From Geothrix sp. (GTDB taxonomy: Bacteria; Acidobacteriota; Holophagae; Holophagales; Holophagaceae): DNA of 64,000 nt. Below are positions 1 to 64,000 of this stretch, one piece after another. Position numbers and translations under genes: made by a program. The notes beneath the pieces are model-generated. The model was given only the letters and a program-made list of their open reading frames with translations, had not been told where the DNA came from and did not search any database. The stretch is from the NCBI RefSeq assembly GCF_020622065.1, contig NZ_JAHRYQ010000002.1, positions 741,905-805,904 of the forward strand, read 5' to 3'. The first letter of the stretch is position 1. Each line of letters begins with the position of its first letter.

Positions 1-1124
1 ATGAGCTGCTTCTCGGCGTGATACTCGAAGAGATCGCCCAGCAGGGTGCCCACAGTTTTCTTCTCTACATCCTCGATGTGCACGGCCTTGGCCAGGGCGC
101 GCACGCTGTCGCCGTCTTCCAGAAGATGCCGGTCAATGGCGCCGTACTGGGCGATGGCATCCTTCATGGTGAGGCGCCGGAAGGGCGCGGCGTAGGAGAT
201 CATCTCCTCGCCCCAGGGCAGCTGCTGGGAGCCCATGACCTCGCGGGTCACGGTCAGGAACAGGTTCTCCGTGAGGGTCATCATGTCCCGCAGGTCGCTG
301 CCTGCTTCGTACATCTCCATCATGGTGAATTCAGGATTGTGCCGGACGCTGATGCCCTCGTTGCGGAAGCTGCGATTGATCTCGAAGACCTTCTCGAAGC
401 CGCCCACGATGAGGCGCTTGAGGTACAGCTCCGGCGCGATGCGCAGGTAGAGGTCCATGTCCAGGGCGTTGTGGTGCGTGATGAAGGGTCGGGCAGTGGC
501 GCCGCCCGGGATGGGCTGCATCATGGGGGTCTCGACTTCGAGGTAGCCCTGCTCTTCCATGAACCGCCGCACGGCGCTGACGATGCGCGAACGGGTCTGG
601 AAGGTCTTCAGCACCTCGCCGTTGGAGATGAGATCCAGGTACCGCTGGCGATAGCGCTGCTCCTTGTCCTGCAGGCCGTGCCACTTCTCGGGCAGGGGCA
701 GCAGGGCCTTGGAGAGGAACTGGATCTCCTTCACCCGCACGCTCAGCTCGCCGGTCTTCGTGCGCATGAGGGGGCCGGTGACACTGATGAAATCGCCCAT
801 ATCCAGAAGCTTGATGACCTCCCAGCTGGTCTCGGACAGGTCGTTCATCCGGAAGAAGCCCTGGATCTTCTCCCCGTTCTCCGTGAGGTGGGCGAAGACG
901 CTCTTCCCCATTTCGCGAATGGCGAGCACGCGGCCCATGACCGACACCGTGAGGCCCAGGCCCTCCAGCTTCTCGTTGGGCCAGGCTTCCGCGTCGGCGT
1001 AGGTCGCGGCCAGCTGGGCAATGCCGTGGGTGCGCTTCGCCTTCCGCGGCCAGGCCTCGAGGCCCAGGCCCTTCAGCTTCTCGAGCTTCTCAAGGCGCAC
1101 ATCGCGATACTGGTTGGGCTGCAT
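1..1124 (-). CDS. lysS: Lysine--tRNA ligase, class II (3' end cut by window edge)
   Basis: Charges tRNA-Lys with lysine in the cytoplasm. About 374 N-terminal residues are visible; the family is usually near 500, so the C-terminal catalytic part (motif 3) lies outside the window. The OB-fold anticodon-binding domain comes first (around residues 55-140, with GRVLAIREMGKSVFAHL), followed by the class II core. The flipping-loop/motif 2 stretch RNEGISVRHNPEFT is intact. The ATG at 1124 is chosen because translation from it begins directly with the usual LysS N-terminus. The gene stands alone; the next gene upstream is an unrelated outer-membrane protein on the same strand. Family assignment is secure. 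Confidence 0.96.
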   Translation of the reverse strand, partial: MQPNQYRDVRLEKLEKLKGLGLEAWPRKAKRTHGIAQLAATYADAEAWPNEKLEGLGLTVSVMGRVLAIREMGKSVFAHLTENGEKIQGFFRMNDLSETSWEVIKLLDMGDFISVTGPLMRTKTGELSVRVKEIQFLSKALLPLPEKWHGLQDKEQRYRQRYLDLISNGEVLKTFQTRSRIVSAVRRFMEEQGYLEVETPMMQPIPGGATARPFITHHNALDMDLYLRIAPELYLKRLIVGGFEKVFEINRSFRNEGISVRHNPEFTMMEMYEAGSDLRDMMTLTENLFLTVTREVMGSQQLPWGEEMISYAAPFRRLTMKDAIAQYGAIDRHLLEDGDSVRALAKAVHIEDVEKKTVGTLLGDLFEYHAEKQL

Positions 1125-1162
1125 GGGGACTCCGGCACGGAACTGTCTAGTTTAGCGGAGGC

Positions 1163-2128
1163 TCAGGAATGCCCGAAGCGATAGGCCACGAAGCCTGTCA
1201 CATCCGGGGCCGTGAAGGTGCCGGCCTCTTCGCTGAACCCGAAACGCCACTGGGGAAGGCGCGTGTGGCGGAAGGTCCAGTGCTGCTGCCAGCCGGCGCG
1301 GTCGAGGCGCGCCAAGCCGGTGCGGTAGGGACTCCCGGCGTAGCCCAGGCTGACCTCGATACCGATGCCAGAGATCAGCCCCGCCCCCTCGCCCTGCCAG
1401 CCCAGGCTGGCCCAGGCCCGGCTGAACGAGGTCTTGTCCATGACCGCCCTCAGGGGACTGTCTTTCGGCAGCCCCAGAATCACCCGCTCCGCCTGACCGA
1501 AGAGCCGCCAGCGGCCATAGCGCCGCCACAGGGCCGCGCCCACCAGACCGTCGGTGCCGCCGGTGCCGGAAAAATCGGACTGCTTGCCCGTGGGCAGTTG
1601 CACCGAGGCGCCGAAGCGCCCGCCGGCCTCGGCGGTGCCGAAGGGCCGGATCCAGGCCACATCCAGGTCCATGAGCGTCAGTCCCGGGCGCGTGAGGTCC
1701 CCGATCACGCGGCCATCGCGCTCCAGGTGGTAGACGAGCCGGTTCTTCGGCGCATCCTCCCGGCCCCCCTGGGGCATGTTGAACATCTGATGCCAGTTCC
1801 ACATGGCCTGGTCGGCGATGCCTGCGGAGCGTGAGGCCAGACGGGCCCGGACATTGATCCGCGAGGAGCCGGCCTTCATCGCCCAGTCCGCCATCAGCTG
1901 CCATTCCTCGCCGTCCAGGCGCGCGAAGCTGCGCCCGTCGGCGCTGCGTTCCAGATCCGGGCGCAGCATCTGGCTGGTGGCCTCTATGGCCAACTCGCTG
2001 GTACCTTCAGGCAGCGGCTCGGGGAAACCCTCAAACCAGGCCACGCGGTTGGGGCGCGGAGTCTCCTGGGCCATGAGCCCGCCGGCCATCATTGCAACTC
2101 CCAACACCCATAGATTGACGCAGGTCAC
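1163..2128 (-). CDS. DUF3187 family outer-membrane protein
   Basis: Exported protein of 321 residues with a signal peptide (hydrophobic stretch ending near GGLMAQ). The body alternates short beta-strand-like segments and ends in an aromatic-rich strand (GFVAYRFGHS), as in outer-membrane beta-barrels. The WNWHQMFNMPQGGRED segment and the order of conserved blocks match DUF3187, a family of unknown function. The GTG at 2128 is preferred because GGGAGG sits four bases ahead of it; an ATG at 2140 is the alternative and would add four residues. No neighbour suggests a pathway. Family call is fairly confident, function is unknown. Confidence 0.75.
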   Translation of the reverse strand: MTCVNLWVLGVAMMAGGLMAQETPRPNRVAWFEGFPEPLPEGTSELAIEATSQMLRPDLERSADGRSFARLDGEEWQLMADWAMKAGSSRINVRARLASRSAGIADQAMWNWHQMFNMPQGGREDAPKNRLVYHLERDGRVIGDLTRPGLTLMDLDVAWIRPFGTAEAGGRFGASVQLPTGKQSDFSGTGGTDGLVGAALWRRYGRWRLFGQAERVILGLPKDSPLRAVMDKTSFSRAWASLGWQGEGAGLISGIGIEVSLGYAGSPYRTGLARLDRAGWQQHWTFRHTRLPQWRFGFSEEAGTFTAPDVTGFVAYRFGHS

Positions 2129-2318
2129 GGCACCTCCCATTGTTCCCGTCCATACTCTCTTTCAGCATCTCGCATCATGCGCGGGTCTTTCCAGCTCGAT
2201 TAATTCCACGATGGTCATCAAATAATGACGACCCATCGGTAGACGATGCCCGTATGATGATCCAACCCCGCTCCTTCATAGCCCCATCCTCCAACGCCCC
2301 TCTTCTCTGGAGCCAGCC

Positions 2319-3629
2319 ATGACACGCCTGAAATCCCTCCTCCTGGAGAAGATCCAGGAACACCGTCCCCGCATCCAGAAGCTCACCAAAGAGTTCGCGG
2401 ATGTGGTCATCGACCAGGTGACCATCAGCCAGACCATCGGCGGCGCCCGCGACATCCACTCGCTCGTAACCGACATCTCCTACCTGGACCCCCAGGAGGG
2501 CATCCGGTTCCGCGGCAAGAACATCCCCGAGACCTTCGCCGCCCTGCCCAAGGCCGCCGGCGGCGAATACCCCACGGTGGAAGCCTTCTGGTTCTTCCTC
2601 CTCACGGGTGACATCCCTACCCAGGCCGAGACCGACGAAGTCCTCGCCGACTTCCAGGCCCGCGCCAAGGTGCCCCCCTATGTCTTCGAAGTCCTCCGGG
2701 CCATGCCCAAGGACAGCCACCCGATGGCCATGCTGTCCACGGCGGTGCTGGCCATGCAGAAGGACAGCATCTTTGCCTCGAAATACCACGAGACGAAGAA
2801 GAACGACTACTGGGACACGATGTACGAGGACGCCAGCAACCTCGTCGCCCGCCTGCCCGAGATCGCGGCCTTCATCTACCGCCTGAAGTACAAGAACGGC
2901 GACATCATCGCGCCGAAGCCGGGCCTGGACATGGGCGCCAACTTCGCCCACATGATGGGCATCGCCAAGCCCTACGACGATGTGGCCCGCATGTACTTCA
3001 TCCTCCACAGCGACCATGAGAGCGGCAATGTCAGCGCCCACGCCACCCACCTGGTGGCCTCCGCGCTGTCCGATGCCTTCTACAGCTTCAGCGCCGGCCT
3101 GAACGGCCTGGCGGGCCCCCTGCACGGCCTGGCCAACCAGGAAGTGCTGGACTGGATCATGGGCTTCCAGAAGAAGCTCAACGGCGCCGAGCCCACCGAG
3201 GAGAATGTGAAGCAGGCCCTCTGGGACACGCTGAACTCCGGCCATGTCATTCCCGGCTACGGCCATGCGGTGCTGCGCCGCACCGACCCCCGCTACACCG
3301 CGCAGATGGAGTTCTGCCTCAAGCACCTGCCCAACGATCCCCTCTTCAAGCTCGTCAACACCATCTACAAGGTGGCCCCCGGCGTGCTCACCGAGCAGGG
3401 CAAGACCAAGAACCCCTGGCCCAATGTGGATGCCCAGAGCGGTGTGATCCAGTGGTACTACGGCCTGAAGGAGTACGACTTCTACACCGTGCTGTTCGGC
3501 GTGGGCCGCGCCCTGGGCGTGCTGGCCAACATCACCTGGGACCGTGCCCTGGGCTACCCCCTGGAGCGCCCCAAGTCCGTCACCACCGCCATGCTCGAAG
3601 AGTGGGCAGCCAAGGGCGGCCGGAAATAG
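2319..3629 (+). CDS. gltA: Citrate synthase, eukaryote/Geobacter-like type
   Basis: Condenses oxaloacetate and acetyl-CoA to citrate, the entry step of the TCA cycle. The 436-residue protein resembles the mitochondrial-type enzyme rather than the E. coli hexameric type: its blocks GPLHGLANQEV (His269), GYGHAVLR (His316) and NVDAQSGV (Asp371) carry the catalytic His, His and Asp at offsets nearly identical to those of the pig enzyme. This branch is known from Geobacteraceae. ATG 2319 has a GGAG ribosome-binding site seven bases upstream. The gene is monocistronic, closed by a strong hairpin terminator. No NADH-binding N-terminal domain is evident. Confidence 0.96.
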   Translation: MTRLKSLLLEKIQEHRPRIQKLTKEFADVVIDQVTISQTIGGARDIHSLVTDISYLDPQEGIRFRGKNIPETFAALPKAAGGEYPTVEAFWFFLLTGDIPTQAETDEVLADFQARAKVPPYVFEVLRAMPKDSHPMAMLSTAVLAMQKDSIFASKYHETKKNDYWDTMYEDASNLVARLPEIAAFIYRLKYKNGDIIAPKPGLDMGANFAHMMGIAKPYDDVARMYFILHSDHESGNVSAHATHLVASALSDAFYSFSAGLNGLAGPLHGLANQEVLDWIMGFQKKLNGAEPTEENVKQALWDTLNSGHVIPGYGHAVLRRTDPRYTAQMEFCLKHLPNDPLFKLVNTIYKVAPGVLTEQGKTKNPWPNVDAQSGVIQWYYGLKEYDFYTVLFGVGRALGVLANITWDRALGYPLERPKSVTTAMLEEWAAKGGRK

Positions 3630-3650
3630 CGCCAGTCTTCAGCCTTCAGA

Positions 3651-3683
3651 AAAACGGCGGGCCAGATGGCCCGCCGTTTTTCT
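3651..3683. terminator. Rho-independent terminator between gltA and pyrG
   Basis: A 13-bp perfect stem (AAAACGGCGGGCC, loop AGAT) followed by a T run on the plus strand and an A run on the other side. It ends gltA and, being symmetrical, can also serve the convergent pyrG transcript. Confidence 0.9.
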
Positions 3684-3698
3684 GGCTTGGTAAACCGA

Positions 3699-5309
3699 TC
3701 AGCCTCGGGCCTGGGCGCTGGCTTTGACGAAGGCCGTGAACAGAGGATGCGGATTCAGGGGGCGGCTCTTGAACTCGGGATGGAACTGGCAGGCCAGAAA
3801 GTAGGGGTGGTCCTTCAGCTCCACGATCTCCACGAAGACGCCGTCGGGGCTCATCCCCGTGAACACCAGGCCCTTGTCCTCCAGGGCCTTCTTGTACTCG
3901 TGGTTGAACTCGTAGCGGTGGCGATGGCGCTCGCTGATCTCCGTGGCCCCGTAGGCCGTGGCGGCCTGGCTCTCCGGTGCAAGGCGGCAGGGATAGGCGC
4001 CCAGGCGCATGGTGCCGCCCAGTTCCTCCACATCCACCAGTTCCCGAAGCTTGAAGATGATCTTGTGCTTCGGGGCGTCGTCGAACTCGGTGGAGTCGGC
4101 GCCGTCCAGACCCGCCACATTCCGGGCGAACTCCACGGAAGCCATCTGCATGCCCAGGCAGATGCCGAAGAAGGGGATGCGGTGTTCGCGGGCGTACTGG
4201 ATCGACTTGATCATGCCGCGCGTGCCGCGGACCCCGAAGCCGCCGGGCACCAGGATGCCCTGGCAGTCCTGGAGGAAGGTCGCCGGATCCTGGTTCTCCA
4301 GCTCCTCCGCCTCAATCCACTTGAGGTCCACATGGGTCTCGAGGCCGTAGCCGGCGTGATGCAGGGCCTCGATGAGGCTCTTGTAGCTCTCCTTGAACTC
4401 CACATACTTGCCCACCACGCCGATGCGAACGCTGCCCTTGGGGTTGCGGATGCGGCGGAGCAGGCTCTGCCAGGCGCTCAGGTCGGGTTCCTTCTCCCCG
4501 AGCCCGAGGAGGGCCGCGGCCTTGGCGTCCAGCCCTTCGAGGTGCAGGTTCAGCGGCACTTCGTAGATGGAGTGGGCGTCCCGGCAGCTGAACACCGCGT
4601 CGGGCGTGACGGAGCAGAACAGGGCGATCTTGTCCTTCAGGTCCCGGGGGATGTCCTGTTCGGCGCGGCAGAGCAGGACATCGGGCTGGATGCCCAGGGC
4701 CCGGAGCTCCTTCACGCTGTGCTGGGTGGGCTTCGACTTCAGCTCACCCGCCGCCTTGATGTAGGGCACGAAGGTGAGGTGCATGTTGATGGCGTTGGCC
4801 TTCATCTGGGAATCCAGGCCGGCCTCGAGCTTGAACTGTCGGATGGCCTCGAGGAAGGGCTGGCTCTCGATGTCGCCCACCGTGCCACCGATCTCGACGA
4901 TCACCACATCCATGTCCTTGGCGACCTTCTTCATCACGGCTTTGATCTCGTCTGTGATGTGCGGGATCACTTGCACGGTCTTGCCCAGGTAGTCGCCGCG
5001 GCGCTCCTTCTGGATCACCGTGTTGTAGATGCGTCCTGTGGTGATGGTGTGGTTCTGCGTGGTGGGCACCGAGGTGAACCGCTCGTAGTGCCCCAGATCC
5101 AGGTCGGTCTCGGCGCCGTCGTCCGTGACGAAGACTTCACCGTGCTGGAACGGCGACATGGTGCCGGGGTCCACATTGAGGTAGGGATCCATCTTCATGA
5201 GCGTGACCTTGAGGCCACGCGCCTCCAGCAGCGCGCCCAGGCTGGCCGCGGCAATCCCCTTGCCCAGCGAACTCAGCACGCCGCCCGTCACGAAAACATA
5301 CTTGGTCAT
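3699..5309 (-). CDS. pyrG: CTP synthase (glutamine hydrolysing)
   Basis: Makes CTP from UTP, ATP and glutamine. The 536 residues have the two expected parts: an N-terminal synthetase domain starting [18 protein letters not shown] (nucleotide-binding loop) and a C-terminal class I glutamine amidotransferase domain with the nucleophile elbow GICLGMQ and the His-Glu pair in [10 protein letters not shown]. The open frame continues far upstream, but ATG 5309 is the family start and lies eight bases after the argS stop, so argS and pyrG look co-transcribed and possibly translationally coupled. Length is typical. Confidence 0.97.
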
Positions 5310-5317
5310 GGAATCTC

Positions 5318-7117
5318 CTACATCTCGTCGGGGGCCTGGATGCCCATGAGGAAGAGCCCCTGGCGGAGGGCGCGGGCGGTGGCGACGCACAGGGCAAGCC
5401 GGGCCTCGCGAACCTCGGGGGCGTTTTCCGGGGCCAGGATGGGGCAATTGGTATAGAAGCCGCTGAAGGAGCGCGCCACGGCCACCAGCTGACGCGCGAG
5501 CGGCGTGGCCATGCAGCCGTCGGCCACCGCGGCCACCGCCCCCGGAAGACCGGCCAGCTCGAAGAGCAGGGATTGGGCTTCGGGTGCATCCAGACCGGTG
5601 AGCTGGCTCGGAAGCGGCGCGTCCGGGTAGGAAAGGAAGGGACCATGGGTTGATTGGACCTGTGCCTTCATCGCCCAATCCCCGCCAGCCTTGCGCAGGA
5701 CGCTGAGGATGCGGGCATGGGCGTACTGCACATAGGGCCCGGTGTCGCCGTCCAGCGCGATGACGCGGTCCCAGGTGAAGGTGATGGGCTTCACGCGGTC
5801 GTTCATGGCGTCGAAGAACACCACGGCGCCCATGCCGAGCATTTCGGACACCTCCGCCTTGCCCTTCAGGTCGGGGTTCTTCTCCTCGATGATCGCGGCC
5901 ACGCGCTCGCGGGCCTCGTCGAGCACATCTTCCAGGAAGATGACATTGCCCTTGCGGGTACTCATCTTGCCCTCGGGCAGCTTGATCATGCCGAAGGGCG
6001 TGTGCAGCATCCGGCCCTTGAACCAGGGATCCAGCTTGTCGAGTACGGCGAAGATCTGCTGGAAGTGGAGCACCTGATCCGTGCCCACCACATAGAGGCA
6101 ACGGTCGAAGCCGTAGGCCTCCTTGCGGTAGAGGGCGGCGGCCAAGTCGCGGGTGGCGTAGATGCTCGTGCCATCCCCCTTCTGGACCAGGCAGGGCGTG
6201 GTGATGCCCACATCCTCCAGGTTGATGATGCGGGCCCCCTTGTCGCCCTCCACCAGAAGACCCGCTTCCTCCAGGCGCTGCAGGGTGGAGGCGAGCTGAT
6301 CCTCGTAGAAGGCCTCGCCCTGTTCCAGGGTGTCGAAGCGCACGCCCAGCCGGTCGTAGATGCGCTGGAACTCCTTCAATGAGATCTCGCGGAACCAGCT
6401 CCAGAACCGCCGGGCCTCGGCATCCCCGGCCTCCAGGCGCTTGAACCAGTCCCGCGCCTCGTCGCGCATGGCTGGATCGTTCTCTTCTTCCGCATGGAAG
6501 CGGACATACAGCTGGAAGAGCCGGAACAGGGGGGTGCGGCGCTTCTCCGGGGCCGGCTCGGCCCAGTCGAAGTCTGCTTCCAGCGCGGTGTTCCCCCCCT
6601 GGGCCCAGCGGGTGTAGGCGGCCAGCAGGGTGCCGAACTGGGTGCCCCAGTCGCCCAGGTGGTTGAGGCGGACCACCTCGTAGCCCAGGAACTGATGGGT
6701 CTGGGCGAGGGCGTGGCCGATCATGGTGGAGCGCAGATGGCCGATGGTGAAGAGCTTGGCGATGTTCGGCGAGCTGTACTCGACGATCACCTTCCGGCCC
6801 TGGGCCGGGCGCGCGCCGTAGGGACGATCGGGCGGTGCTTCGAGGATCGCTCCCAGCACGGCCTGGGCGCGGGTTCCCGGCGCCAGCTTCAGGTTCAGGT
6901 AGGGACCCGTGGCCACAACCTTGGCGCCTTGGACGCTCATCGCGGCGGCCAACTCCTGCGCCAGCTGCACGGGGTTTTTCCCCAGCTGCTTGGCGGCGCG
7001 GAAGCAGGGGAAGGCCAGGTCGCCCAGCTCACCGGACTTCGGCCGTTCCAGCGTGATGTCCACGCCGGGCAGGGCCTCCCCCAGCTGCTGTTCGAAAATG
7101 CGTCGCAAAGCGTCCAT
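5318..7117 (-). CDS. argS: Arginine--tRNA ligase
   Basis: Charges tRNA-Arg. Class I enzyme of 599 residues: an N-terminal additional domain, the HIGH-type motif as FTIGHLRST, the KMSKS-type motif as KMSTRKG, and a C-terminal DALR anticodon-binding domain. ATG 7117 is preferred over the in-frame TTG at 7126 because GAGG lies ten bases upstream of the ATG but abuts the TTG. It sits between the transketolase subunit (33 bases upstream) and pyrG (8 bases downstream) in an apparent minus-strand operon. The leader just before the start belongs to a near-repeat also found upstream of the cupin gene at 14,693. Confidence 0.96.
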
Positions 7118-7150
7118 CCGGGTCAATCCTCAGTCTTCATTCTTCGGGGG

Positions 7151-7981
7151 TCAGTCGGCCAGTTCGGCCAAGGCCTTCTCGTAGTCGTCCTGCTTGGGGG
7201 CCACGCCATGCCAACCGGCCTGGTTCTCCATGAAGCTCACGCCCTTGCCCTTCACGGTGCGGGCGCAGATCATCGCGGGCTGGCCCTTCACCGTGCGCGC
7301 CCAGGCCAGGGCCTCCAGGATCTGCGTGAAATCGTGACCGTCGATCTCCTTCACGGCCCACCCGAACGCGCGCCACTTGTCGGGCACCGGGTTGATGTTC
7401 ATGACCTTCTTCACATCGCCGTCGATCTGCAGGCCATTGAGGTCGTGGAAGACGCAGAGGTTGTCCAGCTTGTGGTGGGGCGCGGCCATGGCCGCCTCCC
7501 AGATCACGCCCTCCTGGCTCTCGCCATCCCCCACCACGCAGTAGACGCGGCGGTCGGACTTCTGGACCTTCAGGCCGAGGGCGATGCCCACGGCCTGGGG
7601 CAGGCCCTGGCCCAGGCTGCCGGTGGTGACCTCCACGCCCGGCGTGTAGTGGTTCTCGGCATGGCCCTGGAGCTTCGTGGGGTACTGGCGGAAGGTCTCC
7701 AGCCAGGCCTTGGGGAAGAAGCCCTGGTCGGCGAGGATGGCGTACTGCGCGGGGCAGGCGTGGCCCTTGGAGAGCACGAAGCGGTCCCGGGCCGGATTGG
7801 CCGGATCCTCTGGAAACACGGTCATCTCGTGGTAGTAAAGCGCGACGCCGATGTCGATCCAGCTCAGGCTCCCGCCCGGATGGCCGCTCTGGGCCCGGTA
7901 GACCTGCAGCAGCACATCCCGCCGCAAGGCTTTCGCCTTCGCCGCCAGATCCACGACGGACTCCAGTTTCTGCTGCGACAT
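7151..7981 (-). CDS. Transketolase, N-terminal (TPP-binding) subunit
   Basis: Half of a split transketolase: 276 residues, about the N-terminal 45 percent of the single-chain enzyme. It carries the SGHPGGSLS block, the GQGLPQAVGIALG segment and the TPP/metal motif beginning GDGESQEG and ending near NLCVFHDLNG. In split systems a second chain (pyrimidine-binding plus C-terminal domains) completes the active site in the pentose phosphate pathway. That partner is not next to it here: argS follows downstream and rpsT diverges upstream. ATG 7981 gives the standard start. Identity is firm, exact sugar substrate is not shown by the sequence. Confidence 0.9.
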   Translation of the reverse strand: MSQQKLESVVDLAAKAKALRRDVLLQVYRAQSGHPGGSLSWIDIGVALYYHEMTVFPEDPANPARDRFVLSKGHACPAQYAILADQGFFPKAWLETFRQYPTKLQGHAENHYTPGVEVTTGSLGQGLPQAVGIALGLKVQKSDRRVYCVVGDGESQEGVIWEAAMAAPHHKLDNLCVFHDLNGLQIDGDVKKVMNINPVPDKWRAFGWAVKEIDGHDFTQILEALAWARTVKGQPAMICARTVKGKGVSFMENQAGWHGVAPKQDDYEKALAELAD

Positions 7982-8081
7982 GACCCCATCCTTCCCGGGA
8001 GGCCATTCGCCTCCGATTAGGATGCCGTGGGGAGGGCCACTTCGGAAGGGGCAATGTCCCCCTGGGGCTGGCCTTTTGCCC

Positions 8082-8109
8082 TTGACCTAAGGGCCGTTTG
8101 CGATAGGAT
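8082..8109 (+). promoter_or_regulatory. Predicted sigma-70-type promoter of rpsT
   Basis: TTGACC (8082-8087) and TAGGAT (8104-8109) are separated by 16 bases and sit about 65 bases ahead of the rpsT start in the gap shared with the divergent transketolase gene. Predicted from sequence only. Confidence 0.5.
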
Positions 8110-8172
8110 GGTCTTTCGCGCTTCCCCAAGCCCCTGCGAGGGGGACTGCCCCGGAAGCTGGAGATCCGACCC

Positions 8173-8436
8173 ATGGCCAATCACAAGTCCGCCGCCAAGA
8201 AGGCCCGCCGCGATGCCGAGGCTCGCCTCCGCAACCGCAGCAACCGTTCCACGCTGAAGACCGCCGTCAAGAAGTTCCTGGCCGTCGTGGCCGAGGGCAA
8301 CAAGACCGAAGCGGCCAAGCAGCTGCCCCTGACCCAGGGCCTGGTGGACAAGGCCTGCCGCAAGGGCGTCATGCACAAGAACGCCGCCGACCGGACCAAG
8401 TCCCGCCTGGCCGCCAAGGTGAACAACCTGGCCTAA
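8173..8436 (+). CDS. rpsT: 30S ribosomal protein S20
   Basis: Binds 16S rRNA in the small subunit. The 87-residue, strongly basic protein begins MANHKSAAKKARR and follows the S20 pattern of three long helices, with the conserved KNAADRTKSRL segment near the C-terminus. ATG 8173 is preceded by GGAG nine bases upstream. It is a single-gene unit, with its own predicted promoter and a hairpin terminator, and lies divergent from the transketolase subunit. Confidence 0.97.
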   Translation: MANHKSAAKKARRDAEARLRNRSNRSTLKTAVKKFLAVVAEGNKTEAAKQLPLTQGLVDKACRKGVMHKNAADRTKSRLAAKVNNLA

Positions 8437-8456
8437 CGAACCAACCCTCTTGAGCA

Positions 8457-8482
8457 AAGGACCCGCAGAGCCGGGTCCTTCG
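8457..8482 (+). terminator. rpsT terminator hairpin
   Basis: Stem AAGGACCCG/CGGGTCCTT with a six-base loop, 20 bases after the rpsT stop, followed by a short pyrimidine stretch (TTCGTGTTT). The T run is weak but the stem is strong. Confidence 0.7.
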
Positions 8483-8513
8483 TGTTTATCGGCTTCCCTG
8501 GGATGCTGGGGGC

Positions 8514-8858
8514 ATGTTCCTCCTCCCCGCCCCCGTGGTGGCGCCCGCCCCCACCGTCCCCCAAAGCCTCGAGGCCCAGACGATCGAGGCCCTGATCCAG
8601 GCCGTGGCGAACCTCGAGGGCGCCGTGTTCATCCGCAATGGCACCGAGCACACCCCAAAGGCCGCGGCCGAGCACCTGCGCCTGAAGTGGAAAAACGCCG
8701 GCCGCCGCGTGAAGACAGCCCCAGAGTTCATCCGTTACTGCGCCAGCGGGAGTTCCGTGAGCGGGAAGCCCTATGAGATGAGGCTCAAGGACGGTCGCAC
8801 GGTGCTCGCGCGGGACTGGCTCTGGACCGAGCTGAAGCGGATGGAAGCGGCCCGGTAG
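8514..8858 (+). CDS. DUF5329 family protein
   Basis: Small protein of 114 residues. After a short hydrophobic, Pro/Ala-rich N-terminus the body carries FIRNGTEHTPKAAAEHLRLK, then a KTAPEFIRYCASGSS block and SGKPYEMR, the hallmark order of DUF5329, whose function is unknown. The N-terminus is too short for a convincing signal peptide, although related proteins are often exported. It follows the rpsT terminator closely and ends one base before the convergent gluQ gene, so it is probably transcribed alone. Confidence 0.75.
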   Translation: MFLLPAPVVAPAPTVPQSLEAQTIEALIQAVANLEGAVFIRNGTEHTPKAAAEHLRLKWKNAGRRVKTAPEFIRYCASGSSVSGKPYEMRLKDGRTVLARDWLWTELKRMEAAR

Positions 8859-8859
8859 G

Positions 8860-9759
8860 TCAGGTCCAGGCTCCGGGCACCCGGATCTCGCCCGCCGGCA
8901 CGCGGGCCCAGTCGAAGCGCGGGATGAGGTCCCCGGCGCGGCAGATCTCGGGCTGGTCCAGGCAGCCCAGGCTCCAGCCCAGCCAGCCCAGCATCTCCCC
9001 CGGGGAAACCCCCCGCGCCCCAAGCGCTTCGACGCCCAGCGCTCCGGCCCGCTTGCCCAGGCGGCTCCCGTCCGGGGCCATCACCAAACCGAGGTGGGCG
9101 TAGGTCGGACGCGGAAGGCCCAGGGCCTCCTGCAGCCGGATCTGGGTGGCCGTCACCGATCTCAGGTCGGCCCCGCGCACGACCTCGGTCACCCCCTGGG
9201 CGCCGTCATCCACCACCACCGCCAGGTGGTAGGCGAAGCAGCCATCCCTCCGAAACAGCAGCGGGTCGCCCGTGAGGGCCGCAGGGTCGTCCACCTGGGG
9301 CCCGACCAGCCGGTCCTCCCAGGGCACGACCCCATCGGGAAGCCGCACCCTCAGGGCACGCTCGAACCCCTCCCAGCTCCGATCCCGGCAGCGGCCCGGG
9401 TAGGGGCGCAGGCCATCCTCCGAGTGCGGCGCCGAGGCCAGCAGCTGCAGGTCCCTCCGTGTGCAGGCGCAGGGGTACAGGCTCCCGGCCCCGTGCAGCC
9501 TCCCCAAGGCCTCGCGATACATCGCGCTGCGATCCGATTGCCAGACCACCGGTTCGTCGGGCGTCAGCCCCAGGGTCGCCAGGTCCCTCAGCTGCGCCTC
9601 ACCCAGGTCTCGGCGGCAGCGGGGGCCATCCACATCCTCCATGCGGAGGAGCCACCGCCCCCCCGCCGCCCGCGCCGACAACCAGGAGGCCAGGGCCGTG
9701 CGCAGGTTCCCCAGGTGGAGGGCGCCGGTGGGCGAGGGGGCGAAGCGGCCAAGGAGCAT
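8860..9759 (-). CDS. gluQ: Glutamyl-Q tRNA(Asp) synthetase
   Basis: Attaches glutamate to the queuosine base at position 34 of tRNA-Asp rather than to the tRNA 3' end. The 299-residue protein is a GluRS catalytic domain without an anticodon-binding domain. It starts GRFAPSPTGALHLGNLRTA (HIGH-type site), has the CACTRR ... YPGRCR zinc-binding arrangement typical of GluQRS, and a KMSKS equivalent at SRLGKRAG. Length and domain loss separate it from true GluRS. The start is 17 bases from the divergent methyltransferase start, so the two share a very short promoter region. Confidence 0.93.
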   Translation of the reverse strand: MLLGRFAPSPTGALHLGNLRTALASWLSARAAGGRWLLRMEDVDGPRCRRDLGEAQLRDLATLGLTPDEPVVWQSDRSAMYREALGRLHGAGSLYPCACTRRDLQLLASAPHSEDGLRPYPGRCRDRSWEGFERALRVRLPDGVVPWEDRLVGPQVDDPAALTGDPLLFRRDGCFAYHLAVVVDDGAQGVTEVVRGADLRSVTATQIRLQEALGLPRPTYAHLGLVMAPDGSRLGKRAGALGVEALGARGVSPGEMLGWLGWSLGCLDQPEICRAGDLIPRFDWARVPAGEIRVPGAWT

Positions 9760-9776
9760 CGGTCTAGGATAAGGGG

Positions 9777-10523
9777 ATGTCCATCCGCTCCTGGCCTCCG
9801 GTTCTCCGGGCCCTGCTGGCCCAGGCCCTGGGCTTCGCGGTGCTGGTGGCGCTGGTGCGGCTGGGGCTGCGGTTCCCGCCCCTGATCTGGGTGCTCCTGC
9901 AGGCGGTGCTGGCGGTCTTCCTCTCCCGGTGGCTGACGCTCCCTCCCCGCTGGATCCTCATGCAGGCCGCCCTGCCCTTCCTCGTCCGGGCGCTGTGGGG
10001 AGCAGCCATCCCGGCCTGGATCTACCTCGTCCTCTTCCTCGCCCTGGCCTTGGTCTTCGGGGGGGGACTGCTCAGCCGCGTGCCCCTCTACCACGCCAGC
10101 CAGGACGCCTGGGAGAAGCTGGAAAGCCTGGTGCCGGATCAGCCGGGTCTGCGCTTTGCAGACCTGGGCTGCGGCTTCGGCGGCCCGGTCGCGCACCTCG
10201 CCCGGCTCCGGCCCGAGGCGACCTTCCTCGGTGTGGAGGCCTCCCCCTTTACCTGGCTCGTGGCCTGGCTGCGCTGCCTGCCCCATCGGAATGCCCGCAT
10301 CCGCCTGGGCAGCCTCTGGCGTACGGACCTCGCGACCATCGATGTGGCCTACGCCTTCCTCTCCCCGGTTCCCATGCCCGCCCTCTGGGCCAAGGTGCGC
10401 CGCGAGATGCAACCCGGCGGCCGCTTCATCAGCCACAGCTTCGAGGTGCCCTTTGAAACGCCCCACCGCGTAGTCCCCGTGAAGGGGCGCGATGGGGCGC
10501 GATTATTGGTTTGGGATCTCTGA
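9777..10523 (+). CDS. Membrane-anchored class I SAM-dependent methyltransferase
   Basis: 248 residues. The first 100 or so contain three to four hydrophobic segments (about 12-30, 34-52, 60-75 and 77-98), so the protein is probably anchored in the inner membrane. The rest is a Rossmann-type methyltransferase with the SAM-binding loop FADLGCGFGGPVAHLA and an acidic residue after the second strand (GVEASP). The substrate is not apparent. ATG 9777 lies four bases after the purine-rich AGGATAAGGGG. It is divergent from gluQ and convergent with the deoxyhypusine-synthase-like gene. Confidence 0.72.
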   Translation: MSIRSWPPVLRALLAQALGFAVLVALVRLGLRFPPLIWVLLQAVLAVFLSRWLTLPPRWILMQAALPFLVRALWGAAIPAWIYLVLFLALALVFGGGLLSRVPLYHASQDAWEKLESLVPDQPGLRFADLGCGFGGPVAHLARLRPEATFLGVEASPFTWLVAWLRCLPHRNARIRLGSLWRTDLATIDVAYAFLSPVPMPALWAKVRREMQPGGRFISHSFEVPFETPHRVVPVKGRDGARLLVWDL

Positions 10524-10535
10524 AAGAGAACGGAT

Positions 10536-11528
10536 TTACCAGCCCAGCAGGTAGGCGAAGATCAGCGGGGCCACGATGGTGGCATCGCTTTCGACGATGA
10601 ACTTCGGGGTGTCCACACCCAGCTTGCCCCAGGTGATCTTCTCGTTGGGCACGGCCCCGGAATAGGAACCGTAGCTGGTGGTCGAGTCGCTGATCTGGCA
10701 GAAGTAACCCCAGAGCGGGACCTCGGTCAGCTCCAGATCCTGGTGGAGCATGGGCACCACGCAGATGGGGAAGTCGCCGGCGATGCCGCCGCCGATCTGG
10801 AACATGCCCAGGGTCGAGGTCTTCGTAACCTCCTGGTAGTGCTTCGCCAGCCAGGTCATGTACTCGATGCCCGTGCGCACGGTATGGACATTCTTCACCT
10901 CGCCGCGGATGACGGCGGCGGCGTACATGTTGCCCAGCGTGCTGTCCTCCCAACCCGGCACCACGATGGGGACATTCTTCTCGAGGGCCGCCAGCATCCA
11001 GGAGTGCTTGGGATCGACCTGGTACGAGGGCTTCAGCACGCCGGACTTCAGCACCTGCTGGAAGAACTCGTGGGGGAAGTAGCGCTCGCCGGCCTGGTCG
11101 GCCTTGGTCCACACATCCAGCATGGCCTTCTCCATGCGGCGCATGGCCTCCATCTCGGGGATGCAGGTATCGGTCACGCGGTTCATGTGGCGGCCCAGGA
11201 GGTCCGCCTCGTCCTGGGGCGTGAGGTCGCGGTAGTGGGGCACGCGCTCATAGAAGTCGTGGGCCACCAGGTTGAAGATGTCCTCTTCCAGGTTGGCGCC
11301 CGTGCAGACGATGAGGTGCACCTTGTCCTGGCGGATCATCTCGGCGAAGGAGAGGCCCAGCTCGGCGGTGCTCATGGCCCCCGCCAGGGTGACCATCATC
11401 TTGCCACCCTGCTCCAGATAGACCCGGTAGCCCTCGGCGGCGTCGACCAGGGCCGCGGCATTGAAGTGCCGGAAATGGTGCTTCACATAGCTGCCGACAG
11501 GGCCGAGCATGGGGGTGGAAGGGCTCAT
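10536..11528 (-). CDS. Deoxyhypusine synthase family enzyme (bacterial DHS-like)
   Basis: 330 residues from ATG 11528, which has GGAGG four bases upstream; starts at 11549 or 11573 are also open. The fold blocks match deoxyhypusine synthase: NAD-binding segments such as VTLAGAMSTAELG, IVCTGANLEED and IGGGIAGDFPI, and near the C-terminus WGKLGVDTPKF, whose Lys302 aligns with the lysine that carries the aminobutyl intermediate in eukaryotic DHS. Bacteria lack eIF5A, so a polyamine role (for example homospermidine formation from spermidine or putrescine) is the family-based expectation. No polyamine gene is adjacent. Confidence 0.85.
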   Translation of the reverse strand: MSPSTPMLGPVGSYVKHHFRHFNAAALVDAAEGYRVYLEQGGKMMVTLAGAMSTAELGLSFAEMIRQDKVHLIVCTGANLEEDIFNLVAHDFYERVPHYRDLTPQDEADLLGRHMNRVTDTCIPEMEAMRRMEKAMLDVWTKADQAGERYFPHEFFQQVLKSGVLKPSYQVDPKHSWMLAALEKNVPIVVPGWEDSTLGNMYAAAVIRGEVKNVHTVRTGIEYMTWLAKHYQEVTKTSTLGMFQIGGGIAGDFPICVVPMLHQDLELTEVPLWGYFCQISDSTTSYGSYSGAVPNEKITWGKLGVDTPKFIVESDATIVAPLIFAYLLGW

Positions 11529-11631
11529 AAATCCTCCGAATCCTTTCATTGTGCCAGTGCAATGGCCCGGCACCGAGTCCAGAATTCAGTCCAGGCCCCT
11601 GCGGGCCGATGAAACAGGCAGGAGCTGCAGC

Positions 11632-12498
11632 ATGTTCTTCATCATCGGCTTGGTGGTGGTCTTCGCCTCTATCATCGCGGGGTTCCTGCTGGAGGGCGGG
11701 AGCATCCCCACGCTCCTGCATCCACTGCCCGCCGAAGGAATCATGATCTTCGGCGCAGCCGTGGGCGCCTTCCTCGCCTCCAATCCCCCCCACCTCATCA
11801 AGCGGGTGGTGGGCGACATCTCCAAGCCCCTGAAGGGCAGCCCCTACACCAAGGCCGTGTACATGGAAGTCCTCATGATGCAGTACGAGGTCTATGTGAA
11901 CATCAAGAAGGGCGGACTGCTGGCCCTGGAGCAGGATGTCAACGACCCCCACAATTCAGCCATCTTCAAGAAATACCCCGCCTTCACGACCAACCACCAC
12001 GCCCTCGACTTCTTCTGCGATTCCATGAAGCTGCTCATCAACGGCAGCGCCAAGATGGACGAGATCGACCTCGTGATGGACGCGGACCTTGATGTCCACC
12101 ACGCGGAGAACGCGGCGCCGGGTGCGGCGGTGGGCACCATGGCCGACGCCTTCCCCGCCTTCGGCATCGTGGCCTGCGTCATGGGCATCGTCATCACCAT
12201 GGGCTTCCTGGATCAACCCCCCAATGTCATCGGCAGCAAGGTGGGCGCCGCCCTTGTGGGCACCTTCCTCGGCATCCTCCTCGCCTACGGTGTGTTCCAG
12301 CCCCTGTCCAAGAACATCGATGCGGTCAATACCGCCGAGTCCTTCTACTTCAACTGCATGAGGGCCGGCCTTACCAGCTTCGGCAATGGCGCAGCCCCCG
12401 TCACCGCGGTGGAGTTCGCCCGCCGGAACATCCCTTCCACCGAACGCCCGGGCTCCGGCGAATTGGAGGAAGTGGTCCGGCAGATCAAACCGAGGTAG
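11632..12498 (+). CDS. motA: Flagellar motor stator protein MotA
   Basis: Proton-channel subunit of the flagellar stator. 288 residues, four membrane segments: two near the N-terminus (IIGLVVVFASIIAGFLL and IMIFGAAVGAFLA) and two after the cytoplasmic loop (AFPAFGIVACVMGIVITMGFL and ALVGTFLGILLAYGVF), with the conserved GTMADAFPAFGIVA block. ATG 11632 has AGGAG eight bases upstream; the frame is open further upstream without a better start. motB follows after six bases, so the pair is one operon. No other flagellar gene is in the window. Confidence 0.96.
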   Translation: MFFIIGLVVVFASIIAGFLLEGGSIPTLLHPLPAEGIMIFGAAVGAFLASNPPHLIKRVVGDISKPLKGSPYTKAVYMEVLMMQYEVYVNIKKGGLLALEQDVNDPHNSAIFKKYPAFTTNHHALDFFCDSMKLLINGSAKMDEIDLVMDADLDVHHAENAAPGAAVGTMADAFPAFGIVACVMGIVITMGFLDQPPNVIGSKVGAALVGTFLGILLAYGVFQPLSKNIDAVNTAESFYFNCMRAGLTSFGNGAAPVTAVEFARRNIPSTERPGSGELEEVVRQIKPR

Positions 12499-12504
12499 CG
12501 CCCT

Positions 12505-13380
12505 GTGGCCGAGCAGCAACCGGAAGTCAAAATCCGGATCGTCAAGAAGAAGGGCGGCCATGCCGCGGCCCACGGCGGCGCCTGGAAAGTGGCCTACGCC
12601 GACCTGGTGACGGCCATGATGGCCTTCTTCCTTCTGATGTGGCTCCTCAACAGCGCTGATAAGAACACCAAGGCCGGCATCGCCGGCATGTTCCAGGATG
12701 CCAACTTCTTCAACACCGAACGGGGCAAGGAGATCCTCGCCAACCACGGCAAGGGCATCCTGCCGGGCGGGCGCGGCATGGCGCCGGGCCCGGATGGAGA
12801 TGGCGGCACCGATGCGACCGTGGAGGCCCCCGGCTCCGCCGAGGAGGAACACAAGGCCATGGAGGCCACGGCCGAGGCCATCGAGAAGGCCTTCCAGCAG
12901 GATGAGCTGCTCCAGGCCTTCCAGGACCAGATCACCATGGACTTCACGGACGAAGGCCTGCGCATCCAGATCCAGGACAAGGCCGCCCAGGTGCTCTTCG
13001 ATTCCGGCAGTGCCCAGCTGAAGCCCTACACGCTCTCCATCCTGAAGGAGATCGCCAAGGAGCTGGGCAAGCTCCCCAACCGCATCGTCGTCGGAGGCCA
13101 TACGGATGCGGCCCAGTACGCCAACCGGGCCTACACCAACTGGGAGCTCAGCGCCGAGCGCGCCAACGCCGCCCGCCGCGTCATGGAGAGCGCCGCCGGG
13201 GGCCTGCGGCCCAACCAGGTGCGCCGCGTCACGGGCTATGCCGACACCATTCCGTTCGAGGGCAAGGACCCCAAGGATCCCCAGAACCGCCGCATCTCGA
13301 TCGTGGTGGTATCCGCCGCCTCCGAAGCCGCCGAATCCAGGCACCAGAAGGCCCAGCCCCGGGAGAAGGACAAGCGCTGA
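12505..13380 (+). CDS. motB: Flagellar motor stator protein MotB
   Basis: Partner of MotA. 291 residues from a GTG start; GAGG of its ribosome-binding site overlaps the motA stop, which suggests coupling. A short basic N-terminus is followed by one membrane helix with the proton-binding aspartate in YADLVTAMMAFFLLMWLL, an acidic linker, and a C-terminal OmpA-type peptidoglycan-binding domain (FDSGSAQLKPYT ... GHTDAAQYANRAYTNWELS ... NRRISIVV). Length is normal. Confidence 0.96.
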   Translation: MAEQQPEVKIRIVKKKGGHAAAHGGAWKVAYADLVTAMMAFFLLMWLLNSADKNTKAGIAGMFQDANFFNTERGKEILANHGKGILPGGRGMAPGPDGDGGTDATVEAPGSAEEEHKAMEATAEAIEKAFQQDELLQAFQDQITMDFTDEGLRIQIQDKAAQVLFDSGSAQLKPYTLSILKEIAKELGKLPNRIVVGGHTDAAQYANRAYTNWELSAERANAARRVMESAAGGLRPNQVRRVTGYADTIPFEGKDPKDPQNRRISIVVVSAASEAAESRHQKAQPREKDKR

Positions 13381-13408
13381 CCGCCCCGCCCCTCCGCCGA
13401 TCCGGGGC

Positions 13409-13440
13409 AAAAAAGAAGCGCCCGGAGGTGCGGACGCTTC
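13409..13440 (-). terminator. Terminator of the minus-strand manC-cupin-LolA unit
   Basis: On the minus strand a 10-bp stem (GAAGCGTCCG paired with CGGGCGCTTC, one G-T pair) with a six-base loop runs straight into six Ts. It lies 130 bases after the stop at 13,570. The 13,441-13,569 stretch between is a plain untranslated trailer with no feature I can name. Confidence 0.8.
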
Positions 13441-13569
13441 GTGAGGGTTAGGTTGGCGGGATTTCGAGTGGTGGGGAGTGGAAGCGGGAGCCCCGCGAGC
13501 GGGACTGGTGTCGATAGGTGGGATGATTGGTGGCGGGAAGCCCTTGCGGGCACCTCGCCTGCCAGCATA

Positions 13570-14334
13570 TCACCGACCGGGATCGGCACCCTGCCTGGAA
13601 CCTGGATTCGGACCGGGGTTCGGGCCTGGATGGGGCCCCTGGCTGGGAAGCTCGAAAACGGACGGATCCACCCCGCCCTTGGACCAGCCCCCGAAGGACA
13701 GCTCGATCCGCAGCCCCCCCGCTTCCTCCAGGTCCATTCCCGAGAGTACGAGCTGACCTTGGACCGGCACGGGCGGGCCGAACCGGGCCGTGCGGGCCAG
13801 CCGGCCGGAAGCCAGGCGGAACTCCGCCTTCACCGGCAGAGAACCCTCCTTGGCCACCCACAGGACCACCTGCCGGGCACTGAGGGCCGGGCGCTTCGCG
13901 GCCAGCTCGAGGCGCCAGCAGCTGCGCCCTTCCAGGGTGTCGTCTCCCATGGCCTGGACCGAGTAGTCCTCCCGGAAGCGCGTACGGGCCACATCTCCGC
14001 CCGCCGCGGACCCCAGGAGCCGCTGCTGGGGGGTAACCTTCAGCGGGCGCTTCGAGCCCGGCAGCAGCAACCACATCTGATCGCCGCGCACCAGGACGGC
14101 CCGGCCCTTCTCCTTGTCCGACAGGCCATCCAGGCGCGCGTCGCCGTTGTCCCGGGCCGACACCTTCCAGCGCTGGCTGGCCTTCGGATCCTTCACCGTC
14201 AACTCCATGGTGAAGACGGGCCAGGGATGGCGCAGGCGATCCACCCGGGCGAGGATCTCCTCTCCGCTCCGATGGGGAGCCGGGTTCTGGGCCAAGACCG
14301 GCAGGGCGGCGGCCAGCAGGATCGCGGCGCGCAT
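13570..14334 (-). CDS. Outer membrane lipoprotein-sorting (LolA-like) protein
   Basis: Exported 254-residue protein: signal peptide (AAILLAAALPVLAQ), then a LolA/LolB-type half-barrel with the pattern RVDRLRHPWPVFTMELTV ... MWLLLPGSKRPLKVTPQQRLLGSAAGGDVA, as in the COG2834 outer-membrane lipoprotein-sorting family. The tail is an unusual run of Pro-Gly-Asn/His repeats (from about residue 235) with no predicted fold. The ATG shares its A with the stop of the preceding cupin gene (TGATG), so translation is coupled. Whether it truly carries lipoproteins is unknown. Confidence 0.7.
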   Translation of the reverse strand: MRAAILLAAALPVLAQNPAPHRSGEEILARVDRLRHPWPVFTMELTVKDPKASQRWKVSARDNGDARLDGLSDKEKGRAVLVRGDQMWLLLPGSKRPLKVTPQQRLLGSAAGGDVARTRFREDYSVQAMGDDTLEGRSCWRLELAAKRPALSARQVVLWVAKEGSLPVKAEFRLASGRLARTARFGPPVPVQGQLVLSGMDLEEAGGLRIELSFGGWSKGGVDPSVFELPSQGPHPGPNPGPNPGSRQGADPGR

Positions 14335-14693
14335 CAGCGGCGCCCGTAGTCGTCCTGAAGCCGCTCGATGTCAGCCTCGTCGAAAGTGCCGAAGCTCACC
14401 TCCAGCACCCGCACCGGGCGGGGCGTGACCGCATCGCAGCGCAGGCGATGGGTGCTCCCGAGCGGCAGCCAGATCTCCTCGCCCACGGCCGGGCGCAGCT
14501 CCTCGTCGTTGCGATCCACCACCACGCCCGGATCCAGGGCGATCCACAATTCCCCGCGATGGCTGTGCCGCTGAAGGCTCAGCTTCTGCCCAGGATTGCA
14601 GGTGAGGATCTTCACCGTGCAGGGCGTGTTGAGGGCGTACTGATCAAAGGAGCCCCAGGGCTTGTCCACATGGAGGGTGTCGGGTCGGTTCAT
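14334..14693 (-). CDS. Phosphomannose isomerase type II C-terminal cupin domain protein
   Basis: A 119-residue stand-alone cupin: HVDKPWGSFDQY, GQKLSLQRHSHRGELWIAL (metal-binding His and Glu) and EIWLPLGSTHRL. This is the domain normally fused behind mannose-1-phosphate guanylyltransferase in bifunctional ManC-type enzymes. Here the two domains are separate genes 25 bases apart. It would interconvert fructose-6-phosphate and mannose-6-phosphate for GDP-mannose supply. The leader just upstream is nearly identical to that of argS. Confidence 0.87.
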   Translation of the reverse strand: MNRPDTLHVDKPWGSFDQYALNTPCTVKILTCNPGQKLSLQRHSHRGELWIALDPGVVVDRNDEELRPAVGEEIWLPLGSTHRLRCDAVTPRPVRVLEVSFGTFDEADIERLQDDYGRR

Positions 14694-14717
14694 GGAATCA
14701 ATCCTCGGCCTTCATTC

Positions 14718-15785
14718 TTACAACAGATCCTCGCGACCTTCGGCCTTGAGGCGTTCCACGATCTGCTTGACGGTCTGGGCCCGGTCGCGGCGGCAGATGA
14801 GGAGGGCGTCGTCATCGTCCACCACGATGAGGTCGTCCACGCCGCTGGCAGCGATGAGGCGCTTCCCTCCGAAGAAGGCGCTGTTCCGGGTGTCCAGGAG
14901 CAGGGTCTCGCCCTGGCTCACATTGCCGTCGGAATCGGTCTCCTGGAACTCGATGGCGGCCGGCCAGGAACCCACATCGGACCAGCGGAAGCGCGTGGGC
15001 ACCACGGCGACCGTCTCGGCCCTCTCCATGAGCGCCACATCGATGGCCACCTTGGGCAGCTGGCGGTAGGCGGCCGTCAGGGCCGCAGGGTCCGCCCCGG
15101 CCTTCACCCAGGCGTCCAGGGGTGCCAGCACCTCGGGCGCATGCTTCTGCAGGCCCTCGCGGAAATCCGCCAGGGTCCAGACAAACATGCCCGCATTCCA
15201 GTAGTGGCGCCCGGATTCGAGGTACTGCACGGCCACCTCCACAGGTGGCTTCTCTCGGAACGCCTTCACCTTGAGCACGGGGCCATGGCCCTCGGACTCG
15301 ATGTAGCCGTAGCCCGTCTCCGGATAAGTGGGCTTGATGCCGAAGGTGACCAGCTCCCGCTCCCAGGCGGCGTGCTTCACGGCGGTATCCAGATCCTCCA
15401 GGAAGATTTCCCGGTCCCCGATCCAGTGGTCTGCCGACAGCACGGCCATGACGCTGTGGGGGAACTTCCGCTCGATCTCCACCAGGGCCAGGGCCAGACA
15501 GGGCGCGGTATTCCGGCCCTCGGGCTCCACGATCACATTGTCCGGAGGCAGCTCAGGCAGCATGCGCCGCGTTTCGTCCGCGAGATCCGCCGTGGTCACC
15601 ACGAAGATGCGCTCGGGGGGCACATGCCCATCCAGCCGCCGCACGGTCTGGTGCAGCAGGGTCTCGGTCCCCACGATGGCCAGGAACTGCTTGGGGCGGG
15701 CGTTGCGGCTGCGGGGCCAGAATCGGGTCCCTCGGCCCCCGGCCATCACCACGGCCACCAGGGAATCCTTGTGATTGTCCGACAT
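14718..15785 (-). CDS. manC: Mannose-1-phosphate guanylyltransferase
   Basis: Forms GDP-mannose from mannose-1-phosphate and GTP for surface polysaccharide. 355 residues, only the nucleotidyltransferase domain: signature VMAGGRGTRFWPRSRNARPK near the N-terminus, EPEGRNTAP, FREKP and WNAGMFVW blocks. The usual C-terminal cupin is absent and is supplied by the next gene. ATG 15785 has AGGAGG six bases upstream. No glycosyltransferase cluster is attached. Confidence 0.93.
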   Translation of the reverse strand: MSDNHKDSLVAVVMAGGRGTRFWPRSRNARPKQFLAIVGTETLLHQTVRRLDGHVPPERIFVVTTADLADETRRMLPELPPDNVIVEPEGRNTAPCLALALVEIERKFPHSVMAVLSADHWIGDREIFLEDLDTAVKHAAWERELVTFGIKPTYPETGYGYIESEGHGPVLKVKAFREKPPVEVAVQYLESGRHYWNAGMFVWTLADFREGLQKHAPEVLAPLDAWVKAGADPAALTAAYRQLPKVAIDVALMERAETVAVVPTRFRWSDVGSWPAAIEFQETDSDGNVSQGETLLLDTRNSAFFGGKRLIAASGVDDLIVVDDDDALLICRRDRAQTVKQIVERLKAEGREDLL

Positions 15786-15861
15786 CGCCGACCTCCTGCC
15801 GTTCTGCGGCTGCTCCAGGAAAACATGGCCTCCGCGTCCCTCACAAGCCGCGGGGCCGGAT

Positions 15862-16830
15862 CTAGCGGGAGAGGATGCCCACCAGCTCGCTCAGGTCGCC
15901 GGGTGGGGAGGGGTGCGGATCCAGGACCTGAGCCAGGGGCAGGAGGGCCAAGGCCCCCGCCACCTCGCCGAGGTAGAAGCCCGACTCGCCGGCATCCAGG
16001 CGGCGCACCGCCTCGGCGCCCCAGCGGCTGCCCCAGATGCGGTCCAAGGCCGAAGGGCTCCCGCCGCGTTGGATGTGCCCGAGCACCACCACCCGCAAAT
16101 CCAGTCCGTGGTCCCGCCGCAGGCGGTCGCCCACGGCCACGGCGCTGCCAAGGCCATCCCCCTCGGCCACCACCACGATGGAGCTGCGCTTGCCGCGGAG
16201 CCAGTTGGCGTAGAGGCGCGCCACGAGCGTCTCGTAGGAGTCGTCGGGTGATTCGGGATAGAGCACCGCCTCCGCGCCGCAGGCTAGGGCGGTGTGGACC
16301 GCCAGCATGCCGGAGCTGCGCCCCATGACTTCCACCAGGAACAGGCGCCCATGGCTGGAGGCCGTATCCCGGATGCGGTCGATGGCCTCCACGGCGGTGT
16401 TCAGGGCCGTGTCGAACCCCAGGGTCCGCTCGGTGCCCGGTAGATCGTTGTCGATGGTGCCGGGAATGCCGGCGCAGGGGATGCCATGCTCCCGCTGAAG
16501 CGCTTCGGCCGCCCGGAAGCTGCCGTCTCCCCCGATCACCACCAGCCCCTGGATGCCCTCGGTCCGGAGGTTCTCGGCTGCCTCGGCGCGCCGGTTCGGC
16601 AGCAGGAACTCGGGGCACCGGGCCGTGTGCAGCACCGTGCCGCCCCGCTGCAGGATGTTGGCGCAGGCCCGGGTGGGCATGGGGGCCCAGTCCTTGTCCA
16701 GCAGCCCCTGGTAGCCGTGCCGGATGCCCCAGGTCTCATGCCCCAGGGCGTCGGCCTGACGCACCACCGCCCGGATCGCGGCATTCATGCCTGGTGCGTC
16801 CCCGCCCGAGGTGAGGACGCCGAGCCTCAT
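15862..16830 (-). CDS. pfkA: ATP-dependent 6-phosphofructokinase
   Basis: Phosphorylates fructose-6-phosphate in glycolysis. 322 residues with TSGGDAPGMNAAIRAVV at the start, GGDGSF (glycine after GGD, the ATP-type signature rather than the pyrophosphate-type aspartate), PGTIDND with the catalytic aspartate, and GHIQRGGSPSA. The start overlaps the stop of the preceding small gene as ATGA, so the two are translationally coupled. Confidence 0.95.
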   Translation of the reverse strand: MRLGVLTSGGDAPGMNAAIRAVVRQADALGHETWGIRHGYQGLLDKDWAPMPTRACANILQRGGTVLHTARCPEFLLPNRRAEAAENLRTEGIQGLVVIGGDGSFRAAEALQREHGIPCAGIPGTIDNDLPGTERTLGFDTALNTAVEAIDRIRDTASSHGRLFLVEVMGRSSGMLAVHTALACGAEAVLYPESPDDSYETLVARLYANWLRGKRSSIVVVAEGDGLGSAVAVGDRLRRDHGLDLRVVVLGHIQRGGSPSALDRIWGSRWGAEAVRRLDAGESGFYLGEVAGALALLPLAQVLDPHPSPPGDLSELVGILSR

Positions 16831-17138
16831 TTCGCCTTCCGCTTGGCGGGGGCTTTCGTCCTGGGGGAAACCGCCTTCTTCGCCGTGGCCTTGCCCTTCT
16901 TCCGGGTGACCTTGCCCTTGGCCTTCTTCCCCTTCCGGGTGTCCTTCACATGGGCTTCCGGAGGAGGCAGCGGGGGCGGCTCCACGATGCCCCGGGGCAC
17001 GGGCGGCAGGTCCCCCTCGGAGATCCCCTGGGCCGAGGCGCGCTGAGCCCGGGCCCGCATGACGGGATCTTCCTGGGGCCGCCCCGCGGCCACCAGGCTC
17101 AGGGCCAGGCTGCTGATGAACAGGACGCGTCGCGGCAT
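16827..17138 (-). CDS. Small exported basic protein of unknown function
   Basis: 103 residues from ATG 17138, which follows GGAGG at a four-base distance; an upstream start at 17168 is less likely. An N-terminal signal peptide (RRVLFISSLALSLVAAG) precedes a Pro-rich stretch and then a Lys/Ala/Thr-rich tail like that of histone H1 or AlgP. No family is recognised. It overlaps pfkA by four bases. The basic tail could bind nucleic acid or anionic envelope polymers, which is speculation. Confidence 0.6.
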   Translation of the reverse strand: MPRRVLFISSLALSLVAAGRPQEDPVMRARAQRASAQGISEGDLPPVPRGIVEPPPLPPPEAHVKDTRKGKKAKGKVTRKKGKATAKKAVSPRTKAPAKRKAK

Positions 17139-17178
17139 GATCCCTCCGGGGAATCGATTATCGCGCATCCGTCCAGGA

Positions 17179-17703
17179 TCAGCCCTCCTGCTTCTTGGCC
17201 GCTTTCTCCTTCATGGCCTTGGCGAAGAACTCGGCCACCACCGAATCGGCATCGGCCTTGGTCATGTCGGCCATCTGGGGCTCCCGATGCAGGATGTCGC
17301 GGCCGGCCGGGGCCATCTTGGGCACATGGTCCTCGGTGGGCTGGAGGCGGGACAGGACATAGTGTGAGACCTCAATGAGGCTGCGCCCCACGCGCTCCAG
17401 CTTCTGCCGCACCACATCCTGGTACTGGTACAGGTCGAAGGCGCCCTGGATGTTGTAGGCGCCGTTGTCCGCGTGGAACCCGATGGCCTCCAGCTTGGCC
17501 GTGAGGGAGGCCAGCTCTTCCGAGGGCGGCATCAGGCCCCGCAGGACCTCCTGGCAGTCCCGGGCCAGGGCCTGGATCTCCTCGAAGCTGTGCTGGACCA
17601 CTTCGATCTGGCCAAGCACCCGGTCCGCCCCGCCCTCCTGCTCTTGGAGGATCTGCATGAGCTGATCGGGAATGGCCTGATTTTCCTTGGGTTTGTCCTG
17701 CAT
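17179..17703 (-). CDS. CheZ-like phosphatase domain protein
   Basis: 174 residues, nearly all helical. Heptad-like helices (20-75) lead to the segment LYQYQDVVRQKLERV, where Asp96 and Gln100 match the D-x-x-x-Q spacing of the CheZ active site (Asp143/Gln147 in E. coli) that dephosphorylates CheY. The C-terminal residues (KADADSVVAEFFAKAMKE) could be the CheY-docking helix. Similarity outside this block is weak, so this is a distant relative. It lies 40 bases upstream of the small exported protein and pfkA. motAB some 5 kb away supports a chemotactic organism but not a local operon. Confidence 0.5.
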   Translation of the reverse strand: MQDKPKENQAIPDQLMQILQEQEGGADRVLGQIEVVQHSFEEIQALARDCQEVLRGLMPPSEELASLTAKLEAIGFHADNGAYNIQGAFDLYQYQDVVRQKLERVGRSLIEVSHYVLSRLQPTEDHVPKMAPAGRDILHREPQMADMTKADADSVVAEFFAKAMKEKAAKKQEG

Positions 17704-17788
17704 GGGCGGACTCCGTGATTGTCCTATCGGCCGGGTCCCTCAAATCTTTGAATTCGTCGCTCCAGCCCCCCCGCGATAAACTTTCTAA

Positions 17789-19693
<1,905 letters not shown>

Positions 19694-19713
19694 TCCCCGC
19701 CGCCAGGTGTTAC

Positions 19714-19744
19714 GAAAAAGCCCCGCCGCTGGCGGGGCTTTTTC
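19714..19744 (+). terminator. thiC terminator
   Basis: Perfect stem AAAAAGCCCCGCC with loop GCTG and complementary arm ending in five Ts, 20 bases after the thiC stop. Confidence 0.93.
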
Positions 19745-19795
19745 AAAGGCGTGCGCGTATCATCGGAGCGTTCTCACCACCCCAAGGAGGCCGTC

Positions 19796-20377
19796 ATGGC
19801 TGCAAAGAAGATCCTCATGCTCGTGGGCGATTTCGGAGAGGACTACGAAATCATGGTGCCCTTCCAGGCCCTGCTGGCCGTGGGGCACACGGTCCACGCG
19901 GTCTGCCCTGACAAGAAGGCTGGCGAGTCCGTCGCCACGGCCATCCACGACTTCGAAGGCCACCAGACCTACTCCGAGAAGCCCGGCCACCGCTTCGCCC
20001 TCAACGCCACCTTTGCGGACATCAAGCCGGACCAGTACGACGCCCTGGTGGTGCCCGGCGGTCGTGCACCCGAGTACCTGCGCCTCAACCCGAAGGTGCT
20101 GGAGATCGTGCGCCACTTCTTCACCGCAAAGAAGCCCGTGGCGGCCATCTGTCATGGCGCCCAGATCCTGTCGGCTGCAGGCGTGCTGGAGGGGCGCACC
20201 TGCTCGGCCTACCCCGCCTGCCGCGCCGAGGTGGAGATCGCCAAAGGCAAGTACGCCGACATCGCCATCGATGGCGCCGTCACCGATGGCAACCTCGTCA
20301 CTGCGCCGGCCTGGCCCGCCCATCCCGCCTGGCTCGCCCAGTTCCTGCAGGTGCTCGGAACCCGCATCACGCTATAG
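19796..20377 (+). CDS. DJ-1/PfpI family protein
   Basis: 193 residues from ATG 19796, preceded by AAGGAGG at an ideal distance. Flavodoxin-like fold of the DJ-1/PfpI superfamily with the nucleophile elbow AAICHGAQ (Cys-His) and the supporting glutamate in GGRAPEYLR. Members act as proteases, deglycases or stress chaperones; the sequence does not decide between them. It sits between two strong terminators and is a single-gene unit. Confidence 0.88.
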
Positions 20378-20391
20378 ACCACGGTACAGAC

Positions 20392-20423
20392 GAAGCGGCC
20401 CCGCCATCCAGCGGGGCCGCTTC
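20392..20423. terminator. Hairpin between PfpI gene and FKBP gene
   Basis: Stem of 12 bp (AAGCGGCCCCGC, loop CATCCA) between two convergent genes. It lacks a clear T run on either side, so it may act as a bidirectional barrier rather than a classical terminator. Confidence 0.65.
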
Positions 20424-20437
20424 GCCCATGGAACGGC

Positions 20438-20908
20438 TTACTCGACGCCCAGCAGTTCCACCTCGAAGATCAGGTCGGCGTTGGGCGGAATGTCGCCGCC
20501 GGCGCCGCGGACGCCGTAGCCCAGATGCGCCGGGATGTGCAGGGTGCGCTTCCCGCCCACCTTCATGCTCATCAGCCCCTCGTCCCAGCCCTTGATGACG
20601 CGGCCCACGCCGATGGGGATAACCAGGGGCTTACCACGATCCAGGGAGCTGTCGAACTTCTTCCCCTTCTGGCCCTTGTCCGACAGCCAGCCCGTGTAGT
20701 GGACGAGGCAGCGCTGGCCGCGCACGGGAGCCGGTCCAGTGCCCACCTGGACATCGAGATACTGCAGGCCGGTGGCGGTCGTGATCATGGCGGGCGCCTT
20801 CGCTTTGGAGGTCTTGGTCGGTTTCGGACTCGGCTTTTCTGACGCTTTCTGGGCGGCAAGGGGCCCCACCAGCACGAGCGCGGCCAAGGCGAGGGATCTG
20901 CGATTCAT
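20438..20908 (-). CDS. Exported FKBP-type peptidyl-prolyl isomerase
   Basis: 156 residues: signal peptide (LALAALVLVGPLAAQ), a Lys/Pro/Ser-rich linker (residues 21-40), and one FKBP domain with LVHYTGWL, KFDSSLDRGKP, GVGRVIKGWDEGL and IPAHLGYGVRG, the residues lining the proline pocket. It probably assists folding in the periplasm. ATG 20908 follows GGAGG at four bases. It is the last gene before the peptide cluster on the same strand, 55 bases away, but has no evident role in it. Confidence 0.93.
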   Translation of the reverse strand: MNRRSLALAALVLVGPLAAQKASEKPSPKPTKTSKAKAPAMITTATGLQYLDVQVGTGPAPVRGQRCLVHYTGWLSDKGQKGKKFDSSLDRGKPLVIPIGVGRVIKGWDEGLMSMKVGGKRTLHIPAHLGYGVRGAGGDIPPNADLIFEVELLGVE

Positions 20909-20963
20909 GATGCCTCCAGGCTTTCGAGTCTACGCCAAGGGCGCGTGCGGGGCACCCCGTGGG

Positions 20964-21764
20964 TCAGGAGAAGGCCTGGAATCCGGCAATGGCGCCCCGA
21001 ACCTGGAGATCCTGTAGCAACACCCACAGGGCCGGAAGGTCCGACACGCCGAGTTCCCGTGCGGCCTCGGCCAGCGGCGCCGACTGGGCCCGGACCAGCA
21101 GCGCCGCCGTGGCGGGCGTCAGCTCAAGCAGCTGGAAGGCCCCTTCCCGATCCGGGAACGCCAGCAGGTGTGTGGGTCTTGCCTCGGGCACGGGCCCGTC
21201 TTCGCTCACCCGGTGGACGGCATGCCCGTAGGCCACCACCTGGGTCGCGGGGTGGAGGACGATGCGATCTCCCACCCGGGGCTCGGGTCGCAGGTCCGCA
21301 GGCAGCTCCGCCTCGGGAAACCGGCTCACCAGCACTTCCAGGATTTCGGCGTGGGCCAGTTCCGGCAGGAAGGGCCACCGGCTCCGCCCCCACGCGCTTT
21401 CCACCAACCAGCCCAGAAAGGCGGGCGCGATGTCACGGTAGTGGGAGCTCCGAACGCAGCGGGCCTCCAGGAACGCCTGGAGGCAGGCCTCCCAGACCCC
21501 CTCCCGCTCCAGCAGCGCCCGGGTGATCGGGAACATGGTCTCGATGGGATCCACGAGGCTGAGGCGGGCCAGCTCCCGATAGGCCGACAGGCCCTCGCGG
21601 AACGCCAGAAAAGCCTGCTGGTCCGGTTCCCCCAGCCCTCGTCGCTGGGCAAAACCCACGGCATCCCCCTCGAAGGCCTCGCCCTCCGCGTCGAGCACCA
21701 GCCCCGCCAGAGCCCGCTGCAGGATGAGGGTGCGGGGCTCGGCCCCGGCAAGGGTTTCAGCCAT
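20964..21764 (-). CDS. DUF2063 domain protein, predicted partner of the MNIO enzyme
   Basis: 266 residues from ATG 21764 (GGGAG eight bases upstream), overlapping the DUF692 gene by eight bases. The N-terminal 100 residues (LILQRALAGLVLD ... FAQRRGLGEPDQQAFLAFREGLSAYRELARLSLVDPIETMFPITRALL) fit the DUF2063/HvfC-type domain, and the C-terminal part resembles a winged-helix-like peptide-recognition domain. In characterised MNIO systems this type of protein binds the precursor leader and delivers it to the enzyme. Its position as third gene supports that role here. The DUF call is moderately firm, the role is inferred. Confidence 0.72.
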   Translation of the reverse strand: MAETLAGAEPRTLILQRALAGLVLDAEGEAFEGDAVGFAQRRGLGEPDQQAFLAFREGLSAYRELARLSLVDPIETMFPITRALLEREGVWEACLQAFLEARCVRSSHYRDIAPAFLGWLVESAWGRSRWPFLPELAHAEILEVLVSRFPEAELPADLRPEPRVGDRIVLHPATQVVAYGHAVHRVSEDGPVPEARPTHLLAFPDREGAFQLLELTPATAALLVRAQSAPLAEAARELGVSDLPALWVLLQDLQVRGAIAGFQAFS

Positions 21765-22632
21765 GATCCGTCTCCCGCGCGGGCGCCGCCAGCACCTGGT
21801 CATAGGCCACCTGGATGCGGTCTCGCTCCAGGAGCAGCTCTTCCAGGGCCGGGATGTGGTTGTCGCGCTCGAGCAGCACGGGCACGGGGCGCCCGAGGCG
21901 CGCGAGGGCCCACTGCATCAGCTCGATCACCGGGTCGATGACCGCCGCCCCGTGGGTATCGACCGTGAGCGTCCCGAAGCGCTTGTGCCCTGCGATGTGC
22001 AGCTGCGCCACGCGGTCCAGGGGCATGCGCGCCAGCCAGGCCTTGGGATCGAAGCCGAAGTTGAGGGCGTTGACATAGACATTGTTCACATCCAGCAGCC
22101 AGCCCACATCCGCCCCCTCCAGCACCTCCGTGATGAAGGTCGCCTCGTCCATCTCGGCCCGACCCAGCTCGGCATAGTAGGTGATGTTCTCCAGCAGGAG
22201 CGGCACCGGCAGTCGGGCCTGGAGATCCCGGGCCCGCGCCACCGTGTGCCGGACGGCCTCCCGCGTGAAGGGGATCGGCAGCAGCTCATGAAGGCAGCTG
22301 CCGTCCACGCTCGTGAAGCAGAGGTGCTCGGAGTGCCAGGGCGTTTCCGTGCGGACCAGGAAGCGCCCCAGCTCCTGCAAATAAACCTCATCCCAGGGAT
22401 CGAAACCGCCCAGGGAGATGGCCAGGCCATGGGTGAGAACCGGGTCCCGGTCGAGGATGGCGCACGCGTCCCGGTGGGGTCGGCCGCCATCCCCGATCAC
22501 ATTCTCGGGGCAGGTCTCCCAGAAGGGCACGCCATGCTCCGCCAGGGCTGCCACCGCCTCCAGATGGGGGCGGCGGAGGCCCAGGCCCACACCCGCGAAC
22601 CGGCCAAAGCCGCCGAGCCCGTCCTGCGTCAT
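21757..22632 (-). CDS. DUF692 family multinuclear non-heme iron enzyme (MNIO)
   Basis: 291 residues, TIM-barrel fold of the DUF692 family. Metal-ligand and active-site blocks are visible in order: GVGLGLRRPHLEA, HGLAISLGG, HSEHLCF, LLENITYY, LLDVNNVYVNA, AQLHIAGH and the aspartate/glutamate region near VLLERDNHIPALEEL. Characterised members (MbnB, HvfB and relatives) oxidise cysteines in precursor peptides to oxazolone, thiooxazole or similar groups using two or three irons. The start is 16 bases after the precursor stop and its end overlaps the partner gene, so all three genes form one operon. Confidence 0.9.
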   Translation of the reverse strand: MTQDGLGGFGRFAGVGLGLRRPHLEAVAALAEHGVPFWETCPENVIGDGGRPHRDACAILDRDPVLTHGLAISLGGFDPWDEVYLQELGRFLVRTETPWHSEHLCFTSVDGSCLHELLPIPFTREAVRHTVARARDLQARLPVPLLLENITYYAELGRAEMDEATFITEVLEGADVGWLLDVNNVYVNALNFGFDPKAWLARMPLDRVAQLHIAGHKRFGTLTVDTHGAAVIDPVIELMQWALARLGRPVPVLLERDNHIPALEELLLERDRIQVAYDQVLAAPARETDHG

Positions 22633-22648
22633 GGAATCCCCGCGTGGC

Positions 22649-22969
22649 TTACTTCTTTTCCTTGCCGCAGCTGCCTTCTTTCTTGTCCTTCTTGTCCTTC
22701 TTCATATCCTGGCTGCCGCAGCCGCCGCCCCCTCCACAGCCCCCCTCCTTGGCCTTGTCCTTGGCGCCCTTGGCTCCCTTGGCCTCCTTGGCCTTCGCGG
22801 GAGCCTTCTCGCCCTCCTTCGGGTCCTTCGAGCCGCAGTCCCCAGCCTGGGTCAGGGCCGCGTCCGCCCCAAAGGAGCCGACGGGAGTGGCGCCAAGGGT
22901 GGTGGACCCGCCCGCCATCAGGGAGCCGGCGGCGAAGAGCGTGGCGACACCGACGAGTTTCGTGATCAT
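22649..22969 (-). CDS. Predicted MNIO precursor peptide (exported, Cys-motif)
   Basis: 106 residues with an N-terminal signal peptide (about 1-20, MITKLVGVATLFAAGSLMAG). The mature part holds four cysteines: DCGSKD (Cys45), EGGCG (Cys78), GGCGSQD (Cys84) and EGSCG (Cys101), spaced by Lys/Glu/Ala-rich linkers. EGxCG motifs after a signal peptide are the mark of HvfA/DUF2282-type (bufferin-like) precursors modified by DUF692 enzymes. ATG 22969 follows AGGAGG at five bases. No other copy of this peptide is in the window. Modification and metal-binding role are inferred from family and context. Confidence 0.75.
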   Translation of the reverse strand: MITKLVGVATLFAAGSLMAGGSTTLGATPVGSFGADAALTQAGDCGSKDPKEGEKAPAKAKEAKGAKGAKDKAKEGGCGGGGGCGSQDMKKDKKDKKEGSCGKEKK

Positions 22970-22978
22970 GGAATCCTC

Positions 22979-23000
22979 CTGGCGGCCAAGGCCGCGCCAG
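22979..23000 (-). promoter_or_regulatory. Hairpin directly ahead of the precursor ribosome-binding site
   Basis: On the minus strand CTGGCG ... CGCCAG forms a bulged hairpin whose 3' arm runs into the AGGAGG of the precursor gene. It could modulate translation, but no ligand-binding structure is recognisable. Confidence 0.3.
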
Positions 23001-23016
23001 GGGCCGCAGGGCAGCC

Positions 23017-23055
23017 CCGATCATCGGACATGACCCGTCCGGCCCGACGATCGGG
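23017..23055 (-). promoter_or_regulatory. Two similar 11-bp palindromes upstream of the peptide cluster
   Basis: CCGATCATCGG (23,017-23,027) and CCGACGATCGG (23,044-23,054) differ at two positions, are both near-palindromic and lie 27 bases apart centre to centre, 48 to 86 bases ahead of the precursor start. This is the geometry of a double operator for a dimeric regulator. The regulator is not in the window, and the 11-mers could be chance in this GC-rich context. Confidence 0.4.
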
Positions 23056-23105
23056 CGGGAACACAGGGTGGTCAGGTCGTCAGCCAGTGGGGTGCAGCGT
23101 CCCGC

Positions 23106-23250
23106 TTTGGCGTGACGCTTTTTTTGGATTCCGTCTCAAAAAACCGTAGGGGATTCGCACCCCGGGACCTCGATCGGCTTTTTATTGTCGTGGGGAGGAT
23201 TTGAACCCATGGCTGACAACCACTCGGGCGTTCAAGTCTCAAGGCCCCAA
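23106..23250 (-). other. tRNA-like debris in the gap between the peptide cluster and tRNA-Asn
   Basis: This is the rest of the 320-base gap. On the minus strand it holds a T-arm-like GGGTTCAAATCC preceded by an anticodon-arm-like GTGGTTGTCAGCCAT (loop reading GTC) with no variable loop, then about 45 bases on a second T-arm-like GGGGTGCGAATCCCC. Neither folds into a complete cloverleaf with a proper acceptor stem and CCA. They look like eroded tRNA genes or recombination leftovers at a tRNA site. No ORF of note. Confidence 0.4.
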
Positions 23251-23251
23251 T

Positions 23252-23291
23252 CAAAACAAGAAGAGGTCCCGCGGGACCTCTTCTTGTTTTG
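23252..23291 (-). terminator. Perfect 40-bp palindrome, tRNA-Asn terminator
   Basis: The 40 bases are an exact palindrome centred on CCCGCGGG, arms rich in A/G on one side and ending CTTGTTTTG on the minus strand. It overlaps the CCA end of tRNA-Asn by two bases, so it most simply is the terminator of that transcript. Confidence 0.75.
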
Positions 23292-23365
23292 GCTCCGGAG
23301 GAGGGATTTGAACCCCCGACCTAGTGATTAACAGTCACCCGCTCTGACCCCTGAGCTACTCCGGA
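23290..23365 (-). tRNA. tRNA-Asn (GTT), CCA encoded
   Basis: 76 bases including the encoded CCA. Seven-base acceptor stem TCCGGAG/CTCCGGA with discriminator G, D-arm GCTCAGGGGTCAGAGC, anticodon arm GTGACTGTTAATCAC with anticodon GTT, variable loop, and T-arm GGGGGTTCAAATCCCTC. All stems pair. Minus strand, transcribed alone and ended by the palindromic hairpin. Confidence 0.95.
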
Positions 23366-23446
23366 AAGGGCAAGGGTCCATTCTACCGGAGGTGGGCGGA
23401 GATTCAAGCGTGGGGCTGCGGGACCTGTGATCCGCGTCGCGCCGGG

Positions 23447-24031
23447 CTAATTCCGCTGCAGTTCCATGAGGATCTGGCGGGCGGCCGCCTTGAGGGTCTC
23501 GATGACGCCGGTGCCCTTGCTGGCTACGGCCTCGATCATGGGCTCGCCGCGGAACCGGAGCAGCCGTTCCATCTCGGACACCGCCGCGGCGGAAGGCATG
23601 TCGCGCTTGTTCAGCTGGAGGACATACGGAATTGACCGGATGTCGAAGCCGTTCTCCTTCAGGTTCGTGGCCAGATTCGCGATGGACTCGATGTTGGCCT
23701 CCATCCGCGCCTTCTGGCTGTCGGCCACGAAGATGATGCCGTCGCAGCCACGAAGAATGAGCTTGCGGCTGGCGTCGTAGAAGACCTGACCGGGCACGGT
23801 GTAGAGATGGAAACGGACCTTGAAGCCCTTGACCATGCCCATGTCGAGGGGCAGGAAATCGAAGAACAGGGTCCGGTCGGTCTCAGTGGCGAGGCTGACC
23901 AGCTTGCCGCGCTTGTCCGGGTTCGCCTGCTCGTAGATCCACTGGATGTTCGTCGTCTTCCCACAGAGCCCGGGACCGTAATAGACGATCTTGCAGTTGA
24001 TCTCGCGCGACGCGTAGTTGATGAAGGTCAT
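23447..24031 (-). CDS. mglA: MglA-type small Ras-like GTPase
   Basis: 194 residues. The P-loop YYGPGLCGKTTN, the TVPGQVFYDASRKLIL switch region and the LNKRDM guanine-specificity motif mark MglA, the polarity GTPase known from Myxococcus and Thermus. MglA in its GTP form sits at a cell pole and directs motility machines or type IV pili. mglB, its activating protein, lies 14 bases upstream. No pilus or gliding genes are nearby. Confidence 0.93.
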   Translation of the reverse strand: MTFINYASREINCKIVYYGPGLCGKTTNIQWIYEQANPDKRGKLVSLATETDRTLFFDFLPLDMGMVKGFKVRFHLYTVPGQVFYDASRKLILRGCDGIIFVADSQKARMEANIESIANLATNLKENGFDIRSIPYVLQLNKRDMPSAAAVSEMERLLRFRGEPMIEAVASKGTGVIETLKAAARQILMELQRN

Positions 24032-24045
24032 GTCGCCGCCCGGCC

Positions 24046-24543
24046 TCAGTCGCCGAACAGGCGATCGATGTCTTCATCCGTGATCTCCGAGAAGGGGCTC
24101 TCGAAGCGACCCCCGTTGTCGGATTCCTTCTGCGCCCGCTGCTCCACCTGATCGAAGATCTCCTGGAGCTCCTTGCTGGCCTTCTTCACCCGCAGGCGCA
24201 CCAGGGCGAGGCTGGAGTTCTGATCGAAGATCACCACCAGGATCCCGCGCTTGCCCACGATGGAGATGTGCAGGTTGTCCTTCTCCCCTTCGTGGAAGAG
24301 CAGGCTGAATTCCTTCTCCCCGATGAGCTTGGCCAGGCCGTCGGTGGCCGCCACATTGCCGGCGGTCAGGGACGCGAGACTGGTGGCATCGATGCTCTTC
24401 ACATCCCCTGCCGCCGCAATCTGCTGGCCGTTCTTGTCCACCAGGAACACCACCTTGGCGGAAGCATCTTTCTGGAGGCGGCCGATGATCTCCTGGAGGA
24501 GTTTGTACTCCTCCTCAAACATGATGAGATCCAGCTTGGCCAC
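24046..24543 (-). CDS. mglB: MglB-type roadblock/LC7 protein (GTPase-activating partner of MglA)
   Basis: 165 residues from the GTG at 24543, chosen because GGAGG lies five bases upstream; the frame runs on to 24582 without a ribosome-binding site. One roadblock/LC7 domain (about residues 8-130) with VVFLVDKNGQQIAAAG and ASLTAGNVAATDGLAKLIG, then an acidic tail ending EDIDRLFGD. Roadblock dimers act as GAP for MglA and set the lagging pole. The tail is longer than in the minimal domain. Confidence 0.88.
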   Translation of the reverse strand: MAKLDLIMFEEEYKLLQEIIGRLQKDASAKVVFLVDKNGQQIAAAGDVKSIDATSLASLTAGNVAATDGLAKLIGEKEFSLLFHEGEKDNLHISIVGKRGILVVIFDQNSSLALVRLRVKKASKELQEIFDQVEQRAQKESDNGGRFESPFSEITDEDIDRLFGD

Positions 24544-24588
24544 AACAACCTCCGGGGGACTGCTTCCTGGAGGATACCGCACTTTATT

Positions 24589-25425
24589 TCAGTAGGACCC
24601 CGACCCGACCTCGCCCTGAACCACGGCCACGGAGGCGGACAGGCCCAGACGCGTGGCGCCAGCCAGGACCATGCGCAGGGCGCCCTCGTAGGTGCGGATC
24701 CCGCCGGAAGCCTTCACGCCCATGCCGGTGCCCACGGTGCGCCGCATGAGTGCCACATCGGCCTCGGTGGCCCCACCGGTGGAGAACCCCGTGGAGGTCT
24801 TCACGAAGTCGAGACCGGCCTCCAGCGCCAAGGTGCAGGCCCGCGTCTTCTCCTCCTCGGAGAGCAGGCAGGTTTCGAGGATCACCTTCAGGACCGCGGG
24901 GGCCGGAACCGAGGCCCTCAGGCCTTCCAGATCCCGGCGCACGGTATCCCAGTCGCCGCCCTTGGCCGCGCCGATGGCCAGCACCATGTCCACCTCCTGG
25001 GCCCCGTCGTGCAGGGCCTGCTCGGCCTCCCGGGCCTTGGCCCGGAGGGCCGAAGCCCCCAGGGGGAAGCCGACCACGGTGCAGGTCCGGACGGCGCTGC
25101 CCTTCAACAGGGAGGCGGCCAGGGGCACCCACAGGGGGTTCACGCAGACCGAGGCGAAGCCATGCTTCCGGGCTTCCGCGCAGAGGACCTCCACCTGAGC
25201 TCCCGTGGCGTCCGCCTTCAGGAGGGTGTGGTCGATGAGGGGCGACAGGTCCCAGGGCCCGGCGGGAGGGGCCACCTGGGCGGCCACCCGGTGGTGCTGA
25301 CCCGAACCATCGCGGAAAAGGCACATCTCTTCCACGCAGCCCAAGAGCTGGGGCCTGGCATCACCCGCCAGGGGCTGCAGGCGGGCCCGGAGTTCAGCGG
25401 TGAGGTCGAGGAGGGGATCGATCAT
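24589..25425 (-). CDS. deoC: Deoxyribose-phosphate aldolase
   Basis: Cleaves 2-deoxyribose-5-phosphate to glyceraldehyde-3-phosphate and acetaldehyde in nucleoside catabolism. The DeoC barrel has LIDHTLLKADAT, CTVVGFPLGAS, EVDMVLAIGA, LKVILETCLL and DFVKTSTGFSTGGAT, where VKTS holds the Schiff-base lysine, plus KASGGIR. A roughly 55-residue extension precedes the barrel. The start is uncertain: ATG 25425 is used here (278 residues), with 25437 or 25506 possible; none has a well-placed ribosome-binding site. Confidence 0.9.
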   Translation of the reverse strand: MIDPLLDLTAELRARLQPLAGDARPQLLGCVEEMCLFRDGSGQHHRVAAQVAPPAGPWDLSPLIDHTLLKADATGAQVEVLCAEARKHGFASVCVNPLWVPLAASLLKGSAVRTCTVVGFPLGASALRAKAREAEQALHDGAQEVDMVLAIGAAKGGDWDTVRRDLEGLRASVPAPAVLKVILETCLLSEEEKTRACTLALEAGLDFVKTSTGFSTGGATEADVALMRRTVGTGMGVKASGGIRTYEGALRMVLAGATRLGLSASVAVVQGEVGSGSY

Positions 25426-25518
25426 GCCTTCCATCATGGCCGCTGCGTCGAGTGCGGGAAAGCCGTACGCGGAAAGCGGGCCGAAGCCCGCTTTCCGGTC
25501 GTTCAAATGGAAGCCTGA

Positions 25519-26397
25519 TTACTTCTTGGCTTCTTCCTTCTTCTCAGCCTTCTTCTCGGCCTTCTTGGCAGCCTTCTTCTCAGCCTTGGGAGCGGCCTCA
25601 GCCTTCTTCTCCTCGGCGGTCAGGGCCTTCTTCTCGGCGGCGGGAGCAGCCTCGGCCTTCTTGGCAGCCTTCTTGGCGTGCTTCTTGGCCTTCTTCTCAG
25701 CCTTGGGAGCGGCCTCGGCCTTCTTCTCCTCGGCGGTCAGGGCCTTCTTCTCGGCGGCGGGAGCAGCCTCAGCCTTCTTCTCGGCCTTCTTGGCAGCCTT
25801 CTTGGCCTTCTTCTCAGCCTTGGGAGCGGCCTCAGCCTTCTTCTCCTCGGCGGTCATGGCCTTCTTCTCGGCGGCAGGAGCGGCCTCGGCCTTCTTCTCG
25901 GCCTTCTTGGCGTGCTTCTTGGCCTTCTTCTCAGCCTTGGGAGCGGCCTCAGCCTTCTTCTCCTCGGCGGTCATGGCCTTCTTCTCTTCCTTCTTGGGCT
26001 CGGCCTTCTTCTCGGCCTTCTTGGGCTCAGCCTTCTTCTCGGCCTTCTTCTCTTCGGCGTTCAGAGCCTTCTTCTCTTCCTTCTTGGGCTCGGCCTTCTT
26101 CTCGGCCTTCTTCTCAGCCTTTTTCTCGGCCTTCTTCTCTTCGGCGTTCAGGGCCTTCTTCTCTTCCTTCTTGGGCTCGGCCTTCTTCTCAGCCTTCTTC
26201 TCGGCCTTCTTGGGCTCAGCCTTCTTCTCTTCGGCGTTCAGAGCCTTCTTCTCTTCCTTCTTGGGCTCGACCTTCTTCTCGGCCTTCTTCTCGGCCTTCT
26301 TGGTCTCGACCTTCTTCGCTTCAGGCTTCTTGACCTCTTCCGCGAACACGGGGCTGATCAGAGCGGCGGCGACGAGCAGCGCAGCAAGCTTCTTCAT
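25519..26397 (-). CDS. Exported Lys/Ala/Glu repeat protein
   Basis: 292 residues from ATG 26397. A clear signal peptide (KKLAALLVAAALISPVFA) precedes about 270 residues built almost wholly from K, A and E with some P, N, M and T. Two repeat types follow each other: an N-terminal block around KKEEKKALNAEEKKAEPKKAEKK (units of KKALNAEEKKAE) and a C-terminal block around KKAMTAEEKKAEAAPKAEKK with AEAAPAAEKK spacers. No fold family is recognised; it should form long charged helices or be disordered. The DNA shows matching tandem repeats. Function unknown, possibly envelope- or nucleic-acid-binding. Confidence 0.75.
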   Translation of the reverse strand: MKKLAALLVAAALISPVFAEEVKKPEAKKVETKKAEKKAEKKVEPKKEEKKALNAEEKKAEPKKAEKKAEKKAEPKKEEKKALNAEEKKAEKKAEKKAEKKAEPKKEEKKALNAEEKKAEKKAEPKKAEKKAEPKKEEKKAMTAEEKKAEAAPKAEKKAKKHAKKAEKKAEAAPAAEKKAMTAEEKKAEAAPKAEKKAKKAAKKAEKKAEAAPAAEKKALTAEEKKAEAAPKAEKKAKKHAKKAAKKAEAAPAAEKKALTAEEKKAEAAPKAEKKAAKKAEKKAEKKEEAKK

Positions 26398-26561
26398 GGG
26401 GGTTCTCCCTGGGGTGATCCGGCACGGCCGGAAGTGGCAGAAAGAAAGCAGCATTTGGGCCAACCAACAACTACAGCTAAAACAATAAATAGCAAACAAC
26501 AAAATCCCCCAAACCTGTTGCAAACTGCAACTCGTGGCAGCCTGCGACGGTCACCGGTTCG

Positions 26562-27932
26562 CTACTCGCCCTCGTGAAGCCCGTAGCTCTTGAGCTTGCG
26601 GTAGAGGGTGGTCCGATCCACCCCCAGAATCTCGGCAATGCGCTGTTTTTCCTTGTGCTTCCCAACCAGGATCTGGATATATCGGCGCTCAAGCTCGTCC
26701 AGAGAGGGCCAATCCTCGATCAGGGAGGGGACTCCCTCGCCCGTTTCCGGCCGGCGCAGGGCCTTCTTGAGCGCGTCGGCCTGGATTTTGGCCGGCAGGT
26801 CGTCCACGGTGATCTCCCGGCCCCGGCTCAGCTGGGTGAGGTTCTCCACGGCGTTGCTGAGTTCACGCACATTACCGGGCCAGGAGTAGCTCTCCAACAC
26901 TCGCCGGGCCTCGGGGTGCAGCTGATAGGCCTGCTGATCCTTCTGCCCGAACTCCGCCAGAAAGTGATCCAGCAGCGGTCCGATGTCCTCGCGGCGCTCC
27001 CGCAGGGGGGGCACGGCCAGTTCCACCACGCCGAGGCGGTAGTAGAGATCCTCGCGAAAAGTTCCCGCCTTCACCATCTGCTGGAGGTCGCGGTTGGTGG
27101 CTGCGATGACGCGGGAATCCACCTTGATGGTCTTGTTGCCCCCCACCCGGCGGATCTCCTGCTCCTGAAGCACCCGGAGCAGCCGCACCTGGAAGCTCGG
27201 GCTGGTCTCTCCGATCTCATCCAGGAAGATGGTCCCCCCCGAGGCTTCTTCGAACAGGCCCGGCTTCTCCCCCACGGCGCCGGTGAAGGAGCCTTTCACA
27301 TGCCCGAAGAGCTCGGATTCCAGCAGGGTTTCCGTCAGGGCGCCGCAGTTCACCGCCACGAAGGCCCGGTCCCGCCGGTCACTGGACAGGTGGATGCTCC
27401 GGGCCACCAGTTCCTTGCCCGTGCCGCTCTCTCCCGTGATGAGCACCGTCGCGCGGCTGTTCTGCAGGCTCGCGATGGTCTTGTAGACCGTCATCATCTT
27501 GGGGCTCGAGCCGATCATGAGGCTGCGCTTGCCCTTGGGCGAGGCGCTCTGGACCGCGCCCTGGCCGCTGGACTGGCGACGGGCCAGGGCCCGCGACACC
27601 AGGGCCTTCAACTCCTCGTTGTTCCAGGGCTTGCTCAGGAAGTCGAAGGCCCCTTCGCGCACGGCCTCGATGGCGGTCTCCAGGGTTCCGAAGCCCGACA
27701 GCAGGATGGTGTCCACCCCAAGGGGCTTGGCCTCCCGCAGGAGATCCAGGCCGTCCTTCTTGGCCTCCAGGTTGATGTCGGAGAGCAGCAGGTCGAAGGC
27801 CTCCTTGTGCAGCAGGTCAATGGCCTTGTCGGGATGGGTGGCCTTGGCGACCTCCAAGCCCATGGTGCCCAGGAGCTCCTCCAGGAACTCGCAGGTCTCC
27901 TTGCTGTCGTCCACCACGAGCACACGGGCCAT
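26562..27932 (-). CDS. NtrC-family sigma-54-dependent response regulator
   Basis: 456 residues. Receiver domain 1-115 with phospho-acceptor Asp52 (LLSDINLE) and the Thr/Lys region FLSKPW; AAA+ domain about 140-375 with Walker A GESGTGKE (167-174), the sigma-54 contact loop GSFTGA (214-219) in place of the commoner GAFTGA, and Walker B GGTIFLDEIGE; C-terminal Fis-type helix-turn-helix (RIAEILGVDRTTLYRKLKSYG). The open frame extends far upstream, but ATG 27932 starts the receiver. No histidine kinase is adjacent, so this is an orphan regulator here. Confidence 0.94.
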   Translation of the reverse strand: MARVLVVDDSKETCEFLEELLGTMGLEVAKATHPDKAIDLLHKEAFDLLLSDINLEAKKDGLDLLREAKPLGVDTILLSGFGTLETAIEAVREGAFDFLSKPWNNEELKALVSRALARRQSSGQGAVQSASPKGKRSLMIGSSPKMMTVYKTIASLQNSRATVLITGESGTGKELVARSIHLSSDRRDRAFVAVNCGALTETLLESELFGHVKGSFTGAVGEKPGLFEEASGGTIFLDEIGETSPSFQVRLLRVLQEQEIRRVGGNKTIKVDSRVIAATNRDLQQMVKAGTFREDLYYRLGVVELAVPPLRERREDIGPLLDHFLAEFGQKDQQAYQLHPEARRVLESYSWPGNVRELSNAVENLTQLSRGREITVDDLPAKIQADALKKALRRPETGEGVPSLIEDWPSLDELERRYIQILVGKHKEKQRIAEILGVDRTTLYRKLKSYGLHEGE

Positions 27933-28022
27933 GGGTACCCCCTTCTGAAGGTATCCCAGACTGCCCTGGTCGCGAACAGGGACTGGGCGTATGCTCGGGC
28001 CACCCTTCCACGGAGAATTCCC

Positions 28023-28757
28023 ATGCCGAAGCTTCTGGTGCTTGCCCTCGGGATGATTCTGTCCGCAGCCGGACTCCTCGCTGGCGACCTCACCATCACC
28101 TCCCAGGTCACGGGCAAGGGCGCCCTCGCCAAAGATGGCTCCCAGGTGCAGTACCTGAGCGCCACCCGGATGCGCGTGAACCACGCCGGGTCGAAGACCG
28201 ACAGCCTGGTGGACTACGGCCAGGAGGTCATCTACAGCATCGACCACGGCAAGAAGGTCACCACCAAGTTCACCTTCAAGGACATGCAGGAGACCATGCA
28301 GGCCCTGGAGGACCAGATGGCCGGCATGCCGGAGATGGTGACGAAGATGATGTTCGGCGATGTCTCCGAGGTGAAGGTCGAGCAGCTTGGCCCCGACACG
28401 GTCATGGGCCGCCCCTGCAAGAAGGTGCGCATCACCCTCGGGAAGATGGTAGAGGACCTCAGCGTGGATCCCTCCCTCCAGTTCCCAATCAAGGACTATG
28501 CGAAATCCATGGCCATGCTGAACCGGGCGCCCGGCCCCATGGGCGCGCTCTTCAAGCGCGTCTATCAGGAGACGGCCAAGCTCAAGGGCGTGCCGCTGCG
28601 CACCCGCATCACTGGGCTCATGGGCATGGATGTGACCACCGAGGCCACCGCCATCGCCTCGACGCCCATTCCCGACAGCACTTGGGCCCTGCCCGCCGGC
28701 TACGCCCTGAAGGATGGCGGCAAGGAGATGAAGGAAAGCCTGAAGGGGAAGCGGTAG
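28023..28757 (+). CDS. Exported DUF4412-like protein
   Basis: 244 residues with a signal peptide (LLVLALGMILSAAGLLAG). The mature part is beta-rich with ITSQVTGKG, LSATRMRVNHAG and IYSIDHGKKVTTKFTFKDM, a pattern seen in DUF4412 and LolA-like periplasmic proteins of unknown function, and an amphipathic Met/Glu-rich helix (around residues 85-115). ATG 28023 has GGAG seven bases upstream. It is divergent from the sigma-54 regulator, 90 bases away, and the first gene before xseB. Confidence 0.55.
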   Translation: MPKLLVLALGMILSAAGLLAGDLTITSQVTGKGALAKDGSQVQYLSATRMRVNHAGSKTDSLVDYGQEVIYSIDHGKKVTTKFTFKDMQETMQALEDQMAGMPEMVTKMMFGDVSEVKVEQLGPDTVMGRPCKKVRITLGKMVEDLSVDPSLQFPIKDYAKSMAMLNRAPGPMGALFKRVYQETAKLKGVPLRTRITGLMGMDVTTEATAIASTPIPDSTWALPAGYALKDGGKEMKESLKGKR

Positions 28758-28800
28758 ACTGGGCGGGGCCCCTTCCGGGGCCCCTTCCTTCGGACACCCC

Positions 28801-29040
28801 ATGAGCGCCCAACCCTCCTTCGACGATGGCCTGGACCGGCTGGAGGCCCTGGTGCAACAGCTGGAGTCGGGCAGCCTCAGCCTCGAGGACGCCCTCGCGC
28901 GCTTCGAGGAGGGCGTGCAGCTGAGCCAGACCCTGCAGAAGCAGCTGTCCGAGGCCCAGCGCCGGGTCGAGGTCCTGAAGGCCGGCCTCGGCGGCGAATA
29001 CCGGGCCGATCCCCTGGACGACGCGAAGGAATCCCGGTGA
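28801..29040 (+). CDS. xseB: Exodeoxyribonuclease VII small subunit
   Basis: 79 residues matching XseB: SFDDGLDRLEALVQQLESG, LSLEDALARFEEGVQL and LSEAQRRVEVL, a helical hairpin that binds the XseA large subunit in single-strand DNA degradation. xseA is not in the window. The stop overlaps the ispA start as GTGA. The pair xseB-ispA followed by dxs is a widely conserved order. A short GGGGCC/GGCCCC hairpin lies in the gap before it. Confidence 0.93.
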   Translation: MSAQPSFDDGLDRLEALVQQLESGSLSLEDALARFEEGVQLSQTLQKQLSEAQRRVEVLKAGLGGEYRADPLDDAKESR

Positions 29041-29921
29041 GCGCCGCCGCGCAGGTCCAGGCCGACCTGGACCGCCTGCTGCCCCTGCTGGACGCCCTCC
29101 TCACCAAGCCCTTCCAGAAGGGCGAGGCCGCCCGCCTGGGCGAGGCCATGCGCTACAGCCTGGAAGCCGGTGGCAAGCGGGTGCGCCCCATCCTCTGCCT
29201 GCTGGCCGCCGAGGCCGTGGGTGGCACCGCGGCCCAAGCCCTGCCCGGCGCCCTGGCGCTCGAATACATCCACACCTACTCGCTGATCCACGACGACCTG
29301 CCGGCCATGGACGACGACGACCTCCGCCGCGGCCGGCCCACCAACCACAAGGTCTATGGCGAGGGCCACGCCATCCTGGCGGGCGACGGCCTGCTGACCG
29401 AGGCCTTCGGCGTGCTGGCGGCCGCGGAGCTGGATCCCGTCCGTCGGGCCCAGGCCCTGGCGCTGCTGGCCGAGGGCGCAGGCTGGCGCGGCATGGTTGG
29501 CGGGCAGGCCCTGGACCTGGAGGGCGAAACGCTCGCCACCTATGACCTGGACCACCTCCGCCTCATCCACCGCCTGAAGACCGGCGCCCTGCTGCGGACC
29601 TCCCTGGAGATCGGCGCCGTGCTCGGGGGCGCCGCCCCCGCGGAACGGGCCGCCCTGCGGGCCTATGGCGAGGCCATCGGCCTGGCATTCCAGATCCAGG
29701 ACGACATTCTGGATGCCACCGCCACCGAGGCGGATCTGGGCAAGCGCGCCGGAAAGGATGCGGGCAGGGGTAAGATCACCTACCCTTCGCTCCTGGGCCT
29801 GGACGGCGCCCGCAACGCCCTGAGTGAAGCCACCGAGACCGCCCTATGTCACCTAGCCTCCCTTCCCAATCGCAGTTCCTTGGCAGCCTGGGCCCGCTAT
29901 CTGGCCCAGCGGGCGAAGTAG
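29037..29921 (+). CDS. ispA: Farnesyl/geranyl(geranyl) diphosphate synthase
   Basis: Chain-elongating prenyl transferase of 294 residues from a GTG start overlapping the xseB stop. First Asp-rich motif DDLPAMDDDDLRRGRP with GGKRVRP before it, second motif FQIQDDILD, and the GKRAGKD segment bind the allylic diphosphate and magnesium. Presence in xseB-ispA-dxs order argues for farnesyl diphosphate as product; chain length cannot be fixed from sequence alone. dxs begins eight bases after its stop. Confidence 0.93.
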   Translation: MSAAAQVQADLDRLLPLLDALLTKPFQKGEAARLGEAMRYSLEAGGKRVRPILCLLAAEAVGGTAAQALPGALALEYIHTYSLIHDDLPAMDDDDLRRGRPTNHKVYGEGHAILAGDGLLTEAFGVLAAAELDPVRRAQALALLAEGAGWRGMVGGQALDLEGETLATYDLDHLRLIHRLKTGALLRTSLEIGAVLGGAAPAERAALRAYGEAIGLAFQIQDDILDATATEADLGKRAGKDAGRGKITYPSLLGLDGARNALSEATETALCHLASLPNRSSLAAWARYLAQRAK

Positions 29922-29929
29922 GGACCCGC

Positions 29930-31855
29930 GTGGATTCTTCCGCCCACCCCTATCCCCTGCTCGATTCCCTGGCCGCCCCCCAGCAGATCCGCCATTTCAC
30001 CCCAGGCCAGCTCGAACGGCTCGCGGCCGAGGTGCGGGCCTTCGTCATCGCTTCCGTGTCGGAAACAGGGGGTCACTTCAGCTCCAACCTCGGCACCGTG
30101 GAGCTGACGGTCGCCCTCTTCCACCACTTCGACTTCCTCCAGGACCGCATCGTGTGGGATGTGGGTCACCAGGCCTATCCGCACAAGATCCTCACGGGCC
30201 GCATGGACCGCTTCCCCACCCTGCGCCAGCACCACGGCCTCTCCGGCTTCCTCAAGCGGGACGAGAGCCCCTACGACCACTTCGGTGCGGGCCACGCCAG
30301 CACCAGCATCTCGGCGGCGCTGGGCATGGCCAAGGCCCGGGATCTCCAGAAGCAGAACCACACCTGCATCGCCGTCATCGGCGACGGCTCCATGACCGCC
30401 GGAATGGCCTTCGAGGGCCTCAACCAGGCGGGCTACCTGGAGGCCAAGAACTTCCTGGTGATCCTCAACGACAACGACATGAGCATCAATCCCAATGTCG
30501 GATCGCTGCAGGGCTACCTCAACCAGATCATGTCGGGCCAGTACTACCAGCGCTGGCGCGACCGCATCGAGCACGCCATCAAATCCATCCCCCTCGAGGG
30601 CCTGAGCAAGGGCGTGGCCAAGGCGGCCAAGTGGAGCGAGGAGAGCTTCAAGCGCCTGATGGTGCCCGGACTGCTCTTCGAGGACCTGGGCTTCCGCTAC
30701 CTGGGCCCCGTGAACGGCCATGATGTGAACGCCACCTCGAAGGCCCTGGCCGAGGCCAAGGAGAAGATGAAGGACGGCCCGGTGCTGCTGCATGTGCAGA
30801 CCAAGAAGGGCTACGGCTACGAACCCGCCGTGCAGGACCCGCTGAAGTGGCACGGCGTCACCGCCTTCGACGCCGAATCCGGCGAGATCATCAAGGTGCA
30901 GCCGGACCCCGCCAAGCCCGCGCCCCCCAGCTACACCAGCGTCTTCGGCAAGGCCCTGGTGGACCTGGCGAAGAAGGACGACAAGATCGTCGGCATCACC
31001 GCCGCCATGCTGGATGGCACGGGACTGAACTTCCTCCAGAAGGCCTTCCCGGATCGCTGCTTCGATGTGGGCATCGCCGAGCAGCACGCCGTCACCTTCG
31101 CCGCAGGTCTCGCCGCCCAGGGCATGCGGCCGGTGGCCGCCATCTACAGCACCTTCCTGCAGCGCGGTTTCGATCAGGTGGCGCACGATGTCTGCATCCA
31201 GGACCTGCCCGTGACCTTTGCTCTGGACCGCGCCGGCATCGTGGGGGCGGACGGCCCCACGCACCACGGGCTCTACGACCTGGCCTACCTGCGCTGCCTC
31301 CCCAACATCATCCTCATGGCCCCCAAGGACGAGAACGAACTGCGCCGAATGCTCATGACAGCCGTCTACTGCGGCCATCCGGCGGCTCTGCGCTACCCCC
31401 GGGGCAACGGCCTCGGCGTGCCCCTGGAGGAGCCCATCACCGCCCTGCCCATCGGCAAGGGGGAACTGCTCCGCGAAGGCGGTGACCTGGTGCTCTGCGC
31501 CCTGGGCGCCCTGGTGGAACCGGCCCTGCGGATCGCGGAATCCCTGGCGGCGGAAGGCATCGACTGCGCTGTCATCAACGCCCGCTTCATCAAGCCCCTG
31601 GACGAAACGCTCCTCCACACCTGGGCCCGCCGCTGCCGCGGCGTCGTCACCCTGGAAGAGGGCTGCGCCCCGGGCGGGTTCAGCGGCGCCGTGGCCGAGT
31701 CCCTGGCCGATGCGGGCCTGGTCCGCCCCCTCCTCCGCTGCGCCGTACCTGACCACCTGGTCCACCACGGCGATCCCAAGCGCTTGCTGGAAGAAGAGGG
31801 GCTCAGTCCGAACATCCTGGAAGCCCGGATTCGGAATTTCGTCCACCAGATCTAA
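29930..31855 (+). CDS. dxs: 1-deoxy-D-xylulose-5-phosphate synthase
   Basis: First enzyme of the MEP isoprenoid pathway; TPP-dependent condensation of pyruvate and glyceraldehyde-3-phosphate. 641 residues from GTG 29930, with AGGGA five bases upstream; the frame is open into ispA but that start would overlap heavily. TPP motif GDGSMTAGMAFEGLN...NDNDMS, catalytic GTVELTVALFHHF and HQAYPHKILTGR near the N-terminus, and the transketolase C-terminal part with AEQHAVTFAAG and DRAGIVGADGPTHHG. Confidence 0.96.
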   Translation: MDSSAHPYPLLDSLAAPQQIRHFTPGQLERLAAEVRAFVIASVSETGGHFSSNLGTVELTVALFHHFDFLQDRIVWDVGHQAYPHKILTGRMDRFPTLRQHHGLSGFLKRDESPYDHFGAGHASTSISAALGMAKARDLQKQNHTCIAVIGDGSMTAGMAFEGLNQAGYLEAKNFLVILNDNDMSINPNVGSLQGYLNQIMSGQYYQRWRDRIEHAIKSIPLEGLSKGVAKAAKWSEESFKRLMVPGLLFEDLGFRYLGPVNGHDVNATSKALAEAKEKMKDGPVLLHVQTKKGYGYEPAVQDPLKWHGVTAFDAESGEIIKVQPDPAKPAPPSYTSVFGKALVDLAKKDDKIVGITAAMLDGTGLNFLQKAFPDRCFDVGIAEQHAVTFAAGLAAQGMRPVAAIYSTFLQRGFDQVAHDVCIQDLPVTFALDRAGIVGADGPTHHGLYDLAYLRCLPNIILMAPKDENELRRMLMTAVYCGHPAALRYPRGNGLGVPLEEPITALPIGKGELLREGGDLVLCALGALVEPALRIAESLAAEGIDCAVINARFIKPLDETLLHTWARRCRGVVTLEEGCAPGGFSGAVAESLADAGLVRPLLRCAVPDHLVHHGDPKRLLEEEGLSPNILEARIRNFVHQI

Positions 31856-31936
31856 GTAAAACCTTGCGAAAGTCCCCGGAAATTCCTAAGGTTGGTCCCA
31901 ACCCACCCTGGTCGAGACACCTTTTCCGAGGCATCC

Positions 31937-32836
31937 GTGAAGTCATCCCGCATCTGTGCGTTCCTTCTGTGCGCCCTCGCCTGGACCCTTTCCATGCCTG
32001 CGTCCGCCCAGGCCTGGGATGCCGCGGGCCGGGCCGCCAGCTGGGCCAAGCAGGACAAGGACGATTCCTTCACCTTCTACGATGCGCAGGGCCGGTTCCT
32101 CCACACCTGGGTGCGGGACGGCGGGCTGATGCGGAGCATCTCCCTCGCCAAGCTGGAAGCCGAGCCTGACCGCTGGGTCGTGGATCCGCGCAACAACGCC
32201 TGGGTGGCCCACGGCACCACGCTCACGCTCGTGGACCGGAGCGGGCGGCTCACCACTTCGGTCAAGCTGCCGGCCGAAGTGGGCGATGTCTGCTGGGATG
32301 CCAAGGGCTTCGTGATCTCGTACCGGACTGTGGAACCCTACCTCGAGAAACGGGACTTCAAGGGCACCGAGGTGCTGTGGTCCTTCGGCGCCAAGCCCCC
32401 CAAGCGGGAGGGCTCCGCCCCCGTGAACCGCCGGCCCATCGTGTCGGACGACAGCGGGAATGTGCTGCTGGCGGATGGGAACAGCCTCAACCTCAGCATC
32501 CTCGACGGCACCACCGGCCGGAAGCTGTCCGAGACCAACCTGACCCTCGGCGGCGCGCCGGTCCCGGCCCTGGAGGGCAACGCCGCCGAGCGGGGTCCGC
32601 TGGCCCTGTGGCCCGGCAAGAGCGTGGCCTTCGCGGCCGTGCCCGCCGCCCAGGTGCCCGCTTCGCAGCGCGGCACCCTGCAGGGCCTCGCATTGGCCCG
32701 CCTCGACCTCGCCCAGTCCCGCCTCGAGTTCCTGCCCACCGGGCTCGATGAGAGCTACCTGCTCGTGGGCGTGCTGGACGCGGATGCCGTTTTCGCCGGC
32801 CCGAAGGGCGGCCTCATGCTGGTGAAGATCAAGTAG
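31937..32836 (+). CDS. Secreted protein of unknown function
   Basis: 299 residues from GTG 31937 (GAGG six bases upstream). Signal peptide (ICAFLLCALAWTLSMPASAQA), then repeated short beta-strand units containing Asp-Gly or Asp-Ser turns (DAQGRFLHTWVRDG, VDRSGRLTTSV, SDDSGNVLLADGN), which suggests a beta-propeller of NHL or WD-like type. No family can be named with confidence. It is 81 bases downstream of dxs on the same strand but has no link to isoprenoid synthesis. Confidence 0.6.
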   Translation: MKSSRICAFLLCALAWTLSMPASAQAWDAAGRAASWAKQDKDDSFTFYDAQGRFLHTWVRDGGLMRSISLAKLEAEPDRWVVDPRNNAWVAHGTTLTLVDRSGRLTTSVKLPAEVGDVCWDAKGFVISYRTVEPYLEKRDFKGTEVLWSFGAKPPKREGSAPVNRRPIVSDDSGNVLLADGNSLNLSILDGTTGRKLSETNLTLGGAPVPALEGNAAERGPLALWPGKSVAFAAVPAAQVPASQRGTLQGLALARLDLAQSRLEFLPTGLDESYLLVGVLDADAVFAGPKGGLMLVKIK

Positions 32837-32863
32837 CCCGGGGAACCGCGCGTCCACGCAGCT

Positions 32864-34471
32864 TCAACGCGCCAGGTTCAGCACCCGCTCGCGGTCCAGG
32901 TAGGGGATGGTGCGCCAGGCGTTCGTGGCCGCGGGACTGAGGCTGGGGCGGGCCAGGACATGCTCCAGCAGCAGGTTGCGCTGGGAGGCCGCCGTCACGA
33001 GCTCGGGCGTCCCGGTGAAGCCGATGGCCGCCATGTAGCCGCCCCCGCCGCGCAGCCGGTAGGTGCTGAGCGCGAGGGTGAAGGTCTGAGTGGGCTTCAC
33101 CGGCTGCCCCTGGAAGCCGAGGTTCACGACCCGGCTGCCCACGGGCTTGCCCAGGTCCAGCGCATAGGTCACGCCGTCCACCGTGTCGAAGTTGTAGAAC
33201 GGGACATCGCGATCGTAGAGCTCCGGTTCCCAACTGTAGGTGTAGTGCCGGGCGGCGTGCTCCAGGTAGGCCTTGAGCTGGGCCCCGGTGATGCGGATGC
33301 GCGCCACCTGGTTTTCGTAGGGCAGCAGCGCGTAGAACTGCCGCACGCTTGTGGGCCCCTTGGGAATGAACAGCCGGGTCCCAGGAACCGCGGCGGCCGA
33401 CAGCTGGGCTCCCGTGGCCTGCCGCTGGACCTGGTGGAGAAGCTGCATGACCGGGGTGTCCTCCATGCGGGACCAGCGGGTGTCGAGATCCACCAGCAGG
33501 TTGGTCGCGGCCGTATCCAGGTAGCGATCCGTGGCGGCGCGCAGGGGCGCGGTCAGGCTCAGCACCTCCGCATCCACCGGGGCGTCCGCCTCGGGCCGGA
33601 GGAGCCGGCCTGAGGTGGCGACCACGCGCCAGCGGCCCTTCTCCATCCGGAGGTTCAGGTCCACCACCGCCAGGGCGCGGCCCTGGGACATGGCCTGGAG
33701 GATGGGGATGCCCTTGTGCTCGATCTGGACCGCCTGGTGGGTGTGGCCCGTCAGGATGGCGTCGATCCCCGGCACCTGGTCCGCGAGCCGGAGGGCTGCG
33801 TTCTCATCGCCCTCGCGTCCATCCACGGCCCCCAGGCCCGAGTGGACCAGGGCCACCACCACATCCACCTTCTCCTTCTCGCGGAGCCGGGGTACCAGCT
33901 CCCGGGCGGAGGCCACGATGTCCTGGAAGCGCAGGCCCGCATAGTTGGCCGGTTCCGTCATGGCCGGGATCCTGGGGGTGGTGAAGCCCACCAGGGCCAG
34001 CCGCACCCCCGCCACCGTCAGCAGGACCTGGGCCGGAAAGGGCCGCTTGCCCTTGGCATCCACGGTGTTGGCGGACAGGAAGGAAAAACCGGCCTGCTTC
34101 TCGATCTCCCGGAGCGCCTCCAAGCCGAAGTCGTATTCGTGGTTGCCCACGGCCATGGCCGAGTAGCCCAGGGCGTTCATGATGGCCATGCTGGGCTCGG
34201 GCAGGTCGCGGCGGAGCACATTGCGCACATAGTTCAGGGGTTCGCCCTGGATGGTGTCCCCGCAGTCCACCAGCACCGTGTTCGGGTTCAGGGCCCGCTG
34301 GCGGCGGATCAGGGAGGCGATCTTCGCCCAGCCCAGGTTCGCGGGCTGGAGGCTGAAAGTCTCTTCGGCCATCACGCGACCATGCAGGTCCGTGGTGCCA
34401 AGAATCTGAATCCGGGCCTCTTGGGCCTGGACGCCCAGGGCGATCAACAGGATCCAGAACCAATGCTTCAT
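32864..34471 (-). CDS. 5'-nucleotidase/2',3'-cyclic phosphodiesterase (UshA family)
   Basis: 535 residues from ATG 34471, preceded by GGAGG. Signal peptide (FWILLIALGVQAQ), then a calcineurin-like metallophosphatase domain with LGTTDLHGR, DCGDTIQGEP, VGNHEYDFG, LVHSGLG and GHTHQA supplying the two-metal site, followed by the C-terminal 5'-nucleotidase domain (about 320-500) that holds the nucleotide (RQFYALLPYENQ). Located in periplasm or at the outer membrane, it would dephosphorylate nucleotides for salvage. Confidence 0.92.
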   Translation of the reverse strand: MKHWFWILLIALGVQAQEARIQILGTTDLHGRVMAEETFSLQPANLGWAKIASLIRRQRALNPNTVLVDCGDTIQGEPLNYVRNVLRRDLPEPSMAIMNALGYSAMAVGNHEYDFGLEALREIEKQAGFSFLSANTVDAKGKRPFPAQVLLTVAGVRLALVGFTTPRIPAMTEPANYAGLRFQDIVASARELVPRLREKEKVDVVVALVHSGLGAVDGREGDENAALRLADQVPGIDAILTGHTHQAVQIEHKGIPILQAMSQGRALAVVDLNLRMEKGRWRVVATSGRLLRPEADAPVDAEVLSLTAPLRAATDRYLDTAATNLLVDLDTRWSRMEDTPVMQLLHQVQRQATGAQLSAAAVPGTRLFIPKGPTSVRQFYALLPYENQVARIRITGAQLKAYLEHAARHYTYSWEPELYDRDVPFYNFDTVDGVTYALDLGKPVGSRVVNLGFQGQPVKPTQTFTLALSTYRLRGGGGYMAAIGFTGTPELVTAASQRNLLLEHVLARPSLSPAATNAWRTIPYLDRERVLNLAR

Positions 34472-34570
34472 GCAGCCTCCGGGGCCGCCCGCCAACCTGT
34501 GATTGGAAGGGACCGTCTTCAAGGGTAAACTTTCCCTTCACCCAAGGATGCCCCCTCTTTCGGAGCCCTC

Positions 34571-35035
34571 ATGCAAGAAGTCCAGATCAAGGCCCCCAAG
34601 CACGAATTCACGCTGCTCTGCGACGACATCCGCCAGGAAATGGGCGGCAAGACCTCGCTGATGGGTCTGTACGACCACCACATCGTGGTGCCCCAGGTGC
34701 CCTTCACCCTGCCCAAGGTGTGCTTCTACACCCGCTTCTCCCGCATGGATGGCCAGTTCAAGTTCGGCTTCTCCATCGTGAGCCCCACCGGCGAGCGCAA
34801 GGATGTGATCCGCGACAGCGATGTGCAGATCCCCGATGGCGCCAAGGAAGGCACCTTCAATGTCATCGCGAGCCCCTTCGAGGTGAGCGGCGAGGGCGTC
34901 TACGAAGTGATCATCTCCCTGACCAAGGGCGCCGACCGCTTCGAGTATGTCTACAAGTTCGCCATCTCCGATGCCAGCCGCCTCCAGGCCGAGTACGAGA
35001 AGGCCATGGCCGAGGGCGCGCAGGCCGGGAACTGA
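34571..35035 (+). CDS. DUF6941-like protein
   Basis: 154 residues, no signal peptide. The N-terminal block LLCDDIRQEMGGKTSLMGLYDHHIVVPQVP matches the pattern of DUF6941-type proteins, followed by a beta-sandwich-like body (VCFYTRF, FGFSIVSPTGE, VIASPFEVSGEGVYEVIISL). Function is unknown; the family is cytoplasmic. It is divergent from the nucleotidase gene and closed by the long hairpin that follows. Confidence 0.55.
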   Translation: MQEVQIKAPKHEFTLLCDDIRQEMGGKTSLMGLYDHHIVVPQVPFTLPKVCFYTRFSRMDGQFKFGFSIVSPTGERKDVIRDSDVQIPDGAKEGTFNVIASPFEVSGEGVYEVIISLTKGADRFEYVYKFAISDASRLQAEYEKAMAEGAQAGN

Positions 35036-35038
35036 GCC

Positions 35039-35134
35039 AAGTCTTCAGTCCCGAGTCTTCAGTCTTCAGTGCGGCGCCCCCATGGGGCGCCGTTGCTTTT
35101 AGACTGAGGACTGAAGACTGACTCCTGAGGACTT
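35039..35134 (+). repeat. Long imperfect inverted repeat enclosing a terminator
   Basis: Left arm (35,039-35,070) and right arm (35,101-35,134) are built from AGTCTTCAG/CTGAAGACT units and pair over about 30 bases, mostly with G-U tolerances. The core is the perfect stem CGGCGCCCC/GGGGCGCCG (35,072-35,092) followed by TTGCTTTT, which is the terminator of the preceding gene. Size and symmetry recall a small hairpin repeat element. Related single arms occur near 3,632, 7,123 and 14,698. Confidence 0.6.
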
Positions 35135-35137
35135 CCC

Positions 35138-35230
35138 TTGTCGGACCGCTACGCCAAGCAGCGCATCTTCTCGGTATCGCCTGCGGCGATGCGCGAGACC
35201 TCCACATCCAGCCACCCAGCCCTCACCTAG
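35138..35230 (+). pseudogene. Truncated duplicate of a ThiF/MoeB 5' end
   Basis: A 30-codon frame from TTG 35138 (GAGG eight bases upstream) begins LSDRYAKQRIF, nearly the same as the MSNDRYAKQRIF start of the next gene. In the nine shared codons from Asp to Phe the four base differences are all synonymous, so it was once a translated homologue. After Phe the frame has no ThiF sequence and stops at 35,230. Best read as the remnant of a lost paralogue or of a rearranged gene start. Confidence 0.6.
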
Positions 35231-35238
35231 GCCCAGGC

Positions 35239-36243
35239 ATGTCCAACGACCGGTATGCCAAGCAACGCATCTTTCTCGGCCGCGAGGCGGATGAGGCCCT
35301 GCGCACCAAGCGCGTGGCCGTCCTGGGCCTCGGAGCCCTCGGCTCGGTCATCGCGCCCTGGTTGGCCCGGGCCGGCGTGGGCCACCTCACGCTCATCGAC
35401 CGCGACCTGGTGGAGGCCTCGAACCTTCAGCGGCAGTTGCTCTACGGGGAAGCCGACCTGGGCCGGCCCAAGGCCGAGGTGGCGGCGGAACGCCTGGCGG
35501 AGGCCAATTCCACCCTCGAGCTGAACCCCGTCGTGGCCGACCTGACCAGCGGCAACGCCCGGGAACTGCTCTCAGGCTTCGATCTCGTCTGCGACGGCAC
35601 CGACAACTTTGAGGCCCGCTTCCTCATCAACGATGTGGCCCTTCTCACGGGCACGCCCTGGATCTACGCCGGCGCCATCGGCGGCGAAGGGGTCGTCTGG
35701 CCCCTGAACCCGCCGCACACGCCCTGCCTGCGCTGCCTGATCGAGGAGCCCCCCGCGGGTGGCGATGTGGACACCTGCGACAGCGCCGGCGTGCTGGGCC
35801 CCGCCGTGGGCGTCATCGCCAGCTGGGCGGCCCTGGAAGCCCTCAAAGTGCTCACCGGCAGGGCACCTCACGCCGACCTGGTCCGCTTCGATTTTTGGCA
35901 CGACGAACGCCAGTTCCTGAAGCCGCCGAAAACCCGCTGCCGCTTCTGCACGAACAAGATCACGGAATTCCTGGATGCCCGCTGGAGCCTGAAGGCCAGC
36001 GCCCTCTGCGGGCTGGAGGGGGTGCAGATCCGCGTGAATCCGCCCGGGAAGCTGGATCTGGCCACCCTGAAGGCCCGCCTCGAAACCCGCACCCGCAGTC
36101 CCTGGAAACAGGCCGGGATGATGCTCAAGGGTCAGGACGGTGCCGACGAGATCACCCTCTTCGCCGACGGCCGCGCCCTCGTCCACGGCCCCATGACCCC
36201 CGAGCGGGCGCGGAGCTGGTACACCGAGGTCGTGGGATGCTGA
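35239..36243 (+). CDS. HesA/MoeB/ThiF family adenylyltransferase
   Basis: 334 residues. E1-like fold: RYAKQRIFLG start, nucleotide loop VLGLGALGSVIAPWLARAGVG, IDRDLVEASNLQRQ, DGTDNFEARFLIND, CLRC and CRFC zinc pairs, and the conserved VDTCDSAGVLGP with the catalytic cysteine. It adenylates the C-terminus of a ubiquitin-like sulfur carrier (MoaD or ThiS). Its length beyond 250 includes an extra C-terminal domain (residues 245-334) with an unusual Gly-Gln-Asp-Gly turn. moaA is far away at 62 kb; neither moaD nor thiS is in the window, so MoeB and ThiF roles cannot be separated. Confidence 0.88.
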   Translation: MSNDRYAKQRIFLGREADEALRTKRVAVLGLGALGSVIAPWLARAGVGHLTLIDRDLVEASNLQRQLLYGEADLGRPKAEVAAERLAEANSTLELNPVVADLTSGNARELLSGFDLVCDGTDNFEARFLINDVALLTGTPWIYAGAIGGEGVVWPLNPPHTPCLRCLIEEPPAGGDVDTCDSAGVLGPAVGVIASWAALEALKVLTGRAPHADLVRFDFWHDERQFLKPPKTRCRFCTNKITEFLDARWSLKASALCGLEGVQIRVNPPGKLDLATLKARLETRTRSPWKQAGMMLKGQDGADEITLFADGRALVHGPMTPERARSWYTEVVGC

Positions 36244-36401
36244 ACGGCCGATGAACCCCAGAGAACGCAGAGGCCGGGTGGCAGGCCAACACCGATGAAC
36301 CCGCCCGGTCGCCTGAATCCTGCCTTCCCGTGGCCCTGCCCCAGGGCGGGCAAGACCTCACCGCCCACCCATGATTCCCCCCTCATTCAGGTGAATGCTT
36401 G

Positions 36402-37022
36402 ATGATCTCGTCTCCCCTCAAGGTCGTTCTCGCCTCCCGCAACGCCGGCAAGCTGCGCGAATTCTCGGAGCTTCTCCCGGAGGTCCACTTCGTGCCGTGG
36501 CCCGCGAACGCGCCGGAGCTCCCCGAAACGGGGGCCTTCTTCCAGGACAACGCACTGCAGAAGGCGGAGGGCGCGCTCGCCTGGTGGCTGGAACACGGCA
36601 CGGAATCCGTGGACGGCGTGCTGGCGGATGATTCCGGTCTCTGCGTGGAGGCCCTCTGGGGCGGGCCCGGCGTACTCAGCGCCCGCTTCGCGCCGGACCT
36701 GCCCGCCTACCCCGACAAGAACCGCCGCCTCCTGGCCATGCTGCCCGAAGGGGCCGATCGCACGGCGCGGTTCGTGTGTGTCCTGGCCTTCGCGCCCATG
36801 CCCGGGCGGGCGCACGGCGGGCCCTTCACCGTCAGCGGCGCCGTGGAAGGTGAGCTTGCCTACGCCCACCGCGGCGACGGCGGCTTCGGCTACGACCCCA
36901 TCTTCATTCCCGATGGCCATGACCGCACCTTCGGCGAGCTGCCCGCCGAGGTCAAGCACACGCTCAGCCACCGGGCGCGGGCCTGCGCGGCGCTGCTCGA
37001 GCGGCTGGGAGTGAACCGGTAG
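36402..37022 (+). CDS. rdgB: XTP/dITP diphosphatase (RdgB/HAM1 family)
   Basis: House-cleaning NTP pyrophosphatase removing dITP and XTP. 206 residues with VVLASRNAGKLREFSEL, FFQDNALQKAEGA, LADDSGLCVEAL, GPGVLSARFA and GGFGYDPIF, and the SHRARA motif near the end, all typical. ATG 36402 is used; a TTG one codon earlier is possible. The 158 bases before it contain no gene or clear signal, only scattered GC-rich sequence. Confidence 0.93.
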   Translation: MISSPLKVVLASRNAGKLREFSELLPEVHFVPWPANAPELPETGAFFQDNALQKAEGALAWWLEHGTESVDGVLADDSGLCVEALWGGPGVLSARFAPDLPAYPDKNRRLLAMLPEGADRTARFVCVLAFAPMPGRAHGGPFTVSGAVEGELAYAHRGDGGFGYDPIFIPDGHDRTFGELPAEVKHTLSHRARACAALLERLGVNR

Positions 37023-37058
37023 CCGCGCGCCACCGGGGTTCTCCGATAGGGTGGAAGG

Positions 37059-37967
37059 ATGACTTGGAAGCGCGAACCTCGGACCTGGACCGCCATCGCG
37101 GGCGTACTGCTGCTCTGGGCCTCGGCCTTTGCGGGCATTCGCGCGGGCCTGCGGCTGACTCCGGCGGGGGCCCCCGGCCCCGATGGCTATGGCCCCGGGG
37201 AGTTGGCGCTGCTGCGGTTCGGCACGGCTTCCACCGTCCTGGCCCTGTACGCCCTGGCCACGCGGATGCGGCTGCCGGCGCGTGCCGACCTTCCGCGGAT
37301 CGGCCTCGCGGGATTTCTGGGCATCAGCGTCTACCATGTGGCCCTGAACTTCGGCGAGGTGACGGTCCAGGCCGGGGCCGCCTCGCTGCTCATCTCCGCA
37401 GCGCCCGTGTTCACGGCGCTGCTGTCGGCGCTGTTCCTGCACGAGCGCCTCACGCGGATCGGATGGGGTGGCATCCTGCTGGCCTTCGCCGGTGTGTCGC
37501 TCATCGCCCTGAGCGGCGGCAAGGGGCTGCGGTTCACGCCCGGCGCTCTGCTCATCCTGCTCTCCGCCGCCGTCGCGGCCGTGTTCTCCATCCTGTCGAA
37601 GCAGGATCTCCGGCGCTATGCGGCCATCGAGTTCACCAGCTACGCCATCTGGGCCGGCACGCTGCCCATGCTGGTCTTCCTGCCCGGGCTCGTCCGGCAA
37701 GCCCCCCAGGCCGCACCGGCCGCCACGCTGGCCGTGGTCTACCTGGGCATCTTCCCCGCCGCCATCGCCTATGTCCTGTGGAACTACGCCCTGGCCCGGA
37801 TGCCCGCCGGACTGCTCTCGAGCTTTCTCTACCTTTCGCCCGTGATCGCCAGCCTCATCGCCTGGGTGTGGCTCCGGGAAGTCCCCACCCCGCTCACGGT
37901 CCTCGGGGGCGGCATCGCCATCGCCGGCGTCATCGTCGTGCAGACCCGGGGCCACGCCCGCGGATAA
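37059..37967 (+). CDS. EamA/DMT family transporter
   Basis: 302 residues, ten hydrophobic segments in two EamA repeats (roughly 10-145 and 155-300), e.g. IAGVLLLWASAFAGIRAG, ALLSALFLHERLTRIGW and the second-repeat equivalent SLIAWVWLREVPTPLTVLGG. Drug/metabolite exporters of amino acids or metabolites belong here; substrate cannot be read from sequence. It follows rdgB after 36 bases and may be co-transcribed. Confidence 0.9.
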   Translation: MTWKREPRTWTAIAGVLLLWASAFAGIRAGLRLTPAGAPGPDGYGPGELALLRFGTASTVLALYALATRMRLPARADLPRIGLAGFLGISVYHVALNFGEVTVQAGAASLLISAAPVFTALLSALFLHERLTRIGWGGILLAFAGVSLIALSGGKGLRFTPGALLILLSAAVAAVFSILSKQDLRRYAAIEFTSYAIWAGTLPMLVFLPGLVRQAPQAAPAATLAVVYLGIFPAAIAYVLWNYALARMPAGLLSSFLYLSPVIASLIAWVWLREVPTPLTVLGGGIAIAGVIVVQTRGHARG

Positions 37968-37980
37968 GGCCAGGTGGTCG

Positions 37981-38337
37981 CTAGGCGGTCTCGTCCTTCC
38001 GCGTGAGCAGCCCCAGGAAGGTGAGGGGGGCCTCCGAATCGTTGATCAGGCCGTGGGTGCCCCCCGCCTTGACCAGGAACAGGTCGCCCTCCACCACGGG
38101 AAAGCGCTCCCCATCGAGGATTCCCGTGCCCCGCCCCTCCAGGATCAGGTAGAGGTCCTCCGTGTTGGGATGGGCGTGCTCCCCGATGGTGGCGCCGGGT
38201 TCCAGGGTGGTGCGGCCGACGCTGAGCACGCCCGCCATTTCGCCGGCTTTCAGGAATTCAACGCCCCGGCCCGAACCCAGGCCGCCGCGGATGCCGGCCT
38301 TGGTTTCCTCCACCAGCTCGGATCGCCTCCGGATCAT
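37981..38337 (-). CDS. Small cupin-domain protein
   Basis: 118 residues, one double-stranded beta-helix with the two cupin motifs GEHAHPNTEDLYLILEGRG and GDLFLVKAGGTHGLIN providing three His and one Glu as metal ligands. Short single cupins like this act as enzymes or metabolite sensors; no context tells which. It is convergent with the EamA gene. Confidence 0.85.
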   Translation of the reverse strand: MIRRRSELVEETKAGIRGGLGSGRGVEFLKAGEMAGVLSVGRTTLEPGATIGEHAHPNTEDLYLILEGRGTGILDGERFPVVEGDLFLVKAGGTHGLINDSEAPLTFLGLLTRKDETA

Positions 38338-38475
38338 GAATGGCCCCTCCTTCAGCAGGGTACCTGAGATCCCGAGGCTGGCAGCCCCGGGTTGCCGGGA
38401 CTCAATCTTTCTCCCCTGGCTCTCGATAATCGATACATCCGTTACCTTTGATCAACCCGAAGCCACAGGTGAGCC

Positions 38476-39324
38476 ATGGATGCCGTCATCGCCGACAGGA
38501 TCGTCAATTTCATCTTTGCCGAGACGGGGCTGTACACCATCGTGTGCGATGACAGGGGGATCATCGTGGCGGCCAAGGTCGCCTCCAGGGTGGGGAATCC
38601 CCATGCCGGTGCCCAGCGGATGCTGGCGGAGAAGCTCCCGCAGATCACCATCACGGCCGAGGAAGAGGAGCGTTCCGGTGGCCTGGTCAAGATGGGCACC
38701 ACCCTGCCCATCATCTACAAGGGCGACTGGATCGGCACCTTCGGCATCAGCGGGGATCTGGGCAACACCGCCCCCATCGCGAAGATCGCCGCCGGCATCA
38801 TCGGGAAGGAGTTGCAGGAGGCGGAGAACAACGCCCACCTGGTGGAGCAGGCCTCGCAGCTGGAGCGATCCATCGCGGTCATCGCCGGCTCCGTGGAGAA
38901 GCTCCTGGCTTCCCAGGGAGAACTCACCGAAACCATGCGGCGCGTCGTGACCCTCCTCGAGACCTCCTCGAGGGATGTGGAGGGTACCGGCAACATGATC
39001 TCGACCATCCAGGCCATGGCCGACCAGACGAACCTGCTGGGGCTGAACGCGGCCATTGAGGCCGCCCACGCCGGAGAGCACGGCCGGGGCTTCACCATCG
39101 TGGCCGAAGCGGTGCGGAAGCTCGCCGATCAGAGCAGCAGCTCCGCGGACGACATCCAGGCCTCCCACGGCCGTTTGCACGAATCCATGGCCCAGGTCAT
39201 CGCCTTCTCCGAGCAGTCCATGCTCGCGGCCCAGGACCAGGGCCGGGCCACCGAGGCCATCAACGCCATGGTGTCGGAGCTCAAGCAGATCGGGGAGGGG
39301 CTGCTCGCCAGGGCCACCCACTAG
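38476..39324 (+). CDS. Soluble methyl-accepting chemotaxis-like protein with a diacid-recognition-type sensor
   Basis: 282 residues without any membrane segment. The N-terminal 100 ([30 protein letters not shown] ... [18 protein letters not shown]) resembles the sugar-diacid-recognition domain of CdaR. A heptad region follows, then the chemoreceptor hairpin tip [29 protein letters not shown] (contact with CheA and CheW). The signalling part is short, only about one side and part of the return of the usual hairpin. It probably works in the cytoplasm. Not in an operon. Confidence 0.72.
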
Positions 39325-39353
39325 GGCCTGTTTTCAGATTCCGCGACGCCGCG

Positions 39354-40178
39354 CTACAGGAAGAGCCGCGGGTCGACCCGGGCGTCGTTGAGGCTGAGGG
39401 ACCAGTGCAGATGGGGGCCCGAGGCCCGCCCCGTCATCCCCACCTCGCCCACCAGGTCCCCGGCCTTCACGGTCTGGCCCTGTGTCACGGTGATCTTGGA
39501 CAAGTGGCAGAGCAGGCTGACCACGCCTTCGCCGTGGGCGATGAATACCGCGTTGCCGCTGAAGAAGAAGTCGCCCGTCAGCACGACGGTGCCGGCCGCG
39601 GGCGCCCGCACAGGCTGCCCCTGGGGCGCCCGGATGTCGAGCCCCGCATGGGGCGAACGGGGAATGCCGTTGAAGATCCGGCGCATGCCGAAGGAGGCCG
39701 TCAGCGCACCGGGCACGGGGCGCTGGAACGCCAGGGAGGGGATGGAGCCTTCTGGATGGGCTTTCCAGGCCGGTTCGATGAGGGCCTGCTCCCGGGCAAT
39801 CCGGGCCTCGTCCTCGGCATTGGGCGTCACCTTGCGTGGATCCTTCAGCTGGACCCGCTGCTCGGGATAGCGCTTGGGCTTGATGGTGAACGGCACCTCG
39901 CGGCCCTCCACCTCGACATGGTCCACCCCGGGCTTCGCGCTCAGCCGGATCCCCACCACCGCCACCCACCCCTGGCCGCTCCGCCGCACCAGCACCGGCT
40001 CGCCGTGGTAGGTCACCCGGGGCGAGGCCTTTCCCGGGAGCGCGACCACCGCCACGCCGCCGGGAACGGGAGAGGGGCGGAACGGAAGGGCCGGGGCCTT
40101 CGCGCCGAGAAGGCCTCCGGACAGGACGGTGAGGAGCAGGGCCGCGGGGCGCCGGGCCAAGGAAGGAACAAGAGACAT
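39354..40178 (-). CDS. M23 family metallopeptidase (LytM-like)
   Basis: 274 residues with signal peptide (ALLLTVLSGGLLGAKA). The C-terminal half is a zinc peptidase domain: SFGMRRIFNGIPRSPHAGLDI (His and Asp ligands), a central PAAGTVVLTGDFFFSGNAV, and GPHLHWSL with the HxH motif. It hydrolyses or, if a ligand is missing, regulates peptidoglycan amidases; both ligand motifs look complete here, so activity is likely. ATG 40178 has GAGAGG upstream. Confidence 0.9.
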   Translation of the reverse strand: MSLVPSLARRPAALLLTVLSGGLLGAKAPALPFRPSPVPGGVAVVALPGKASPRVTYHGEPVLVRRSGQGWVAVVGIRLSAKPGVDHVEVEGREVPFTIKPKRYPEQRVQLKDPRKVTPNAEDEARIAREQALIEPAWKAHPEGSIPSLAFQRPVPGALTASFGMRRIFNGIPRSPHAGLDIRAPQGQPVRAPAAGTVVLTGDFFFSGNAVFIAHGEGVVSLLCHLSKITVTQGQTVKAGDLVGEVGMTGRASGPHLHWSLSLNDARVDPRLFL

Positions 40179-40238
40179 CCGGACATCCTCTCGAGCGGGG
40201 CCCCAGCATACCGGGACCGGCCGACGCGCTTCAGGCCT

Positions 40239-40736
40239 TCACGCGGGGTGGGGGGTCTCGCCCTCGGGAGAGGGCCCGTCCAATTCGGGCGTGGAGACGG
40301 GAGCCGGGTCCGGGGCCTCCGGGCCCATCCCCGCCTCCCGCATCTTCACGGCGTCCTGGTAGGCGGCCAGCACGGCGGTGCGGATGCGGAGGTAGGAAGT
40401 CTCGGTGACCTTGGTGTTGAAGGTGAGCGTGGCCACGAGGTAGTCGCGGCCGTCGGGCAGGGTCTGGGGGGCGCTCACCTGGACCTGGGGCGGCATGATG
40501 GCCGACGAGCTGCCCTCGCGGAGGCGCACGGACAGGGCCTCGCACCAGGCCTGCAGCTTCGGCGTGTGGGCCAGGCCCTCCGCAGGCGAGGTCACCATCA
40601 CCCGGCCGTAGAGGGTGAAGAACAGCCGCAGCTGAGGCGGATCAAAGGAATGGTTCAGATACCCCGACATGCTGGCGATCTGCTGGAAGTCCTTCAGCAG
40701 GGCCTGGAGCTTGGCGCTGGGGGCGGCCAGAGCCAT
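40239..40736 (-). CDS. Hypothetical protein
   Basis: 165 residues, no signal peptide. The first 130 residues look like a mixed alpha/beta fold (KLQALLKDFQQIASMSGYLNHSFDPPQLRLFFTLYGRVM ... YLVATLTFNTKV), and the tail is Pro/Glu-rich and disordered. No family is recognised. Its ATG shares a base with the mtnP stop (TGATG), so it is co-translated with methylthioadenosine phosphorylase. Confidence 0.6.
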   Translation of the reverse strand: MALAAPSAKLQALLKDFQQIASMSGYLNHSFDPPQLRLFFTLYGRVMVTSPAEGLAHTPKLQAWCEALSVRLREGSSSAIMPPQVQVSAPQTLPDGRDYLVATLTFNTKVTETSYLRIRTAVLAAYQDAVKMREAGMGPEAPDPAPVSTPELDGPSPEGETPHPA

Positions 40737-41608
40737 CAGGGCGTCCCGTAGCCGTACTTGGCCACCAGCAGACCCAACCGCTGCAAGGCGTCGCCGGACA
40801 CCTGTTCCGGCGCGGTGTAGAGCGCGGCCTTCAGGGCTTCCCCGCAGGCACAGGCGCGCGGGGCGGCGGCGAGGCCGGGCACGGTGGCGCGGAGCAGGCG
40901 CTGGGCCTTGTCCACATTGGCGTGCATGACTTCCAGCACGGAGGCCGCGTCCACGCCCTCTTCCTCCTCGCGCCAGGCATCATAGTCTGTCACCAGGGCG
41001 ATGCAGGCGTAGCAGAGCTCAGCCTCACGGGCCAGGCGCGCCTCGGTCACCTGGGTCATGCCGATGAGGTCGGCACCCCAGCTCTGATGCAGGCGGCTTT
41101 CCGCGCGGGTGGAGAAGGCCGGCCCCTCCATGCAGACATACAGCGCATCCTCCTCCAGGGGCAGGGCCAGCTCCCGACCAGCGGTCATGAGCGCCTTCGA
41201 GACATGGCCGCAGGTGGGTTCCGCGAAGCTCACATGAGCCACCAGGCCCTCCCCGAAGAAGGTGTCCTTCCGGTGCTTGGTCTTGTCGATGAACTGGCCC
41301 ACCAGCCGCAGGTCGCCGGGCCGGTGGCGGGCCTGGAGGCTGCCCACGGCGGACACGGAGATCAGGCGCTCCACGCCCAGGAACTTCAGGGCCCAGAGGT
41401 TGGCGCGGTAGTTGACCTCGCTGGGCGTGAAGCGGTGGCCTTCGCCGTGGCGGGCCAGAAAGGCCACCGGGGCGCCATCCAGCGTACCGAGATGCACGGG
41501 CCCGGAGGGCGCGCCGAAGGGGGTATCCACCAGCTCCGCCCGGTCCAGGGCCAGGCCCTCCATCCGGTAGAGACCACTGCCGCCGATGATGCCGATGGGT
41601 GCGTTCAT
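40736..41608 (-). CDS. mtnP: S-methyl-5'-thioadenosine phosphorylase
   Basis: Splits methylthioadenosine to adenine and methylthioribose-1-phosphate in methionine salvage. 290 residues from ATG 41608, with the PNP/MTAP features GIIGGSGLYRMEGL, the phosphate loop RHGEGHRFTPSEVNYRANLWAL, CMEGPAFSTRAESRL and the GADLIGMTQVTEARLARE substrate segment. The frame is open upstream, but this is the family start. The hypothetical gene follows with a one-base overlap. Confidence 0.9.
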   Translation of the reverse strand: MNAPIGIIGGSGLYRMEGLALDRAELVDTPFGAPSGPVHLGTLDGAPVAFLARHGEGHRFTPSEVNYRANLWALKFLGVERLISVSAVGSLQARHRPGDLRLVGQFIDKTKHRKDTFFGEGLVAHVSFAEPTCGHVSKALMTAGRELALPLEEDALYVCMEGPAFSTRAESRLHQSWGADLIGMTQVTEARLAREAELCYACIALVTDYDAWREEEEGVDAASVLEVMHANVDKAQRLLRATVPGLAAAPRACACGEALKAALYTAPEQVSGDALQRLGLLVAKYGYGTP

Positions 41609-41649
41609 GCCCCCATTGTACTTGCGGTCCCGCCGGGCGCCGTGCTTCC

Positions 41650-41850
41650 CTTGAGGTTCTGACAATTCGTGCTGGATGCACGGGAAGCAGGTGTGAATCC
41701 TGCGCTGCCCCGCAACGGTATGCACCACATGGCCAGCCCCTTGGGCCTGTGAGACCTCAAGTCCGAGTCACTGGGAATCGTCCCGGGAAGGCTCGGAGGG
41801 CGCCGAAAGGTTCCTGTCGCGTGCGAGCCCGGAGACCGGTCCTGCACCTC
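41650..41850 (+). promoter_or_regulatory. Cobalamin riboswitch
   Basis: The leader before btuB has the conserved run: GGGAAGCAGGTGTGAATCCTGCGCTG, CCCGCAACGGTA, the TGTGAGACCTCAAGTCCGA segment, CACTGGGAATCGTCCCGGGAAGGC, and the terminal B12-box-like GAGCCCGGAGACCGGTCCTG. Together these are the AdoCbl-class aptamer. When B12 is abundant it should reduce expression of the downstream uptake genes. Aptamer edges are approximate. Confidence 0.92.
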
Positions 41851-41938
41851 ACCCCCCGTCGCGGGACCGGGTTGGGCCATGGTCTCCGACTTTTCCCGGG
41901 ATCCGCCCAGCCGCCGCGACACCATGCGTGGAGGCATG

Positions 41939-43993
41939 ATGGGTTCTGCCCGAGTTCTCTTCTCCCTGGCGGCGATGTCCGCTCTTTTCCCCGCGGCAGC
42001 CCGCGCCGGCCTTGCCGAGGCCGACCGGAAGCCGGCAGAAGCGACGGTCACCGTCAGCGCCGAGGCCCAGCCCGTGGAGGTCACCCGCACCCCGGCCCCC
42101 GTGCGCATCCTGGAGGCCGAGGAGCTGGCCCGCCTGGGCAGCCGCACGCTGGCCGAGCTGCTGGAGATCCTCCAGCCCGGCGCCGTGATGACCACCGGCG
42201 GCCCCGGCAATCAGGGCTCCGCCTTTCTCAACGGCACCCTCAGCCGGAATGTGGTCGTGCTGCTGGACGGCCTGCGGGTGAACGACCCCACGGCCACCAG
42301 TCCCGACCTGGGCGCCCTCAGCCTGGTGGGCATCGCCCGCGTGGAGCTGGTGCTGGGGCCCGCCTCCGTGCTCTACGGCAGCGATGCCATCGGCGGCGTC
42401 ATCGCCCTGACCAGCCTGGGCCGCGGCGCCAGCGGCTTCCACGGCCAGGCAGGCCTGAAAGTCGGCACGGATGGACAGCTGGGCGGTTCCGCCCAGGTTC
42501 AAATGGCCGGTGACCGGGGCTGGATCGCCGCCGGTGCCGAGGCCCAGAAGCAGGAAAGCAGCTTCCCGAACGATGCCTTCCGTCAGGCGGGCGGCTTCCT
42601 GCGCCTGGGGACGAAGCTCCAGACAGGCCTCGGCGCGATGGAGCTCACGGGCTTCTATCGCAACGGCGGGCAGACCGCTTCTGTGCCCTTCACCACCGCG
42701 GGCTATCCCGCCGCGCGCAGCTACGAGCCGGGCCGCGAGACCCGGGCCCGCCAGGAAAGCTGGGGCGCCAGCCTCCGCTGGAACCTGGCGCCGACCCTCC
42801 TGCTGGAGAACACCCTCCAGGTCCTGTCGGGCAGCACGGGCGATCCCAGCGGCCCCCTGCGCCAGCAGACAGACCGCGACTTCCGGCGCGTGGAGGACCA
42901 GCTCACCCTGCACTGGACCCCCTCGAGCGCCTTCCGCCTCTCCGGCCGCCTCGAAGGCCGCGAAGACACCAGCCACGCCAAGAACTACTACGACCCCTCC
43001 ACCTACGCCGCCGTGCGCTACCGGGGCGAAGGCCGGGACCTGGCCGGGGCCCTCGAATCCCGCTGGACGATCGTGGAAGGCCTCGACTGGGTGGCCGGAC
43101 TGCGCCGCGATGCGGGCCACCGGGACCTCACCCGCTACGACTCCCTGCTCCGCAGCCGGGCCGGCAGCGCCGAGGCCGGCACCTGGCGCACGGGCCTCAA
43201 CTGGACCCTCGCCCCGGAGCTGCGCCTCTATGCCAGCGCGGGCCAGGGCTTCCGCATGCCCAGCACCACGGAGTTCGCCCTCAACGCCCAGGCCGAAAAT
43301 CAGGACGGGAGGACCTACCCCATCCTTCCTGAGCGCAGCCGCACCTTCCAGGTCGGCGCCACGGGGCAGCTCGCCGGTCACTGGGAGTACCGCCTGGAAG
43401 CCCAGCGCACCCGCATCTCCGATCTGCTGGCTTATGTCTACGACACCAGCTTCGCGTGGCCCGCCCTGTTCACCTCCCACTATGCGAACCAGGGCGCCAT
43501 CCGCGCCCAGAGCCTCGAGGGCGCCCTCGGGTGGCGGGGCGGCACGGAGGTGGCCTGCGGCTGGGACTTGATCCTCCGCAGCCAGGAGACGCGCGACCTG
43601 GACCACAACACCGGGACCGACCGCTTCGGCCAGCAGAACACGGCCATCCTGCGGCACCCCTTCTTCACCGCCGCCATCTCCGCCTTCGCCCAGTCGAAGC
43701 GCTGGCGCGCCAGCTTCCGTCTGGATCGCGTGGGACCCCGCTACGACCTGAACGACACCACCTACCAGGTCATCTCCACCGGGAAGGCCTTCCGCGACCT
43801 CAGCCTGGGCCTCGCCCATGAACCGGTGAAGAACCTCACCCTGGCCCTGCGGGGTGAGCACCTGCTCCAGAAGAAGCAGACCGCCCAGGATTGGCTCAGC
43901 GGTCGCTACGATCAGGAGGGGGATGCCGCGCTGGTCTACGGCTTCCCCGCCCCGGGCCCCCGCTGGACCCTGGTCGCGACCTGGAGGTGGTGA
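41939..43993 (+). CDS. btuB: TonB-dependent vitamin B12 receptor (BtuB-like)
   Basis: 684 residues from ATG 41939, chosen because GGAGG lies four bases upstream; in-frame ATGs at 41924 and 41936 are alternatives. Signal peptide (VLFSLAAMSALFPAAARA), TonB box near EATVTVSAEAQ, plug domain with VRILEAEELARLGSRTLAELLE and VLLDGLRVNDP, ARVELVLGPASVLYGSDAIGGVI, then a 22-strand barrel ending in WTLVATWRW. The riboswitch and the following btuF-C-D genes make B12 the substrate. A weakly related siderophore receptor could look alike. Confidence 0.9.
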   Translation: MGSARVLFSLAAMSALFPAAARAGLAEADRKPAEATVTVSAEAQPVEVTRTPAPVRILEAEELARLGSRTLAELLEILQPGAVMTTGGPGNQGSAFLNGTLSRNVVVLLDGLRVNDPTATSPDLGALSLVGIARVELVLGPASVLYGSDAIGGVIALTSLGRGASGFHGQAGLKVGTDGQLGGSAQVQMAGDRGWIAAGAEAQKQESSFPNDAFRQAGGFLRLGTKLQTGLGAMELTGFYRNGGQTASVPFTTAGYPAARSYEPGRETRARQESWGASLRWNLAPTLLLENTLQVLSGSTGDPSGPLRQQTDRDFRRVEDQLTLHWTPSSAFRLSGRLEGREDTSHAKNYYDPSTYAAVRYRGEGRDLAGALESRWTIVEGLDWVAGLRRDAGHRDLTRYDSLLRSRAGSAEAGTWRTGLNWTLAPELRLYASAGQGFRMPSTTEFALNAQAENQDGRTYPILPERSRTFQVGATGQLAGHWEYRLEAQRTRISDLLAYVYDTSFAWPALFTSHYANQGAIRAQSLEGALGWRGGTEVACGWDLILRSQETRDLDHNTGTDRFGQQNTAILRHPFFTAAISAFAQSKRWRASFRLDRVGPRYDLNDTTYQVISTGKAFRDLSLGLAHEPVKNLTLALRGEHLLQKKQTAQDWLSGRYDQEGDAALVYGFPAPGPRWTLVATWRW

Positions 43994-44844
43994 TGTCCCG
44001 CTCGTCCGTCCCGCGCCTTCTCACCCTCCTCCTGCTGCTCGCCCTGCCGCTGCTGGCGGCGCATCCCCAGCGGGTGGTGAGCCAGGCCGTGGGCACGGAC
44101 GAGCTGCTGCTGGCCCTGGCGGACCCCGGCCAGATCGCCGCCCTGAGCCACATCGGCCGGGATGGCCGGTTCAGCGTCGTGGCCAACGAGGCGAAGCGGT
44201 TCCCATCGCTGAAGGACAGCGACGCGGAAAGCGTGCTGCGCTTCCGTCCCGACCTCGTGCTGGCCGCCAGCTTCACCCGCCCCGAGACCCTGGCCCTGCT
44301 CCGGCGGGCCGGGGTCCGGCTGGTGGTCCTGGACCGCTTCGACACGCTGGAGGATGTCTACGCCAGCCTCCGGATCCTGGGCCGCGAGCTGGGCCAGGAG
44401 GCGCGTGCCGAGGCCCTCATCGCCAGCTGCCGTGGGCGTGTCGAGGCCCTGGCCGCCCGGCTGAAGGGCGTCCGTCCCGTGCGTGTGCTCACCGCCGGGG
44501 CCTATCCCTTCACCTCGGGCACCGGCACCACCTTCCAGGACTTCTGCGATCACGCCGGCGCCTTGAATGTGGCGGCGGAGGCCGGGCTCAAGGGGCACGC
44601 GCCGACGCCCTCCGAAAAGCTGCTCACCTGGAACCCCGAGGTCCTGGTCGTCTCCGGCGACCGGCCGGACGGAGCCGACATCCGCGCGCGCCTCGCGGAG
44701 ATCCCCCACTACCGGGCCCTGGCCGCCTTCCGGGCCGGGCGCTTCGCGGTGATCCCGGGGGCCCTCATGTCCTCCGTGTCCCATCACCGCATCGAAGCCT
44801 ATGAACGGTTGGCCAGGGCCCTGCATCCCGAGCGGTTCCGGTGA
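43993..44844 (+). CDS. btuF: Cobalamin ABC transporter substrate-binding protein
   Basis: 283 residues with signal peptide (LLTLLLLLALPLLAA). Periplasmic binding protein of the BtuF/FepB type: RVVSQAVGTDELLLALADPGQI, LSHIGRDGRFS, EAKRFPSLKDSDAESVLRFRPDLVLAASFTRPE and the C-terminal IPHYRALAAFRAGRFAVIPG. The ATG shares its A with the btuB stop (TGATG), and btuC overlaps its end by four bases, so translation is coupled through the set. Confidence 0.87.
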   Translation: MSRSSVPRLLTLLLLLALPLLAAHPQRVVSQAVGTDELLLALADPGQIAALSHIGRDGRFSVVANEAKRFPSLKDSDAESVLRFRPDLVLAASFTRPETLALLRRAGVRLVVLDRFDTLEDVYASLRILGRELGQEARAEALIASCRGRVEALAARLKGVRPVRVLTAGAYPFTSGTGTTFQDFCDHAGALNVAAEAGLKGHAPTPSEKLLTWNPEVLVVSGDRPDGADIRARLAEIPHYRALAAFRAGRFAVIPGALMSSVSHHRIEAYERLARALHPERFR

Positions 44845-45827
44845 AATCCCGCCTCGCCCTTCCCGCGCTCCTGGCGCTGCTGGTCCTGGCCTTCCTGGCC
44901 TCGCTGGCGTTCGGCGAGCTGAGGCTCAGCTTTGGCCAGGTGCTCGGCGCGCTGACGGGCGGCGGCGATGAGATCGCCCGCACCGTGGTGCGGGATTTCC
45001 GCCTGCCCCGGGCCCTAGTGGGGGCCGCGGCGGGGGCCGCCCTGGGCGCCAGCGGCGTGGTGATGCAGGCCTTCTTCCGCAACCCCCTGGCCAGCCCGGG
45101 CCTGCTGGGCGTCAGCAGCGGCGGCGCCCTGGGCGCCGTGGCGGTGCTGGCCCTGGCCCCGGCCACCGGCTTCGCCGCCGCCACCCTCTGGGCCCTGCCC
45201 CTGGCCTCGATCCTGGGGGCCTTTGCCGCCACGGGCGCCGTGCTCATGCTGGCCCAGCGCGGCGCGGGCACGGAGCGCCTGCTGCTCTCCGGCGTGGCCC
45301 TCAATGCCCTGCTGGGCGCCGGCACCAGCTTCCTGCTCACCACCACCGCCGGGCACTTCGAGGTGAACGCCCAGATCCTCTTCTGGCTCATGGGTGGCCT
45401 GGAAAGCCGCAGCTGGGAGCATGTGTGGATGGGCGTTCCAGCCATCCTCAGCGCCTGCCTGCTGCTGCTCCCCCTGGGCCGCCCCATGGACCTGCTGAGC
45501 CTGGGCGAGCAGAGCGCCCAGAGCCTCGGCGTGGATGTGCGCCGCCTCCGACGCCAGCTCATCATCCTGTCCACTGTGCTCACGGCCCTGGCCACGGCCG
45601 TGGGTGGCATCATCGGCTTTGTGGGCCTGGTGGTTCCCCATGTCCTGCGGCTGGCCTTCGGCCCGGACCATCGTCGCCTGCTGCCCTACTCCATGATCGG
45701 AGGGGCCGCCTTCCTCCTGGCCTGCGACCTCGTCACGCGGACCTTCCCCCTCGGCATGCGCCTCGGCGTCGTCACCGCCCTCATTGGCGGTCCCTTCTTC
45801 CTGTGGCTGCTCCGGAGGCCGCGATGA
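44841..45827 (+). CDS. btuC: Cobalamin ABC transporter permease
   Basis: 328 residues, FecCD/BtuC type permease with about ten membrane helices. Characteristic RLPRALVGAAAGAALGASGVVMQ (after the first helix), NPLASPGLLGVSSGG, and the cytoplasmic coupling region GLVVPHVLRLAFGPDHRRLLPYS. GTG start overlaps btuF by four bases. The pair with btuD forms the inner-membrane transporter. Confidence 0.92.
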   Translation: MKSRLALPALLALLVLAFLASLAFGELRLSFGQVLGALTGGGDEIARTVVRDFRLPRALVGAAAGAALGASGVVMQAFFRNPLASPGLLGVSSGGALGAVAVLALAPATGFAAATLWALPLASILGAFAATGAVLMLAQRGAGTERLLLSGVALNALLGAGTSFLLTTTAGHFEVNAQILFWLMGGLESRSWEHVWMGVPAILSACLLLLPLGRPMDLLSLGEQSAQSLGVDVRRLRRQLIILSTVLTALATAVGGIIGFVGLVVPHVLRLAFGPDHRRLLPYSMIGGAAFLLACDLVTRTFPLGMRLGVVTALIGGPFFLWLLRRPR

Positions 45828-46558
45828 CGGGTGCGAATACTCCCGCCCTCCAGGCCTCCGGCCTGACGGTGCCCGGTCGCCTGGAGGCCGTGTCGGTGAC
45901 GCTGGGCCCCGGCGAGCTGGTGGCCGTGGTGGGCCCGAACGGCGCGGGCAAGTCCACCCTGATTCAGGCCCTGGCAGGACTGCTGCCCGCCGAGGGCACC
46001 ATCCACTGGAATGGACAGCCACTGTCGCGAGTCCCCGTTGCTGAGCGGGGCCGCCGCCTGGCCTGGGTGAGCCAGGAGGCCCATTTCGAATTCGCCTTCC
46101 CCGTGCGTGATGTGGTGGCCCAGGGCCGCTACGCCTGGGGTGACGACCTCACGGGCGTGGCCGAGGCCTTGTCGGAGCTGGATCTCACGCACCTCGCAGA
46201 CCGCCCCGCCACGCGCCTGTCCGGAGGCGAACGCCATCGCGTGGGCCTGGCCCGGGCCCTGGCCACCGAGGCACCCATCCAGCTTTGGGACGAGCCCGTG
46301 GCCCAGTTGGATGTCCGCCATGCCCTTGAAGTGATGCGTCTGGCGCGGCGCCTGACCGATGCAGGCAGCACCGTGGTGGTGAGCCTCCATGATCTCCGCA
46401 CCGCCTACCGCTTCGACCGCGTCCTCGTGCTGGACCGGGGCCGCCTCGTGGGCAACGGGAAGCCCCACGATGTGCTGACCGCCGCCCTCATCCGTGAGGT
46501 CTTCCGCGTGGAGGCGACCTTCGTGGAGAGCCTGGTGCCGGAGCTGCCGGGGGCATAG
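45824..46558 (+). CDS. btuD: Cobalamin ABC transporter ATP-binding protein
   Basis: 244 residues, ABC ATPase with Walker A GPNGAGKSTL, Q-loop SQEAHF, signature LSGGERHRVGLARAL, Walker B IQLWDEP and H-loop SLHD. ATG 45824 overlaps the btuC stop (ATGA) and follows GGAGG. It completes btuBFCD; the longer upstream frame overlaps btuC and is not used. Confidence 0.93.
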   Translation: MTGANTPALQASGLTVPGRLEAVSVTLGPGELVAVVGPNGAGKSTLIQALAGLLPAEGTIHWNGQPLSRVPVAERGRRLAWVSQEAHFEFAFPVRDVVAQGRYAWGDDLTGVAEALSELDLTHLADRPATRLSGGERHRVGLARALATEAPIQLWDEPVAQLDVRHALEVMRLARRLTDAGSTVVVSLHDLRTAYRFDRVLVLDRGRLVGNGKPHDVLTAALIREVFRVEATFVESLVPELPGA

Positions 46559-46859
46559 CCCCTTTCGGTGCCGCGCCTTCGATATGACATGGATACCCCT
46601 TCATAGTGATTGACTCGATCACGACTCTCTTTTTTGATTTAGTCATAAATTATTGATTATAATATTAGTTAATCATTGGCCTAAAACCTGCCCTGTCAAT
46701 CGTGCAGCCCATTAACCGCCACGCCAGGTGCGTATCGGAATGGTTGAACCCATTCGCCCGTGCGGCTGGAGCCTTGCCTGCATCTAGGTCGCCGTCACCC
46801 CCGGGGTCTCCCCTCGGTTACCCAACCTATGCACCTTTGTGCATTTTCTGGAGTTATCC
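46559..46859 (+). other. AT-rich intergenic region upstream of the OmpA gene
   Basis: A 300-base gap whose 46,600-46,690 part is distinctly A+T-rich, unlike everything around it. It holds one good promoter (below). Nothing else is recognisable apart from a plain leader to the OmpA start. Confidence 0.6.
46634..46663 (+). promoter_or_regulatory. Predicted sigma-70-type promoter of the OmpA gene
   Basis: TTGATT (46,634-46,639) and a perfect TATAAT (46,658-46,663) with an 18-base spacer inside the AT-rich tract, about 190 bases before the start codon. A strong promoter is what an abundant envelope protein would need. Confidence 0.6.
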
Positions 46860-47921
46860 ATGCGCCTCCTTCTCGCCTTCCTGCCTCTTGTCCTGGTCTC
46901 CAGCGCTCTGGTCGCCTCGGATCCCCAGGACGACTTCCGCTGGCTCCAGTTCCAGGGCGGCATCACCGATCACCGCACCAAGAACCCGGATCACATGCAG
47001 CCAGCCATCGGCTTCGGCGTGGGCACCTGGCTCAACGGCCATGTGGGCCTGGAGGCCTCCGGTCTCGGCACCTTCGTCAACTATGGACACGGCAAGGCCA
47101 AAGAGGCCCACGCCACCGGCTCGGTGCTCTTCAACCCCTTCTCCACGCCTTCGAACCTCCGCCCCTTCCTGCGGCTGGGCGTCGGTGGCACCACCATCGG
47201 GGGCCCTGTCTCAGACAGTGGTTCCCACACCACCCGCCTGAGCGGAATGGTGGGCCTGGGTGTCCAGGTCCTCCTGGGCAACCAGATGTTCGCCAGCCTC
47301 GAAGGCCGGGTCGTCCAGGTCGAGACCAAGGTCAGCCGCAAGGAAGGCCAGGCCCTGGCGGGCATCGGCCTGCGTTGGGGCAACAAGCCGCAGGTCATCG
47401 CCACCCAGGCGCCGGCCCCTCCTCCCGTGGTGATCGAGGCGCCTGCACCTCCGCCCCAGGTGATCCTCGTGCCCGCGCCCGCCCCTCCCCCGGAAGTGGT
47501 CTATGTGCCCGCACCCGTGGCTCCCCGCAAGATCGTCCTGGATGAGGCCACCCTCCACTTCGCCAACGGCAGGGCCATCCTCAGCCCCGAAGGCCGCGAG
47601 GCCGTGAACAAAATCGCCAGTGAACTCAAGGAGATCAAGGCCCCCTATCAGCTCGTCATCAGCGGCCACACTTCCAAGGTGGGCCGGCCCGCCTTCAACC
47701 TTCAGCTAAGCAAGGATCGCGCGGCCGCCGTGGCCCAGGTCCTGGTGGATGCGGGCATTCCCGCCGCCGACATCCGCACCGAGGGGTTGAGCTTCTCCCA
47801 GCCCCGGGTGAAGGAAGTGACCAAGGCCGACCAGGCCATGAACCGACGGGTTGAGATCGACATCAAGACCAAATCGGAAAATGTGGAAATCCGCGACAAG
47901 CAGACGCCCATCGTGGAATAG
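46860..47921 (+). CDS. OmpA family outer-membrane protein
   Basis: 353 residues from ATG 46860 (GGAG seven bases upstream). Signal peptide (LLLAFLPLVLVSSALVA), an N-terminal eight-strand-type beta-barrel (22-180, e.g. RWLQFQGGITDH, VGLGVQVLLGNQMFASLEGRVV), a proline-rich hinge of repeated APAPPP-type units (190-230), and a C-terminal OmpA-like peptidoglycan-binding domain with HFANGRAILSPEGREAVNKI, ISGHTSKVGRPAFNLQLSKDRAAAV and MNRRVEIDI. The hinge length is larger than in E. coli OmpA. Confidence 0.93.
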   Translation: MRLLLAFLPLVLVSSALVASDPQDDFRWLQFQGGITDHRTKNPDHMQPAIGFGVGTWLNGHVGLEASGLGTFVNYGHGKAKEAHATGSVLFNPFSTPSNLRPFLRLGVGGTTIGGPVSDSGSHTTRLSGMVGLGVQVLLGNQMFASLEGRVVQVETKVSRKEGQALAGIGLRWGNKPQVIATQAPAPPPVVIEAPAPPPQVILVPAPAPPPEVVYVPAPVAPRKIVLDEATLHFANGRAILSPEGREAVNKIASELKEIKAPYQLVISGHTSKVGRPAFNLQLSKDRAAAVAQVLVDAGIPAADIRTEGLSFSQPRVKEVTKADQAMNRRVEIDIKTKSENVEIRDKQTPIVE

Positions 47922-47955
47922 AACTTCGGCCGCTCCCGCCCCGTGCGGGTGCCGT

Positions 47956-49203
47956 TCACCGCCCTGCCTGCTTCCCCAGGACCCACCCCAATCCCACGGG
48001 GCCGGCCACGGTGGTGAGCAGCAGGGCGCCGATGATGCCGGCCTGGATCTCGGGGCTCAGCAAGGGCGCGCCATTCAGCTGGAGCTGGGCGCCGGCGGCG
48101 ACGAAGATGAGGCCCACCTCGCCGCGGGGCACCATGCCCCAGCCCACCACGGCGGCGCGGGTACCGGCCCCGCCGCCATAGCCTGCGATGTATTTCCCGG
48201 CCACGCCGAGCAGGGCCAGCACGGCGGCGAAGCCTAAAGTGGCGGGCCTGAAGAGCGCGGACGGATCCACCTTCGCCCCCATCAACACGAAGAAGAGGGG
48301 CGACAGCACCGTCACGAGGGGATGCACCAGTTCTTCCAGCGTGTGCCGCTCGCGGCGCTCCAGATCCTCGATGTGGGCGGGCTCCAGGATGAGCCCCGCG
48401 GCATAGGCCCCCACGATGGAGGCCAGACCGGCGAGGCTGCCCAGCCAGGCCAGCAGGAAGGCGAATCCGAGGCCGAGGGGCAGCAGCACCTGCTCGCCGC
48501 GGAACCGGCTGGCCAGTTGGAAGAGACGCGGCGTGACCAGCCGGCCCAGCGTCAGCGCGGCGACGAGGAAGCCCAGGGCCAGGAGCAGCGTCCAGGCCAG
48601 GCTGGATCCCATGGAACCCTCGGCGGCGGGAGCGGCACTGGCCACCATGCCCGAGACGGCCACCAGCACCAGCAGGCCCAGCACATCGTCCACCACGGCC
48701 GCTCCCACGATGATGCGGCCTTCCATGGAATCGGAGGCTCCCTTCTCCCGCAGCACCTGGGCGGAGATGCCGATGCTGGTTGCACAGAGGCAGGCGCCGA
48801 TGAAGAGGTCGAGCACGAAGGGCGAGCCCTTTGGCAGCAGCAGCCAGGCGCCTGCCAAGCCTGCGGCCATGGGCACTCCCACGCCGATGAGGGCTACCCG
48901 CAGGGAGGCCACGCCCACCTTCAGCATCTGCGGCACCGTCGATTCCAGGCCCACGGCGAACATCAACACCACGACGCCGAGGCCCCCCAGCAGCTCCGCG
49001 GCCGGCGAGGCCGCCACCTCCGGGAACAGGGGCCAGGCCCGGTGCAGGGCCGTGAGGGCCAGGCCCACGGCCAGTTCCCCCGTGACGGCGGGCAGCTTCA
49101 GGCGCACCGCCAGCTCCCCGCCCAGCTTCGCCGACAGCCACAGCAGGGCCAGCAGCATCAGCGTGCCCGCCAGGGGATCGTGGACCAGAAAGGCCAGGAA
49201 CAT
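47956..49203 (-). CDS. Cation:proton antiporter, CPA2 family
   Basis: 415 residues from ATG 49203. About twelve membrane segments, with the signature region GACLCATSIGISAQVLRE and the adjacent VVDDVLGLLVLV aspartate pair that forms the ion-binding site of CPA2 (KefB/NhaS) exchangers. No C-terminal RCK or TrkA-N domain is attached, so this is a short, probably Na+ or K+/H+ antiporter. GAGG precedes the start. It is divergent from the ClC gene. Confidence 0.87.
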   Translation of the reverse strand: MFLAFLVHDPLAGTLMLLALLWLSAKLGGELAVRLKLPAVTGELAVGLALTALHRAWPLFPEVAASPAAELLGGLGVVVLMFAVGLESTVPQMLKVGVASLRVALIGVGVPMAAGLAGAWLLLPKGSPFVLDLFIGACLCATSIGISAQVLREKGASDSMEGRIIVGAAVVDDVLGLLVLVAVSGMVASAAPAAEGSMGSSLAWTLLLALGFLVAALTLGRLVTPRLFQLASRFRGEQVLLPLGLGFAFLLAWLGSLAGLASIVGAYAAGLILEPAHIEDLERRERHTLEELVHPLVTVLSPLFFVLMGAKVDPSALFRPATLGFAAVLALLGVAGKYIAGYGGGAGTRAAVVGWGMVPRGEVGLIFVAAGAQLQLNGAPLLSPEIQAGIIGALLLTTVAGPVGLGWVLGKQAGR

Positions 49204-49310
49204 GGAAGCCTCGGAAAACCGCAGACGCGACCTCCATTCAAGCATCCCTGGCTGGCCATGGGGCCGGCCGCGTCCTGGACACGCTCGCGGGGCGAGGTGC
49301 ACACTGCCTC

Positions 49311-50636
49311 ATGGCCCCCGAGATCGAGACGGAACCCGGCGACGAGAACCCCTTGGCTTCCCCAGTTCCATCGCCCTCGCCTTCTCCGTTGACCCTGCCA
49401 ACCCGCGTGCGGAGCCTTCGCGTGCTGGCCCAGGCGCGGCGCCTGGCGCTGGCGGTGCTGCCCCTGGGGGCCTGCATTGGTGTCGTGGCGGCCCTCGCCC
49501 TGACGGGGATCGAACGGTTCGAGGCACTGCTCCAGGGACAGGGCCTGCGCACCGCGGCGATGGTGGCCACACCCCTGGTCGGCCTATTGCTCACCGGCCT
49601 GTGGCTCCAGCTTTCGGGGCTGGGAGAGGTTTCGCTGGGGCACGATCTGGCGGAGGCCCGCCACCATCCCCTGGGCACCTTCCGGTTCCTCCCCAGCCTG
49701 GGCAAGGCCGCGGCCTGCGCCCTGACCATCGGCTTCGGCGGCAGCGCGGGGGTGGAGGGCCCTGCCCGATGGCTGGGCGCTGCGGTGGGCGCGCAGTTCC
49801 ATCGGCTCTTCCGCCGCCTGGCCCGGCGGTTCCGCTGGGCCCGGCGCCTGTTGGCCCAACCAGGCGTGGTCGTGATGGCGGGCTCGGCGGCGGCCCTGGC
49901 CGCGGTCTTCCGCGCACCCATCGCCGGGGCCCTGCTCGCCACGGAGCACGATGGCGACCTCAGCACGGACCGCCTGGCGCCGGCCCTGGCGGCCTCCGCC
50001 TCGGGCTTCCTGGCCTTCATCGCCATCCGCGGCGGCACCCCTCTTCTTGGCGCAGCCAGTTCGTACCACCTGGTGGCCCGCGAGATCCTGTGGGCGTTGC
50101 CCCTGGGGCTCGGCTGCGCCGTGGCCGCCTCCTTTTACCGGCGCCTGCTGCGCTTCGGACGCCACCACCTCAGCCGCCTTCCCCTCCCGGCGCGCGCCGG
50201 GCTGGCGGGGCTGGGCCTGATGATCCTTGCCTTGCCCGGTGCCTGGCTCTGGCCCGGACTGCCGGTGACCCAGGGCGGCGGCATTGAGTTGGTGACCCAC
50301 TTGCTCCGCGGCGGCACCCTGCCTTCCCAAGCCCTGGCTTTCCTGGCCCTGAAACTGGCGGCCACGGCCCTCACCTTCGCCGGGGGCGGCGTGGGCGGCA
50401 CCTGGCTGCCCTCCGTCACCATGGGCGCCGCCCTGGGTGCGGCCTTCGAAGCCTGGGCGGGCCTCGGCCAGCCCGGCCTCTTCGTGCTTGTGGGCGCCAG
50501 CGCCTTCACGGGTGCCGTCCATCGCAGCCTGCTCACCCCAGTGGTCTTCCTGGCGGAAACCACGGGCCAGGCGGCCCTGGTGGTCCCCGCTCTGGTGGCC
50601 ACGGTCGCCGCCTATCAGGCCTCAGGCCCGGAATGA
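49311..50636 (+). CDS. ClC-type chloride channel/transporter
   Basis: 441 residues with about ten membrane helices after a Pro/Ser-rich N-terminus. The family blocks are GFGGSAGVEGPARWLGAA (equivalent to GxEGP, with the gating glutamate), PIAGALLATE, and GGGVGGTWLPSVTMGAALG (equivalent to GxFxP). No CBS domains. Start ATG 49311 has no strong ribosome-binding site; GAGG lies 14 bases upstream. Transport of chloride or other anions with or without protons cannot be told apart. Confidence 0.88.
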   Translation: MAPEIETEPGDENPLASPVPSPSPSPLTLPTRVRSLRVLAQARRLALAVLPLGACIGVVAALALTGIERFEALLQGQGLRTAAMVATPLVGLLLTGLWLQLSGLGEVSLGHDLAEARHHPLGTFRFLPSLGKAAACALTIGFGGSAGVEGPARWLGAAVGAQFHRLFRRLARRFRWARRLLAQPGVVVMAGSAAALAAVFRAPIAGALLATEHDGDLSTDRLAPALAASASGFLAFIAIRGGTPLLGAASSYHLVAREILWALPLGLGCAVAASFYRRLLRFGRHHLSRLPLPARAGLAGLGLMILALPGAWLWPGLPVTQGGGIELVTHLLRGGTLPSQALAFLALKLAATALTFAGGGVGGTWLPSVTMGAALGAAFEAWAGLGQPGLFVLVGASAFTGAVHRSLLTPVVFLAETTGQAALVVPALVATVAAYQASGPE

Positions 50637-50648
50637 AGAAGGTCGGCC

Positions 50649-51614
50649 TCAGTCAGGAGGGACCGTGGGCTCGTCCGTCTGCTTGAGCCAGGGCAGGCGG
50701 TGCATGCAGATCCGCCCGTCGAAGGTCACATGCAGGCCGTCCTGGGCGGCATCCTGGTGGTTCAGCACCGACCCCTTGGCGCGGGTCTGATCGAGAACCG
50801 CCAGGTCGATGTCCCCGACCAGCACCATCTCGGAGTTGGGGGCGGCCTCGGTGGCGATGCCGTCCATGGGGAAGGGGAAGTCCGAGGGCGTGTAGACGCC
50901 GCTCTGGGCGTACTGCGCCGTGAGGTCCGTGATGAGGGGCAGGCTGCCCACCATGCCCGCGGTGACCACATAGATCTGGTTCTCCACGGCCCGGGCCCGG
51001 GCGCAGGTGGTCACGCGGCTGTAGCCGCGCCGGTCATCGGTGAGGTAGGGCACCACGAGCAGCTGGACGCCCTGCTCGGCCTGGATGCGGGCCACCTCCG
51101 GGAACTGCACATCGTAGCAAATGGACACGCCCATCCGCCCGAAGTCCGTGTCGATGATGTGGATCTCGTGGCCGGGCTCGAAGTGCCAGACATTCCGTTC
51201 CGTGGGTGTGAGGTGCAGCTTGGGCTGGTGCACGGGCCTGTGGCCCGGCACGAAGACGGACGCCACATTCTGAAGTTTGCCGTCCACGAAGCGGGGGTGT
51301 GTGCCGGCCACCAGGATGCGGTCGTACTTGGTCGAGAGGCGGAGGAAGAGATCCTCGAATCCGTCCGTGAACTGCTCCGCCAGGCGCCGCATGGCCTCGG
51401 CGGGGGCAAAGTCCCGGGTGATGCAACTGAGCAGCTGCACGGCCAGCAGTTCCGGAAACACGATGACATCGGAGTCGTAGTCGTCGCCGACATCCACATA
51501 GTTCTCCACCTGCTCAGCAAAGGCGGAGAAGTCCGCCACCGGGCGCAGGCCGTACTGGATGCCGCAGACCCGCACGGGGCGGGAGAGGAAGGGAGTGGGG
51601 GCCGTGAACCGCAT
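50649..51614 (-). CDS. Nitrilase-superfamily carbon-nitrogen hydrolase
   Basis: 321 residues. The Glu-Lys-Cys triad is complete: FPELLAVQLL (Glu), PKLHLTPTER (Lys) and SICYDVQFPEVAR (Cys), with MGVS before the cysteine. Members hydrolyse amides or nitriles in nitrogen metabolism. The upstream GNAT acetyltransferase gene is 24 bases away; in many bacteria these two domains form one polypeptide (YhcX-like), so they likely act together. Substrate unknown. Confidence 0.9.
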   Translation of the reverse strand: MRFTAPTPFLSRPVRVCGIQYGLRPVADFSAFAEQVENYVDVGDDYDSDVIVFPELLAVQLLSCITRDFAPAEAMRRLAEQFTDGFEDLFLRLSTKYDRILVAGTHPRFVDGKLQNVASVFVPGHRPVHQPKLHLTPTERNVWHFEPGHEIHIIDTDFGRMGVSICYDVQFPEVARIQAEQGVQLLVVPYLTDDRRGYSRVTTCARARAVENQIYVVTAGMVGSLPLITDLTAQYAQSGVYTPSDFPFPMDGIATEAAPNSEMVLVGDIDLAVLDQTRAKGSVLNHQDAAQDGLHVTFDGRICMHRLPWLKQTDEPTVPPD

Positions 51615-51638
51615 GTCTGCTCCTGGACGGCCCGGCCG

Positions 51639-52268
51639 TCAGAGTTCCAGCACGATGAGGGCCGCGTGACCCAAGGTTTCCACATCGGGCGCGTAGTCCC
51701 GCAGGACGCCACGGACCTGAAAACCCACGCGAAGCTGTTTCGAGAGGGTGGGGTCGAAGATCCGTCCCTCCACCACGGCCTCGACATAGGCCTCGGGCTC
51801 CATCTCATAGGCGACGCGGTGGTAACCGGGAATCCGTGCCCCGGCCACGAAGGCCCGGCAGTCCAGGCGCCGGGCCAGATCCACCCGCGCTCGGTAGAGG
51901 AGGCTTCCGATGCCCACCCCCTGCCAATCGGGATCCACGGCGATGTTCACGCCGTAGAGCGCTTCGCCTTCGGGATCATGGGTGGACAGGGTGCCCCGGC
52001 CGGTGATCTGGGACCAGGTATGGGGGGCCAGGGCCGAGACGATGGGCACGCGGTGGGCCGTGGCCGTGCCCACGATGCGCGCTCCCACTTCCACCACCAG
52101 CTGGCCTTCGGGGAAGCACGCCATGTGCCGCACGAGGTTCTCGGCGGACCAGATGGCCTCGGGCCCGTGGGGTGCCGGATAGACGCGAACCATCAGGTCC
52201 CGGATCTCCCCCACATCATCCGGCCGGCGGAGACGGAGGATCGGCTTGTCTGAGGAGAATCCGCCCAT
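51639..52268 (-). CDS. GNAT family N-acetyltransferase
   Basis: 209 residues from ATG 52268. Core acetyltransferase fold with acetyl-CoA loop VDPDWQGVGIGSLLYRARVDLARRL and strands EGQLVVEVGARIVGTATA and FVAGARIPGYH. It is the stand-alone counterpart of the N-terminal half of bifunctional GNAT/nitrilase proteins and lies directly upstream of the nitrilase-type gene. An in-frame upstream start (52,289) is less likely. Confidence 0.85.
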   Translation of the reverse strand: MGGFSSDKPILRLRRPDDVGEIRDLMVRVYPAPHGPEAIWSAENLVRHMACFPEGQLVVEVGARIVGTATAHRVPIVSALAPHTWSQITGRGTLSTHDPEGEALYGVNIAVDPDWQGVGIGSLLYRARVDLARRLDCRAFVAGARIPGYHRVAYEMEPEAYVEAVVEGRIFDPTLSKQLRVGFQVRGVLRDYAPDVETLGHAALIVLEL

Positions 52269-52344
52269 GGCCCCCACTCGAAAAAGCATCTGCGTCCAGG
52301 GTATCCCACCCTGCCAGATCGATCCTTCGGGCTAGCCTGGACTC

Positions 52345-53478
52345 ATGCCCTGGATCGATCTCGCCACCTGGACCGCCGCCATGCCGTTGCTCGCGGGCCT
52401 GGTGCTGCTGCGCCGCCACTGGGCGCGGCTGCCGATGCTGCCGGCGGATCCGCCACCGCAGCCCGTGGCCTCCGTGTGCCTCTGCATCCCCGTGCGGAAC
52501 GAAATCCTCGAGGTGGCGGCGGCTTTGGAGGGCTGGCTGGCCCAGGACCATCCGGCCCTGCGGATCGTGGTGGTGGACGACGGCTCCACGGACGGCAGCA
52601 CGGCGGTGCTCCGCGCCCAGGAGCAAGCCCATCCGGGTCGCCTGCGCGTCCTCCGCAACGACCATCTCCCCCCCGGCTGGCTGGGGAAGAATTACGCCCT
52701 GCATCTGGCCAGTGAGCAGCCCGAGGCGCGGGTGGCGGACTGGCTGCTCTTCGCGGATGCCGATGTCCAGGCGGCCCCCGACCTGCTCCGGCGGGCCCTG
52801 GCCTTCGCCACCGCACACCCCACGCACCCCGCGGACATCCTCGCGCTTCTCCCCGGCGTGGATACCGTAGGCTGGGCGGAGCGCGCCGTCCTTCCCCTGG
52901 CCGCCTCCGCCTTTCTGGTCCTGATACCGCCCCACCGGGTGCCCCTGCCGCGCCATCCGGCTTTCTGCGGCGTGGGTGCCTTCACCCTGGTGCGGCGCCA
53001 GGCCTACGACGCGGCGGGCGGCCATGCGGCCGCTCCCCTGGAGGCCATCGACGACATGATGCTCGCCCGACGGATGAAGGCGGCGGGCTTCGTCAACCGG
53101 GTGGCGAGGGGAGGTCCGGATCTGCACCTGCGGATGTACCATGGCCTGGGCGAACTGGTACGGGCCATGCGGAAGAATGCCGCCGCCCTGCCCGCCTGGT
53201 GGCTGCTGCCTCTGGCCCTGCCGCCCGCCCTGTTGATCGGTCTGGCGCCGGTCTGGCTGCCCTTCGCCGGTCACCCCGGACTCGCGCTCCTGCTCTGGCT
53301 GCTGGTCCCCGCGATGGCGGGTGATGTGCAGCAGCGCCTGACGGGGCGGCCCATGGACCTCCTGTGGGCCCTGTGGCCCTTGAATGTGCTGGTCTTCGCC
53401 GCGGGCACGGCCTGGGCCTTCACGGACCGCCTGCGGGGCGTGAACCACTGGCGGGGGCGGGATGTGAAGCTGCGCTAG
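52345..53478 (+). CDS. Membrane glycosyltransferase, family 2
   Basis: 377 residues. An N-terminal hydrophobic anchor (6-25) precedes a GT2 catalytic domain: CLCIPVRNE, VVDDGSTDGS, LLFADADV (DxD), and in place of QxxRW-type the motif DDMMLARRMKAAG. Three C-terminal membrane segments follow (285-355). Organisation resembles CrtQ/HpnI-like enzymes that glycosylate lipids or polyprenols; acceptor unknown. Stop convergent with the PilZ-like gene. Confidence 0.85.
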   Translation: MPWIDLATWTAAMPLLAGLVLLRRHWARLPMLPADPPPQPVASVCLCIPVRNEILEVAAALEGWLAQDHPALRIVVVDDGSTDGSTAVLRAQEQAHPGRLRVLRNDHLPPGWLGKNYALHLASEQPEARVADWLLFADADVQAAPDLLRRALAFATAHPTHPADILALLPGVDTVGWAERAVLPLAASAFLVLIPPHRVPLPRHPAFCGVGAFTLVRRQAYDAAGGHAAAPLEAIDDMMLARRMKAAGFVNRVARGGPDLHLRMYHGLGELVRAMRKNAAALPAWWLLPLALPPALLIGLAPVWLPFAGHPGLALLLWLLVPAMAGDVQQRLTGRPMDLLWALWPLNVLVFAAGTAWAFTDRLRGVNHWRGRDVKLR

Positions 53479-53487
53479 GAGCCCTGC

Positions 53488-54672
53488 TCAGACGCCTTCG
53501 AAGAGCTTGAGGGTATCGTCGAGCTTGCGCAGGATGGACAGGATGCGGAAAGGCTCCACGGCGAGGTAGTCCACCGCCCCGGCCGAGACCGCGCGATGGC
53601 GCTTCAGGGCCTCGTCCTCCTCGGTGCCGGCCAGGAGGACGGGCACGGGGCACCCCTCCTGGGACACCAGCTGGCGGCAGAGCTCCAGCGGGCTGGCGAG
53701 CCGCAGCTGGTTGTGGACGAGGACCATGCGGATGCGGCCCCAGCCGGATTCCCCGCCCCCCAGATCCAGGAGCTGAGTCTTCACCGGGCCCTTGATGTGG
53801 TCGAGCACGGCCAGCCCGAATTTGCGGCTCAGCGCCTCGGCCAGCCGCCGGGCGAAATCCTCCTTCTCCGTGAGCAGCAGGAGGATCGGATCCCGGTCCA
53901 CCAGCACCTTCACGGTGGGCATGGTCGCCGCCCGGTTGATGCGCGCCGTGGCCTCCAGGAAGCCCCGGGGAGCGAAGTCGTCCTTGTCCTGCTGGGCCTG
54001 GAGGACCTGCTGATCCTGGATCCAGGTCCGGTATCGCTCCAGCATCGGGCCGTCTGCCTGCTTGGTGAAGCGGAGGCCCACCAGGTTCTCGCCGAAGTAG
54101 GCGACAGTCGTGGGTGTCCGAAGGCGCAGGCTGCCGTCCAGGGGCACATCCAGCAGCGACTCCTCCCCCATGCGCAGCAGCTCACGGATGTCCTGCTTGG
54201 TGTTGCGGAGGACGAGCTCCAGACCCTCCTCGCCGAAGCTCTGGACGGTCCCGTCGAGCAGGGCGTTGCGGGTGTTGGTGAAGGTCGCCGCGTGGGCCGG
54301 CCCATGGGCGCGGTCGGGGATGAAATCCGCCAGGCGGTGCAGGTCCGACCGGCGCAGCACCCGCGGAAGGGTGGTGTAGCAGGCCTCCACGCCCTCCAGG
54401 ATCTCCTGCCCGGCCTGAGTCACCACGCATTCGTACTCAAGGCCGCGGTCCTTCAGCTTGATGGCCAGGTTCTCGCCGGGCTTGAGACCCCAGGCGGCGA
54501 TGTCCTCGAACGGCATCCGGAAGGCCAGGCGTTCCCCATCCTCCGTGAGGATAGGGAACGCGGCGCGCTGGTCCTTGTAGGCCACCTCCAGCCGGGCTCC
54601 GGCCAGGCAGAGGCGCTGCAGCGCCATGCGGATCAGGGTGTCGTCCTCGAGCAGCACGGCTGCCTTGGCCAT
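53488..54672 (-). CDS. PilZ-like domain fused to a degenerate receiver domain
   Basis: 394 residues from ATG 54672, one base after the hybrid kinase stop. The N-terminal region (to about 235) has a YcgR-N-like part and then LRRSDLHRL ... GTVQSFGEEGLEL, corresponding to the RxxxR and D/NxSxxG motifs that bind cyclic-di-GMP in PilZ; both motifs are partly altered. After a linker comes a receiver-like domain (275-394) that keeps the fold (GAVDYLAVEPFRIL) but has no acceptor Asp at the expected place and EPF instead of KPF. Likely a protein-interaction module coupled to the kinase. Confidence 0.6.
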   Translation of the reverse strand: MAKAAVLLEDDTLIRMALQRLCLAGARLEVAYKDQRAAFPILTEDGERLAFRMPFEDIAAWGLKPGENLAIKLKDRGLEYECVVTQAGQEILEGVEACYTTLPRVLRRSDLHRLADFIPDRAHGPAHAATFTNTRNALLDGTVQSFGEEGLELVLRNTKQDIRELLRMGEESLLDVPLDGSLRLRTPTTVAYFGENLVGLRFTKQADGPMLERYRTWIQDQQVLQAQQDKDDFAPRGFLEATARINRAATMPTVKVLVDRDPILLLLTEKEDFARRLAEALSRKFGLAVLDHIKGPVKTQLLDLGGGESGWGRIRMVLVHNQLRLASPLELCRQLVSQEGCPVPVLLAGTEEDEALKRHRAVSAGAVDYLAVEPFRILSILRKLDDTLKLFEGV

Positions 54673-54673
54673 G

Positions 54674-57091
<2,418 letters not shown>

Positions 57092-57192
57092 GCCCCTCCC
57101 TCTTCGGCGGACCTGGGCCGGAGCGTGAAAAAAGATTTCTTGTTTTTTTCGCTTTTTGCCCCATCCTGGAAAGCACCCCTTTGGAGGACCCC

Positions 57193-58251
57193 ATGGCCGC
57201 GGCCGAGCAAGATGAACGCCTGAAAGCCCTGACGCGCACCCTGGCCGACATCGACCGGGCTTTCGGCAAGGGCTCGGTCATGAAGCTCGGCGATCGGATG
57301 AACAGCGCCGAGGGCATCGAGGTCATCAGCACCGGTTCCATCGCCTTGGACTCGGCCCTGGGCGTGGGCGGCGTACCCAAGGGCCGCGTCGTCGAGGTCT
57401 ACGGCCCGGAAGCCAGCGGCAAGACCACCCTGGCCCTGCACATGGTGGCCCAGGCCCAGAAGAAGGGCGGCCTGGCCGCCTACATCGACGCCGAGCACGC
57501 CCTCGATCCCGAATACGCCCAGAAGCTGGGCGTGGATGTGGCCAACCTCTTCATCAGCCAGCCGGACAGCGGCGAGCAGGCCCTGGAGATCTGCGATCAG
57601 CTGGTACGCAGCGGTGCCCTGGACATCATCGTGGTGGACTCCGTGGCAGCCCTGGTGCCCAAGGCCGAAATCGACGGCGAGATGGGCGACAGCCATGTGG
57701 GCCTCCAGGCCCGCCTCATGAGCCAGGCCCTGCGCAAGATGACCGGCACCATCAGCAAGACCCACACCTGCGTGGTCTTCATCAACCAGATCCGCATGAA
57801 GATCGGCGTGATGTTCGGCAATCCCGAGACCACCACCGGCGGCAACGCCCTCAAGTTCTACGCCTCCGTGCGCCTCGATGTCCGCAGCATCCAGAGCATC
57901 AAGGGCAACACCAACGATCCCCTGGTGGCCGCCAAGGACGAGGACTCCTCCGTCATCGGCAAGAAGACCAAGGTGAAGGTCGTCAAGAACAAGGTCGCCC
58001 CGCCCCTCAAGGTCGCCACCTTCGACATCATGTATGGCGAGGGCATCAGCCGCACCGGCGAACTGGTGGAGCTGGGCACCCAGCTGGAGATCATCCAGAA
58101 GAGCGGTTCCTGGTACAGCTACAAGGACAGCCGCCTGGGCCAGGGCGCCGAGAATGTGAAGAAGCTCTTCATGGACAACCCTGAACTGGCGGACGAGGTT
58201 GAGACCCTCATCCGCGAGCGCCTCGGCATGAAGGCCACCGTGGAAGCCTAG
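57193..58251 (+). CDS. recA: Recombinase RecA
   Basis: 352 residues with Walker [28 protein letters not shown], the L1/L2 DNA-binding loops ([17 protein letters not shown] and [19 protein letters not shown]), and [16 protein letters not shown] 57193 follows GGAGG at four bases. An SOS box was sought in the 100-base leader; none is obvious. The gene is divergent from the kinase and followed by a terminator. Confidence 0.98.
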
Positions 58252-58287
58252 AGATCCTCGACTGCGCGCCCTTGGAAGGGGTCGGCA

Positions 58288-58323
58288 GACGGCGGTGGCC
58301 CCCAGGCTGCCGCCGTTTTTTTG
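58288..58323 (+). terminator. recA terminator
   Basis: Stem ACGGCGG/CCGCCGT with a 14-base loop region followed by seven Ts, 40 bases after the recA stop. Confidence 0.85.
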
Positions 58324-58396
58324 GCTTCCACCCGGATCGACCGGCCGCTGGAGATTCCTGTCACGCCAGCTATCATGGCCGGTCCCCGGAGGCCCC

Positions 58397-59353
58397 ATGG
58401 CCCATCCCACCTTCCAGGTCGAAACCGTCCACCTGTCCCAGTTCCGTGAGGGCAGCGCCCGGGACCGCGCCGAGTTCATCCGGGTGCTGGGCGACAGTTT
58501 CCGGCACACGGGCTTCGTGAAAGTGGCCGGGCACCGGGTCCGGCAGGCTGATGTGGACGGTGCCTACGAGGCGGCCCGGACCTTCTTCACCCTGCCGGAG
58601 GAGGTCAAGCGCCGCTACCTCGTGCCAGGCTCCGGTGGCGCCCGGGGCTTCACCCCCTTCGGCAGCGAGCATGCCAAGGACAACCCCGTGGGCGACCTCA
58701 AGGAGTTCTGGCATGTGGGCCAGGAGCTGCCGGCGGACCACCCCCTCAAGGCCCTCTACGGCGACAACCTCTGGCCCGAGACCGAGGTCCCCGGCTTCAA
58801 GGGCCACACCCTGGCGCTCTACCGGGCCCTGGAGGATTGCGCAGGCACCCTGCTGGAGGCCCTCGCCCTCTACCTGGGCCTGCCCGAACGGAGCCTGGCG
58901 GACATGATCGTGGACGGGAATTCCATCCTGCGCATCATCCACTATCCGGCCCTGCGGGATCGCTACCTCGAAGGCGGGGTGCGGAGCTCCGCCCACGAGG
59001 ACATCAACCTCATCACCCTGCTGCCCGCCGCCACGGATTCGGGCCTGCAGCTGCTGGGCCGCGACGGGACCTGGCGCGCCGTGGATGGCCTGGCCGGCGA
59101 GATCGTGGCCGATGCGGGCGACATGCTGAGCCGCCATGTGAACCTGAAGATCCCCAGCACCACGCACCGGGTGGTCAACCCCGACAGCCCCGAGGCCGTG
59201 CGCTACTCCATGCCCTTCTTCTGCCACCCGCGGCCCGAGGTGCTCCTCGACTGCCCCGGATCGCTCCTGGGCCCGGGCGAAGCCAAGCGCTTCGAGCCCA
59301 TCACCGCCCACGCCTTCCTGTTGCAGCGCCTGCGGGAGATCGGGTTGATCTGA
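58397..59353 (+). CDS. Isopenicillin-N-synthase-like 2-oxoglutarate/Fe(II) oxygenase
   Basis: 318 residues from ATG 58397 (GGAGG four bases upstream). DIOX_N-type N-terminus (FRHTGFVKVAGHRV) and a 2OG-Fe(II) core with the iron ligands in SSAHEDINLITLLP (His, Asp) and THRVVN (His) and the RYSMPFF R-x-S cosubstrate pair. The substrate is unknown; such enzymes hydroxylate or desaturate small molecules. Its last 53 bases overlap the convergent protease gene, an antisense 3' overlap. Confidence 0.88.
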   Translation: MAHPTFQVETVHLSQFREGSARDRAEFIRVLGDSFRHTGFVKVAGHRVRQADVDGAYEAARTFFTLPEEVKRRYLVPGSGGARGFTPFGSEHAKDNPVGDLKEFWHVGQELPADHPLKALYGDNLWPETEVPGFKGHTLALYRALEDCAGTLLEALALYLGLPERSLADMIVDGNSILRIIHYPALRDRYLEGGVRSSAHEDINLITLLPAATDSGLQLLGRDGTWRAVDGLAGEIVADAGDMLSRHVNLKIPSTTHRVVNPDSPEAVRYSMPFFCHPRPEVLLDCPGSLLGPGEAKRFEPITAHAFLLQRLREIGLI

Positions 59354-60665
59354 CCCGTTTGAGGGCGCCCTGGAGGCGGGCCGCCCCCTGGGGATCCAGA
59401 TCGGCCAGCCGGACCTGCACCGCCAGAGCCTCCTCCCGGCGTCCGAGATCCACCAGCAGCAGCCCCAGGTCCAGCCACAGCTCCGCCGCCAGAGGGCGGT
59501 AGCGGAGGGTGGTCTGGAGCGTGGCCACGGCGGCTTCGCGCTGGCCCAGCATCTGCTGGCAGTGGGCCAGACGCATCCAGGCCTCCGCATCATCGGGACG
59601 GAGGGCCAGCCCCTTCTGGAAGGCCTCCGCTCCCGCGGCGAACCGCCGGGCATTGATCCGGGCGCAGCCCAGGTTCATCCAGGCCAGGGCGTAGCCGGGC
59701 TCCAGGGCCAGGGCTTCCAGGAAGGCCCGCTCGGCCTCATCGAACCGGTTGAGCTGGTCCAGGGTCGTCCCGAGGTTGTTCCAGGCCCGGGGCTTCTGCT
59801 GAAGTTCCAGGGACCGGCGGTACGCTCCGACGCTTTCCTGGAGCACGACGGGCGGCACGCCTTGGCCGGCCTCCGCCGAGGCCCGGGCCGAGCGGTCGAG
59901 GGCCAGCCCCAGGGCCAGCCAGGCATTGGGATCCATCGGCAGGTCCCGGACCCACTGGCGCGCAGCCGTCTCCCAGGCGGGCCAGTTGCGGGGGTCCGCC
60001 GCGAGCGCCCCCAGAAGATCCGCGTCCTGGACTCCGGGCCCCGTCCCCGGGTGGCTCGTGTCGGCCAGGTCCGGCCGCGCCACCAGTTCCCGGATCCAGT
60101 CCACGGGCACGGCGAAGCTCAGCCGGGGGCTGGCCGCGAAGGTGAAGCTGGTGAGCCCCAGCAGGCGCCCCTCCGCGTCGAACAGGCCGCCGCCGCTGTT
60201 GCCGGGCAGCGCCATGGCATCGCTCTGGAGCAGGCGGCCCTCTTCGTAGTGCCAGATGCCCCGAAGCCGCCCCCGGGATACCACGAGGTCCTGCCCGCCC
60301 GGATATCCCATGGCCACCACGGCCTGTCCCACCTCCGCGGGCGCCGGGGCCAGCGTCACTGCAGGCACGGTCAATCCCGGCACCGTGAGCAGGCAGAGAT
60401 CTCGGGCCCGGTCCATCCGCACCCGGGTCACCCGCCAGGCCTCGGAGCCCCGGTACACCACGAGCCCGTGCCCCCCTTCCGCCACATGGGCGTTGGTCGC
60501 CACGAGGCCGGGCGCCACGACCACGCCGCTGCCCTGGTGGGCCTGGATTCCCCCGAGGGGGCTCCGCACCAGCAGCACGGACTCCTGGGCCCGCCGCAGC
60601 AGGGGGATGGCCGAGGGAGGCGCGGCTTCCTGAACCGCCGGCAGCGCCACCCCGGGGAGGATCAT
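59301..60665 (-). CDS. Trypsin-like (S1C) serine protease with TPR repeats
   Basis: 454 residues. Protease domain about 25-200 with the triad in TNAHV, RDLCLLTV and ALPGNSGGGL. The C-terminal half (215-430) is TPR-type repeats (e.g. RAWNNLGTTLDQLNRFDEAERAFLEALALEP, PDDAEAWMRLAHCQQML). ATG 60665 overlaps the upstream gene's stop as ATGA. No clear signal peptide follows that start, although the family is normally periplasmic. Its 3' end overlaps the oxygenase gene by 53 bases on the opposite strand. Confidence 0.87.
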   Translation of the reverse strand: MILPGVALPAVQEAAPPSAIPLLRRAQESVLLVRSPLGGIQAHQGSGVVVAPGLVATNAHVAEGGHGLVVYRGSEAWRVTRVRMDRARDLCLLTVPGLTVPAVTLAPAPAEVGQAVVAMGYPGGQDLVVSRGRLRGIWHYEEGRLLQSDAMALPGNSGGGLFDAEGRLLGLTSFTFAASPRLSFAVPVDWIRELVARPDLADTSHPGTGPGVQDADLLGALAADPRNWPAWETAARQWVRDLPMDPNAWLALGLALDRSARASAEAGQGVPPVVLQESVGAYRRSLELQQKPRAWNNLGTTLDQLNRFDEAERAFLEALALEPGYALAWMNLGCARINARRFAAGAEAFQKGLALRPDDAEAWMRLAHCQQMLGQREAAVATLQTTLRYRPLAAELWLDLGLLLVDLGRREEALAVQVRLADLDPQGAARLQGALKRVRSTRSPAGAATGRRGR

Positions 60666-61906
60666 TCCGGGTCTTGCACGCCGAGCCCGGCCCCCTGCAG
60701 GTGGCGGGGGAGGGTCGTGGCGCCTGGGCTGCTCAGGGCGTTGCCACCCGTTCCGCCTGTGGCAGGCCGCGGCGCTGCGGGCGCGGGGCGGTTGCCGGGC
60801 TGGGCCAGCATGGCCCGCATCTGCTCGGCCGTGGCGAAACGCTCCAGGCGGGAGAGCTGTTCTTCGGTGGGGAAGCCTTCGTAGCGGACCCGGCGGGGCC
60901 CCCAGATGGCCACGGCCTCGCCCCGGAGTTCCTGGATGCGCGGCAGGGTCTGGCGCCAGCAGATGGCCAGCGGCTCGCCATTCGCCGCGGAGAAGGCGAT
61001 GAGGTCCGTCTCGGGCAGCAGCACGGGCGTGCCGGCCTCCCAGGACGCCAGCGTCAGCGGCTTGCCCTGGGTGGTCTTCACAATGGCGACGGAAGCGGGA
61101 CGGCCCAGGGCCGGATCCAGATCCTTCTCCTGGATGCGCAACGCCTCGATGAGGTCCAGGTGCTTCAGTTCCCGCTGGGGCGCGGACATGGGGTGCGGAT
61201 CCTGAAGCCGGGCGGTCATGAGCTTGTCGTCGATGCGCTCCAGCACGGCCAGTTGAAGCGCTGGACGCCCCGCCTGGATCATGCGGCCCACCTCGTCCAT
61301 GAGCTTGGGCAGCAGGATCTGCGGTGTGGCCAGCAGGGTGTCGGCGGCGGGAATGGCGAGGAAGGGATGCTGGTCCTTGAAGAGCCCATGCCAGATCTCC
61401 GGCAGCAGCAGGCGGGCCGCGTCGAACCCGTCGCGCCAGGGACCGCGGTAGATGCCGGAAGGCAGGCGCTCGAAGGCGCCGCCGCTGCGGTGACGCAGGT
61501 GATCCAGGGCCAGCTCCAGCACATCGTCGGCGGGCTGGTCCCAGAGCTTCAGCCAGGCGCTGGGCATCACCACCTCGCCCACGCGGATGCGCTGGCGCAG
61601 GCCGTCGATGAACCCGCGGCTCCAGCGGCCCTCCCGCTCCGCCTGCCAGGCGGGAACCAGCTCCGGCAGGAGGTGGTCCTGGGCGTCGATCCAGGGCTCG
61701 GGCAGCGGCAGGCCCTGCTGGTGGAGCTCGGCCACCGCATCCGCCCAGGCCTCCCGCTCCTCCGGTTTCCGATGGGCCTCGAACCCGGACGCCAACCCTT
61801 CCAGGCCGGGCAGGGACGACGGAACGCCCCTGGCCTCCAGGAGGGCCGCCAGCCCAGGCAGGGGCGCCTCCTCGGCGCGAGAACGGAATCGATCGAAAAA
61901 GCCCAT
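60662..61906 (-). CDS. Hypothetical protein, possible DUF1444-like
   Basis: 414 residues from ATG 61906 (weak ribosome-binding site); an upstream start at 62005 is possible. The middle contains GFIDGLRQRIRVGEVVMPSAWLKLW, helical segments and a C-terminal RYEGFPTEEQLSRLERFATAEQMRAML with a disordered Pro/Ala tail. I cannot assign a family; similarity to DUF1444/YtpQ-type proteins is only a guess. It overlaps the protease start by four bases, so the two are expressed together. Confidence 0.55.
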   Translation of the reverse strand: MGFFDRFRSRAEEAPLPGLAALLEARGVPSSLPGLEGLASGFEAHRKPEEREAWADAVAELHQQGLPLPEPWIDAQDHLLPELVPAWQAEREGRWSRGFIDGLRQRIRVGEVVMPSAWLKLWDQPADDVLELALDHLRHRSGGAFERLPSGIYRGPWRDGFDAARLLLPEIWHGLFKDQHPFLAIPAADTLLATPQILLPKLMDEVGRMIQAGRPALQLAVLERIDDKLMTARLQDPHPMSAPQRELKHLDLIEALRIQEKDLDPALGRPASVAIVKTTQGKPLTLASWEAGTPVLLPETDLIAFSAANGEPLAICWRQTLPRIQELRGEAVAIWGPRRVRYEGFPTEEQLSRLERFATAEQMRAMLAQPGNRPAPAAPRPATGGTGGNALSSPGATTLPRHLQGAGLGVQDPE

Positions 61907-61965
61907 TTTTGGAGATCCAATCAAACAGTCCATTCTGACGCAGGAAAGGAATTTATGCTTGGGAT

Positions 61966-62970
61966 ATGGAGCCCCTCGACACCCTGGGCCGCCCCCTGAG
62001 GGCACTGCGCATCTCGGTCACCGACCGGTGCAACTTCCGTTGCACCTATTGCATGCCCAAGGAGGTCTTCGGGCCCGACTACCCCTTCCTGCCCCGGGAG
62101 GCCCTCCTCAGCTTTGAGGAGATCACCCGGCTGGTGCGGATCTTCGCAGGCCTCGGCGTCACCAAGCTCCGCCTCACCGGGGGCGAACCCCTCATGCGCC
62201 GGGAGCTCGCCAGCCTGGTGCGCATGCTGGCTGCGGTGCCCAGCATCGAGGACCTGGCGCTCACCACCAATGGCGCCTTGCTTCCGGATCAGGCCGCGGC
62301 CCTGCACGACGCGGGCCTGAAGCGGCTCACCGTGAGCCTGGACACCCTCCGTCCGGACCGCTTCCGCGCCCTCAGCGATACGGACCTGCCCCTGTCCCGG
62401 GTGCTGGAGGGCCTCACCGCCGCCCGGGCGGCCGGCTTCAGCCGCCTCAAGCTCAACTGCGTGCTCCAGCGCGGCGTGAACGAGGACGAGATCCTGGATC
62501 TCGCCGCCTTCGCCCGGGAGCGGGGTCATTCCCTCCGCTTCATCGAGTTCATGGATGTGGGCACCACCAACGGCTGGCGCATGGAATCCGTGGTGCCCGC
62601 CGCCGAGGTGCATCGCCGCCTCCACGAGCGCTGGCCCCTGGAGCCCGTGGACGCGCCCCGCGGTGCCGTGGCCCGGGAATGGCGCTACCGCGACGGCCAG
62701 GGTGAGCTGGGCCTCATCGCCTCCGTCACGGCCCCCTTCTGCCGGGGCTGCGACCGGGCCCGCCTGTCCGCCGACGGCCACCTCTACACCTGCCTCTTCG
62801 CGGGCGAGGGGCTGGATCTCAAGGCCTTCCTCCGCAGCGGCCACACCGACGCGGACCTCGCCTCCCTCCTGGCGTTCCACTGGAAGCGGCGGGATGACCA
62901 CTACTCCGAGCTCCGGCACGGCGCCACCCCCGGCCTGCCCAAGGTCGAGATGTCCCGCATCGGCGGCTGA
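61966..62970 (+). CDS. moaA: GTP 3',8-cyclase MoaA
   Basis: Radical-SAM first step of molybdenum cofactor synthesis. 334 residues: N-terminal CNFRCTYCMPK (C-x3-C-x2-C) cluster, LRLTGGEPLMRR, and the C-terminal second-cluster ligands FCRGCDRARLSADGHLYTCLF. The tail ends in Gly-Gly, needed for activity in known enzymes. No other moa gene is adjacent. The divergent hypothetical gene ends 59 bases away. Confidence 0.96.
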   Translation: MEPLDTLGRPLRALRISVTDRCNFRCTYCMPKEVFGPDYPFLPREALLSFEEITRLVRIFAGLGVTKLRLTGGEPLMRRELASLVRMLAAVPSIEDLALTTNGALLPDQAAALHDAGLKRLTVSLDTLRPDRFRALSDTDLPLSRVLEGLTAARAAGFSRLKLNCVLQRGVNEDEILDLAAFARERGHSLRFIEFMDVGTTNGWRMESVVPAAEVHRRLHERWPLEPVDAPRGAVAREWRYRDGQGELGLIASVTAPFCRGCDRARLSADGHLYTCLFAGEGLDLKAFLRSGHTDADLASLLAFHWKRRDDHYSELRHGATPGLPKVEMSRIGG

Positions 62971-62983
62971 GTCCAGGAGTCCC

Positions 62984-63970
62984 ATGAGCATCCCCACCCG
63001 ATTCGCCGCCCTGCTCCTCACCACGGGCCTGCTGGCCGCGCCCCCAGCCGCGGTCGTCCATGGCGGGGCCGGCAGTCCCCGCACCCGCATGGATGGCACT
63101 GATCCGGCTGCCGCGAAAGCCCTGGCCGCCCTGAAAACCGGCGCTTCCGCGCTGGACGCCGCCCTGGCCGGCGTGATGGTGCTGGAGGACGATCCCCGCT
63201 TCAACGCGGGCACCGGCGCCAACATCCGCCTCGACGGCAAGACCATCCAGATGGACGCCGCCTGCATGGACGGCGCCACCGGCGGCTTCGGAGCTGTGGC
63301 CGCCATCGAGCGCGTGAAGAACCCCGTGCTCGTAGCCCGCAAGGTCATGGACACGCCCCACCTCCTCATCGTGGGTGAGGGCGCCACGCGCTTCGCCCGG
63401 GCCATGGGATTTCCCGACTACGACCCCACCTGCGCCGAGAACCGGGCCCGCTTCCAGCGCGTGCAGAGCATCCTCCAGGGTTCGGATCCGCGCCAGATCG
63501 AGGCCTGGAAGCGCTACGACTGGAAAAAGGCCTGGAACTTCCCCACGCCCCTGAAGGAGGCCCTGGGCTCTCCCGACACCGTGGGCTGCGTCACCCGGGA
63601 TGCCCAGGGCCGCTTCGCCGCCGCCATCAGCACCGGGGGCACCACCATCACCTTCTACGGCCGCGTGGGCGATGTGCCCATGTACGGCGCGGGCATTTAT
63701 GCCGGGCCCAAGGGCGCCGTGGCCTGCACCGGCAACGGCGAGGACATCGTCAAGCACCTGGTGGCCAAGACCACCTACGACCTGCTGGCCAAGGGCCTCT
63801 CCGCCCAGAAGGCCGTGGACCGCGCCCTCGCCGCCTTCCCCGCCCGCATCGACCTGGGCCTCGTCGCCGTCGGTCCCGCCAGCACCGGCGGCGGCTGCAA
63901 CTACTCTGCCGAGAAGAAGCAGTTCGGGACGGACTACCGGAACCAGATGGCGTGGAGCGCGGCGCAGTAG
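62984..63970 (+). CDS. Isoaspartyl peptidase/plant-type L-asparaginase
   Basis: 328 residues from ATG 62984, with CAGGAGT three bases upstream. N-terminal signal peptide (FAALLLTTGLLAAPPAA). Ntn-hydrolase with the conserved HGGAG opening, FNAGTGANIRLDG, the autocleavage site before Thr199 (GSPDTVGCVTRD), and the downstream GGTT and STGG segments that bind substrate. The precursor would self-cleave into alpha and beta chains. Export of a plant-type asparaginase is uncommon but seen in related bacteria. Confidence 0.88.
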   Translation: MSIPTRFAALLLTTGLLAAPPAAVVHGGAGSPRTRMDGTDPAAAKALAALKTGASALDAALAGVMVLEDDPRFNAGTGANIRLDGKTIQMDAACMDGATGGFGAVAAIERVKNPVLVARKVMDTPHLLIVGEGATRFARAMGFPDYDPTCAENRARFQRVQSILQGSDPRQIEAWKRYDWKKAWNFPTPLKEALGSPDTVGCVTRDAQGRFAAAISTGGTTITFYGRVGDVPMYGAGIYAGPKGAVACTGNGEDIVKHLVAKTTYDLLAKGLSAQKAVDRALAAFPARIDLGLVAVGPASTGGGCNYSAEKKQFGTDYRNQMAWSAAQ

Positions 63971-64000
63971 GCCCTCACATTTCCCCCGCCCTCGGGTAGC

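Follow-up and report, generated by a model that had tools for sequence, protein, structure and literature searches.

Captophorins are a large class of RiPPs described in 2024-2026. The MNIO enzymes use O2, and those outside the PME1 group perform other chemistry. The characterized systems that pair an MNIO with a type 1 partner protein (MNIO-PME1) all make 5-thiooxazoles, and they generally bind Cu (PMC13097082). The product of HvfA has been reassigned from oxazolone/thioamide to 5-thiooxazole, and FonA, NgoA, and HvfA are all reported to carry this group (PMC13097082, PMC13419390). The characterized fontiphorin cluster, fonABC, consists of just three genes, encoding a precursor peptide (A), an MNIO (B), and its partner (C) (PMC13097082), and in EGKCG clusters the core genes occur in various combinations (PMC12452194). 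The locus described here, found in a 64-kb stretch of DNA that was analyzed as a whole (the window), extends this large, newly described class to an iron-reducing genus of the Acidobacteriota, Geothrix, a soil bacterium for which literature searches found no publication on MNIO peptides.

The three genes and their surroundings

The operon lies on the minus strand in the order A-B-C, and open reading frame calls in the window confirmed all three genes: the precursor gene A (22649..22969, 106 aa), the MNIO (DUF692) gene B (21757..22632, 291 aa), and the gene C (20964..21764, 266 aa, ATG start at 21764), encoding the PME type 1 partner with DUF2063 and RRE-like domains. A gap of 16 bases separates A from B, and B and C overlap by 8 bases, in agreement with the tight packing reported in the earlier note. 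The next gene downstream encodes an FKBP isomerase. Upstream, tRNA-Asn comes first, and genes for an MglA-like GTPase and a roadblock protein also lie on this flank. Neither DoxX nor a transporter or TonB receptor gene was found beside the operon, and no copper gene adjoined it; a DoxX homolog is encoded elsewhere in the host genome, and B is the sole MNIO in this 3.35-Mb, two-contig genome. That DoxX, transporter, and TonB receptor genes are missing here had been noted earlier and stands, together with a difference from several known layouts, but it is no departure from the characterized range, and a missing DoxX as the mark of a new layout was rejected because fonABC has the same layout (PMC13097082).

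Between tRNA-Asn and A (23120-23290, minus strand), there are stretches resembling tRNA 3' ends, GGTTCAAATCC and GTGCGAATCCC, which may have arisen by decay of tRNA copies or from former integrations. Long repetitive reading frames occur on both strands at 25400-26523, with Ala/Ser/Phe repeats on the plus strand, and probably reflect one repetitive minus-strand protein (25519-26523).

The precursor is a low-complexity, Lys-rich peptide with four Cys residues (C45, C78, C84, and C101). Its predicted hydrophobic, N-terminal Sec signal peptide (22889..22969, minus strand; residues 1-27, MITK...LGA, with putative cleavage before TPV) was judged by eye, and the export-signal segment (MITKLIGAATLFAAGSL) is the best-conserved part of A among 31 relatives. 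The first Cys motif, G43-D-C45-G46 (22832..22843, minus strand), is present in most, but not all, relatives; C45 is missing at loci L024 and L030, and its modification is therefore uncertain. Comparison of precursors delimited two core Cys motifs on the same strand, EGGCGGGGGCGS, containing C78 and C84 (22712..22747) and with DGSCGKGSCGS as its usual form in the genus, and EGSCG, containing C101 (22664..22678); the repeated pattern in the conserved precursor is x-G-(S/G)-C-G. Across the 31 type-1 precursors, Gly follows 162 of the 165 Cys residues (98%) while constituting 17% of all residues, 102 of the Cys residues sit in GSCG, and precursors have between 4 and 8 Cys residues because GSCGKDKK-like units have been gained or lost. 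At the level of sequence, the core motif EGSCG/GGCGGGGGCG, in place of EGKCG, is new here. FonBC accepts Ala, Arg, or Thr before Cys, needs a small residue after it, and rejects Pro, according to the available text of the report (PMC13097082); the Geothrix cores (D/E-G-S-C-G and G-G-C-G) fit these rules, and their Ser and Gly at position 3 lie outside the tests given in that text, as does the core motif as a whole.

No Pfam family matched A, so that the DUF2282 match suggested in the earlier note did not materialize in the HMM search, and the DUF2282/bufferin reading was rejected on this ground. Buf2 peptides are recognized by Cys-Lys motifs and 6 or 12 Cys residues; by motif, A has 4 Cys residues, none of which is followed by Lys. 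The window precursor had no match to the curated HvfA models (KCGExKCG NF050137 and HvfA NF050188), on which the precursor of a congener (L026) reached 15.9 bits against a cut-off of 19.5.

The proposed DUF692 identity of B was confirmed by a match to PF05114 (MbnB_TglH_ChrH) with 293 bits (E=2.6e-87). Its best NCBIfam scores were 266 of 360 bits for HvfB and 250 of 310 bits for BufB, both under the equivalog cut-off, and the MbnB model gave 32.6 of 325 bits; these model scores, together with the DUF2063 partner, led to rejection of the methanobactin reading. In an alignment of 34 MNIOs, H68, H103, E148, D181, N184, H212, D225, T226, H227, E255, and D257 were invariant, and B retains both Asn residues of DVNN and the Arg pair of GLGLRR. 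The HvfB residues N175, D242, and H244, each of which is essential and abolishes activity when lost (PMC13419390), correspond to N183, D225, and H227 of B, with the numbering transferred in this analysis via an alignment to 3BWW, and D257, in the ERD motif, aligns with FonB D249, the proposed base (PMC13097082). The AlphaFold model of B (pLDDT 90) had 3BWW as its best PDB match (TM 0.78/0.89), with further fold matches to TglH and MbnB. By profile, residues, and fold, B is thus a PF05114 TIM-barrel protein with the conserved metal ligands of an MNIO. The residue after D257, Asn258, aligns with Phe250 of FonB, a residue in contact with Lys and Gly of the substrate (PMC13097082), and Asn at this site is, judging by the alignment, also new here. 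It need not alter the product, because FonB F250A and F250D still yield 5-thiooxazole (PMC13097082).

The partner claimed for B was likewise recovered: C contains DUF2063 (PF09836) and NGO1945_C (PF22106), both above the Pfam cut-off, and its best NCBIfam partner model was HvfC, with 90 of 142 bits and thus under the equivalog cut-off. A profile search linked C to 3DEE, the gonococcal partner (E=2.3e-20), and the model of C (pLDDT 95) had significant PDB matches only to 3DEE and TglI (8HCI_A), so that by Pfam, profile, and fold C has the architecture of a type 1 PME, DUF2063 followed by an RRE-type domain as in NGO1945. The locus has the captophorin arrangement of a Cys-rich, signal-bearing precursor (the signal as judged by eye) directly upstream of an MNIO and a PME1. 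Families and gene order support its assignment, as originally made, to the MNIO-type RiPP operons with a DUF2063 partner, nearest to the HvfA type.

Distribution and variation of the operon

PF05114 was detected in 33 of the 47 Geothrix genomes, and in 24/30 among the good ones. At 31 distinct loci in Holophagaceae, a type-1 precursor gene immediately preceded the MNIO gene, in the order A-B-C, with C scored where the locus reached that far. Pairwise dN/dS values against six close relatives were 0.11-0.25 for A, 0.13-0.21 for B, and 0.27-0.39 for C, and A is under purifying selection. The A-B-C recurrence at 31 loci, the purifying selection on A, and the Cys-Gly rule argue that the operon is not due to chance. 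It is absent from some near-complete congeners (genomes G032, G037, and G018) and is therefore not essential. In G018, the site is empty, with tRNA-Asn followed directly by the FKBP gene, and in G032 other genes occupy the tRNA-Asn/FKBP interval. A mobile element at the tRNA site was considered for this variable interval, yet no integrase was seen, and the candidate was rejected. In genomes beyond the window's clade, the surroundings of the operon gave no match to the MglA, tRNA, or FKBP flanks, which indicates that the operon has a different position there.

Among loci with a readable precursor, the Phe250 site is mostly Phe or Tyr, with Lys before Cys, in Bacteroidota and Proteobacteria, and it is Asn, Gln, His, or Ser, with mostly Ser or Gly before Cys, in Holophagaceae and Myxococcota. 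The exceptions are L057, L059, L060, and L133, which combine Asn with Lys motifs, and L088 (Chlamydiota), which combines Tyr with EGSCG. In the MNIO tree, Holophagaceae form one clade (100/99) and Myxococcota another (100/98), and the branch deciding between a single and a double origin of Asn/Gln is weak (90/54). Strict enzyme-substrate covariation (Phe-Lys, Asn-Ser) was rejected because of these exceptions and because the tree allows one to three independent changes; a Phe-Lys/Asn-Ser pairing between enzyme and substrate is retained as a suggestion from the aligned sequences.

The MNIOs of other Acidobacteriota fall in a separate clade and mostly accompany CKGKN-type, Buf2-like precursors. 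The second Geothrix MNIO type has His at the aligned Phe250 site, and an apparent "ERDF" in this type was discarded as a false motif match. At the second MNIO locus of Geothrix fermentans (L061 and L139), a divergent MNIO with DVSN rather than DVNN, and with ERDH, is preceded by a radical SAM/SPASM-like protein (CNLKCAHCY) and has no EGSCG precursor; this enzyme may perform different chemistry. At L132, in another genus of the same family, a CGRRC-repeat precursor (PRCGRRCATFPRCGRRC), unlike EGKCG or EGSCG, lies upstream of the MNIO. At six loci in other Acidobacteriota (L135, L136, L138, L142, L144, and L148), the MNIO is preceded by large proteins with Ser/Gly/Cys-rich C-termini, which resemble TIGR04222 membrane proteins.

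Upstream region, proposed function, and alternatives

A promoter-like bipartite element, CGTCACG-N15-GCACC (23091..23117, minus strand), lies after an A tract about 120-150 nt upstream of A. The form [TC]GTCAC[AG]-N15-GCA[CT][CT] was present in 29 of the 31 upstream regions, at this distance from the start codon, with a constant 15-nt spacing, after an A/T-rich tract, and within otherwise diverged sequence. The count includes L027 and L041, where a chance GCA occurs earlier and the element itself is at 15 nt; L052 and L062 have TGTAACA where the other loci have [TC]GTCAC[AG]. In L003, L006, L008, L011, and L017, the element also precedes the second MNIO type, and it was found in L057 as well. 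The window element is the only match in the 64 kb, and the genome as a whole contains 2 exact matches, this one included. A search for the strict form, AAAAWNTGTCACAA-N14-GCACC, with one mismatch allowed and with genomic positions compared with MNIO gene coordinates, gave 18 matches in 77 Holophagaceae genomes, all just 5' of an MNIO operon, and a reversed control gave 0 matches in the same genomes. As a predicted, operon-specific promoter-like element, [TC]GTCAC[AG]-N15-GCACC is new here. Its constant spacing within diverged sequence argues for function, and part of its conservation could be due to shared ancestry. ECF41 promoters have the form TGTCACA-N16-CGTC, with TGTCACA as the -35 sequence (PMC3426412); the first half of the element is identical to this -35 sequence in most congeners (CGTCACG in the window) and the spacing is similar, whereas in the second half GCACC takes the place of CGTC. 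By its form, the element is a candidate ECF-type promoter.

Just before the Shine-Dalgarno sequence of A, the aligned upstream regions contain two conserved GC hairpins (22982..23018, minus strand) in the presumed 5' UTR. In the alignment, 93% of the cells were paired, but covariation was not clearly above controls, and Rfam had no relevant family match for this region. A structured 5' UTR was rejected for these reasons, although the hairpins are kept, and translational control by them is possible.

The locus is likely a minimal captophorin (MNIO-PME1) operon, and we infer that its product is exported by Sec, carries 5-thiooxazoles formed from Cys, and buffers copper in the periplasm. A dedicated sigma factor, possibly of the ECF type, would start transcription in response to metal or oxidative stress. 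C would bind the precursor and present it to B in the cytoplasm, where B would use a mixed-valent di-iron centre and O2 to oxidize the Gly-flanked Cys residues by four electrons to 5-thiooxazoles, with a mass change of -4 Da per modified Cys. The modified peptide would be exported by Sec and lose its signal peptide. Once in the periplasm, its thiol-bearing heterocycles and Lys-rich chain would bind Cu(I) and buffer copper upon contact of the cell with oxygen or oxidized metal. This captophorin reading is favored by the families and gene order, genus-wide conservation, dN/dS values, catalytic residues, and fold matches, and by the 5-thiooxazoles and general Cu binding of the characterized MNIO-PME1 systems. 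Because HvfA has been reassigned to 5-thiooxazole, methanobactin-type chemistry is not the expected product; of the modified cysteines listed in the earlier note, 5-thiooxazole is now assigned in the HvfA branch, whereas oxazolone is outdated there (PMC13097082, PMC13419390). Counted against the captophorin reading were the lack of a match to the curated HvfA models, the scores of B and C under the HvfB, BufB, and HvfC cut-offs, Ser or Gly in place of Lys before Cys and Asn at the FonB Phe site, with which product or efficiency could differ, the other chemistry of MNIOs outside the PME1 group, the absence of the operon from some congeners, the lack of an adjacent copper gene, and the conflict between an O2-dependent enzyme and the description of Geothrix fermentans as a strict anaerobe (PMC8100337, citing Coates 1999).

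Among three COX1-family proteins in the host genome is a homolog of cytochrome c oxidase subunit I (CtaD, 635 bits; equivalog cut-off, 671); the other two had no NCBIfam match at the applied threshold, and their length makes them putative nitric oxide reductases. Since the host encodes this oxidase subunit homolog, O2 exposure and a need for copper are plausible, and oxic transitions may be where the peptide is used. The locus also poses a puzzle, in that an enzyme which modifies peptides with O2 has been kept in bacteria described as strict anaerobes.

The same enzymes and the same 5-thiooxazole might instead serve a different purpose: the product could bind another soft metal, buffer redox or sulfur stress, or function outside the cell as the metallophore of an iron reducer. 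Geothrix is known for Fe(III) reduction, its precursors are Lys-rich with few Cys residues (4-8), the operon has no adjacent copper gene, and a noncopper function is open for most captophorins (PMC12452194, PMC13097082); however, tested members of the class bind Cu, copper, gold, or oxidative stress often induces their pathways (PMC13097082), and no receptor or exporter for scavenging is attached, so that a different purpose is unlikely but deserves some weight. Another alternative, in which the MNIO with its Asn258 pocket and Lys-less core installs an oxazolone/thioamide as in methanobactin or another Cys oxidation, would be in keeping with the Asn, Gln, His, or Ser at this substrate-contact site in Holophagaceae and Myxococcota and with the scores below the equivalog cut-offs. 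We consider it improbable, given that FonB F250A and F250D still form 5-thiooxazole (PMC13097082), that MbnB relatives use a different partner, and that B scores just 33 bits on the MbnB model. It is hardly credible that A is an unmodified Cys/Lys-rich periplasmic metal-binding protein while B and C act on a peptide encoded elsewhere: A is of low complexity and some MNIO loci have no recognizable precursor (PMC12452194), but A immediately precedes the enzyme gene at 31 loci, its Cys-Gly rule agrees with what MNIOs require of a substrate, and B is the sole MNIO in the genome.

Beyond the captophorin reading of the single locus, a wider proposal is tentative and on the whole rather doubtful: a Ser/Gly-Cys captophorin subclass would extend across Holophagaceae and be paralleled in Myxococcota, its members would combine an altered pocket (Asn, Gln, or His for Phe) with loss of Lys before the modified Cys, a dedicated ECF-type sigma factor would control expression, and copper buffering would be triggered by oxygen in a mostly anaerobic iron-reducing genus. 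The operon-specific upstream element makes the controlling signal and the sigma factor directly testable, and the substrate-enzyme pairs (Lys-Cys versus Ser/Gly-Cys, Phe versus Asn) can be used to probe MNIO substrate choice.

Comparison with known systems

The fontiphorin cluster fonABC of Fontimonas thermophila, a captophorin cluster (PMC13097082), resembles the Geothrix operon in its A-B-C order without DoxX, its x-G-x-C-G repeats, its MNIO with RR and ERD motifs, and its PME1 partner; it differs in its EGKCG core, with Lys before Cys, and its Phe250, where Geothrix has EGSCG/GGCGGGGGCG and Asn258, and it comes from a different phylum. The oxazolin cluster HvfABC(X) of nontypeable Haemophilus influenzae (PMC13419390) shares the gene order and supplies the best-scoring models, HvfB and HvfC, but the Geothrix proteins score under their cut-offs (360 and 142, respectively), and the operon has neither an HvfA motif nor a DoxX-like HvfX. 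The bufferins Buf1 (DUF2282) and Buf2 (Cys-Lys) (PMC12452194) share the MNIO with a DUF2063 partner, the Sec signal, and the copper-buffering role proposed here, whereas Geothrix A has no DUF2282 match and no Cys-Lys motif. Methanobactin MbnABC has the MNIO fold and metal site in common with B but has a partner of another family, an MbnA without a Sec signal, and oxazolone/thioamide chemistry, and B scores 33 of 325 on the MbnB model. The Geothrix locus is a genuine captophorin-class operon that differs at the subfamily level in motif and enzyme pocket, and it is distinguished by its Ser/Gly-Cys core motif, its altered substrate-site residue, its genus-wide conservation, and its conserved upstream element.
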